Shown piece by piece: positions 1-35,961 of a stretch of 35,961 nucleotides of DNA. Every line of letters begins with the position of its first letter. The first letter of the stretch is position 1. The DNA is taken from positions 1 through 35,961 of the IMG/VR virus record IMGVR_UViG_3300005527_000145. One strand, written 5' to 3'. The translations under genes and the position numbers were made by a program. This stretch comes from a virus. The notes below the pieces were generated by a model. That model had not been told where the DNA came from and searched no databases. It saw nothing but the letters and a program-made list of their open reading frames with translations.

Positions 1-690
1 CCTTACCGGATAATCTTTATGTTGGGGGAAATTTGGAGTTAGATGGAATACCAATTCAATACTTAGGGAATAATATTCATGTTAAGGGAAATTTGGAGTT
101 AGATGGAATACCAATTCAATACTTAGGGAATAATATTCATGTTGGGGGAAATTTGTATTTATATGGAACACAAATTCAATCCTTAGGGGATAATCTTCAT
201 GTTGGGGGAAATTTGGATTTATATGGAACACCAATTCAATCCTTACCGGATAATCTTCGTGTTGGGGGATGGTTGGATTTAAAAAGAGCACCAATTCAAT
301 CCTTACCGGATAATCTTCATGTTGGGGGAGATTTGTTTTTAAGTAAAACACCAATTCAATCCTTACCGAATAATCTTCATGTTGGGGGAAGTTTGTATTT
401 ACAAGGAACACCAATTCAATCCTTACCGGATAATCTTTATGTTGGGAGAAATTTGGATTTAAGAGGAACACCAATTCAATCCTTACCGGATAATCTTCGT
501 GTTGGGGGAGATTTGTGGTTAAATGGAACACCAATTAAATCCTTAGGGGATAATCTTTATGTTGGGGGAAGTTTGTGGTTAAATGGAACACCAATTCAAT
601 ACTTACCGGATAATCTTCATGTTGAGGGAAGTTTGGATTTAAGAGGAACACCAATTCAATCCTTACCGGATAATCTTCATGTTCCAAAAA
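1..690 (+). repeat. 60-bp tandem repeat array, about 11 units plus a degenerate one
   Basis: Units of exactly 60 bp follow each other from base 1, each with the core ccttaccggataatctt followed by gttggggga. Differences are mostly single bases. Because the period is a multiple of three, unit gain or loss keeps the reading frame. The same unit recurs at about 30382-30505 and, inverted, at about 35430-35894. Confidence 0.95.
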
Positions 691-779
691 TTATTTTAAT
701 TAAAACCACGCCATTAAGTGATAATTATGAATTGGTTCAGACATATAGTGAAAAATATAAAATTAATAGTACTTTTTAA
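1..779 (+). CDS. Leucine-rich solenoid repeat protein, 5' end missing
   Basis: The reading frame is open from base 3, so the gene begins before the window; the TTG at 33 is only the first possible start codon inside it. The visible part is eleven 20-residue units with consensus L-P-D-N-L-x-V-G-G-x-L-x-L-x-G-T-P-I-Q-S, encoded by near-identical 60-bp units, then a diverged last unit and a charged tail ending at 779. The spacing of hydrophobic residues resembles the 20-residue leucine-rich repeats of YopM/IpaH-type effectors, so a curved solenoid is expected, but its ligand is unknown. By analogy with the related gene at 30180, the missing N-terminus may carry an LTESDL tag (inference). No signal peptide or membrane segment is visible. 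The next gene starts 10 nt downstream on the same strand. Fold class is fairly sure; function is unknown. Confidence 0.8.
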   Translation, partial: LPDNLYVGGNLELDGIPIQYLGNNIHVKGNLELDGIPIQYLGNNIHVGGNLYLYGTQIQSLGDNLHVGGNLDLYGTPIQSLPDNLRVGGWLDLKRAPIQSLPDNLHVGGDLFLSKTPIQSLPNNLHVGGSLYLQGTPIQSLPDNLYVGRNLDLRGTPIQSLPDNLRVGGDLWLNGTPIKSLGDNLYVGGSLWLNGTPIQYLPDNLHVEGSLDLRGTPIQSLPDNLHVPKIILIKTTPLSDNYELVQTYSEKYKINSTF

Positions 780-788
780 TTATAAAAA

Positions 789-1301
789 ATGGAAAAAAAA
801 GTTCCAATAACTAGAATAGGAAAATTTTTTGGAGGTGAAGATTTCGCTTTAGATATTTCTATGGGTGAAGAATGGTTAGTAGGTGATATGAATTTTAAGT
901 TAATTCTTTATAGAATAGATAAATATAAAACAAAAAATGATGATGTTTATGGTGAAGCGGTAAAAGATGGAATAAAATTTTTACCGCCAATTGAATTTAA
1001 TGCGTATGTTAAAGTTGTTCAGCCAGAAAATAAATTTCTTGGTCAGTCGATGGTATCACAAACCGAACCGGGTAATATGACGTTTTCTGTTTATCAAAAA
1101 ACACTAGATGAACTTGGAATTGAAATTAATTTTGGTGATTATATTGGTTATTATGAAACCGAAACCAGAGTTAGATACTATACAGTTAATAATGATGGTC
1201 GTATTGTATCTGATAATAAACATACATATGGTGGATATAAGCCGTTTTATAGGACTTATGTTGCGTCACCAGTAACAAATAATGAATTTAGAGGACTATA
1301 A
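789..1301 (+). CDS. Putative neck (head-closure) protein, gp14-like position
   Basis: A 170-residue protein with no signal peptide or membrane segment, rich in beta-prone and aromatic residues. Residues about 110-160 contain a G-D-Y-I-G-Y element, then a P-F-Y element near the C-terminus. This pattern resembles the part of T4 gp14 that reads GDLIYF ... DPFY, though overall similarity is weak. The stop codon (TAA, 1299-1301) overlaps the ATG of the gp15-like gene by one base, so the two are co-translated. In T4, genes 13, 14 and 15 (neck and tail completion) are consecutive and lie near gene 18, which fits the order here. A role in the head-tail connector is therefore inferred mostly from position. 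It could also be another small virion protein. Confidence 0.4.
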   Translation: MEKKVPITRIGKFFGGEDFALDISMGEEWLVGDMNFKLILYRIDKYKTKNDDVYGEAVKDGIKFLPPIEFNAYVKVVQPENKFLGQSMVSQTEPGNMTFSVYQKTLDELGIEINFGDYIGYYETETRVRYYTVNNDGRIVSDNKHTYGGYKPFYRTYVASPVTNNEFRGL

Positions 1302-2347
1302 TGGGTTTACCAAAAAAAATAAAAAAAGATTTAAACCTTACGCCAGAAAAAATTCTTCTTGAGAGAAGAGAAGAGTTATTGGAATATATTAATGAGGATG
1401 GAACTTATTTACCAAAATCAATTTTACATGCTGATTTAGATAGAGGGTTTTTAGATTTTGTTAAAGATAAACTCAGAACCGTTGTTGAGGGAAAAGAAGT
1501 TCCAATGATTGATGTTATCATTACAACACAAAATTGGGCGCAGTTTACCGAAACTTGGAAATTCCAAAATATGGATGATAATCCGGAACCTCCGTTCATT
1601 ACTGTTGTTAGAAAAAAGGAAACAAAATTTGGAACAAATCCCGCATTAAAATATAACATACCAAATAGAAGACAATATTTTTACGCTGCGGTACCAACAT
1701 GGACTGGAACAAGAAAGGGGGTTGATATATACACAATACCCCAACCAATTCCCGTCGATATTAATTACAGCATAAAAATAGTTTGTAATAGGATGAGGGA
1801 ATTAAATGAATTTAATAAAAATGTTTTAAGAGAGTTTGCATCCAGACAAGCATATACAACAGTTAAAGGTCATTATATCCCAATTATAATGGATAATATT
1901 AGTGATGAATCGGTTAATGAATTAGAGAAAAGAAGATATTATATGCAAAATTATGATTTTACTTTATTGGGTTTCTTAATAGATGAAGATGAATTTGAGG
2001 TAAAACCAGCAATTTCTAGATCACTTGCTCTAATTGAAACGGATAGTTCGTTACCCAAAAAATCTAATGGTAAAATAAATCAAAGACTTGATTATGGTAA
2101 TCAAATGATTTTTAATAGTGGTGTTACTGAATTAACACAAGTTTTCTATTCTCAAACTAATATATCATTACAACAAACATCAAATGTTGATTCATATGAT
2201 GTTTATATAAATAATGATTTATATGGTAGTGATATTCAAAAATTATTATTAAATAGTGGTGATGTTTTAAGAATTGTCATCACAAAAACAGACAACGGAC
2301 AAAAAGGAATAATTAATTTTCAAACTGAAATTAACTATTCACCGTAA
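1301..2347 (+). CDS. Tail sheath stabiliser / tail completion protein, gp15-like
   Basis: 348 residues. The central part (about 60-235) follows the pattern of T4 gp15, the ring protein that caps the tail and stabilises the sheath: an early I-D-V-I-I-T-T segment, a middle V-D-I-N-Y-S-I-K-I-V segment followed by a long helix, then 'HYIPIIMDN', an acidic stretch, and 'ELEKRRYYMQNYDFTLLGF' matching the T4 R-R-R-I-E-W-S-L-T-F region. The last about 90 residues form an extra beta-rich domain not seen in T4 gp15. It sits immediately upstream of the sheath gene, as expected for a tail-terminator. The 3' end overlaps the end of a small minus-strand gene (2335-2493) by 13 bases. Assignment rests on pattern memory and context; moderate confidence. 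Confidence 0.6.
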   Translation: MGLPKKIKKDLNLTPEKILLERREELLEYINEDGTYLPKSILHADLDRGFLDFVKDKLRTVVEGKEVPMIDVIITTQNWAQFTETWKFQNMDDNPEPPFITVVRKKETKFGTNPALKYNIPNRRQYFYAAVPTWTGTRKGVDIYTIPQPIPVDINYSIKIVCNRMRELNEFNKNVLREFASRQAYTTVKGHYIPIIMDNISDESVNELEKRRYYMQNYDFTLLGFLIDEDEFEVKPAISRSLALIETDSSLPKKSNGKINQRLDYGNQMIFNSGVTELTQVFYSQTNISLQQTSNVDSYDVYINNDLYGSDIQKLLLNSGDVLRIVITKTDNGQKGIINFQTEINYSP

Positions 2348-2493
2348 ACATCTTTTTTTTCTTTACACTTTTCAATAATTAAAGATTCCAAAAATTTATA
2401 AATTTTGTAACCTTTTTTATCGCAATATCTTTTTAAGATATCGTGTACTTCTGGGTCAATTTTTAAGTTTTTAATTTTTTTGTTATTTGGCAT
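2335..2493 (-). CDS. Small ribbon-helix-helix-like DNA-binding protein
   Basis: A 52-residue reading frame from ATG (2493) to TAG (2335). It has a basic N-terminus (MPNNKKIKNLKI), then 'DPEVHDILKRYCDKKG', then a second helix 'KFLESLIIEKC'. A short basic strand followed by two helices is typical of phage ribbon-helix-helix repressors and of small Arc/CopG-type proteins. It lies alone on the minus strand between two plus-strand tail genes, and its last codons overlap the end of the gp15-like gene. A TATTTATA element reads in its direction 34 nt upstream of the start (2535-2528), which supports it being expressed. The target is unknown; an operator nearby or a role as a transcription modulator is inference. 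A similar-sized protein is encoded at 32001-32159. Confidence 0.6.
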   Translation of the reverse strand: MPNNKKIKNLKIDPEVHDILKRYCDKKGYKIYKFLESLIIEKCKEKKDVYGE

Positions 2494-2527
2494 GGTAGAA
2501 AAAAGGAAGAATTTTTTCTTCCCATAT

Positions 2528-2535
2528 TATAAATA
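2528..2535 (-). promoter_or_regulatory. TATTTATA element, minus strand (candidate promoter)
   Basis: Read on the minus strand this is TATTTATA, 34 nt before the ATG at 2493. It is the same element, in the same orientation relative to the gene, as that found before several plus-strand genes. Role as promoter is inferred. Confidence 0.45.
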
Positions 2536-2571
2536 TATTGACTTTTTGCTGATTTTTAATAAAAACGTAGA

Positions 2572-2579
2572 TATTTATT
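2572..2579 (+). promoter_or_regulatory. TATTTATT element before the sheath gene
   Basis: TATTTATT (context tagatatttattg) lies 31 nt upstream of the sheath ATG at 2611. It has no obvious -35 partner, as in T4 late promoters, which are a lone -10 element. Promoter role is inferred. Confidence 0.5.
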
Positions 2580-2610
2580 GAAAAATAAATTAAAAAGAAA
2601 ATTTTAAAAA

Positions 2611-5600
2611 ATGGCAACATCCAATAAAGTCTTTGTATCTCCGGGGGTTTACACTTCAGAGCGAGACTTAAGTTTTGTGGCACAAAGTGTAGGTGTCACA
2701 ACCTTAGGTATTGCTGGTGAAACTCAAAAAGGTCCGGCTTTCGAACCTATATTCATCACAAGTTACGATGAATTTGAAACTTATTTTGGTGGAACATCAC
2801 CAGAAAAGTTTATAAACACACAAATTCCAAAATATGAAGCTGCTTACATAGCAAAATCTTATTTACAGCAATCAAACCAATTGTTTGTATCAAGAATTCT
2901 TGGTCTTTCTGGTTATGATGCTGGTCCTTCATGGTCAATTAAGATTAATGCTAATATGAATCCAGCAACGGTTTCATTATCTAGCTGCACAACTTATTGC
3001 TCCGCTGGTGAATATTTAACAAGCGGTTGCACCGTAGAAGCACCAATTACATTTACAATTAATTTTACAGGTAATACTTGTTCACTTAGCAGTATTGTAA
3101 TTAGTGGTGATTCAAATTACAACAGCATTATTGGTCAATATGCTACAAGTGAATATGAGCAGTTTAATGGAAGTATTTCAACATTAGAAGAAGATTTAAA
3201 AGAGCAAATCTTTGGTGTTATGAGTTCAACCGGTACAAGCGGAAGCTCAGTTTATTACTTCGGTTCTATTCCCGCTTCAGCAACAACTGTATCACCCTTA
3301 AGTGCTTACACAGCATCAACAAATGCGGTTAACGTATTTAGTGTAGCTGACCCGGTTAGCTTGAATCAATTAACATCAAGATTAAACGATTCTTGGTACT
3401 TTGCAACATTCAATCAATTTGCACCTAATGTAACGGTACTACCTAACGGTGAATCGGTAACACCTAACTACTCAGGTATTTCATTCTATAGTGTTGTTAA
3501 TAGTTTAGTGTTCTCAGGTCAGGTATGTACAACAGCATCTACGTCAACTACAACATCGACAACAACAGATCCTTGCGCTGCTCCAGTACCCTCACAAACA
3601 CCTGTTGCTCCGGTGGTTACATGCTGCAATTACTTTACAGGAACATTAACGGGTACAATTTACACATTATTTGGTAAACAATTTAATGATTACCAAGATT
3701 TGGTTGTTGCAACTCTAAGATCTAGAGGTGTTGTTGATTATGTGTCAAGTAATGGACCTGTTTATGAAATCTCAACATTAAATTATGTTGGTCTCGATTG
3801 TACCACAGATTCTTATGAATTAGTACAAAAAAATCCTTTTATGTCATTTGCAATTACTGGTTTTACAGATGCGGGTCAATACTTTAACTTCAAAACCTCA
3901 ATGAGTAACACCGATAAGAACTTCATTGATAGAGTTCTTGGTTCGGGTAACTTTAGCAAACCAAAAACCGAAGTTCCTTTATTTGTTGAAGAAAATTATT
4001 CAAACTTATTAACTTATGGTTGGAATAAGGGTTATGTAAGAGGTTTACAATGTAACTTATTGGCTTTAGATAGTGCGAGAAGTAATGATGGAAATTCTAT
4101 CGGTTGGTATCTTGATAGATATCAAACACCAATTACTCCGTTTATTGTGTCTGAATTAAGAGGTAATAAAGTATTTAAGCTCTTTAAATTCCATAGTATT
4201 TCAGATGGTACAAATGCAAATACTGAAATTAAGATTTCAATCGCTAATATTTCATTTGCAAATGGAACATTTGATATCTTGGTAAGAGATTATAATGATA
4301 CTGATCAAAATCCGGTTGTAATTGAGAAGTTCTCAAACTGTAGCATGAATCCTTCTCTTAATAACTTCGTTGCTAAGAGAATTGGTACTGTTGATGGGGA
4401 ATATGAACTTAAGTCAAAGTATGTTATGGTTGAATTAAGTGATGAATATCCTACTGATGCATTACCTTGCGGTTTCGAGGGTTACTTAATGAGAGAATAT
4501 GATAATGAAACATCTCCGTTCGTTGTCTACAAAACAAAATATGATTTTCCGGGTGAAGTTATCTACAATCCTCCATTTGGTACATTAGCTGGTGCTGAAG
4601 ATTCAATCACAAGTAGCGGCGATAGAGTAAGAAATACTTACTTAGGTATTTCTTCAGAAATTCCGGTTGATTCAGATTTCTTCTACTACAAAGGTAAGAA
4701 AAATGTTTCATCAGTTGAGCTTTGCACAAGTGAAACATCAGATTCTTGGTTGTATTTAACAAAAGGTTTCCACATGGATTCTGGTGCTAGCGTTGTAAAG
4801 ATTTCTTCTGATTATGTAACATCAGGTAAACCTGCGTTTGATGTTGGTGTAACTTCATTCAGGAGTGAACCCACATCAGCAAATAATCCTTACTACAAAT
4901 TACAATCTCGTAAGTTTACTCTCTACTTACAAAATGGTTTCGACGGTTGGGACATTTATACAGAATCAAGAACAAATACTGATAGATTCCAATTAGGTGG
5001 TTCCGGTTACCAAAATGGTGCTTGTCCTTCAGTTAGATATCCTGATGCAACCGGTGTTGGATTGTTAAAACAAATCTCTGTAAATGACACATTTACCGAT
5101 TATGCTAACACTGACTTCTACGCTTACTTGTATGGTATCAGACAATTTGCAAATCCTGAAGCAACAACAATTAACGTTCTTGTAACTCCGGGTATTGATT
5201 TTGTAAATAACTTACAATTAATTGAGGATACAATTACAATGGTTGAACAAGAAAGAGCGGATTCACTTTATGTCATGACAACTCCTGACATGAATATGTT
5301 TGTTCCAACAGCTTCAGATCCTGCTGATTTCTACACACCAACAGATATTGTTGATCAGTTAGAAGCTGCAAATATTGACACAAACTACACAGCAACTTAC
5401 TATCCTTGGATTCTTGTTAAGGACACGGTAAATAATACTCAGGTATATATTCCTTCTACGGGTGAAGTTTGCAGAAACTTCGCACTAACCGATAACATTG
5501 CATTCCCTTGGTTCGCAACCGCTGGTTACACAAGAGGTATCGTAAATTCTGTTAAAGCAAGAAAGAAGCTCACTCAAGAGGATAGAGACACCTTGTATCA

Positions 5601-6000
5601 GGGTAGAATTAACCCGATTGCAACCTTCAGCGATGTTGGTACTGTAATTTGGGGTAATAAGACTCTACAAGTTGCTGAATCCGCTCTTGATAGAATCAAC
5701 GTTAGAAGATTGTTGTTACAAACAAGAAAGTTAATTTCTGCTGTAGCTGTTAGATTGTTATTCGAACAAAATGATAGTAAGGTAAGACAAGACTTCTTGG
5801 ATGCTGTTAATCCGATACTTGATTCGATTAGAAGAGATAGGGGTCTATACGACTTCAGAGTAACGCTCTCATCAAGTCCTGAGGATTTAGATAGAAATCA
5901 ATTAGTTGGTAAAATTTACATTAAACCAACAAAGTCGCTTGAGATAATTGATTTGGAATTCTTAATTACACCTACTGGTGCAAGTTTCGAAAATATCTAA
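2611..6000 (+). CDS. gp18: Contractile tail sheath protein, gp18-like, with large insertion
   Basis: 1129 residues against 659 in T4 gp18. The N-terminus has the classic sheath start 'VFVSPGVYTSERDL' and a G-I-A-G-E-T-Q-K-G-P strand. The C-terminal about 190 residues form the conserved sheath domain: 'NPIATFSDVGTVIWGNKTL', then 'DRINVRRLL', a long helix with R-Q-D-F, and 'VGKIYIKPTKSLEIIDLEF', which builds the interlocking strands between subunits. The extra length lies in the surface-exposed middle. There, residues about 120-340 include two cysteine clusters (126, 130, 140, 157 and 306, 322, 338, 339) and a Thr/Ser tract at about 307-319. The codon choice is noticeably richer in C and G than in the neighbouring small genes, as expected for a highly expressed virion protein. 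It is followed by a strong terminator. Identification is secure. Confidence 0.95.
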   Translation: MATSNKVFVSPGVYTSERDLSFVAQSVGVTTLGIAGETQKGPAFEPIFITSYDEFETYFGGTSPEKFINTQIPKYEAAYIAKSYLQQSNQLFVSRILGLSGYDAGPSWSIKINANMNPATVSLSSCTTYCSAGEYLTSGCTVEAPITFTINFTGNTCSLSSIVISGDSNYNSIIGQYATSEYEQFNGSISTLEEDLKEQIFGVMSSTGTSGSSVYYFGSIPASATTVSPLSAYTASTNAVNVFSVADPVSLNQLTSRLNDSWYFATFNQFAPNVTVLPNGESVTPNYSGISFYSVVNSLVFSGQVCTTASTSTTTSTTTDPCAAPVPSQTPVAPVVTCCNYFTGTLTGTIYTLFGKQFNDYQDLVVATLRSRGVVDYVSSNGPVYEISTLNYVGLDCTTDSYELVQKNPFMSFAITGFTDAGQYFNFKTSMSNTDKNFIDRVLGSGNFSKPKTEVPLFVEENYSNLLTYGWNKGYVRGLQCNLLALDSARSNDGNSIGWYLDRYQTPITPFIVSELRGNKVFKLFKFHSISDGTNANTEIKISIANISFANGTFDILVRDYNDTDQNPVVIEKFSNCSMNPSLNNFVAKRIGTVDGEYELKSKYVMVELSDEYPTDALPCGFEGYLMREYDNETSPFVVYKTKYDFPGEVIYNPPFGTLAGAEDSITSSGDRVRNTYLGISSEIPVDSDFFYYKGKKNVSSVELCTSETSDSWLYLTKGFHMDSGASVVKISSDYVTSGKPAFDVGVTSFRSEPTSANNPYYKLQSRKFTLYLQNGFDGWDIYTESRTNTDRFQLGGSGYQNGACPSVRYPDATGVGLLKQISVNDTFTDYANTDFYAYLYGIRQFANPEATTINVLVTPGIDFVNNLQLIEDTITMVEQERADSLYVMTTPDMNMFVPTASDPADFYTPTDIVDQLEAANIDTNYTATYYPWILVKDTVNNTQVYIPSTGEVCRNFALTDNIAFPWFATAGYTRGIVNSVKARKKLTQEDRDTLYQGRINPIATFSDVGTVIWGNKTLQVAESALDRINVRRLLLQTRKLISAVAVRLLFEQNDSKVRQDFLDAVNPILDSIRRDRGLYDFRVTLSSSPEDLDRNQLVGKIYIKPTKSLEIIDLEFLITPTGASFENI

Positions 6001-6015
6001 AATAAAATAACTAAG

Positions 6016-6050
6016 AAAAAACCCCCTTCAGAAATGAGTGGGGGTTTTTT
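6016..6050. terminator. Bidirectional intrinsic terminator between convergent genes
   Basis: AAAAAACCCCC (6016-6026) pairs with GGGGGTTTTTT (6040-6050), with an inner TCA/TGA stem around a GAAA loop. The run of T on the right ends plus-strand transcription from the sheath gene; the run of A on the left gives a U-tract to minus-strand transcripts arriving from 6055. Confidence 0.9.
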
Positions 6051-6054
6051 ATTT

Positions 6055-6285
6055 TCATATCTTTAACTTAAAAATATGTCTATAATCAACATCGCAAAAT
6101 AGTGTAAATTTAATCCAAATTAAATTAAGTGAAATATACCAATACCAAGGTTGAATACCACTTGTTGTTTTGATATATGTACCCTTTTTAAACTCTAAAC
6201 CAAGTTGTTTTGGTAATAGTCTAATAGTTATATCAGACCAAACTGATTTGACTCTAAATTTTAAATCAATATTAAAAATTTTCAT
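6055..6285 (-). CDS. Hypothetical small protein, last gene of the minus-strand operon
   Basis: 76 residues starting at the ATG at 6285, which overlaps the TAA of the upstream gene by one base (TAATG arrangement), so translation is probably coupled. The sequence is rich in aromatic and aliphatic residues in alternating patterns ('PWYWYISLNLIWIKFTLF'), suggesting beta-strands rather than a membrane helix, because charged residues interrupt it. It resembles in style the 76-residue product of 9013-9243, and the two could be distant relatives. I do not recognise a family. It ends just before the bidirectional terminator. Confidence 0.65.
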   Translation of the reverse strand: MKIFNIDLKFRVKSVWSDITIRLLPKQLGLEFKKGTYIKTTSGIQPWYWYISLNLIWIKFTLFCDVDYRHIFKLKI

Positions 6286-6521
6286 TAACTAATAATTTTA
6301 ACCTCACTTTCAGTTTCAATTACAACCCTAGCACCACAACTTAATAAAGGTTTAGCATCACAACCATGACCACCATAAATTATTTTGCTTGGACCAAGAA
6401 TTTCAACTTCGTTACAATATGTATTTTTTTTACCTTGTTTAACTGTTATAACAGGTAAATCAGTCCCATTTGTTTTATTGGAACGAATATTGTGTTGGTT
6501 AACGTGAATTTTGGTTTTCAT
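6285..6521 (-). CDS. Conserved phage hypothetical protein with KIHVNQHNIR start
   Basis: 78 residues. The sequence begins 'MKTKIHVNQHNIRSNKTNG', continues with 'PVITVKQGKKNTYCNEVEI' and 'GPSKIIYGG', and ends with 'LLSCGARVVIETESEVKI'. From memory this layout recurs in small hypothetical proteins of many unrelated tailed phages, so it is a conserved phage family, but I know of no established function. It is predicted to be a small all-beta protein; two cysteines (in C-N-E-V and S-C-G-A) are present but too few for a zinc site alone. It overlaps both neighbours by a few bases inside the minus-strand operon, so it is co-expressed with thyX and the others. Confidence 0.75.
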   Translation of the reverse strand: MKTKIHVNQHNIRSNKTNGTDLPVITVKQGKKNTYCNEVEILGPSKIIYGGHGCDAKPLLSCGARVVIETESEVKIIS

Positions 6522-6706
6522 TCAATATCTTTTTGATAAAGTACCTCAACTTTTTCTATGGTTTCATCCAATAAATCAAAACAAGGTTCAGAAATAAGAT
6601 TTTTTAGTATATTATCGTCATCTTTTAAATAACTACGTATAACTTCTAAATTATTCATTACATCCCACAATGGATGATTAATATCGTGTTTTTTTATATT
6701 ATTCAT
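6518..6706 (-). CDS. Hypothetical small helical protein
   Basis: 62 residues from the ATG at 6706. A TTG four codons earlier (6718) is possible, but the ATG is preferred because it overlaps the upstream stop codon (6699-6701) by only a few bases. The sequence 'DINHPLWDVMNNLEVIRSYL' is followed by acidic helical segments, giving a predicted all-alpha, negatively charged protein. No motif or membrane segment is visible. It overlaps the next gene downstream by four bases (ATGA), indicating coupled translation. Function unknown. Confidence 0.65.
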   Translation of the reverse strand: MNNIKKHDINHPLWDVMNNLEVIRSYLKDDDNILKNLISEPCFDLLDETIEKVEVLYQKDIE

Positions 6707-6971
6707 CTTCTTCAGCAAGATTATTAAATTTTAATATTGTACCATCATTAAAATGAAGTTCTTTCGTACCTCTAAATGAATCATCAGTCCAAATAAAAGC
6801 TTTCATCGCAGAATTTGGATATTCACCATTTATTTTTTTATGTTGTTTTTTTAACTGAGTTATTTTAATCATTAAATCAGTGAAATCAATCATTAGATTT
6901 GAAAAATTTTCAGGGTTGATAATATCAACAAACTCCTCAATTGTTGATATTGTATATTGTTTTTCTTCCAT
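6699..6971 (-). CDS. Hypothetical small acidic protein
   Basis: 90 residues from an ATG at 6971. It starts 'MEEKQYTISTIEEFVDIINP', has a lysine-rich middle ('KITQLKKQHKKINGEYPNS') and a C-terminal beta-like part 'KELHFNDGTILKFNN' ending in the acidic tail A-E-E-D-E. The first half is likely helical. No known motif can be seen. It sits in the operon with 13 bases to the upstream gene and an overlap with the downstream one. Function unknown. Confidence 0.65.
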   Translation of the reverse strand: MEEKQYTISTIEEFVDIINPENFSNLMIDFTDLMIKITQLKKQHKKINGEYPNSAMKAFIWTDDSFRGTKELHFNDGTILKFNNLAEEDE

Positions 6972-6984
6972 CTTTTATAATTTA

Positions 6985-7458
6985 TTAAATTTTTGTTACC
7001 GATTCAATATAATACATAATTCCATTTATACCACCACCGGTTCTCGCATCAAATTTCATAAAATCAGAACATATAATTACATTATATTTTTCACCAGTAT
7101 TTTCATCATATTTAACTAAAATATCTTTAATTTTTTCATCACCTTCGGAACTAGCACCAAGTGATGAGTATGAACCAATATATACGGTATCACCAATAGT
7201 TAAATCTTTTAAATCTTTCATTTTTTCTTCTCTTTTTATATATTCCTCTTCTATTTTTTCATTAAGAGATGTGTATCGGTCAAGAATATATTCAGTTTCT
7301 AAATTTTTATAAAATTTCTCCCAAGCTAATTGAATTTGTTGTATTTTTCTACCACAAACACCACAACAATCACCTTCAGATTCCAAATCCATAAAATCTG
7401 AAATATATTGACATTCCTCGCAATCCCATTTTGGTGAATCTAATTTATTTGTATTCAT
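6985..7458 (-). CDS. Zinc-ribbon protein with coiled-coil and small beta domain
   Basis: 157 residues using the ATG at 7458; a TTG at 7464 is a weaker alternative. Residues about 10-40 contain two cysteine pairs, C-E-E-C and C-G-V-C (preceded by another Cys), which would coordinate one zinc ion. A charged helix with 'EKIEEEYIKREEKMKDLKDL' follows, probably a coiled coil. The last 70 residues look like a small beta barrel beginning 'TIGDTVYIGSYSS' and containing 'KYNVIICSDFMKFDARTGGG'. This could be a nucleic-acid- or protein-binding adaptor, but no named family is recognised. The start overlaps the end of the upstream gene (7445-7642), as in the rest of the operon. Confidence 0.7.
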   Translation of the reverse strand: MNTNKLDSPKWDCEECQYISDFMDLESEGDCCGVCGRKIQQIQLAWEKFYKNLETEYILDRYTSLNEKIEEEYIKREEKMKDLKDLTIGDTVYIGSYSSLGASSEGDEKIKDILVKYDENTGEKYNVIICSDFMKFDARTGGGINGIMYYIESVTKI

Positions 7459-7642
7459 TTTCAATTCTTATTTCGTTTATCGCTAAATTAAGATAAAAAT
7501 GCGACTTTTCCAAACATTCTGTTAAAGTTTCAGATGAACCACCATATAATTCACCATAATTAGCATCTGGTTGACATATTGACCAGTACCATCTAAATCC
7601 ATTTGATGGGTGTGGTTTATCTATTATTGTTTCTAATAACAT
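7445..7642 (-). CDS. Hypothetical small protein with FRWYWSI motif
   Basis: 65 residues from the ATG at 7642, whose A overlaps the upstream TAA. The sequence has 'GFRWYWSICQP' and then a helix 'TLTECLEKSHFYLNLAINEI'. A short W-x-W strand followed by a gap and an amphipathic helix is seen in many small phage proteins that I cannot assign to a function. No signal peptide or membrane helix. Co-expressed with neighbours in the minus-strand operon. Confidence 0.65.
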   Translation of the reverse strand: MLLETIIDKPHPSNGFRWYWSICQPDANYGELYGGSSETLTECLEKSHFYLNLAINEIRIENEYK

Positions 7643-7977
7643 TATTGTATTATGTTAATTGGGTCATATAAAATAACTTTTTCATAATTCACACCAACAT
7701 ATAACATATCTTCTGATATTTTTTTATTATCAGCCCCATACCTATATGTATATTTACACACATAACCTAAATTTTTGTGATTATGTATTTTTGTTTTTGG
7801 TTGTGTTATTTCAACTATAAGTTTACTGCGCTCTTGAAGTTTATTATCAAACTGTATAGATAGGTGTTCTAATTGTTTTTCAATAAATCTATCAAACCAC
7901 CGTTCTTCCACGGTGTATCGTAAATTAACATAACCATCAATATAATCGGGTTCATAAATAACATAAATATATTTCAT
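7642..7977 (-). CDS. Hypothetical protein
   Basis: 111 residues from an ATG at 7977. It begins 'MKYIYVIYEPDYIDGYVNL', followed by 'ERWFDRFIEKQLEHLSIQF', a likely helix, and ends in a beta-rich half with 'HKNLGYVCKYTYRYGADNK' and 'YEKVILYDP'. An alternating alpha/beta small domain is expected. No catalytic motif or membrane segment is visible and I do not recognise the family. It sits between the SSB-tail-like protein gene and the small W-rich gene in the operon. Confidence 0.65.
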   Translation of the reverse strand: MKYIYVIYEPDYIDGYVNLRYTVEERWFDRFIEKQLEHLSIQFDNKLQERSKLIVEITQPKTKIHNHKNLGYVCKYTYRYGADNKKISEDMLYVGVNYEKVILYDPINIIQ

Positions 7978-7990
7978 TTTTTTTAATTAA

Positions 7991-8293
7991 TTAAAAAGGT
8001 AAATCTTCATCAAATTCATTCGGTACACTACTATTCTTATAACCCATTTCTTCCATCCTTTTAAAATCTTCATCAATAAAATCTTTCCAAGGTTGGTTAA
8101 GTTCAGTTAATAATTTTAATATCATTTCTAAATCATATTCACTTAAAAAACCGCCTCTTCTTGGTGCATCATAATAAAAGAAACCATCCTCAAGCATCTG
8201 AAACTCACCAACATAGGCGCTTTCATTAAAATAAATCTTATAGTGAGTTGGTTCTTCCTCCTTATTCGGTATTAGTTTAAATTTTTCTTTCAT
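7991..8293 (-). CDS. Small protein with SSB-like acidic C-terminal tip
   Basis: 100 residues from the ATG at 8293, which lies two bases past the thyX stop codon; a TTG at 8314 would add seven residues and overlap thyX. The middle has 'THYKIYFNESAYVGEF' and a helix 'DLEMILKLLTELNQPWKDF'. The protein ends N-E-F-D-E-D-L-P-F. This is close to the consensus tip of bacterial single-stranded DNA-binding proteins (D-F-D-D-D-I-P-F), which recruits host repair and replication enzymes. No OB-fold can be recognised, so the protein is not an SSB itself. A partner-recruiting or SSB-mimicking role is inference; the downstream and upstream genes are unknown and thyX. Confidence 0.7.
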   Translation of the reverse strand: MKEKFKLIPNKEEEPTHYKIYFNESAYVGEFQMLEDGFFYYDAPRRGGFLSEYDLEMILKLLTELNQPWKDFIDEDFKRMEEMGYKNSSVPNEFDEDLPF

Positions 8294-8294
8294 T

Positions 8295-8975
8295 TTAATA
8301 TCCAAATGCTTCAATTGTATGTTTAAATGGATTACCTTCGATATTTTTAACTAAGTCCAGCATTTCTTGTGTAAGTTCTCTTACTTCAACCTGAGCATGT
8401 TCGCTATTGCGTAGTTGTTGGAAGTGTGCAAAACTTCTCCAGTTAAACATAATATCCATTGTGATTTGTGAATTGAATGTTTTAAAGAATCTAGCAGACT
8501 CTTTTGCTCTTTTTCTACCTAAGATGGGTGTTAAATCAGACAAACATTCGTGATAGAGAGCGTTACCTAAATCAGTATAAGATTTTAATGCTTCAAACCA
8601 ACTATTGATATTACCATCGTTATCATAAAAAAACTCATTGGCGTGACCCTGAGAAATTTCAATTCCTTTCCAATCTTTAGGTAGATACGTCTTATCTTCC
8701 TTCAACTCTTTATAACGAGCACTTTCACCATTAACACTTACACCTATTCGGTGCTTCAATACATGAATATGTGTTGCTTGATCGACTGTAACTAGAAAAT
8801 GTAAGCTAGATTTTTCAAAAGGAGTGTGATGACCTTCTTTTGCTAACATTGTTAATAATTTAGGTACACGTTCTAATTTTTCAGGTGTCAATTCACGCGA
8901 GGTAGATGTCCACGCTGAACAAGCGTGTGTTAAATCATCACCATAGTAACCAAGTAATTCTACTTTATTGTTCAT
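8295..8975 (-). CDS. thyX: Flavin-dependent thymidylate synthase ThyX
   Basis: 226 residues, a normal ThyX length. ThyX makes dTMP from dUMP using methylenetetrahydrofolate, NADPH and FAD, and acts as a cytoplasmic homotetramer. Visible motifs are 'EGHHTPFEKSSLHF' (residues 47-60), a ThyX signature region (residues 74-88) and 'EHAQVEVREL' near residue 195, which matches the conserved A-Q-x-E-x-R. In the signature the usual R-H-R-x7-S is K-H-R (74-76) with eight residues before S85, then A-R-Y, so there is one substitution and one inserted residue. The gene lies in the middle of the small-gene operon and presumably supplies thymidine nucleotides for the AT-rich phage genome. Assignment is secure. 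Confidence 0.93.
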   Translation of the reverse strand: MNNKVELLGYYGDDLTHACSAWTSTSRELTPEKLERVPKLLTMLAKEGHHTPFEKSSLHFLVTVDQATHIHVLKHRIGVSVNGESARYKELKEDKTYLPKDWKGIEISQGHANEFFYDNDGNINSWFEALKSYTDLGNALYHECLSDLTPILGRKRAKESARFFKTFNSQITMDIMFNWRSFAHFQQLRNSEHAQVEVRELTQEMLDLVKNIEGNPFKHTIEAFGY

Positions 8976-9012
8976 TTCTTATTAATAATTAATGTATTCA
9001 TATACGCCCATT

Positions 9013-9243
9013 TTAAGAGTGAATTATAAAATGATTATATATGTTTAAAATTGTAAATTGCATTTCAAATTTTGGGCATGGTTTCATTTTCCACAAATCT
9101 AAGGAAAATTTTAGATTAAAAAAAGTTATACCATCAGAAAATGAACGATTTTTTGCTAATAGCTGCAAATCAATATATTTTCTTTTAAAGAATGAAATTT
9201 TTCCGTATATACATAAACCGTTTATTATTCTTGTTTTAATCAT
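9013..9243 (-). CDS. Hypothetical small basic, beta-rich protein
   Basis: 76 residues from an ATG at 9243, immediately next to the stop codon of the upstream gene. It is rich in Lys, Phe and Ile, with the C-terminal part 'KFEMQFTILNIYNHFIIHS'. The pattern resembles the product of 6055-6285. An open frame also exists on the opposite strand over the same bases (9041-9247), but the minus-strand frame fits the tight operon spacing and is preferred. Function unknown. Confidence 0.5.
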   Translation of the reverse strand: MIKTRIINGLCIYGKISFFKRKYIDLQLLAKNRSFSDGITFFNLKFSLDLWKMKPCPKFEMQFTILNIYNHFIIHS

Positions 9244-9468
9244 TTAATCGATATATTCAAATTCAGATTCAAGTAATTTAATTCTACTCCCATCATCAAG
9301 TTCTACCCATTTAAATCTAGAATCAAGATAATAATAACCTAACATACCATTATAATTTTTATGATTGTTAGTAATCTTAATTCGCTTTCTAAATGTATAA
9401 ATTGGTTTATGATAAACTGATGTAATTTCCCACCCGTCTGGTGTTTTATCTCCAATTTTATAATCCAT
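9244..9468 (-). CDS. Hypothetical small beta protein
   Basis: 74 residues from an ATG at 9468. It starts 'MDYKIGDKTPDGWEITSVYH', has a basic middle and 'LGYYYLDSRFKWVELDDGSR', then an acidic end. Repeated glycine turns and alternating hydrophobic residues suggest a compact beta barrel of the kind that recurs in small phage proteins. No motif is recognised. It is separated from the next upstream gene by 17 bases and abuts the one downstream. Confidence 0.65.
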   Translation of the reverse strand: MDYKIGDKTPDGWEITSVYHKPIYTFRKRIKITNNHKNYNGMLGYYYLDSRFKWVELDDGSRIKLLESEFEYID

Positions 9469-9485
9469 ATTATTTAATTTTAAGT

Positions 9486-9926
9486 TTAGTAGGTTCCATG
9501 TTCAATTCTACCAATTTCGTTTATAATTTCTTCAGGTTTCATATCAATGACCCGACCACCATTTGCTTTAGAATACGGTGTCGTACTTAATAACCATTCA
9601 TTAAGTTCTTTTTTATTACCGAATGTATCAATACCCATCTCAAGAATTTTTGGGTTTTGTTCTAAAAATACAGATGTTTCACTCATATCAAAATAACGTT
9701 TAATTTTTTTTATATCATTAGGATTAATAATCATTGAATCAAAATCACCATATCTTGATTTATATCCAAAAATATATTTTATTGCAACACCAATTCGTTT
9801 AAAAAAGTTACGATGTTGTTGTAAGTGCGGCATAAAATGAACATCATTAAATTCTTCATCATACCAAAATGCGTATGTATGTTCAAGTGAACCACATTCA
9901 CAAATAAAAATTTCTGTTTTTTCCAT
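9486..9926 (-). CDS. Phage protein with C-terminal ParS/MbcA-like toxin-binding domain
   Basis: 146 residues. Residues 1-80 begin 'MEKTEIFICECGSLEHTYAF' and contain 'RIGVAIKYIFGYKSRYGDF', a pattern I associate with a widespread uncharacterised phage domain. Residues about 98-146 look like the C-terminal half of Xre/MbcA/ParS-type antitoxins (the DUF2384 region): T-F-G-N (101-104), E-W-L-L (110-113), a G-G turn (123-124), and 'IINEIGRIEHGTY' at the end, matching the family's closing G-R-I-E-x-G-x-Y. In toxin-antitoxin systems this domain binds RES- or MbcT-type toxins. Here it lacks the usual N-terminal helix-turn-helix, and no toxin gene is adjacent. A role blocking a host toxin is a hypothesis; the domain match is from pattern memory. 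Confidence 0.7.
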   Translation of the reverse strand: MEKTEIFICECGSLEHTYAFWYDEEFNDVHFMPHLQQHRNFFKRIGVAIKYIFGYKSRYGDFDSMIINPNDIKKIKRYFDMSETSVFLEQNPKILEMGIDTFGNKKELNEWLLSTTPYSKANGGRVIDMKPEEIINEIGRIEHGTY

Positions 9927-9927
9927 A

Positions 9928-10065
9928 TTATTTAATTTTATAACTTAAAAAGGACCAAAATCCCCATTCAATAACAACATACTCAAAGGTATCATTTTTT
10001 TCAAAAAAACCAATGGGTAACCAATAAAAAGGTCCACCTTCAAAAAAACATTCAATTTTAATCAT
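9928..10065 (-). CDS. Hypothetical 45-residue protein
   Basis: A short frame from the ATG at 10065 to TAA at 9928, overlapping the end of the upstream gene (stop at 10058) by eight bases and ending one base before the next gene's ATG (9926). The product begins 'MIKIECFFEGGPFYWLPIGF' and is very aromatic ('YVVIEWGFWSFL'). The fit into the operon spacing is the main support that it is real. A small beta-hairpin protein is plausible. Function unknown. Confidence 0.6.
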   Translation of the reverse strand: MIKIECFFEGGPFYWLPIGFFEKNDTFEYVVIEWGFWSFLSYKIK

Positions 10066-10303
10066 TATGTGGGTCGGGTTTAAAAGTTATTCCTTCAATT
10101 AATTCATAATCACTTGTATCAACAACATCTTGTTTTGTTGCATCCTCATGTTTTCCCATCCATTCTTCATGATATACATTTAGACCAACGGTGATTTCTT
10201 TAATTCCGGTACAATAGTTATAACCACCTTCATATCCTTTAATAAAAACATGAAGTTCTGGATTAACTTTTGATAGTATTTCTATGAGTTCTTTTATTTT
10301 CAT
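10058..10303 (-). CDS. Small conserved-type phage protein (KELIEILSKVNPELHV)
   Basis: 81 residues from an ATG at 10303. It starts 'MKIKELIEILSKVNPELHVF', followed by 'KGYEGGYNYCTGIKEITVGL' and an acidic C-terminal half. This helix-strand-GYEGG layout is a common small phage protein type that I recognise but for which I know no function. It is likely an alpha/beta fold with no membrane segment. The stop overlaps the start of the 45-residue gene below it. Confidence 0.7.
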   Translation of the reverse strand: MKIKELIEILSKVNPELHVFIKGYEGGYNYCTGIKEITVGLNVYHEEWMGKHEDATKQDVVDTSDYELIEGITFKPDPHND

Positions 10304-10305
10304 GT

Positions 10306-10488
10306 TTATATAAAATTATTAATTAATAAATACAATAACACCATCATACTAATAAAAAATGCAATTATAACATATGATGAAAAAATATAGTATTTTTTGT
10401 TTTGAATGTCAAATTTTGTTGGTAACCAAGCAATTAAAGTAAATAAAACAAACAAAAAAATTGTTATAATTGAAAATATTTGTATCAT
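10306..10488 (-). CDS. Small two-helix membrane protein, first gene of the operon
   Basis: 60 residues from the ATG at 10488. Residues about 2-21 ('IQIFSIITIFLFVLFTLIAW') and about 36-58 ('IFSSYVIIAFFISMMVLLYL' and following) are two hydrophobic helices joined by a short polar loop with K-F-D-I-Q-N-K-K. It should sit in the host inner membrane as a hairpin. No signal peptidase site is evident. It is the promoter-proximal gene of the minus-strand operon; a lysis or host-takeover role cannot be judged. The region upstream (10489-10551) is shared with the divergent HAD gene. Confidence 0.65.
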   Translation of the reverse strand: MIQIFSIITIFLFVLFTLIAWLPTKFDIQNKKYYIFSSYVIIAFFISMMVLLYLLINNFI

Positions 10489-10540
10489 TGTATTAAATTT
10501 GATTACCGCAAAGCTAAAACTAAAATATCAAATTTCAAAA

Positions 10541-10548
10541 TATTTATA
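10541..10548 (+). promoter_or_regulatory. TATTTATA element before the HAD gene
   Basis: TATTTATA followed by GAT and the ATG at 10552, so only three bases separate it from that ATG; the next in-frame ATG (10585) is 36 bases away. Either the message is leaderless or the gene starts at 10585. Confidence 0.45.
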
Positions 10549-10551
10549 GAT

Positions 10552-11370
10552 ATGAAACAAAAACTTTTTAAGTTAACCGAGCAAATGTCTGAGTTGGGTT
10601 CACCAATTTTAAAGTATTATGCTTTTGATTGGGATGATAACATCGTTAAAATGCCAACCAGAATTTATCTTATGGATAATAATGGAAATGAGGTTGGAAT
10701 GACCACAGATGATTATGCAAAATATAGGTCAATGATTGGTAAAGAAGAATTTGAATACGGAGGAAAAACAATCGTTGGATTCGCTGATGATGCATTTAAG
10801 AATTTTAAAACATCTGGTGATAAAAATTTCTTAATTGATGCGATGCTTGCAAAACCCGGACCATCTTGGAATGATTTCGTTGAAAGCATAAATGGGGGAT
10901 CAATATTTGCGATTATTACAGCGAGGGGACATTCACCTGAAATTTTAAAGCAGGGTGTTTATAATTATATTATTTCCGATTTCAACGGAATAGATAGAAA
11001 AGAATTGGTTAAAAATTTAAGAAAATATAGAAATATTTCAGATGAAAAAGATTTAAATGATATCGAACTAATAAGAGAGTATTTAAATCTATGTCGTTTT
11101 TATCCGGTAACTTATGGAAACGAAAATGAACTTAATCCTGAAAATGCTAAAGTTGTTGCATTAAAAGAATTTTCAAATTATGTGAAAGAAATGTCTGCGC
11201 AACTAAACCAAAAAGCATACTTAAAAAATGATGTTAAAAACTATTTTATTCCTGTAATTGGTTTTTCAGATGATGATTTAAAGAACATTTCAACAATAAA
11301 ATCACATTTTAAAAACGAACCTGATATAAAAACTTATTATACTGGTACAGGTAAGAAAGAAAAATATTAA
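10552..11370 (+). CDS. HAD-superfamily phosphatase-like protein
   Basis: 272 residues from the ATG at 10552. A TTG at 10480 would extend the frame by 24 residues, but the sequence there is unlike protein. The ATG at 10585 is an alternative start that still keeps all motifs. Motif I is 'FDWDDNI' (D26, D28), motif II is 'IITARGHSPEIL' at about residue 120, and motif IV is 'GFSDDDLKN' at about residue 237. These are the four-motif pattern of haloacid-dehalogenase phosphatases, which use the first Asp as nucleophile with Mg2+. Substrate is unknown; nucleotide or polynucleotide 3'-phosphate are common phage cases. The gene is divergent from the minus-strand operon and lies upstream of the tube gene. 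Confident about the superfamily, not the substrate. Confidence 0.8.
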   Translation: MKQKLFKLTEQMSELGSPILKYYAFDWDDNIVKMPTRIYLMDNNGNEVGMTTDDYAKYRSMIGKEEFEYGGKTIVGFADDAFKNFKTSGDKNFLIDAMLAKPGPSWNDFVESINGGSIFAIITARGHSPEILKQGVYNYIISDFNGIDRKELVKNLRKYRNISDEKDLNDIELIREYLNLCRFYPVTYGNENELNPENAKVVALKEFSNYVKEMSAQLNQKAYLKNDVKNYFIPVIGFSDDDLKNISTIKSHFKNEPDIKTYYTGTGKKEKY

Positions 11371-11377
11371 TATAATA

Positions 11378-11385
11378 TATTTATA
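11378..11385 (+). promoter_or_regulatory. TATTTATA element, 112 nt upstream of the tube gene
   Basis: TATTTATA within ataatatatttatataat, followed directly by a 13-nt palindrome ATAGAACTTCTAT (11388-11400). A second element is nearer the tube gene. It may be a second promoter; there is no other gene in 11371-11497, which otherwise holds only A/T-rich leader. Confidence 0.4.
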
Positions 11386-11387
11386 TA

Positions 11388-11400
11388 ATAGAACTTCTAT
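11388..11400. other. 13-nt palindrome ATAGAACTTCTAT
   Basis: Perfect inverted repeat (ATAGAA, C, TTCTAT) three bases after a TATTTATA element and before the tube gene. It could be an operator or a 5' mRNA hairpin. In AT-rich DNA such short palindromes also arise by chance. Confidence 0.4.
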
Positions 11401-11456
11401 AGAGAGAATAATTTTTAAAAAACAAAAGTAAATAGAAAATTTTTTAAAAGTTATAG

Positions 11457-11464
11457 TATTTATA
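11457..11464 (+). promoter_or_regulatory. TATTTATA element before the tube gene
   Basis: TATTTATA (context agtatttatagataag), 33 nt upstream of the tube ATG at 11498, the same distance as at the sheath gene (31 nt). Inferred late promoter. Confidence 0.5.
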
Positions 11465-11497
11465 GATAAGAAATAAAAAAATTAAAAATTATAGAAC

Positions 11498-11986
11498 ATG
11501 GCAGACTTACTTATGAAAATGCCCTTACCTTATGAACCTAAAAGGAAGAATAGATTTATTTTACGTTTTCCATCTTCATTAGGTATTAATGAATGGTACG
11601 TTGAGTCAACAAAAAGACCTTCAATTAAAATTAATGCTGTTACTATTCCTTTTTTAAATACCGAAACTTATGTTGCTGGTAAATTCAATTGGGATACAAT
11701 TAACGTAACATTTAGAGATCCTATTGGACCTTCAGCAGCGCAAGCTCTTATGGAGTGGGTTCGTTTACATGCAGAATCAGTCACAGGTAGAATGGGTTAC
11801 GCAGCCGGTTACAAGAAAGATATTGACTTGGAACTCCTTGATCCTACGGGAGTTGTGGTTGAAAAATGGATTTTACAAGGGACGTTCTTATCTGGTGTTG
11901 ATTTCCAAGATTTGAACTATGGTCAGGATGGTTTAGCAACAATTAATGCTACGCTTAGACCGGATCGTTGCATATTGGTATACTAA
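11498..11986 (+). CDS. gp19: Tail tube protein, gp19-like
   Basis: 162 residues, typical tube length (163 in T4 gp19). The sequence follows the tube family throughout: 'PYEPKRKNRFILRFPS' at the N-terminus, 'EWYVESTKRPSI' before residue 45, 'TYVAGKFNWDTINVTFRDP', 'MEWVRLHAESVTGRMGYAA', and the terminal 'ATLRPDRCILVY'. The protein stacks as hexameric rings inside the sheath. An internal plus-strand frame within the gene is a shadow. The gene is followed by a homing endonuclease, which separates it from the rest of the tail cluster. Assignment is secure. Confidence 0.93.
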   Translation: MADLLMKMPLPYEPKRKNRFILRFPSSLGINEWYVESTKRPSIKINAVTIPFLNTETYVAGKFNWDTINVTFRDPIGPSAAQALMEWVRLHAESVTGRMGYAAGYKKDIDLELLDPTGVVVEKWILQGTFLSGVDFQDLNYGQDGLATINATLRPDRCILVY

Positions 11987-12026
11987 AAATTAAGTATATC
12001 CTTTACAACCAAAATTAAATTCCATA

Positions 12027-12034
12027 TATTTATA
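12027..12034 (+). promoter_or_regulatory. TATTTATA element before the homing endonuclease
   Basis: TATTTATA in ccatatatttatatg, 16 nt before the ATG at 12051. It gives the inserted endonuclease its own copy of the putative phage promoter. Confidence 0.5.
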
Positions 12035-12050
12035 TGAAAAGTATAGATAT

Positions 12051-13628
12051 ATGGAATTTTCTTTTTTCACAACAGATAATAAATCGGGTTATAAAACAAG
12101 AGAAGGTTGGTTTTCTAAAAATCATCCAGAAGTTTATGATGAAATTATTAGTTATTCTTCTAAAATAGATTTAAACCTTTCTTTCAAAGAAAAAATTTGG
12201 TTTTATTTTAACCAATTATCTGAAAGACCAAAATGTGTAACATGTTCTAAAGAACTTAAATTTAGAGAACGATTCGATAATCCATACGGAGAATTTTGTT
12301 CATTAATTTGTATTAATACAAATAAAGATGAAATGCTTAAACGACAAAAAAATACCTTCAATGAAAAGTATGGAATTGATTTTTATCCTCAACACCAAGA
12401 CTTTGTAAAGAAACAAAAACAAACAAAATTAGAACGTTATGGTGATGAAAATTTTGTTAATGCTGAAAAAATGCTAAAAACAAAATTATTAAAATATGGT
12501 AGAGAAAATATTAGTAACTCTAAAAAATATAAAGAAACATGTATTAAAAAATACGGTATAGATAATTTTGCAAAAACAACTGAATTTAAAAACAAAATTC
12601 ATCAAAAATATAGAGATTTATATCCAAATTATAATATAATCAATATTGATGGTACACAATTAACTGTTTTTTGTGAAAAATGTGGTGATAATTATGAAAT
12701 TCATAAACAAGTTTTTTATGAAAGAATTCGTGATAACAATATTGTCTGCACAAATTGTAATAAACTTGGTCAATGTTTCATTTCAAGCAAGGAACAAGAA
12801 ATTAATGATTTTGTAAGAAGTTTAAATATTGAAACAATTCAAACATTTAAAACAAAAGACAAAACTGAAATCGACATTTTTGTACCATCAAAAAACTTAG
12901 GGATTGAGTTAAATGGTGTTTATTGGCACAACGAACTCTTTAAAGATAAGAATTTTCATTTAAGCAAAACAAAAAGTGCTGAAAATGATGGAATTGAATT
13001 GCTTCACATATTTGAGGATGAATGGAATGGTAAAAAAGAAATTGTTAAATCTATAATTAAAAATAGATTAGGATTAGTTGATGAAAAAATCTATGCTAGA
13101 AAATGTTACATAAAAGAATTAACCTCAAAGGTTACTAGTGATTTTTTAAATGAAAATCATATTCAAGGTGAAACTAAATCATTAGTAAAATTAGGTTTAT
13201 TTAATGGTGAAAAATTAGTTTCAATTATGACCTTTTCAAAAGGTAGAATTATAATGGGTGGAAAAGACGATGAATGGGAGTTGGTTAGATTTTGTAATAT
13301 TTTAAATACAAATGTTATCGGAGCGGCATCAAAATTATTAAATTATTTTATAAAAAACTATAATCCAAAGAAAATTGTGTCTTATTCAGATATTAGACTT
13401 TTTAATGGTAGTTTATATGAAAAAATAGGATTTACAAGAATATCACAATCACCACCAAGTTATTGGTATGTTATTAATGGTATTAGGCATTATCGTTTTA
13501 ATTTTAGGAAATCCATTTTAATTAAAGAAGGTTTTGATTCAAATAAAACAGAACATCAAATAATGTTAGATAGGAGTATCTATAGAATTTATGACTGTGG
13601 TGCGATAAGATGGGAATTAAACTATTGA
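12051..13628 (+). CDS. Homing endonuclease, Vsr-like/EDxHD type with acyltransferase-like C-terminus
   Basis: 525 residues. Residues about 58-90 and 205-240 carry C-x2-C pairs (including C-V-T-C, C-E-K-C and C-T-N-C) that look like two zinc knuckles. Between them four copies of a K-Y-G-x-x-N/D repeat of about 20 residues form a likely DNA-recognition array. Residues about 270-330 hold the nuclease core: 'EIDIFVPSKNLGIELNG', then 'VYWHNE' and 'LLHIFEDEW', as in Vsr-like homing enzymes of the I-Bth0305I group. The C-terminal 170 residues ('KLGLFNGEKLVSIMTFSKGR', 'WELVRFCN', 'YSDIRLFNGSLYEKIGF') look like a GNAT-type fold. The gene sits alone between the tube and gp26-like genes. Family from pattern memory; good confidence that it is an endonuclease. 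Confidence 0.75.
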   Translation: MEFSFFTTDNKSGYKTREGWFSKNHPEVYDEIISYSSKIDLNLSFKEKIWFYFNQLSERPKCVTCSKELKFRERFDNPYGEFCSLICINTNKDEMLKRQKNTFNEKYGIDFYPQHQDFVKKQKQTKLERYGDENFVNAEKMLKTKLLKYGRENISNSKKYKETCIKKYGIDNFAKTTEFKNKIHQKYRDLYPNYNIINIDGTQLTVFCEKCGDNYEIHKQVFYERIRDNNIVCTNCNKLGQCFISSKEQEINDFVRSLNIETIQTFKTKDKTEIDIFVPSKNLGIELNGVYWHNELFKDKNFHLSKTKSAENDGIELLHIFEDEWNGKKEIVKSIIKNRLGLVDEKIYARKCYIKELTSKVTSDFLNENHIQGETKSLVKLGLFNGEKLVSIMTFSKGRIIMGGKDDEWELVRFCNILNTNVIGAASKLLNYFIKNYNPKKIVSYSDIRLFNGSLYEKIGFTRISQSPPSYWYVINGIRHYRFNFRKSILIKEGFDSNKTEHQIMLDRSIYRIYDCGAIRWELNY

Positions 13629-13673
13629 TTAAAAAAAAATTATAATTATTTTTATGTTTAAACTATTATAATA

Positions 13674-14423
13674 ATGGAAAATCTAGATGCTCAATACGGT
13701 CAAATGAATTTTAATTTACCTCACGATGTTGTATTATTACCGTCAAAAGGTATTTTTTATAAGAATAAGAAAAAGTCTGTTAAGGTTGGTTATTTGACCG
13801 CTGCGGATGAAAATATGTTGTTATCAACAAATAATAATGATTTGATTATTAACCTTCTACGTTCAAAAATTTATGAACCAGACTTAAGACCTGAAGATTT
13901 GCTAAACGGTGATATTGAAGCAATTCTAATCTTTTTAAGAAATACTTCATTTACTCCTGAATATAATATAACTGCTACAGATCCAAAAACAGGTAAAAAA
14001 TTTGATAGCGTAATAGTTTTAGATTCATTAGAGTCAATCACACCTGAAGTAGAACCAGATGAAAATGGTTTATACACAACAACATTACCAAAATCAAATT
14101 CGGTTGTTAAATTAAAACCTTTAACATATCGAGAAAGAAATGAAATCGATAAAAATGCTGAAAATTATCCAAAGAATAGGACAGCGCCGATTGTAACGTG
14201 GAGACTACAAAAACAAATTGTTGAAATAAATGGTGATAGAGACCTTGGTAGTATTTCAAAAGCAATAGAAACTCTTCCAATTATGGATTCGAAATATATC
14301 AGAAATTTTATGTTAAGAAATGAACCAAGATTGGATTTAGAAAAAGAAATTGTTTGTCCTTCCGGAGAGAGGATAAATGTCCAAATTAATTTTGGACCGG
14401 AGTTTTTTCGTCCTTTCTTCTGA
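13674..14423 (+). CDS. Baseplate hub/assembly protein, gp26-like; possible frameshift donor
   Basis: 249 residues. The first 60 residues contain 'VVLLPSKGIFYKNKKKSVKV' and 'GYLTAADENMLL', the signature of T4 gp26-type baseplate proteins, which act in hub assembly; 'LLRSKIYEPDLRPEDLLNGD' follows. A C-terminal part has 'FMLRNEPRLDLEKEIVCPSG'. The last 47 bases overlap the start of a small helical gene in the +1 frame (14377-14562), and the overlap contains a T-run immediately before a CGT codon (see that entry). Position just before the tape measure is where tail-assembly chaperones lie. Confident about the gp26-like class, less so about its exact role. Confidence 0.7.
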   Translation: MENLDAQYGQMNFNLPHDVVLLPSKGIFYKNKKKSVKVGYLTAADENMLLSTNNNDLIINLLRSKIYEPDLRPEDLLNGDIEAILIFLRNTSFTPEYNITATDPKTGKKFDSVIVLDSLESITPEVEPDENGLYTTTLPKSNSVVKLKPLTYRERNEIDKNAENYPKNRTAPIVTWRLQKQIVEINGDRDLGSISKAIETLPIMDSKYIRNFMLRNEPRLDLEKEIVCPSGERINVQINFGPEFFRPFF

Positions 14424-14562
14424 GTATAGAAAATCGTCACTTGACGAATATTATTATTTGGCGAAGTATTTGAATTTGGATTATAGTTCTTACTTATCCA
14501 TGCCAATATTCATTCGACGTTATTTAATTGATAAATTGATTGAGGAATATACTAAAAAATAA
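14377..14562 (+). CDS. Small helical protein overlapping gp26-like gene (tail assembly chaperone part)
   Basis: 61 residues, frame +1 relative to the gp26-like gene. The body 'SLDEYYYLAKYLNLDYSSYL' followed by 'MPIFIRRYLIDKLIEEYTKK' is an all-helical pattern with Y-L/N-M-P-x-x-x-R that I associate with the small chaperone frames found just before tape measures. It could be made in two ways. One is initiation at the ATG at 14377, which has a good purine-rich GGAGAGAGG upstream (14364-14372). The other is +1 slippage at TTTTTTC (14403-14409), giving a fusion of about 295 residues. The tape measure starts 32 bases after its stop. Existence of the protein is likely; the mode of expression is not settled. 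Confidence 0.65.
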   Translation: MSKLILDRSFFVLSSEYRKSSLDEYYYLAKYLNLDYSSYLSMPIFIRRYLIDKLIEEYTKK

Positions 14563-14571
14563 AATAACTTC

Positions 14572-14579
14572 TATTTATT
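14572..14579 (+). promoter_or_regulatory. TATTTATT element before the tape measure
   Basis: TATTTATT ends 15 nt before the ATG at 14595. Same strand, same distance class as at 12027, 16807 and 28282. Confidence 0.5.
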
Positions 14580-14594
14580 ATAAAAAGTACCTCA

Positions 14595-16790
14595 ATGGCA
14601 AGTCAAGATGATTTACTAAAAAGAATAGATGAGTTAGAAGAAGAAGTTGAAGTTCTTAAAACAAGATTACAACGCTCAGAAAGAAAAGCATCATTTGGTC
14701 GTTTAGGTGATGTAGGTCAAGATACTTCAAATCCATTTGAAGCTATTTCTTTAGGTATTAATAAAATTGCAGAAGGATTTATTAACTTAGATAAAATTAC
14801 TTCAGGTGTTTTTGTCGATATTAGAAATGCGGCAACAAATGCTGCTGCTGAATTTGGCACTGGGTTAAAAAATTATGAAAGTATTAGTCAGGAAATTGCA
14901 AAATCAATACCAGATTTAACTAGACTTGGGTTTGAAGTATCACAAATTGGTGGTATGCAGGAAAAATTCACAGAAAAGATTCAAACAAATGTTGTTTTAA
15001 GTTCTGATGCATTAAAAAATATTGGTGTTTTAGATAAACTTGGGGCTAATGGCGCTGCTATAGCTGCAAGTTTTAGAGATTCAGCACAATCTGTTTCTGG
15101 TATGATTGATGAATTGGAAGTTGCTGGTCAAGTTGCTGGTGATTATGGTGTTAATGCTAGTAAGATTTTTGCGGATATTGAAAAAACAATGCAAACAACG
15201 AACCAATATAGGTTTGAAAATGGTGTTGAAGGTATTTCAAGAATGGCGGCACAGACAGCGATTATGGGAATTAGTTTTGAGAAAGTTGTTGAATTTGCGG
15301 ATAGCGTAATGAACCCACAAGGTGCGATTGATGCTGTTGCAGCATTCCAAAGATTGGGCGTTACTGTTAGTGGATTACAAGATCCTTTTAAACTTATGTA
15401 TATGGCTCAAAGTGATATGGAAGGTTTAACGGAGGAAATTGGTAAATCTGTTAGTAATTTAGGTACATTTAATAGAGAAACAGGTAAATTAGAAATTCCA
15501 CCATCGGCTAGAATGCAGTTGAAAGAAATGGGAGACATTTTAAAACTTGGACCTGAACAAATGAATAAAATGGTAAGCCAGCAAGCTAAATTTAATGCAA
15601 TGGCTGGCGATTTTGAAGGTCTTGGTGTCTCGGAAGAAGATAGAATGATGATTTCAAATTTAGCTGAGTTTAATAAAGAAACACAACAGTTCGAAGTAAA
15701 AGTTGGTGGTGAAACAAAAGCAGTAACATCATTAAGTGATGAAGATATTAAAATATTACAACAAAGACCGGAATCTTTAGAAGAAGCGGCATTTCAGCAA
15801 CTTGATTACGTGAGTTCTATAAATAACAATGTTGCTGCAATGTTAAAAACTCCCGGAGCAGCGGTTGCTGCGACAAAAGCTCAGTTAGATACTGAGCGAT
15901 TAGCTAGGGGAATGTTTGAGTCGGGCGGGGAAGTTATTACAAAAGCATTTAAAGATGCTAAAATTAGAGAAGAAGTTGATAGATTTACAAAAGAATTTGG
16001 CGGGTCATTAGATGATGTTGTAAATGCATTAAAATCTGGTAATGTGGAAGAAATTAAAAAAGTGTTCGGAAATCTTTCTTCTATTGGAGAAATTGGGTTT
16101 GAAGATGCCTTTAATAGATTCCAAAGTAGTTTTAGCGAAGGATTATCCAAAATACCTGAAAATTTAAGCGAAGTGTTAGGTGATAAAAATATTTATATGG
16201 GACTAAGTGGTGTTATAAAGGAGGTTGTTAATGAATTTGGTGCTAAAATTAAAGAAACGTTTAATACTTCTATTAACGAAACAACACAATCCCCAATACC
16301 AAATCAACCATCCCCCCAAGCAGGAATAACACAAGCAGCAGAAAATCAAATACAAAGTGTTGGAGTAACTGGGTCACAAGCAACCCCCTCTAGTGAAGTT
16401 CCCGCTGAAGATTTCGTAATTAGAACATTACCAGAAGATACAATAAAAGTTGTCGGTGGAACAAATCTCCCCCCCGGTGGTGCAGATATAACAAATATTC
16501 TAAATAATCAAACAAATAATACTCAAGCATTAACCTCAGTACAACCTGTTTTAAACAGAGATTTAGCAAACTTAGAAACACCAAGAACCGCTGAAAATAA
16601 TAGGATTGAAGAAAAGGAATTAAGAGTAAAATTTGACCCATTTATTGTTAAATTAGAAGGTGATGGAAAATCAATAGAGATGGCGTTACAAGATAATGTT
16701 GTTAGAGATAAAATAATCGACATGGTTGGTAAAGCTATGACATCTGACTACAACACAATGGGTAGACCAATATTAGGTGGTCGTGCATAA
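14595..16790 (+). CDS. Tape measure / hub protein, gp29-like
   Basis: 731 residues. It opens with a leucine-zipper coiled coil ('LLKRIDELEEEVEVLKTRLQ'), has long Ala/Gly-rich helical stretches and is almost free of cysteine. A Pro/Gln/Ser linker at about 570-630 precedes a conserved-looking C-terminus ('LRVKFDPFIVKLEG', 'MGRPILGGRA'). Such a protein between the tail-assembly chaperone genes and the baseplate proteins is a tape measure, and T4 gp29 (590 residues) is the counterpart. By the usual rule of about 0.15 nm per residue the tail would be near 110 nm (inference). The protein is expected inside the tail tube and to be ejected during infection. Class fairly sure. Confidence 0.75.
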   Translation: MASQDDLLKRIDELEEEVEVLKTRLQRSERKASFGRLGDVGQDTSNPFEAISLGINKIAEGFINLDKITSGVFVDIRNAATNAAAEFGTGLKNYESISQEIAKSIPDLTRLGFEVSQIGGMQEKFTEKIQTNVVLSSDALKNIGVLDKLGANGAAIAASFRDSAQSVSGMIDELEVAGQVAGDYGVNASKIFADIEKTMQTTNQYRFENGVEGISRMAAQTAIMGISFEKVVEFADSVMNPQGAIDAVAAFQRLGVTVSGLQDPFKLMYMAQSDMEGLTEEIGKSVSNLGTFNRETGKLEIPPSARMQLKEMGDILKLGPEQMNKMVSQQAKFNAMAGDFEGLGVSEEDRMMISNLAEFNKETQQFEVKVGGETKAVTSLSDEDIKILQQRPESLEEAAFQQLDYVSSINNNVAAMLKTPGAAVAATKAQLDTERLARGMFESGGEVITKAFKDAKIREEVDRFTKEFGGSLDDVVNALKSGNVEEIKKVFGNLSSIGEIGFEDAFNRFQSSFSEGLSKIPENLSEVLGDKNIYMGLSGVIKEVVNEFGAKIKETFNTSINETTQSPIPNQPSPQAGITQAAENQIQSVGVTGSQATPSSEVPAEDFVIRTLPEDTIKVVGGTNLPPGGADITNILNNQTNNTQALTSVQPVLNRDLANLETPRTAENNRIEEKELRVKFDPFIVKLEGDGKSIEMALQDNVVRDKIIDMVGKAMTSDYNTMGRPILGGRA

Positions 16791-16806
16791 AATTTTAAAA
16801 CTCATC

Positions 16807-16814
16807 TATTTATT
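16807..16814 (+). promoter_or_regulatory. TATTTATT element before the 1580-residue baseplate gene
   Basis: TATTTATT, 14 nt before the ATG at 16829, directly after the tape measure gene. Inferred late promoter. Confidence 0.5.
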
Positions 16815-16828
16815 GAGAAAGTGATAAT

Positions 16829-19800
16829 ATGCCAAGTCAATTAACATTTGAAGCTACTGAATTTTTAAGAAATAAGTTGTTGAATAGAAATTTACCTTCC
16901 TATAATAAAGAAGGTCAATTTTCTTCTCCACCTCCCCCAAATGCTTATGAATATCAGCAAAATGATTTTAATGTTATTGATTCACCTGATAATTTAATCG
17001 ACGATGGTATTTTAATTAGTGGACAATACGCTTCAAATAAATACGGTCCAGATGGTGGTTATACAACGGATATAGCATCAATAGGTACTGTTAGCATTGG
17101 TTCAAATGAGGGACCGTATGGTAACAATGATGCTGACCTATTAGAATTTAGCAAAAGTTTTCTATCTAACTTAGGTCTTAATAACATATATTCACCAGTT
17201 GCTGGTGTGGTCGGTGAGAATTATAATTTTGTTTATACAACAGATGTTAAATTTCCCCAACCATCACCTAAGTGGTTATATTCACCTTATTTACCTTATT
17301 GGGATCCCCCTAGTTTTAGACCATCATTTTATTCACCATTTGAATTATTTATAAATCCGTTCCCTGTTGGGAATAATGGTTCTTTAAGTGATGATTCAGT
17401 TTTAGCACAAAATAGTGCTAATTCATTCAGAACCATGATGCAATATCGAGTACAACAAAATTTATATACCGAAACAATCGGTAGATTGAATTTTATTGAT
17501 GCTCTTAGCGATCCGACAGATTGGATTGCAATTTTAAATGGTAATGTACCTTTAATTGAAAGAAATTATCAAATTACCGTACCACAGAGTTTACTTGGAA
17601 GGGGTGCGGATTTCTTAGCTAGATTACAAGGGTTATATTATCCAGCTTCAACAATTCCGGGTGATTATTTTGAAGAAGCTAATAGAACAGAAAACAACAA
17701 TACGACATTTATTGGTCGAACAATAGATTATATTGGTGGTTTATTTGGATTGGGCGGTAGAAGAGGTAGAACACCTTCTCAGTTATTTTTGGATAACACT
17801 AGTGCTGGACAAAAGAAACAATTATCAAATAACTTAGAATTTAATAAGTATAGACCTTTTTATGTAACAAATTCAGCACAAAATCCTGTTGGTTTTGTAT
17901 CGAGATTGTTGGGTATTCAGTTTCCCGCTGGAAATTATTATGTTGGAAGTCAGGATAGAGACCCAAGCTATATTTCATCACCTCCGGGTCAAATTCCGTT
18001 GGATTCAAGTGGAAAACAAATTGATGCGTTGGTTTATGGTCCCGAATTATTAGCTAAAGATTTTGAAGGTACCGATAATAATTTAAAAATTGGTTTAGCT
18101 GGTAAAACGGTTATTGATAGTGGTGGAATTAATGGTGGTATGTCTTGGAACTCACAAAAATTCAGCGGTAATGCTGGATTTAAAGTTGGTCCCGGTGGTG
18201 ATATTGTTAAAAATGATGATGAATTTAATGCGATAAGTTCACAATATGAATCAACAAAATCAACAAATTATGATTTTAAAGAGGGAAGCATTCTTTATAA
18301 TACACAAAAACTAATTGATTCACAACCACCTAATGCGAATAGATATTCACATGCTGGTAATGCTATTGACCAAGTTTCAAAAATATTTAATGATGGTTAT
18401 AAAGAAATAACAAAAGGTTCAAAAGTAATCAGTTATATTAACGAAAATGGAATTGAAAAGGGTCAAGAATATTGCAGAATCTTTACCAAAGATACACCAT
18501 ATTTAACGTATGCTGATTTACAAAAGACCGATGGTAATATTAGAAAGTTTGAAAATTCAGTATTAAATAATACGTTTAATTTGAATATTGCACCATTTAA
18601 AGGTAATGGTAGTACCAATATTTTAAATGATTCTTCAGCAAATGCTAATGATGGTAAAGTTAAAAAATATATGTTCTCACTTGAGAATTTAGCTTGGAGA
18701 ACATCATCAAAACCCGGTTTTAGAGTTCAAGATTTACCAATTTGCGAAAGAGGACCGAATGGTGGAAGAATAATGTGGTTTCCACCATATGAATTAACTT
18801 TTAATGAAGATTCAAGACCAGATTTTGCAACTCACGTATTCTTGGGTAGACCTGAACCGATTTATACGTACAAAAGTACATCAAGAAGTGGTTCTTTAAG
18901 TTGGAAAATAATTGTTGACCATCCATCTGTACTTAACGTTATAACAAATAAAGTTTTAAGCAAAGAAACTAGTAAGGAAAAAGTTAATTCAATTATTGAT
19001 TCATTTTTTGCTGGTTGTAAAAAGTATGATCTTTATGAATTAGCTGCGAAATACCCATCAATCCCAATTTCTGAATTAGAACTTTTACAAAATGTAATTA
19101 ATAATCCGAATTCTTCGGAAGAAGATGTTCGTGAAGCATATCGACAAAATACGGTAACTGATGCTGGAGCACAAGACCCCTCAAGTACATCAACAAGTGG
19201 GTCAATTGATAGTTTTAATGAAACGATGTTTTATTTCCCTGTATTAGATAACTCACAAGGGGTTTTAGCTAATACTAGTTATGAAATTTATTATAATGAG
19301 TATATTACGCAGAAGCAAAATAATTACGTATCAGATAATTTAGCAAAAACTTTTATTGAAACTGAAGTTGAGCCAACACTAAATAACCTTGATAGTTTAA
19401 TAGAGACGGTATATGACGCAATAAAAAATAAAGGTGTCAGTGTTGTTAAATTAAATTTTGAAGCTTCTATATACCCACCAAATCGTTCATTAGATATTAG
19501 TTCTGAACAGATTGCTGGTTCAACACCCTCAAACAAAGTTAGTACAATTAAAACTTATTTAACTCAAAGAGTTTTACCATCAGGTAATGAGGAAAAAACC
19601 TTAAGAGATTATATAAATAATAATAAAGTAATTATTACAACATTATCAAGTCTTTCAGATATTGCATCAACTAATACCAACAGTTTTAATTGCTTAAATC
19701 CTGAGGAACCACAAACTGAAACTAATAAAATGGCGTGTAATAGTATTAGAATTAAAAGTATTATTACGGAAATAACACCGGAATCAAATACTGTTACTGA

Positions 19801-21571
19801 AAATGAAACACCAGTAGCACAACCCGCAACAACACAACAACCAACATTATCTGAGCAATCAATAACAGGTATTTCAAAAAGATTATTGAGAAATCTTCTT
19901 TCAGAATGTGATTATTTCGAAATGATAAAAGAAGATGACCCAATGTTGTATGACTCAATAAGTCAGAAAATTAAATATTTCCAACCAGCATTTCATAGTA
20001 TAACACCTGAGGGATTAAATTCTAGATTAACATTTTTGCAACAATGTATGAGACCCGGAGAAACAATCCCAACTATTGGTGCTGACGGTCAACCAAAAAC
20101 AACTGACGCATTAAATACATCATTTGGTGCTCCACCTGTTCTTGTTTTACGAGTTGGAGATTTCTTTAATACTAAAATAATACCAACTAGTTTAAGTTTA
20201 AAATATGAAAATTTAGATATTAATCCAGAAGGCATTGGTGTCCAACCCATGATTGCGACAGTTACCATGAGCTTTAATTTTATTGGTGGTCATGGACTAA
20301 GAGAACCTGTACAAAGATTGCAGAATGCGTTATCATTCAATTATTATGCGAATACTGAAATGTATGATGAAAGAGCGATTGCAACCGAAGATACGAAAAA
20401 ATTTGACCGTCAAGTTCTTGATGCGATATTAGCTCAGGTTGAACCACCAAAAGCAACAGTTAATAATATAACGAATAATGGTGGTAATACAATTGGAGAA
20501 ATAATTAATAGCGTTCAAACAAGTACTAGTGAGACGGGTACTACTAGCTATATTAAGATTATGGACACATTAATTTCAGAGTCTCAAACATATTTTAATG
20601 CAACTATAAATGGATTTGAAGGAATAATTAATAATTATAATTATGGAATTCTACAATTGATTTCTGATAATAGAAAATATACCACAGGTAATTTTGGAGC
20701 GACTAATGTGGAAATTGTTGGTAAATCAAATAAAATACAAGATAATATTGATAAATTATTTAAATCGGTCATTTCTGATATTAAAAATGAAAATAATCCC
20801 GTTTTTAATAGTTTTAGTGCTTACACAACTAATGCCGAAAAAAGAATATTTAAGAGAAATTATGAAAATTATTTGAATGAGTTAAGAAATTCATTTACCG
20901 ATAATTTAAATAACACAATTAATGATTTAACCACAGCACAAGAAAATTTAATTTTTACCGTTGAAAAAATTAATTATTTAATTGATGAAAAGGCTGATGG
21001 ATTAATACAGGGAAATGGTGATGTTAAAATATATAAACTAGCATCAAATAATGAGAAATTTATTATAATGGTTAAAGATTATGGAATTATTGCAACATCA
21101 GCAAATACCTTCCAACAAATGCTAGTTGAGAAAAAATTATTATTTAATTCTTATATAAATAACATATTTGTTCCGGCAAACAATGATTTTAATACGCTAG
21201 AAGATGAGGTTAAAACAGAATATATGATTATTTGTCAAAAATTATTAAATAATACTGATGAATTTTTAAACAAAATAACAAAAGACATTAGTGAAGATGT
21301 TAGTGATTCAATTATAGGTTATTATAATACTTTAAAAAATAATAGTTATAAAGAAGAATTTGATTCTGAGATTAAATTAATTAATGATTTTAAACAAGAC
21401 AATCCTCAATACACTAAATTTATTCCACTTGATAGCACACCAACAGAAAGAACTGTTGAGTTTGAGGTCGCAAAGGCATCAACATCAGAAAGAAATAAAT
21501 TAATTAAACTTTATGATGAAGAAAATAGTGGTTCAAATAATACATATAATGGAAAATACAAATTTTTATAA
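16829..21571 (+). CDS. Very large baseplate / tail-tube-initiator-like protein
   Basis: 1580 residues with a low-complexity Pro/Asn/Tyr-rich start and several Gly-Ser-Thr linkers. Two tube-like domains can be seen. Residues about 612-710 contain 'WRTSSKPGFRVQDLPICERG', 'GRPEPIYTYKSTSRSGSLSW' and 'KIIVDHPSVLN'; residues about 1100-1180 have 'VLVLRVGDFFNTKIIPTSLS', 'QPMIATVTMSFNFIGGHGL' and 'PVQRLQNALSFNYYANTEMY'. Both are typical of baseplate proteins that start tube polymerisation (as gp48/gp54 do in T4). The last 350 residues are helical and glutamine/asparagine-rich. It begins after the tape measure and its stop is followed 2 nt later by the gp53-like gene. Baseplate assignment is firm; the exact T4 counterpart is not. 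Confidence 0.65.
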   Translation: MPSQLTFEATEFLRNKLLNRNLPSYNKEGQFSSPPPPNAYEYQQNDFNVIDSPDNLIDDGILISGQYASNKYGPDGGYTTDIASIGTVSIGSNEGPYGNNDADLLEFSKSFLSNLGLNNIYSPVAGVVGENYNFVYTTDVKFPQPSPKWLYSPYLPYWDPPSFRPSFYSPFELFINPFPVGNNGSLSDDSVLAQNSANSFRTMMQYRVQQNLYTETIGRLNFIDALSDPTDWIAILNGNVPLIERNYQITVPQSLLGRGADFLARLQGLYYPASTIPGDYFEEANRTENNNTTFIGRTIDYIGGLFGLGGRRGRTPSQLFLDNTSAGQKKQLSNNLEFNKYRPFYVTNSAQNPVGFVSRLLGIQFPAGNYYVGSQDRDPSYISSPPGQIPLDSSGKQIDALVYGPELLAKDFEGTDNNLKIGLAGKTVIDSGGINGGMSWNSQKFSGNAGFKVGPGGDIVKNDDEFNAISSQYESTKSTNYDFKEGSILYNTQKLIDSQPPNANRYSHAGNAIDQVSKIFNDGYKEITKGSKVISYINENGIEKGQEYCRIFTKDTPYLTYADLQKTDGNIRKFENSVLNNTFNLNIAPFKGNGSTNILNDSSANANDGKVKKYMFSLENLAWRTSSKPGFRVQDLPICERGPNGGRIMWFPPYELTFNEDSRPDFATHVFLGRPEPIYTYKSTSRSGSLSWKIIVDHPSVLNVITNKVLSKETSKEKVNSIIDSFFAGCKKYDLYELAAKYPSIPISELELLQNVINNPNSSEEDVREAYRQNTVTDAGAQDPSSTSTSGSIDSFNETMFYFPVLDNSQGVLANTSYEIYYNEYITQKQNNYVSDNLAKTFIETEVEPTLNNLDSLIETVYDAIKNKGVSVVKLNFEASIYPPNRSLDISSEQIAGSTPSNKVSTIKTYLTQRVLPSGNEEKTLRDYINNNKVIITTLSSLSDIASTNTNSFNCLNPEEPQTETNKMACNSIRIKSIITEITPESNTVTENETPVAQPATTQQPTLSEQSITGISKRLLRNLLSECDYFEMIKEDDPMLYDSISQKIKYFQPAFHSITPEGLNSRLTFLQQCMRPGETIPTIGADGQPKTTDALNTSFGAPPVLVLRVGDFFNTKIIPTSLSLKYENLDINPEGIGVQPMIATVTMSFNFIGGHGLREPVQRLQNALSFNYYANTEMYDERAIATEDTKKFDRQVLDAILAQVEPPKATVNNITNNGGNTIGEIINSVQTSTSETGTTSYIKIMDTLISESQTYFNATINGFEGIINNYNYGILQLISDNRKYTTGNFGATNVEIVGKSNKIQDNIDKLFKSVISDIKNENNPVFNSFSAYTTNAEKRIFKRNYENYLNELRNSFTDNLNNTINDLTTAQENLIFTVEKINYLIDEKADGLIQGNGDVKIYKLASNNEKFIIMVKDYGIIATSANTFQQMLVEKKLLFNSYINNIFVPANNDFNTLEDEVKTEYMIICQKLLNNTDEFLNKITKDISEDVSDSIIGYYNTLKNNSYKEEFDSEIKLINDFKQDNPQYTKFIPLDSTPTERTVEFEVAKASTSERNKLIKLYDEENSGSNNTYNGKYKFL

Positions 21572-21573
21572 GC

Positions 21574-21894
21574 ATGTATAGGTACTACGATAGATATAAA
21601 AATTTTTTAATTAATGGTCAACAAACTGTTGTACCATTTATATCTATTCCAGAAAAAAATTCAGATAAACAATACATATATAAAGAGAACGTTAGTCGTT
21701 TAGATAAGGTTTCATTTGAATATTATGGTTCGCCATTATTTACTTGGTTAATATTATCAGCAAATCCAAAATTTGGTGGACTTGAAAGTAATATACCGGA
21801 TGGATCAGTATTGACAATCCCATTTCCATTGGTAACTTCTCTACAAGATTATAATTCACAGTTAGAAAACTACTTCTTCTATTATGGTAGATAA
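21574..21894 (+). CDS. Baseplate wedge protein, gp53-like (LysM-type)
   Basis: 106 residues. A gp53/LysM-like core can be seen: 'FISIPEKNSDKQYIYKENVS', 'RLDKVSFEYYGSPLFTWLIL', 'SANPKFGGLE' and 'IPDGSVLTIPFPL', ending in acidic and tyrosine residues. In T4, gp53 joins the wedges in the baseplate. The gene starts 2 nt after the previous stop, and its last 11 bases overlap the next gene's ATG (21884), so the three are co-translated. Reasonable confidence in the family. Confidence 0.65.
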   Translation: MYRYYDRYKNFLINGQQTVVPFISIPEKNSDKQYIYKENVSRLDKVSFEYYGSPLFTWLILSANPKFGGLESNIPDGSVLTIPFPLVTSLQDYNSQLENYFFYYGR

Positions 21895-24800
21895 CGAAAA
21901 AATATTAGTTGAGGTTGATTATGACAATATTGTTTTAATTGACCCAAATAAAGTAATTGGTGATAATGGAAAATCGCAAGAACGACTTGTTAAGCAAGAA
22001 GATTTAGTTATGTATGCAAATCTTGAAGCTATTTTTGTTCCTCGCACAAAATTTAATATAGGTTCCGCCCAAGACGATACGGTTCAACCAGTAACAATAG
22101 CAACAAATAATTTCGGCGCAATAAATTTTTTAAATCCCGGAAATGAAGGTTTTTTTACAACAGAATGGTCTGATGAAATTACGGGTAAAGATACTTTAAA
22201 AAATGAAGGTACAAATCAAATAAGACAGGTAATTGATACAAATAGTGCTTTTTATTTAAAACAAAAAATCGATAATGTTAAAGATACACAAACGTTAGGT
22301 ATAACTAACATTCTTGTTGATAATAACGCATCTCAAACACCTGTGGTTACAATAGATTTGGTCGATGTTGGTGGAAGAACCCTTTTTGAAAAAGGTGACG
22401 AATCCCCATATTCTGTATTTTTTAATTTACCATATCCAACATTCTATTTAACATTAAAAGGTTATTTTGGAAAAGCAATCAGATATCAGTTGATTTTAGC
22501 TAAATTCACATCTGAATTAGATTCACAAAATGGTAATTTTACTGTTAGATTAACTTTTTATTCATATAAGTATACAATATTAGCTGATTTACAAATAGGT
22601 TCTGTTTTGGCGTTACCAAACATGTATAATACAACTTATACGTTAATACCAACAACCGAAACCAACCAAAATTCAGATGCAGCAAGAATTTCTGTTGGAC
22701 AAACAGATAAGCCGGTAACAAATGTTGTTGTTGGTAAAGGCTATCAAAAAATAAGAGAATTATATTCTGAGTATAAAAGCAAGGACTTAATACCTGAAGA
22801 TTTTCCTGAATTATCGATACCACAATTAGTGGTTAAACTTGAAAATTTTGAAAGAAATATAATAGCACAATTAGGCACCGAAAAATTTGATTCATTTACC
22901 GACATTAAAAATTATAAAGAAGGTATTAAAAACCTACAAACTAAAGTATTCTCAACAAATCTTGAAGCTTGGTCCAGAAAATATTTGGATTTGGAAAATT
23001 ACTATATTTTAATCAAACTAAAAACAAATGACCCAGAAGTAAGAGCTTATAGATATAAAAAAGAAATTAGTAGTGATTTACAAAAAATTGAAAATGCTAA
23101 AGCCGAACTAACTAAATTAATAGAAGAATTAAAAGAAGTTTGGACAAAAAATAGCACATTAGGCCCAAATGGAACGTATACTATTAATGGTAAAACAATA
23201 GAATCACAAATTAATTTTAACCTAAATGTTGATTTAATAAATAAAAATATTAGTGATAACCAAATTGATTGGTGTGAAACCTATAGAAGAAAATTTGGGC
23301 GACAGATAAATGAAAAATGTAAAGAAAGTGTTATAGAAAATTATGGTGATTTTTCTAGCACAATATATATTGAAAATAGTACAGAAATAGTAATTAATAA
23401 TATATTTGTTTTTAATGGTGAAAATTCCTTCAATAAGGAAATTAATCAAATGATAACCAAAGCAAATAATATTGAAGAACAAATTGAAAAAGAATTAACC
23501 GCAATTTTACAAAAAAAATTAGAATCTGCTGAAGGTTTAGGTTTTAAGCCAACAATTAGAAATATTTTTGCAATTATATTTGCATCGGTAGAAGGTATTT
23601 TTAGGTTACTTGATGATGTTCATAAAGATGCTTTTGATCAGAGATATAGTAGAGTTAGATACGATGCTTTATTTTCCGATGGTAAAGACGATGTTAGCTC
23701 TGATTCAACAGATTTAGTATCAAAAACTCAAGAACCAAATCAAACTAACGGTGATATTCAGGTATATCCTTGGCCTGAGTTTTTTATAAAAACAGAAACT
23801 GAGAATAAAATTAGTTTTCCTTTAGCTTATCCGGCTGATCCTGAACTAATTGAAAAAACACAAGCAGATAATTACGATATTTGGCCTGAAGTTGAATTTG
23901 TTGAAGAAATGATAAAAGGTCTTACACAGAGAGATGTTGTGTTCAATACTTCCGATGTTACTTCAGACGAAGAATATAGTGTAAATAGATTATCACTTAA
24001 TGCAATTGAATTTCCAACAACAAATAGGTCTTATGGTCCAAAAGAATTTGTTAAATTCTTTTATGAAATAAAAGAAAGATTAATTGTAGCTTCAACAATT
24101 GATAAACTTAACAGAAATTATAAGCAAACGAATGATATAACTGAGGTTATTGCTCAAATGGAGGCGTATAATATACTTACATCATTAAGTGTAGATAATC
24201 CTCAGATTATTACCGCATTAAAGAATTTTAAGATAGATAATCAAGAAAATTTTGATGCTTATTTGAAACAAATATCAAATGAAGGTATTGGTGAAAGCTG
24301 GCAATTATATATTAGAGGTTTATATAGCACACCATATTTAAGAGAATTAACAGAACAAACAAAAGATTTTAATATATTACCCAGCGATATAATTTCAGGT
24401 CCATCACCAAATTCTGAAGTTGAAAGTATTAACAAATTAGTTATGTTTTTAAATCAGGATTCAAATGTTATTGATTTTACCGATATATATCCGATAGTAA
24501 ATCTTGAATGGGCAAGACAAAATTTGGCAAATGGTTCCGGATTAGGTTCAATAACTAATTTAACTAAAACATCTTCTGTTATTGGGTTTAATTCAGAAAA
24601 AAAACATATTACTAATTTTAACACTAATGAAAATGACAAAATAAAAAGACCATTAACAAGTTTTTCTTTTACATTACAGACACCGCCAAACACATATAAC
24701 AACTCAATTGAACTAAATACTTTTTATCAAAATAGATATAATAATTATAATAATTTATTACCAACCGAAGGACTTATAACATATGAAAATTCTCCACCTA

Positions 24801-27800
24801 GTTCAGTTGGTAACAATCAAACTACATCTATATTCAATACACCTTTTATGATTAATGCACTACAAAGTGCTGCGGATAAACTAAGAAATAATAACCCACA
24901 CCCATTTACTGAGGCTGCGTACCTTTTTTTAAATTCACTACCGCTCTCAACTCTCAAAGAAAAGTATATTTCACAAAATGAAAATTCTATTAACAACTTA
25001 GATTACTTAATTTCATCATTTAAAAAATTTGGTGCAACGCATAAGCTGCCATACGCTTGGATATTAAAATATGGATCTATTTGGCATAGATATAAAAATT
25101 ATGTTGATTCAAACGGAACAAATGATTTAATAAACAATGTTTGGACTAACGCAAATACATTCACAAATTTCGACCCTGTAAATAGTAACCCAACAAGGCA
25201 ATATAATCTATCAATTAGTGGTGAAACAAATTCAATTGTTTTACAAAACGTTGGGAATAACGTTACAAGTATGAATTTGGGTTTTTATCCTAAATTAATA
25301 AATGATTTTTATTATCTATTAACAAATAAAGAATATTTTCAAACATATTCAGATTCCGAAATACAGGAAAAAATTGATAACCAAAGTTTGTTTTTAAATC
25401 GAAATCAAGTCAATAGTTATGCACAAGGGGTTGATTTATTAAATCCTAGTAGGTCGATTTCTATAAAATATTGGGATGTATTGTTAAAAACAAATGATTC
25501 AAGTGATTTTTCAGATGAAAATAAACAGAAAACAATTGTGTTACCATCGTTTGGTACAACAACTAATCAATCTAAGTTTGAGTGTTTTAGTGACTCAAAC
25601 CAACTAAATGTTGAAGTTTTAAATAATCAATCACTTTTTAATGGTTCGGCTAGACTTTTCTGGGCAGCACCAAACTATGGATATTTTGACGAGTCTCAAG
25701 CGATCAAACCAAATTATGACGAATATCTTAAAGAAATATTTACTCAAGCACAGAATCAAACACCATTTTCAATTAACTCGTCATATTCAAAAATAGATGA
25801 ATTAATACCAACATTTAAAAAAGAAATTTTGGATAAATTTGAAGAGGAGTTTTTAAAATTCTCACAAAGCTCTTTAAATATTCCTGAAGAAAATAGAGGT
25901 ACAAATTCTTATTTGAAAAACTTTCAATTATTGTTATCAAATTTATTAATTATTGATGATGTTTCAGTAAATACATCTGTTGTTAATAACGTTTGGTCAA
26001 ATCAAACAAAAAAGTTCTCACAAACAATAACCACATTTTTATTAAATAATGATATCTATTTTAGATATGGTAATCCATCTAATTTTAATAGAAGAATTTT
26101 TAATTCATTTAACACAAAAACTGTTGTAGATCCTTATTCTTATAATGGTTATATAAATAATACATTACCACCACAAATTAGCTTATCGGCATCAGAAACA
26201 AACAATCCTGATGCGTGGAACGCAATGAAGAAATATATTGGGTTTTACACAATTTCGGGTATGAATTATTCTGATACCGGATCAACACTAACAGATTTTT
26301 TCATTGATATTGACGTTGAATTTACAAAAGAAAATGTGGAAAATCTTTTCCCATTAATTCAAATTTATGGTACACAAAAATTAAATGGTCCAATAAATAA
26401 AGAACAATTTAAACAAAAATTATATGATTATTTAATTAATAATGTTGATGGTTTTGAAGCAAATATTTTACAAAAAACAATAACCATTTTACAAAAACAA
26501 CTACCAAATGTAAGTTCTGTTTCACAAGAAAATAGAATACCCCCTTCTAATGATAAGCAAGGTAAACTTGAATTATGGCAACATTTTAAGACCTTTAATG
26601 ACAGATGGATTGCTGGTAATGATTATAAAAACAAAACACTTTTTGAGGATGTTCTATTTTTAGATAGAGCAAGTAGAGATTTAGGTAATTTAGTTTATGT
26701 TGATATCTTTAAATTAAAAGATAGAATAAAAGCAAGATATGATGGAAAGGGTAGGGTTATTGATTTAATAAGCGCAATTCTTGAAGAAAACAAATTTATT
26801 ATGATGCCTTTACCAGCATTCGTTAATTTTTACGGAGTTACAACACCACAATTAACAGATAATCCTAGTATTGAATCATCTTTTGATTTTGCAAATGATT
26901 TATTTGGTACATTTTTAAATGTAGATTATAGAAATTCATCACCAAAATTAGTTTGTTTTTACACCGATATCCCAAGTCAGCATTTAGATTTAAAAAATAA
27001 TCCAAACTATCTTTATAGAACCGATGCATTTGATTTAGGAAGACCATCAAATAACACAAATAGAGAAAGTTTAGCTAATAAAAAGGATTGGTATTTCTCA
27101 AATCGATGTGTTGGATTTAATGTTGATTTTGGAACTAGAAATCAAAGTATGTTTAAAACATTAACTTTAAGTCAAGAAAATACTTCAAACACATCAGAAA
27201 CATTTAAAATATATGAAATGATGGCTGACCAAGCTGCTGGCAGGTCTGTTGCACAACAGAACGTTTCGTTATTTACTGAATATAGAAATAGATCATATAC
27301 TTGTACCGTAATGGGAATGGGTAACGCATTAATCCAACCAACAATGTACTTTAATTTAAAACATGTACCAATGTTCAGCGGTCCTTATATGATTTTAAGT
27401 GTAAAACATATTTTAAATTCTGGTGAATTTATAACCCAGTTTACTGGTGTTAGAATGCCGGTATTTTCATTACCAACAATCAACAATTCATTAGCGTCAC
27501 TAAACACTAATTTATTTAGTAAAATTTTTAGTGATATAAAAGCAGACGTACAAAAAGCACAAGCCGATGGTGATTTAAGTTCAAACAAAATAAACTCAAA
27601 TAATTCAATACAACTTCAAACTTCAAAAGATAAATCACCTGTTTCTGAAGGATGTACAATTTATACTCTTGGTGATAATACAAACACAATATACTCAACA
27701 TATAGAAAAGCGGGTCAAGCAATTAGAAATTCATACTCAATTCAAGAAATAATTTCTATCATAAAAAGTAAAGTGGTTGGTTCAGATGATAATACCAAAA

Positions 27801-28276
27801 AAATTAGAGCAATGGTATTTTCAACAATTTATCTCGATGGTGGCGATAGACAAGAAGTAATTGCGTGGAACAATAATTTTGGAGGTGCGCCGTTAAAAGA
27901 CCTTCAGGATAATATAATTTCTTATTCAGAATCCGCTAACGTATATTTCCAAAAACAATATTTATGTTTAAGAGGAATAGATGGATATACATTACCATAC
28001 CCAACATTTGAAACCGTCGATAATAATATCTTATTCTTAAGAGATAAATTTACGAATTTAACGGGAAATATTGATTTATCATCTTACACAAATGACACAA
28101 TTACAGGAAACACTTTAACAAATACATTATTTAAGAATTGGGTACAAAATTGGCCCAAGAATAATCAAGTTGATTTTGAAGATTTTGTAAGAACAAATGA
28201 AAAAAAGGCGCAAAGTTTAAAAAATAAATTTGGTCAATCGGTTTCATTAATGAATTCTATGAATCTTTTCACATAA
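21884..28276 (+). CDS. Giant baseplate hub protein with C-terminal extra domain
   Basis: 2130 residues. Residues about 150-245 contain 'VDVGGRTLFEKGDESPYSVF', 'YPTFYLTLKGYFGKAIRYQL' and 'FTVRLTFYSYKYTIL', a strand-rich structural domain. Coiled coils lie near 389-425 and 524-550. Near residues 1734-1860 comes a hub signature: 'CVGFNVDFGTRNQSMFKTL', 'YTCTVMGMGNALIQPTMYF', 'VPMFSGPYMILSVKH' and 'GEFITQFTGVRMP'. The last about 210 residues (from 1919) form a separate domain with 'RAMVFSTIYLDGGDRQE' and 'NNNFGGAPLK', which may be a cell-wall-binding or hydrolytic module (see findings). It overlaps the gp53-like gene and probably forms the central spike/hub (gp27-like). Class firm, domain functions inferred. 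Confidence 0.65.
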   Translation: MVDNEKILVEVDYDNIVLIDPNKVIGDNGKSQERLVKQEDLVMYANLEAIFVPRTKFNIGSAQDDTVQPVTIATNNFGAINFLNPGNEGFFTTEWSDEITGKDTLKNEGTNQIRQVIDTNSAFYLKQKIDNVKDTQTLGITNILVDNNASQTPVVTIDLVDVGGRTLFEKGDESPYSVFFNLPYPTFYLTLKGYFGKAIRYQLILAKFTSELDSQNGNFTVRLTFYSYKYTILADLQIGSVLALPNMYNTTYTLIPTTETNQNSDAARISVGQTDKPVTNVVVGKGYQKIRELYSEYKSKDLIPEDFPELSIPQLVVKLENFERNIIAQLGTEKFDSFTDIKNYKEGIKNLQTKVFSTNLEAWSRKYLDLENYYILIKLKTNDPEVRAYRYKKEISSDLQKIENAKAELTKLIEELKEVWTKNSTLGPNGTYTINGKTIESQINFNLNVDLINKNISDNQIDWCETYRRKFGRQINEKCKESVIENYGDFSSTIYIENSTEIVINNIFVFNGENSFNKEINQMITKANNIEEQIEKELTAILQKKLESAEGLGFKPTIRNIFAIIFASVEGIFRLLDDVHKDAFDQRYSRVRYDALFSDGKDDVSSDSTDLVSKTQEPNQTNGDIQVYPWPEFFIKTETENKISFPLAYPADPELIEKTQADNYDIWPEVEFVEEMIKGLTQRDVVFNTSDVTSDEEYSVNRLSLNAIEFPTTNRSYGPKEFVKFFYEIKERLIVASTIDKLNRNYKQTNDITEVIAQMEAYNILTSLSVDNPQIITALKNFKIDNQENFDAYLKQISNEGIGESWQLYIRGLYSTPYLRELTEQTKDFNILPSDIISGPSPNSEVESINKLVMFLNQDSNVIDFTDIYPIVNLEWARQNLANGSGLGSITNLTKTSSVIGFNSEKKHITNFNTNENDKIKRPLTSFSFTLQTPPNTYNNSIELNTFYQNRYNNYNNLLPTEGLITYENSPPSSVGNNQTTSIFNTPFMINALQSAADKLRNNNPHPFTEAAYLFLNSLPLSTLKEKYISQNENSINNLDYLISSFKKFGATHKLPYAWILKYGSIWHRYKNYVDSNGTNDLINNVWTNANTFTNFDPVNSNPTRQYNLSISGETNSIVLQNVGNNVTSMNLGFYPKLINDFYYLLTNKEYFQTYSDSEIQEKIDNQSLFLNRNQVNSYAQGVDLLNPSRSISIKYWDVLLKTNDSSDFSDENKQKTIVLPSFGTTTNQSKFECFSDSNQLNVEVLNNQSLFNGSARLFWAAPNYGYFDESQAIKPNYDEYLKEIFTQAQNQTPFSINSSYSKIDELIPTFKKEILDKFEEEFLKFSQSSLNIPEENRGTNSYLKNFQLLLSNLLIIDDVSVNTSVVNNVWSNQTKKFSQTITTFLLNNDIYFRYGNPSNFNRRIFNSFNTKTVVDPYSYNGYINNTLPPQISLSASETNNPDAWNAMKKYIGFYTISGMNYSDTGSTLTDFFIDIDVEFTKENVENLFPLIQIYGTQKLNGPINKEQFKQKLYDYLINNVDGFEANILQKTITILQKQLPNVSSVSQENRIPPSNDKQGKLELWQHFKTFNDRWIAGNDYKNKTLFEDVLFLDRASRDLGNLVYVDIFKLKDRIKARYDGKGRVIDLISAILEENKFIMMPLPAFVNFYGVTTPQLTDNPSIESSFDFANDLFGTFLNVDYRNSSPKLVCFYTDIPSQHLDLKNNPNYLYRTDAFDLGRPSNNTNRESLANKKDWYFSNRCVGFNVDFGTRNQSMFKTLTLSQENTSNTSETFKIYEMMADQAAGRSVAQQNVSLFTEYRNRSYTCTVMGMGNALIQPTMYFNLKHVPMFSGPYMILSVKHILNSGEFITQFTGVRMPVFSLPTINNSLASLNTNLFSKIFSDIKADVQKAQADGDLSSNKINSNNSIQLQTSKDKSPVSEGCTIYTLGDNTNTIYSTYRKAGQAIRNSYSIQEIISIIKSKVVGSDDNTKKIRAMVFSTIYLDGGDRQEVIAWNNNFGGAPLKDLQDNIISYSESANVYFQKQYLCLRGIDGYTLPYPTFETVDNNILFLRDKFTNLTGNIDLSSYTNDTITGNTLTNTLFKNWVQNWPKNNQVDFEDFVRTNEKKAQSLKNKFGQSVSLMNSMNLFT

Positions 28277-28281
28277 TCATA

Positions 28282-28289
28282 TATTTATA
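28282..28289 (+). promoter_or_regulatory. TATTTATA element before the 74-residue gene
   Basis: TATTTATA (context catatatttatataat), 13 nt before the ATG at 28303. Inferred promoter. Confidence 0.5.
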
Positions 28290-28302
28290 TAATAAAAACA
28301 AA

Positions 28303-28527
28303 ATGAACATTCAATCAGCTTTAGATAGTTATTTAAACAAAAAGACAAGAATTACCCAAAAAGATATGGGTAATGGTTACAATGAAGTTTGTGATTTAGA
28401 CACAGGCGATTGCTATACAGTTAGAATGAAAGACGGTCTAATTGAAAGAATTGACAACACTATGAGTGTAAATAAAAGAGTTCAAGTTGAAACACCTTCA
28501 GGTATTAAACAATTATTAAATGGTTAA
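28303..28527 (+). CDS. Hypothetical 74-residue protein
   Basis: Starts at an ATG 26 nt after the hub gene, behind its own TATTTATA element. It has 'QSALDSYLNKKTRITQ', then 'YNEVCDLDTGDCYTVRMKDG', where two cysteines eight residues apart flank an acidic D-T-G-D turn, and ends 'VETPSGIKQLLNG'. It looks like a small alpha-then-beta protein. The stop overlaps the next gene's start by eight bases. Expression with late genes suggests a minor virion or assembly protein, but I do not recognise it. Confidence 0.65.
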   Translation: MNIQSALDSYLNKKTRITQKDMGNGYNEVCDLDTGDCYTVRMKDGLIERIDNTMSVNKRVQVETPSGIKQLLNG

Positions 28528-29167
28528 TAAAATGAAAATGGACGATAGAATCTTAAATGAATTAAAAAGACATAATTCAATAAATAAATATATCTTTGAA
28601 CAAGATGTTACAATTCCTCCCCCAGAAGGAGAAGAAATTCCACCCGCTCCAGAAGCTATACCGGATGCTACAATTCCATCGTCACCAATAACAGCAGAAC
28701 CAACTCCTGTTGTTCCTGAAACAGACCCTGAAGTTGAAAAAATTGATGCTAGTGGAGCATCAGAAGAACAAACTTCAAGCACAGAAGAATTGGATATTAC
28801 CGATTTGGTAACGTCACAAAAAAATGTAGAACAAAAACAAGAAGAATATTTCAAGAATTTATTTTCACAATTGGAAACATTGCAAACCAAACTTTCAGAA
28901 ATGGATGGAATTGTTGGTAAATTAAATGATATTGAACAGAAAATTGAAAAATATCGTCAAAAAACACCCCAAGAAAAACTTGAATTAAGAAGTTTGGATA
29001 GCGGTCCTTACACACAAAAATTATCCGATTTCTTCACCGACAAAGAGAGTGAAATGGAAGCATCTGGAAAAAATGAATATGTTTTAACATCTGATGAAGT
29101 AACAGATTTTACACCAAATGAAATTAAAAACACATTTATTCCACCGACAGAAGACGAAACAATTTAA
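28520..29167 (+). CDS. Proline-rich acidic coiled-coil protein, probable virion or assembly protein
   Basis: 215 residues. The first 28 residues are basic and helical ('DRILNELKRHNSINKYIFEQ'). Residues about 30-90 are rich in Pro, Glu, Ala and Thr, giving a flexible linker. Residues about 95-145 form a coiled coil ('NLFSQLETLQTKLSEMDGIV' and what follows). The C-terminus is acidic with 'DSGPYTQKLSDFFTDKESEM' and P-P-T-E-D-E-T-I. Low complexity plus a coiled coil is common in scaffold, whisker or baseplate-associated proteins; here the function is unknown. It overlaps the previous gene by eight bases. An intrinsic terminator follows. Confidence 0.65.
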   Translation: MVNKMKMDDRILNELKRHNSINKYIFEQDVTIPPPEGEEIPPAPEAIPDATIPSSPITAEPTPVVPETDPEVEKIDASGASEEQTSSTEELDITDLVTSQKNVEQKQEEYFKNLFSQLETLQTKLSEMDGIVGKLNDIEQKIEKYRQKTPQEKLELRSLDSGPYTQKLSDFFTDKESEMEASGKNEYVLTSDEVTDFTPNEIKNTFIPPTEDETI

Positions 29168-29182
29168 TTAAGATTTTAAAAG

Positions 29183-29213
29183 AAAGGAAAAGATAGCATT
29201 TGTCTTTTCCTTT
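29183..29213 (+). terminator. Intrinsic terminator after the coiled-coil gene
   Basis: AAAGGAAAAGA (29183-29193) pairs perfectly with TCTTTTCCTTT (29203-29213) around a 9-nt loop, followed by T-rich sequence to 29220. It ends the transcript before the gp32 gene. Confidence 0.85.
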
Positions 29214-29224
29214 TTTCTTTCCTA

Positions 29225-29232
29225 TATTTAAA
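29225..29232 (+). promoter_or_regulatory. TATTTAAA element upstream of gp32
   Basis: TATTTAAA (context cctatatttaaaaacgg) directly after the terminator and 48 nt before the gp32 start. It differs from TATTTAT by one base and would put the start in the right place for a separate gp32 transcript. Weaker evidence than other copies. Confidence 0.4.
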
Positions 29233-29251
29233 AACGGTCGATAATGACAAA

Positions 29252-29280
29252 CAAATTAACAATTAAAAACAATTAAAAAC
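29252..29280 (+). promoter_or_regulatory. Tandem AATTAAAAAC repeats before the gp32 start (candidate translational operator)
   Basis: Two perfect copies of AATTAAAAAC (29261-29270 and 29271-29280) abut the ATG at 29281, preceded by a related caaattaac. T4 gp32 represses its own translation by binding an unstructured, A/U-rich repeat leader that includes UUAAA elements. The same design here suggests autoregulation (inference by analogy). Confidence 0.5.
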
Positions 29281-30105
29281 ATGAGTACATTAGATTCGAT
29301 TTTATCGCAGTATGAAAAAAACACAACCAAAGACGGTAATAAAATGTCTATGGAGGAGAAGATGAAAAAGTATTTTGCTTGTCTTCTTCCAAATGGAGTA
29401 TCAAATGGACAAAGGAGAATCAGAATTCTTCCAACAAAAGATGGAAGCTCTCCCTTCAAAGAAGTTTGGTTCCACGAAGTTCAAGTTGGTGGTAAATGGG
29501 TTAAACTTTATGATCCCGGTAAGAATGACAATGAGCGTTCACCCTTAAATGAAATTTTTGAGGAATTAAATTCAACCGGAAAAGAATCCGATAAACAACT
29601 TGCTGCGCAATACAGATCCAGAAAGTTCTATATTGTAAAGGTTGTTGATAGAGATGCTGAAGGTGATGGTGTTAAGTTCTGGAGATTCAAACACAATTAT
29701 AAGAACGAAGGAATTTTGGATAAAATCATCCCCATCTTTAGAGCTAAGGGGGATATTACTGACCCAAAAGAAGGTAGAGATTTGATTATTCAGCTTGTCA
29801 AATCCAAAACCCCGAAAGGTAAGGAATATACAACAATTCAGACAATTATGCAAGAAGACCCTTCTGCTTTGAGCAAAAATAAAGAGCAAATGAAAGCTTG
29901 GGTTGAAGATGAATTAACTTGGGAGGATGTCTATTCGAAAAAACCGGTTGAATATCTTGAAGCAATTGCAAGGGGAGAAACACCGCGTTGGGATTCAGCA
30001 AAGGGTGGTTATGTTTATGGTGAAGAAGCTGAAAATCTTACATCTGAGAGCACCATTGTTATGGATGGTCAAGATGATGAACCAAGCGGAGAATTACCCT
30101 TCTAA
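29281..30105 (+). CDS. gp32: Single-stranded DNA-binding protein, gp32-like
   Basis: 274 residues. A basic N-terminus is followed by a core with 'RRIRILPTKDGSSPFKEVWF' and 'FWRFKHNYKN' as expected for the T4 gp32 OB-fold, then an acidic C-terminal tail ending D-D-E-P-S-G-E-L-P-F. It binds single-stranded DNA cooperatively in replication, recombination and repair, and in T4 interacts with UvsX; uvsX lies just downstream. Only one cysteine is present (in Y-F-A-C-L-L), so the structural zinc site of T4 gp32 appears lost. The tail ending in E-L-P-F resembles bacterial SSB tips. The gene has its own leader repeats and terminator. Identification is firm. Confidence 0.9.
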   Translation: MSTLDSILSQYEKNTTKDGNKMSMEEKMKKYFACLLPNGVSNGQRRIRILPTKDGSSPFKEVWFHEVQVGGKWVKLYDPGKNDNERSPLNEIFEELNSTGKESDKQLAAQYRSRKFYIVKVVDRDAEGDGVKFWRFKHNYKNEGILDKIIPIFRAKGDITDPKEGRDLIIQLVKSKTPKGKEYTTIQTIMQEDPSALSKNKEQMKAWVEDELTWEDVYSKKPVEYLEAIARGETPRWDSAKGGYVYGEEAENLTSESTIVMDGQDDEPSGELPF

Positions 30106-30126
30106 AATAGAATTATATTAAATCAG

Positions 30127-30164
30127 AATCCCTCAGGTTATAGCTTGGGGGATTTTGCTTTTTT
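30127..30164 (+). terminator. Intrinsic terminator after gp32
   Basis: AATCCCTCAGG (30127-30137) pairs with CTTGGGGGATT (30144-30154) with two G-T wobbles and a TTATAG loop, followed by a T-rich tail to 30164. It separates gp32 from the solenoid gene. Confidence 0.8.
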
Positions 30165-30168
30165 ATGA

Positions 30169-30176
30169 TATTTATG
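30169..30176 (+). promoter_or_regulatory. TATTTATG element before the solenoid gene
   Basis: TATTTATG in tgatatttatggttatg, three bases before the ATG at 30180, the same short distance as at 31990 and 10541. It may drive a leaderless message. Confidence 0.45.
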
Positions 30177-30179
30177 GTT

Positions 30180-30896
30180 ATGAAAAAGATTAAATTAACA
30201 GAATCAGATTTATATAGGATTGTTAGAAAGGTTCTTCTTGAGCAAGAGGAAGAAAATAACAGAAGAATTTTTAATGAGAATCCAGAATATTTTAAAACGA
30301 TTCTTAAAAATGTATTTAAAAATGATTCTAAGAAATTAACAAGGTTTTTTAATAAACAATACGATAAGGTTATTATTAATGGAAGTTTGAATTTAGAAGG
30401 AGCACCAATTCAATCCTTACCGGATAATCTTTATGTTGGGGAAAATTTGTATTTAAGTGAAACACCAATTCAATCCTTACCGGATAATCTTTATGTTGGG
30501 GGGGAGTTAGATTTATCTTATTGTGAAGAAATTGAAACTTTACCTGAAACTCTTGAAGTTAAGGGTAATATTGATTTATCCTATTCGTCAATAAAATATT
30601 TACCCGATAACTTTAAAGTACCAAAAAACCTATTTTTAGATTATTCTAAATTAGAACATTTACCGGATAATCTCACGGTTGGAAATAATTTAATAGTAAG
30701 GAGCACACTTATAACAAAACTACCAAATAATTTAAAAGTTGGTGGTAAATTAAATATCCGCAATACAGAGGTGGAAGAATTACCTGATGATTTAGAAGTA
30801 AAATCTCTTATTTTAATAGATTTTACACCATTGTCTTATAACTTAGATTTACAAAAGAAATACAAGGAAAAAGGTTTTATACTATATACCAATTAA
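30180..30896 (+). CDS. LTESDL-tagged leucine-rich solenoid protein
   Basis: 238 residues from the ATG at 30180; a start at 30165 would add five residues, but the 30180 start gives an N-terminus matching the protein at 35269. Residues 1-20 read M-K-K-I-K-L-T-E-S-D-L-Y-R-I-V-R-K-V-L-L, the same tag seen at 35269. A helical linker with 'RFFNKQYDKVIINGS' follows, then about eight 20-21-residue units. The first two are almost identical in DNA to the arrays at the window ends; the rest have diverged ('TLPETLEVKGNIDLSYSS', 'DLEVKSLILIDFTPLS'). A solenoid effector or virion-associated protein is plausible. It lies between gp32 and uvsX. Confidence 0.8.
   Translation: MKKIKLTESDLYRIVRKVLLEQEEENNRRIFNENPEYFKTILKNVFKNDSKKLTRFFNKQYDKVIINGSLNLEGAPIQSLPDNLYVGENLYLSETPIQSLPDNLYVGGELDLSYCEEIETLPETLEVKGNIDLSYSSIKYLPDNFKVPKNLFLDYSKLEHLPDNLTVGNNLIVRSTLITKLPNNLKVGGKLNIRNTEVEELPDDLEVKSLILIDFTPLSYNLDLQKKYKEKGFILYTN
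30382..30505 (+). repeat. Two 60-bp units shared with the arrays at both window ends
   Basis: Two consecutive copies of the same 60-bp unit, both with ccaattcaatccttaccgg and taatctttatgttggg. Later units of the gene have drifted, so these two copies probably arrived or were homogenised recently. Confidence 0.85.
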
Positions 30897-30931
30897 ATTA
30901 TCTTATCACAATATGTTGTTTTTTATTGGTT

Positions 30932-30952
30932 TTTTCTTATATTTTAAGAAAA
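30932..30952. promoter_or_regulatory. Palindrome TTTTCTTA-TATTT-TAAGAAAA before uvsX
   Basis: Eight-base perfect arms (30932-30939 and 30945-30952) separated by TATTT, ending nine bases before the uvsX ATG. It could be an operator or an RNA hairpin near the start of uvsX. Function unproven. Confidence 0.45.
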
Positions 30953-30961
30953 TCTAATAAT

Positions 30962-31954
30962 ATGGCACTTAAGAAAAAAGAAATTACATTAGCGGATATT
31001 AAGAATAAATTTTCGACCAAAACAAAATATAAGGAAACCCAGTTTTATAATTGTGGTGAAGCGTTTTTGGATGCTTGTGGTTTACCGGGACCGGTGATGG
31101 GTTCTATAAATTTGTTTATGGGTCATTCAGACACGTCAAAATCGACAGCAATGATTTTATCTGCGGTTGATGCACAAAGTAAGGGTCATTTACCCGTATT
31201 TATTATTACGGAGAAGAAATTCAGTTGGGAACATGCTATTGAATTGGGGTTGGACGCACAATTAGATTCAGATGGTTCTTATGTTGGTCAATTTATTTAT
31301 AATGATTCATTTGATTATGTTGAACAAGCAACCGATTATATTAATTCATTATTAGATGCACAAGAAAAGGGGGAGTTACCGTACAATCTATTATTTTGTT
31401 TCGACAGTATTGGTTCAATTCCTTGTTTGGCAACATACGAAGGAAAGGGTGGCGGCATGCATACGGCTAAGGTATTGGCGGATAAGATTGGCATGGGACT
31501 TCATTCTAGAATTACTAAATCTAGAAAAGAAGAATATCCGTATATAAATACTATGGTTGTAATCAACCAAGTTTGGATTGAAATTCCAGATAATCCATAT
31601 AGTCAACCTGTAGCAAAACCTAAAGGTGGGGAAGCTTTATTTTTTTCGGCAGCATTAGTATTTTTATTTGGTAATCATAAAAATTCTGGTGTATCGCACA
31701 TTACTGCGACAAAAAATGGTAGAACGGTATCATTTGCTACAAGAACTAAGATATCAATATTAAAGAATCACATTAATGGTATATCGTTTAAAGATGGTAA
31801 AATTATCGCAGTACCTCAAGGGTATATTAAAGACGATAAAGCAGACATTGATAAATATAAAAAGCAATATTCACAATATTGGAATAAAATATTAGGTGGT
31901 GGTGATGATGATATTAATTTAGAAGAAGGTAAAGATGAATTATTTGAATCATAA
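30962..31954 (+). CDS. uvsX: UvsX-like recombinase (RecA family)
   Basis: 330 residues from the ATG at 30962; a TTG at 30926 would add 12 residues unlike the family. Residues 54-62 are the Walker A loop G-H-S-D-T-S-K-S-T, residue E84 in 'IITEKKFSWEHA' sits where RecA's catalytic glutamate lies, and 'LLFCFDS' (143-149) is Walker B. 'KPKGGEALFFSAALVFLFG' follows as a C-terminal core strand, and the tail is acidic. UvsX pairs and exchanges DNA strands in recombination-dependent replication, together with gp32, encoded upstream. It is shorter than T4 UvsX (391). The gene belongs to an operon-like stretch ahead of two endonucleases. Assignment is secure. Confidence 0.93.
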   Translation: MALKKKEITLADIKNKFSTKTKYKETQFYNCGEAFLDACGLPGPVMGSINLFMGHSDTSKSTAMILSAVDAQSKGHLPVFIITEKKFSWEHAIELGLDAQLDSDGSYVGQFIYNDSFDYVEQATDYINSLLDAQEKGELPYNLLFCFDSIGSIPCLATYEGKGGGMHTAKVLADKIGMGLHSRITKSRKEEYPYINTMVVINQVWIEIPDNPYSQPVAKPKGGEALFFSAALVFLFGNHKNSGVSHITATKNGRTVSFATRTKISILKNHINGISFKDGKIIAVPQGYIKDDKADIDKYKKQYSQYWNKILGGGDDDINLEEGKDELFES

Positions 31955-31989
31955 TTTGTTAATAATAACAACTTTTTATAAAATCTAGA

Positions 31990-31997
31990 TATTTATT
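31990..31997 (+). promoter_or_regulatory. TATTTATT element before the ribbon-helix-helix gene
   Basis: TATTTATT (context tagatatttattaatatg), three bases before the ATG at 32001. No other start exists in this small frame, so a leaderless message is the simplest reading if the element is a promoter. Confidence 0.45.
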
Positions 31998-32000
31998 AAT

Positions 32001-32159
32001 ATGGGAAGAAAGAAAATAACTAACGAAGAAAAAAAACAAAGTATTTCTATTGCTCTGAAACCGGAGTTATTAGAATATTTTCGCGGACTCCATATTAATC
32101 TTTCTTCTCTAATAAATAAATTATTAGAGGATTATAAAAATGGAAAAGAAAATATGTAA
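32001..32159 (+). CDS. Small ribbon-helix-helix-like protein
   Basis: 52 residues from ATG 32001 to TAA 32157-32159. A basic N-terminus 'MGRKKITNEEKK' leads into a strand 'SISIALKPELLEYFRGL' and a second helix 'LSSLINKLLEDYKNG'. Strand-helix-helix with a K-P-E-L turn is typical of ribbon-helix-helix DNA-binding dimers. It overlaps the downstream endonuclease gene by 20 bases. Its size and layout match the minus-strand gene at 2335-2493, so the phage may encode a small family of such regulators, one linked to endonucleases. Its target is unknown. Confidence 0.6.
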   Translation: MGRKKITNEEKKQSISIALKPELLEYFRGLHINLSSLINKLLEDYKNGKENM

Positions 32160-33174
32160 TAAATGTGGAATCGAAGCTCTTATATCGAACCAAGGAAAAG
32201 GTTTTTGTGAGACTTGTCGAGTTTTGGACATTAAAGAACAACGAAGTCGTAAATATTTTGAAAAAAAAGAGCAAGAGAGGTTAGAGTTATTTTATAGGGA
32301 TTGTCCGATTTGTGGGAAAGTAATAACCTATAAAACAAGTAATGGATGTTATAAAGCTAATAAAAAAAACACATCTTGTTTGACTTGTTGTAAAATGGGC
32401 GAAAAAAATCCTTTTTATGGTAAAATCCATACCGCTGAAAGTATGGATAGAATGAAGAAGACCACACTAGAAAGTGAAAAAAGAAAAGACTTTTGGAAAA
32501 GACAACAAACACAAGAATTTAGAGATAAATTAAGTGAAACTTTAAAGATAAGACAACCAAATAAAGGTAAGGGTTATTATAAAGCGTGGATTAGAGATTA
32601 TGGGTTAGAAGTTGCAAACCAAATGGTAAAAGAATTTGGTGATAGAATATCTAAAACAGCTAAAGGTAAACGCTTAGGGATACCACCAAAACACGGGATT
32701 GCATGTGGTAACGGATGGTCTGGTTGGTATAAAGAATATTTCTTTAGAAGTGTTGGTGAGTTAAGTTTTATAATAAATGTGATTGAGAGATTTGGATTTA
32801 ATGCGATTTCGGCTGAAAGTCAGAAATATAAAGTGCGTTATTTTATAGATGGTTTTGAAAGAAATTATTTTCCGGACTTTGTTTTAAATGATAAGTACGT
32901 AGTTGAATGTAAACCAAAAAAATTACAAGAAATACCTCATAATAAAATTAAGTTTGATGCCGCTAAATTAAAATTCAAAGAAGATGGTTTAATCTTTAAG
33001 GTTGTTGACATTCCAATTATTGATTTTAATCTATTATTAGATTTACATGATAAGGATTTAATAAAATTTTCTAAAAAAACAAATGAAAAATTTATGGTAT
33101 ACGTTGAAAAGAAAAAAGATATTAAATCTTTTATTGATAAAATATCTCAGAATATTACTAAACCTTTAACTTAA
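32140..33174 (+). CDS. Free-standing endonuclease with zinc fingers, NUMOD3 motif and PD-(D/E)xK core
   Basis: 344 residues. Cysteine pairs (C-N-K-C, C-E-T-C, C-P-I-C, C-L-T-C) in the first 85 residues look like two zinc ribbons. 'GEKNPFYGKIHTAESMDRMK' at about 86-105 is a NUMOD3-type DNA-binding motif found in homing endonucleases. The C-terminal part has 'FRSVGELSFIINVIERFGF', then 'YFPDFVLND' and 'YVVECKPKK', the E ... P-D ... E-x-K arrangement of PD-(D/E)xK nucleases. It follows uvsX and the small ribbon-helix-helix gene, and precedes an HNH gene, so this is a mobile-endonuclease cluster beside a recombination gene. Domain calls by pattern; fairly confident. Confidence 0.75.
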   Translation: MEKKICNKCGIEALISNQGKGFCETCRVLDIKEQRSRKYFEKKEQERLELFYRDCPICGKVITYKTSNGCYKANKKNTSCLTCCKMGEKNPFYGKIHTAESMDRMKKTTLESEKRKDFWKRQQTQEFRDKLSETLKIRQPNKGKGYYKAWIRDYGLEVANQMVKEFGDRISKTAKGKRLGIPPKHGIACGNGWSGWYKEYFFRSVGELSFIINVIERFGFNAISAESQKYKVRYFIDGFERNYFPDFVLNDKYVVECKPKKLQEIPHNKIKFDAAKLKFKEDGLIFKVVDIPIIDFNLLLDLHDKDLIKFSKKTNEKFMVYVEKKKDIKSFIDKISQNITKPLT

Positions 33175-33178
33175 TAAA

Positions 33179-33952
33179 ATGATTCTAAATTATAAAAAAC
33201 CGCAACCACTTAATTTAGATTCTGTGGTCTTCGTACCAATAAGAAAATGTCGAAAATGTGCTGAGATTAAACCGTATTCAGAATTTAGAAAAGAAAAAAA
33301 TAGAAAATTTGGTATTAGACATATATGTAAAGAATGTAATAACATTAGAATAAAAAAATTGAGAGAAAAAAATCCTGAAAAAGTAAGAGAACATGAGAAA
33401 AAATGGAGAGAAAAAAATCCTGAAAAAGTAAAGGAAAAAAATAAAAGATGGATGAAAAAAAATCCTGAAAAAGCAAAGGAAAAGAATAAAATATGGAGAG
33501 AAAAAAATCCTGAAAAAAGAAATCTAATAAATAGAAGATATTTAAATAAAAATTTAAATCAAATTATGGAAAGACGTAAAAAAAGAATGGATAAAAACCC
33601 CGAATATAAACTAAGAATACTTATGTCATATAGATTAAGTAAAATGTTTAAACAAAAAAAACTAGCAAAAAATAGCAAAACTCTAGAAATATTAGGAACA
33701 TCATTTAATAATTTTAAATGTTATCTAGAATCTCAATTTAATGACGGAATGACATGGGAAAATCATGGTAAGGTGTGGCAAATTGATCATAAGGTACCGG
33801 TATCATATGGAAAAAATGAAGAGGAAATATGTAAGCTAAATCATTATACAAATCTTCAACCACTATTCACCTTAGAAAACCAAAAAAAAAGCGATAAACT
33901 CCTCCCAGAACACGAAGAGTTATATAAAAAGCTATTAAATAGAGAGTTATAA
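33179..33952 (+). CDS. HNH endonuclease with tandem basic repeats
   Basis: 257 residues, starting four bases after the previous stop. Residues about 20-60 carry C-R-K-C and C-K-E-C zinc-ribbon pairs. Residues about 60-120 are four copies of a 15-residue unit around R-E-K-N-P-E-K-V-K-E-K-N-K-x-W, from 45-bp DNA repeats. The HNH core near the C-terminus reads 'VWQIDHKVPVSYGKNE', 'LNHYTNLQPLFTLENQKKSD'. HNH enzymes cut DNA with a metal held by His and Asn. Its lysine-rich repeats probably add DNA affinity. The gene may be mobile, perhaps spreading with its neighbour. Assignment of the HNH domain is firm; its target is unknown. Confidence 0.8.
   Translation: MILNYKKPQPLNLDSVVFVPIRKCRKCAEIKPYSEFRKEKNRKFGIRHICKECNNIRIKKLREKNPEKVREHEKKWREKNPEKVKEKNKRWMKKNPEKAKEKNKIWREKNPEKRNLINRRYLNKNLNQIMERRKKRMDKNPEYKLRILMSYRLSKMFKQKKLAKNSKTLEILGTSFNNFKCYLESQFNDGMTWENHGKVWQIDHKVPVSYGKNEEEICKLNHYTNLQPLFTLENQKKSDKLLPEHEELYKKLLNREL
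33361..33520 (+). repeat. 45-bp tandem repeats in the HNH gene
   Basis: The sequence aatcctgaaaaa begins at 33371, 33416, 33461 and 33506, an exact 45-bp period. Each unit encodes 15 lysine-rich residues. The in-frame period allows expansion without frameshift. Confidence 0.9.
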
Positions 33953-33979
33953 TTTTCAAAAAACAAAAAACAAAAAAAC

Positions 33980-34600
33980 ATGAAAATACTCGAATTATTC
34001 GCAGGAAGTCGTTCATTCTCAAAGGTAGCAGAAGAACTTGGTCATCAAACATTTTCAGTTGACTGGGGACCATATGAGAATATTGATTTAAAAATGGACA
34101 TTAAAGAAATGACCATTAATCATGTTCCTTTTGTACCAGATGTTATTTGGTGTTCACCTGATTGCACAACTTATTCAATCGCAGCAATTAGCACACACAG
34201 AAATGGTACAGAACCAAAAAGCGAATATGCAAAAGAATGTGATTTAACAAATCAGCATTTTATTTCTTTAATCAAAGAATGGTTAGTAATTAATCCAAAC
34301 TTAATCTTCTTTATAGAAAATCCAAGAGGAATGCTAAGAAAGATGCCATTTATGCAAGAATTTAAGCGACATACTACTTGGTATTGCAAGTATGATGATG
34401 AAAGAGCCAAACCCACAGATATTTGGACAAATTCAACAACTTGGATACCAAGACCGGTTTGTAAAAATGGTAATAAAGAATGTCATCACCAACCAGCACC
34501 AAGGGGTTCAAAAACTGGAACGCAAGGTAGAGGTAATTCGTATGAGAGAAGTAAAATTCCTTATGAATTATGTTTAGAAATACTTAATAGCATACAATAA
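33980..34600 (+). CDS. DNA cytosine-C5 methyltransferase-like protein with altered catalytic motif
   Basis: 206 residues, shorter than typical C5 methyltransferases. Residues 3-10 ('ILELFAGS') are motif I, binding S-adenosylmethionine, and 'VDWGP' is motif II/III. Motif IV, normally P-P-C-Q-x-F-S with the catalytic cysteine, appears as C-S-P-D-C-T-T-Y-S (58-66), so Cys62 keeps a similar position but the context differs. 'FFIENPRGMLRKMP' (110-123) is motif VI with E-N-P replacing E-N-V. The C-terminus has 'QGRGNSYERSKIPYEL'. It may methylate, hydroxymethylate or bind cytosine in phage or host DNA; this cannot be decided from sequence. It precedes a small gene by one base, and follows the HNH gene with 27 nt A-rich leader. 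Confidence 0.75.
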   Translation: MKILELFAGSRSFSKVAEELGHQTFSVDWGPYENIDLKMDIKEMTINHVPFVPDVIWCSPDCTTYSIAAISTHRNGTEPKSEYAKECDLTNQHFISLIKEWLVINPNLIFFIENPRGMLRKMPFMQEFKRHTTWYCKYDDERAKPTDIWTNSTTWIPRPVCKNGNKECHHQPAPRGSKTGTQGRGNSYERSKIPYELCLEILNSIQ

Positions 34601-34601
34601 C

Positions 34602-34799
34602 ATGAAACTCTATATTCACGAAGGACCGGGACATTGTGTTGGTAGTGTTGTTATCGTGGTTTCAGATAATTATGAAACCGCATATGAAATCATTTCAAAA
34701 CGACTGGATGATATGGGATTAAACAAAGAGAATATTTCAATTATAGAAAAAGAAATAATCAATAACGAGATTGTTTTTTCAAAAAGTGGTGATTATTAA
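34602..34799 (+). CDS. Hypothetical small protein
   Basis: 65 residues starting one base after the previous stop. 'GPGHCVGSVVIVVSDNYETA' and a helix 'YEIISKRLDDMGLNKENISI' suggest a small alpha/beta domain, ending S-K-S-G-D-Y. Its last bases form one copy of a 22-bp direct repeat (34781-34802). The stop overlaps the end of the minus-strand gene that begins at 35269. Function unknown. Confidence 0.65.
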   Translation: MKLYIHEGPGHCVGSVVIVVSDNYETAYEIISKRLDDMGLNKENISIIEKEIINNEIVFSKSGDY

Positions 34800-34802
34800 T
34801 CT
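34781..34802. repeat. 22-bp direct repeat, copy 1 (AAAAAGTGGTGATTATTAAT+CT)
   Basis: Identical to 35313-35334. It covers the end of the 65-residue gene and the last codons of the minus-strand LTESDL gene. Confidence 0.9.
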
Positions 34803-35269
34803 GGAAAATTAAAAAATAATAGGTAAACATCACCATCTCTAAAATCATCTGAAATTATTACACCATCCATTTCTTCCCAATTTTTTTTACTTAATCTATC
34901 AAATTTTGTAATAATTAAAGGTCTTTCTTCACCCCATTTTGTGGTAATAATTGTATTACCTTCATCATCAATTCCAGTTTTACCTCTTAACATGAAAGGT
35001 ATTGGATAATCCATATACATTGACCCGTTTTCATAACCTTCATCTTTTAAATATTTTCTTGCGTTACCAATTGCGTCAAAGGTTTCTGTTGCGGTGAAAA
35101 ATTTACTATAAACAATTACCCTATCACTTATTGCATAAACACCATTAATATTTGGAAAAACTTCACCAACCTTTTTACCAATAATATCATAAGCTGTTTC
35201 ATCTTCTTTAAGAACTCGTTTAACTAAATTAATTAAGTCAGATTCCGTTAATCTTATTATTTTTTTCAT
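34796..35269 (-). CDS. LTESDL-tagged protein of unknown function
   Basis: 157 residues from ATG 35269 to TAA 34796. The first 20 residues M-K-K-I-I-R-L-T-E-S-D-L-I-N-L-V-K-R-V-L match the tag of the solenoid protein at 30180; an acidic residue pair E-D-E-T follows. The body has 'VYAISDRVIVYSKFFTATET', 'IGNARKYLKDEGYENGSMYM' and 'FRDGDVYLLFFNFPD' and looks like a mixed alpha/beta globular domain, not a repeat. A TATTTACA element lies 15 nt upstream on its strand. It is flanked by 22-bp direct repeats, suggesting it was inserted as a cassette. Function unknown; the tag is the only recognisable part. Confidence 0.75.
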   Translation of the reverse strand: MKKIIRLTESDLINLVKRVLKEDETAYDIIGKKVGEVFPNINGVYAISDRVIVYSKFFTATETFDAIGNARKYLKDEGYENGSMYMDYPIPFMLRGKTGIDDEGNTIITTKWGEERPLIITKFDRLSKKNWEEMDGVIISDDFRDGDVYLLFFNFPD

Positions 35270-35284
35270 AGTGTGTTATTTTAA

Positions 35285-35292
35285 TGTAAATA
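35285..35292 (-). promoter_or_regulatory. TATTTACA element before the LTESDL gene
   Basis: Read on the minus strand this is TATTTACA, 15 nt before the start at 35269. It differs from TATTTATA by one base and keeps the usual distance. Confidence 0.4.
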
Positions 35293-35312
35293 TCTTTAAA
35301 AGTAAAAAGCCA

Positions 35313-35334
35313 AAAAAGTGGTGATTATTAATCT
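35313..35334. repeat. 22-bp direct repeat, copy 2
   Basis: Identical to 34781-34802. It lies at the 3' end of the minus-strand solenoid gene, whose stop codon is within it, just as the stop of the LTESDL gene is within copy 1. Confidence 0.9.
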
Positions 35335-35961
35335 CTACTAATTCTATATTTTTCTTCATATTTCGCAACCAATTCATCATTATCTTTTAATGGTGTTTCA
35401 CGAATATAAATTATCCCATTAACATAAAGATTATCCCCTAAGGATTTAATTGGTGTTCCATTTAACCACAAATCTCCCCCAACACGAAGATTATCCGGTA
35501 AGGATTGAATTGGTGTTTCAGTTAAATCCAACCTTCCCTCAACATGAAGATTATCCGGTAAGGATTGAATTGGTGTTCCTCGTAAATACAAACTTCCCCC
35601 AACATGAAGATTATCCGGTAAGGATTGAATTTGCGTTCCTTCTAAATCCAAATTTCCCTTAACGTCAAGATTATCCGGTAAGGATTGAATTGGTGTTCCA
35701 TTTAACCACAAACTTCCCCCAACACGAAGATTATCCGGTAAGGATTGAATTTGTGTTCTTTGTAAATACAAACTTCCCCCAACACGAAGATTATCCGGTA
35801 AGGATTTAAGATTTTTGCATCCATATAAATTCAAATATCCCTCAACATGAAGATTATCCGGTAAGGATTGAATTTGTGTTTTTTCTAAATCCAAACCCCC
35901 ATTAACAACAATCTCATCATATTTGTTATTAAGATGTTTAACAAATCTTTCACCTGATGAT
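35328..35961 (-). CDS. Leucine-rich solenoid protein, 5' end beyond window
   Basis: The frame is open to the window edge (first complete codon 35960), so the protein is incomplete at its N-terminus. The visible upstream part 'RFVKHLNNKYDEIVVNGGLD' matches the linker of the protein at 30180, so an LTESDL tag probably lies just outside (inference). Then come about nine 20-residue solenoid units, one of them 21 residues ('LYGCKNLKSLPDNL'), ending 'KDNDELVAKYEEKYRISRD'. The last segment resembles the end of the gene at 1-779. It ends inside the 22-bp repeat. Family assignment is firm; function unknown. Confidence 0.8.
   Translation of the reverse strand, partial: SSGERFVKHLNNKYDEIVVNGGLDLEKTQIQSLPDNLHVEGYLNLYGCKNLKSLPDNLRVGGSLYLQRTQIQSLPDNLRVGGSLWLNGTPIQSLPDNLDVKGNLDLEGTQIQSLPDNLHVGGSLYLRGTPIQSLPDNLHVEGRLDLTETPIQSLPDNLRVGGDLWLNGTPIKSLGDNLYVNGIIYIRETPLKDNDELVAKYEEKYRISRD
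35430..35894 (-). repeat. 60-bp tandem repeat array, about eight units
   Basis: Same 60-bp unit as at 1-690 but on the opposite strand, with one 63-bp unit near 35821. The two end arrays form inverted repeats about 35 kb apart. Confidence 0.9.

Follow-up and report, generated by a model that had tools for sequence, protein, structure and literature searches.

A conserved N-terminal leader on otherwise unrelated proteins of a large phage: a candidate capsid-targeting propeptide

The tagged genes of the window

The stretch of DNA analysed here (the window, 35,961 nt) matches positions 116761-152721 of G021, a 256-kb phage contig, at 100% identity. Two of its complete genes, one for a leucine-rich-repeat (LRR) protein starting at 30180 (+) and the other for a 157-aa protein starting at 35269 (-), carry an N-terminal tag with the consensus MKKI-[RK]LTESDLxxIVKRVIxE. 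Their N-terminal sequences are MKKIKLTESDLYRIVRKVLLEQEEE (30180) and MKKIIRLTESDLINLVKRVLKEDE (35269), which are 59% identical over 22 residues. The bodies behind them are unrelated, the best pairwise blastp match being of E 0.079 (31% over 36 aa). The shared N-terminus and the unrelatedness of what follows it, both described in a first-pass annotation of this DNA, are thus upheld. The features are:

3..779, + strand: C-terminal part of the left-edge LRR gene; its tag lies outside the window, at G021:116421-116489
28520..29167, + strand: Pro/Glu-rich protein with a different leader, ending in NKYIFE before QD; no Pfam family at E<=0.001
30168..30175, + strand: ATATTTAT element at -12 relative to the tag ATG, closer than usual (-20 to -24)
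30180..30245, + strand: LTESDL tag of the LRR protein, 22 codons (MKK...LLEQ); proposed cut between LLE and Q
30246..30896, + strand: linker and LRR body; with its tag the protein has 238 aa
34796..35203, - strand: body of the tagged 157-aa protein; no family match, AlphaFold2 model poor
35204..35269, - strand: LTESDL tag of the 157-aa protein, 22 codons; proposed cut between LKE and D
35328..35960, - strand: right-edge LRR gene, truncated by the window end; its tag lies just outside, at G021:152778-152846

Since both edge LRR genes are tagged in G021, four tagged genes touch the window. The complete right-edge gene starts with the same tag, MKKIKLTESDLYRIIKQVLFEQEEEK, and the ORF at the left edge (3-779, +) represents the C-terminal portion of the tagged LRR gene at G021:116400-117539. 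An alternative in-frame ATG at 30165 is possible for the LRR protein; the paralogues at G021 623, 91118 and 116400, whose frames have no Met before that of the tag, favour the start at 30180.

AlphaFold2 models the LRR protein at a mean pLDDT of 88, with the tag helix, residues 8-20, standing apart from the body at low confidence (pLDDT about 57). A fold search with this model returned LRR domains, with no pointer to function; among the 50 of 132 matches listed, the TM-score by query length was below 0.5 in 49. The model of the 157-aa protein (pLDDT 36.7, from an alignment of four sequences, one of them identical to the query) was dropped. Searches of PHROGs and Pfam gave no match for either complete tagged protein. 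Starts resembling the leader of the Pro/Glu-rich protein (28520..29167) were found in G041 and G026.

A profile built from 105 unique tags of other contigs was run against the 297 gene-like ORFs of G021. Fifteen of them scored 10 or more and the next best -3.5, so the occurrence of the tag in this contig is beyond chance. Both window-edge LRR genes are among the 15 tagged places. The LRR copies are close paralogues, and the bodies of the tagged LRR genes differ in repeat number. Two tags are internal to long ORFs (63443-65134 and 67557-68423), which counts against the tag being a propeptide.

The leader in related phages

The IMG/VR relatives hold 132 non-redundant tagged proteins, which fall into 110 body clusters, 99 of them singletons. 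Outside the LRR set, most bodies are unrelated to one another and have no known domains; at E<=1e-3, Pfam recognised eight families among the 132, and nearly all the proteins had no domain match. The tags vary in codons almost as much as the bodies do. The suggestion of a modular leader carried by a whole set of proteins is therefore borne out by the search of this phage and its relatives, and common descent of entire proteins, the explanation that the first-pass annotation had set against its own idea, fails because of the number of body clusters and the codon divergence.

In a logo of 110 tags, positions 1-20 are conserved, except for 11 and 19, and conservation then drops sharply. It ends at a near-invariant Glu (E in 108 of the 110, D in one), with [IL]xE at the leader-body junction in 98 tags; the residue after the proposed cut is Q in 51, N in 24 and S in 11. 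A second leader, unrelated to LTESDL, ends in [ILV]xE in 11 of 11 cases, with Q as the next residue in seven, as judged by eye. In genes that lack the tag, the density of [IL]xEQ at residues 10-38 is 2.6 times that in the interior (p 6e-5), a figure to be read beside the general excess of N-terminal over internal [IL]xE, which is 1.4-fold for any next residue.

The first-pass annotation mentions similar starts in other Bacteroidota-phage proteins. This stands for uncultured phages and falls for the nearest cultured relative, Flavobacterium phage immuto, in which S77 and gp23 are annotated and the tag is absent, an absence that weighs against a propeptide. When the whole records were searched with a profile, Mel-JY01, RM378, immuto and LR756511 gave no tag match, and LR756508 gave one weak match (E 0.0045). 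The tag consensus found no match among INPHARED phages and PLSDB plasmids, where a query of this length has limited power. Only three stretches in 84,980 bacterial and archaeal genomes matched a strict DNA pattern of the tag, which, being exact, would miss diverged tags: two lie on one contig that is catalogued as a Prochlorococcus single cell but carries a Bacteroidota-like signal peptide, and one in a short ORF of a Bacteroidota MAG contig. Among the literature matches listed, no paper on the LTESDL tag was found by title or abstract start. The tagged phages are probably a clade of large T4-like phages with Bacteroidota as hosts.

Head genes, cleavage motifs and an upstream element

G021 has genes for both an S77 protease and a capsid protein of the gp23 type. 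Of the 24 records with the tag, S77 was found in 19, among them every one of the eight that reach 240 kb; several records are near-duplicates. It was not found in the other five, nor in G002 and G003. The association of S77 with the tag may reflect a single phage lineage.

Capsid genes are present in 15 of the 16 protease regions fetched. In 13 of 15 the product keeps LINE with A or S after it, a site that aligns with FLTE-A of T4 gp23 at residue 65. In the capsid-neighbour protein of the head cluster, [IL]xE directly precedes the conserved part in 10 of 10, and the scaffold has three [IL]xE sites in 16 of 16, with V, S and S as the next residues; after its N-terminal [IL]xE, Q comes next in 8 of 11. 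The A or S at the capsid site, as against mostly Q or N after the tag Glu, counts against a propeptide. The N-terminal helix of the scaffold, EEISELVKESLNE followed by Q, resembles the second half of the tag; mimicry is not claimed, because the profile scan places this tag-like part only 63rd among the 297 ORFs, which is not significant.

Freshwater Bacteroidetes phages encoding bS21 are large, and their bS21 lies on the reverse strand amid terminase, portal, protease and capsid genes, according to the covered parts of a paper on them, in which the tag is not mentioned (PMC9723584). A bS21 ORF lies at the corresponding place in 11 of 15 loci here. Pfam assigned all eight bS21-like sequences submitted to Ribosomal_S21, and the one other ORF submitted with them, picked by pattern in L250, did not match that family. 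In G021, only 71 nt separate the genes that flank bS21 in other loci.

The sequence ATATTTAT/TATTTATA occurs upstream of 90 of 130 tagged genes, in 60 of these at -30 to -15. It likewise precedes most protease and core genes, standing upstream of the protease in 13 of 16 (-28 to -19) and of p55724 in 14 of 14 (-25 to -12), and portal and scaffold genes have it at a different spacing. The capsid gene is mostly without an element of its own, as would be predicted from the RNA mapping of the bS21 phages given in the covered parts of that paper (PMC9723584). The element is not specific: of 314 other genes that have an upstream gap, 53 carry it too, and in G021 it is upstream of only 3 of 13 tagged genes. 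The T4 late promoter, TATAAATA, was rejected as the common element, since it lies within 80 nt of only 14 of 131 tagged genes.

A proposed route into the head and its alternatives

Because the leader ends in [IL]xE, S77 occurs in the same phages, the motif recurs at sites in head proteins and the upstream element is common with head genes, packing into the virion and targeting by a protease, two roles suggested in the first-pass annotation, would fit together as one T4-like scheme. We propose, from the sequences, that the LTESDL tag is a capsid-targeting propeptide, which would load diverse cargo into the prohead and then be cut off; we put the probability of this reading at about 0.6. The 22-residue amphipathic helix would bind a component of the prohead core and so recruit the attached cargo protein, and the S77 (gp21-type) head protease would cut after the conserved Glu at the [IL]xE site seen in the sequences. 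By analogy with T4, the freed cargo, very diverse and including the LRR proteins, would stay in the head with the DNA and would be ejected into the next host.

In T4, as far as the covered parts of the source go (PMC9026906), the head protease gp21 follows the rule L/I-X-E, the IPIII CTS with Asp as residue 10 still allows targeting while its processing is inhibited, and few head-borne cargo proteins are known, such as IPI, an inhibitor of a host restriction enzyme, and the ADP-ribosyltransferase Alt. The tagged proteins resemble T4 internal proteins with their CTS in having a conserved N-terminal leader, divergent mature parts and L/I-x-E at the body junction, in genomes that likewise combine a gp21-type protease with a gp23-type capsid protein whose propeptide site aligns with that of T4. 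Unlike the T4 CTSs, of 10-19 residues, the tag has about 22 and an unrelated sequence; no homology to them was found, profile A2 giving one 9-residue match in the T4 record (E 0.09). The tagged set differs further in the Q or N that mostly follows its cut site and in numbering up to 15 detected proteins per genome. In SPN3US and phiKZ, in the covered part of the literature, head-protein propeptides are cut after Glu, at AXE and S/A-X-E, respectively; these too are large phages with many head proteins and a short cleavage motif ending in Glu, whereas their cleavage rule and lineage differ. Encapsulation peptides such as that of PduP are described in the covered parts of PMC12339742 as terminal amphipathic helices, typically of 18 residues, with a disordered linker to the cargo. 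The tag helix, modelled at low confidence, and its flexible linker are alike by analogy only, as those peptides serve bacterial organelles and not virions.

The tag could instead dock onto a single partner inside the infected cell, a phage or host protein of, say, a transcription, replication or ribosome complex, and the tagged proteins gathered there would be takeover proteins unconnected with virions. Docking motifs are typically short amphipathic helices on a flexible link, like this one (moment 0.60; 2.2% of shuffles get as high), and the diversity of the bodies would suit takeover proteins. We consider this unlikely, as it leaves unexplained the near-invariant Glu exactly where conservation ends, the [ILV]xE with which an unrelated leader also ends, and the upstream element held in common with head genes. 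That last feature would also suit decoration proteins docked uncleaved by the tag on the capsid exterior or tail, and LRR bodies of varying repeat number would make surface binders like T4 Hoc. An exterior dock would need no head-protease motif at its end, however, and the bodies outside the LRR set are mostly unrelated and without known domains, which makes this a still poorer prospect.

Export, which the first-pass annotation had listed as a possible role, or membrane association is very improbable. Envelope-acting domains do occur among the tagged proteins (PG_binding_1 in two, YkuD in one), but the logo has charged residues throughout, between the hydrophobic ones, with no long hydrophobic core and no Cys, so neither a Sec-type core nor a lipobox is apparent in the 110 tags; moreover, the ordinary signal peptide on the tagged contig L264 (MKKILLIMGLFITQITFSQS) looks unlike the tag. 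Equally improbable is that gene duplication or recombination left the shared 5' end behind, with no selected signal in it: the G021 LRR copies are close paralogues and tags within one locus have a codon identity of 0.633 against 0.500 expected, but identity over all pairs of the 132 tags is 0.566 against the same 0.500 with the protein kept, which, together with the mostly unrelated bodies, largely refutes it.

If the LTESDL tag is indeed a capsid-targeting propeptide, one short motif would open a large catalogue of unidentified cargo in phages of aquatic bacteria, delivery of that cargo into the host would become directly testable, and the leader would be a ready means to load chosen proteins into such heads. 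It is tempting to go further and propose, at about even odds, that LTESDL, ITEEEK and IKRILREE are unrelated leaders converging on one protease site and that, as plug-in labels, they serve an open-ended head-cargo system in large, widespread, uncultured phages, probably of Bacteroidota. Each phage would then have in its head a stock of ready-made proteins, up to 15 or more of them, that can be exchanged. Were that so, hundreds of unknown phage-delivered proteins would be listable from sequence alone.

Tagged genes in the window and its parent contig

Two proteins of the window were said in the first-pass annotation to begin with nearly the same residues, and both N-termini were found:

30180 (+), leucine-rich repeat (LRR) protein
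35269 (-), 157-aa protein

The window, an uncultured virus record of 35,961 bp, carries tail genes (sheath, tube, baseplate hub and gp25/wedge-like), an SSB gene and a weak RecA match. It is 100% identical to G021:116761-152721, part of a 256-kb IMG/VR contig. With a 7-row tag profile (two rows from the window itself), G021 has 15 tagged places at E≤1: nine LRR genes opening with the tag, one LRR ORF with an internal tag, and five other bodies, among them a long ORF with an internal tag (67557-68423). Since in G021 the tag also stands on the LRR gene at either edge of the window, four tagged genes touch the window. As for chance, a 20-position profile built from 105 unique tags, all from other contigs, gave 15 of 297 gene-like ORFs of G021 a score of at least 10, the next best being -3.5.

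The ten tagged LPDNL-type LRR genes or domains are scattered over G021 and vary greatly in repeat number; a further LRR gene, at 221577, has a short and diverged leader. At 1050 aa, the portal ORF of G021 (52547-55699) exceeds those of relatives (about 600 aa) and seems to contain an insert of the intein or HNH type. Three endonuclease-like genes lie in the window, one amid tail genes and two close to the recombinase:

12051-13628, homing/HNH endonuclease-like gene
32140-33174, endonuclease-like gene (weak)
33179-33952, endonuclease VII-like gene

A modular leader and its junction

The proposed search of relatives for this N-terminus gave at least 599 pattern matches in IMG/VR, at least 419 of them confirmed; the 80 loci kept hold 173 candidate tagged ORFs, 116 without near-copies and 110 clear. 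Among tail-sheath relatives (80 loci), 10 of the 20 records searched had a tag match (E≤1); the independent matches are 6 of 16, because four matching records had supplied profile rows, and one of the six is weak (E 0.007). The 24 records of at least 100 kb, picked for carrying the tag and including several near-duplicates (judged from identical hit spacing), carry between 2 and 14 tags apiece (E≤0.01).

The tag is a modular, protein-level leader that ends in [IL]xE. That the bodies are unrelated, as first suggested, was borne out: 132 non-redundant tagged proteins from all loci (median 144 aa; a few cut from internal tags) fell into 110 body clusters, 99 of them single (blastp, E≤1e-3). Nearly all gave no domain match; Pfam (E≤1e-3) yielded eight families, with PG_binding_1 in two proteins and YkuD, Tlde1_dom, annexin and others in one each, and PHROGs gave 12 of at most two members each, seven named endolysin and one terminase (E 7e-4). 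Codon agreement at identical residues of the tags is 0.566 vs 0.500 expected from body codon usage, and 0.633 among tags of one locus; therefore, the tag is conserved at the protein level, and some duplication is recent.

At position 20, the Glu, relative entropy reaches 3.5 bits; it falls to 1.9 at the following residue and to 0.66 after that, and stays between 0.07 and 0.37 over positions 23 to 40. Conservation in positions 3-12 is partly a selection effect because the scan pattern fixed part of them; the junction Glu lay outside it. Among the 110 tags, position 20 is Glu in 108 (Asp and Leu once each), the end is [IL]xE in 98, and the following residue is Q in 51, N in 24, S in 11, E in 7 and D in 5. 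In a model of the LRR protein (pLDDT 88), the tag is a separate low-confidence helix (residues 8-20), followed by a linker and a confident body. Passages of PMC9026906 describe T4 gp21 cutting after L/I-X-E, internal protein leaders of 10-19 residues, and an IPIII leader whose Asp at position 10 inhibits processing and still allows targeting. Internal proteins of T-even phages are highly diverse, with the capsid targeting sequence (CTS) alone conserved (PMC3012670), and SPN3US gp245 cuts after AXE (PMC10052503).

In non-tagged genes, [IL]xE ends at residues 8-32 in 251/649 and at 58-82 in 204/649. Across those of three genomes, [IL]xEQ is enriched 2.6-fold at residues 10-38 over the stretch from residue 61 onward (28/20,280 vs 91/171,686 positions, p 6e-5), and any [IL]xE 1.4-fold (next residue A 2.9, S 2.0, G 0.5); the 28 N-terminal cases include window protein 28520-29167 (NKYIFE/QD; slashes mark the position after Glu). 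A second leader, about ITEEEKxRILxMHxSATKxQYLxE and unlike LTESDL in sequence, stands on 11 non-redundant unrelated proteins. Each of them has [ILV]xE at residues 18-45, and in seven Q comes next (by eye):

G021 22908-23477 (-), ITEEEK leader
L268, L218, L249, L251, L255 and other loci, ITEEEK leader

Head genes of the tagged phages

The tag is associated in genomes with T4-type head machinery. G021 encodes a gp21-like protease (PF03420, E 4.6e-23) and a gp23-like capsid protein (PF07068); it also matches T4 portal and terminase, and an acidic scaffold-like protein is encoded between its protease and capsid genes. S77, the gp21-type protease family, occurs in 19 of the 24 tag-bearing records and in 8/8 of those of at least 240 kb. 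The five without S77 (107-200 kb) had no match to the gp23 model that was positive in G021 and G001, although a miss does not prove absence; tagged records G002 (223 kb) and G003 (129 kb) matched neither. Such records look like fragments missing head genes. Record G036 (268,739 bp; L242, L243) has two different S77/scaffold/capsid clusters, near 31 kb and 233 kb. The neighbours of one resemble those of the cultured Flavobacterium phage immuto, and the other is like the window's phage; either the contig is chimaeric or one genome encodes two heads.

The tag-end motif also occurs at conserved head-protein sites, here taken from 16 fetched protease regions (capsid gene in 15). Capsid proteins have LINE/[AS] near the N-terminus in 13/15, the exceptions being LLNE/S (G045) and LVTE/T (G036a). 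This site aligns (MAFFT) to T4 gp23 FLTE/A, Glu 65, the known cleavage site of gp23. Every scaffold (16/16) has three [IL]xE sites, the next residues being V, S and S; 11/16 also have an N-terminal one, with Q next in eight. In the capsid-neighbour protein (10 ORFs, by eye), leaders differing in length and sequence run to [IL]xE in 10/10 ([IL]NE in seven); then comes a shared start, e.g. VTSTSTGSRGSY, ATGSGSSGR or ASTTSTVGG, rather resembling the capsid protein downstream of its own site, and the C-terminus has a tag-like helix, ESLxxLIKxxL. The long ORF of this type at G021 63443-65134 continues into an internal tag and an LRR domain. A PWVNICRK domain, presumably DUF5872, is seen in this ORF and in the capsid-neighbour protein of L243, L244, L245, L248, L249, L252 and L254-L257.

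A reverse-strand bS21 ORF lies amid the head genes in 11/15 loci (8/8 tested match PF01165). The Bacteroidetes phages of PMC9723584 share this feature, so the host is likely Bacteroidota. No tag was found in the cultured relatives identified through their capsid proteins (Mel-JY01, immuto, RM378). The tagged ORF L266:2169-2327 (SYAL01000047.1), 53 residues long and preceded by ATATTTATAAATA, lies on a Bacteroidota MAG contig that also carries a DNA polymerase I-like gene; it is either a chromosomal phage remnant or the result of mixed assembly. The contig of L264 and L265 (QCKH01000009.1, filed as a Prochlorococcus single-cell genome) has tagged genes as well as a signal peptide of Bacteroidota-like type, and is probably a stray phage contig.

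A common upstream element and the proposed role

Tagged and head genes also have an upstream element in common. Of 130 tagged genes, 90 have ATATTTAT or TATTTATA in the preceding 120 nt (60 at -30..-15), vs a background of 194/5,312 mostly coding windows of 120 nt. The element precedes p55724 in 14/14 (-25..-12), the protease in 13/16 (-28..-19) and, with wider spacing, the scaffold in 12/16 and the portal in 11/16; counts are 1/15 for the capsid gene, 0/15 for p56505 and 0/12 for p57714. Published RNA mapping of lake phages of this kind (PMC9723584) suggests that the capsid gene may share a late transcript with the gene upstream of it, as may the protease gene with the one downstream. That the element is missing before the capsid gene and p57714 is consistent with this.

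Among genes of G021, G041 and G026 with an upstream gap of at least 40 nt, the element lies at -32..-14 in 11/23 tagged, 8/25 head and tail, 0/7 replication and 53/314 other genes (tagged vs other, p 0.001; vs replication, p 0.03; vs head and tail, p 0.38). With smaller gaps, the counts are 3/10, 6/33, 2/13 and 50/500, respectively; G021 alone has it before 3/13 tagged genes. ATATTTATGGTT stands immediately 5' of ATG in the G021 LRR copies. Further short leaders, about IKRILRE/E, occur on genes with the element:

G041 3810, 5589 and 9159
G026 32690
G021 33794 and 250875

We propose that the tag is a capsid-targeting propeptide. Judging from the sequences, it would function like the T4 CTS, although descent from the latter is not supported. 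The tag would bind the prohead core, tagged cargo would be packaged in the head, the tag would be cleaved off, and the cargo would finally be ejected.
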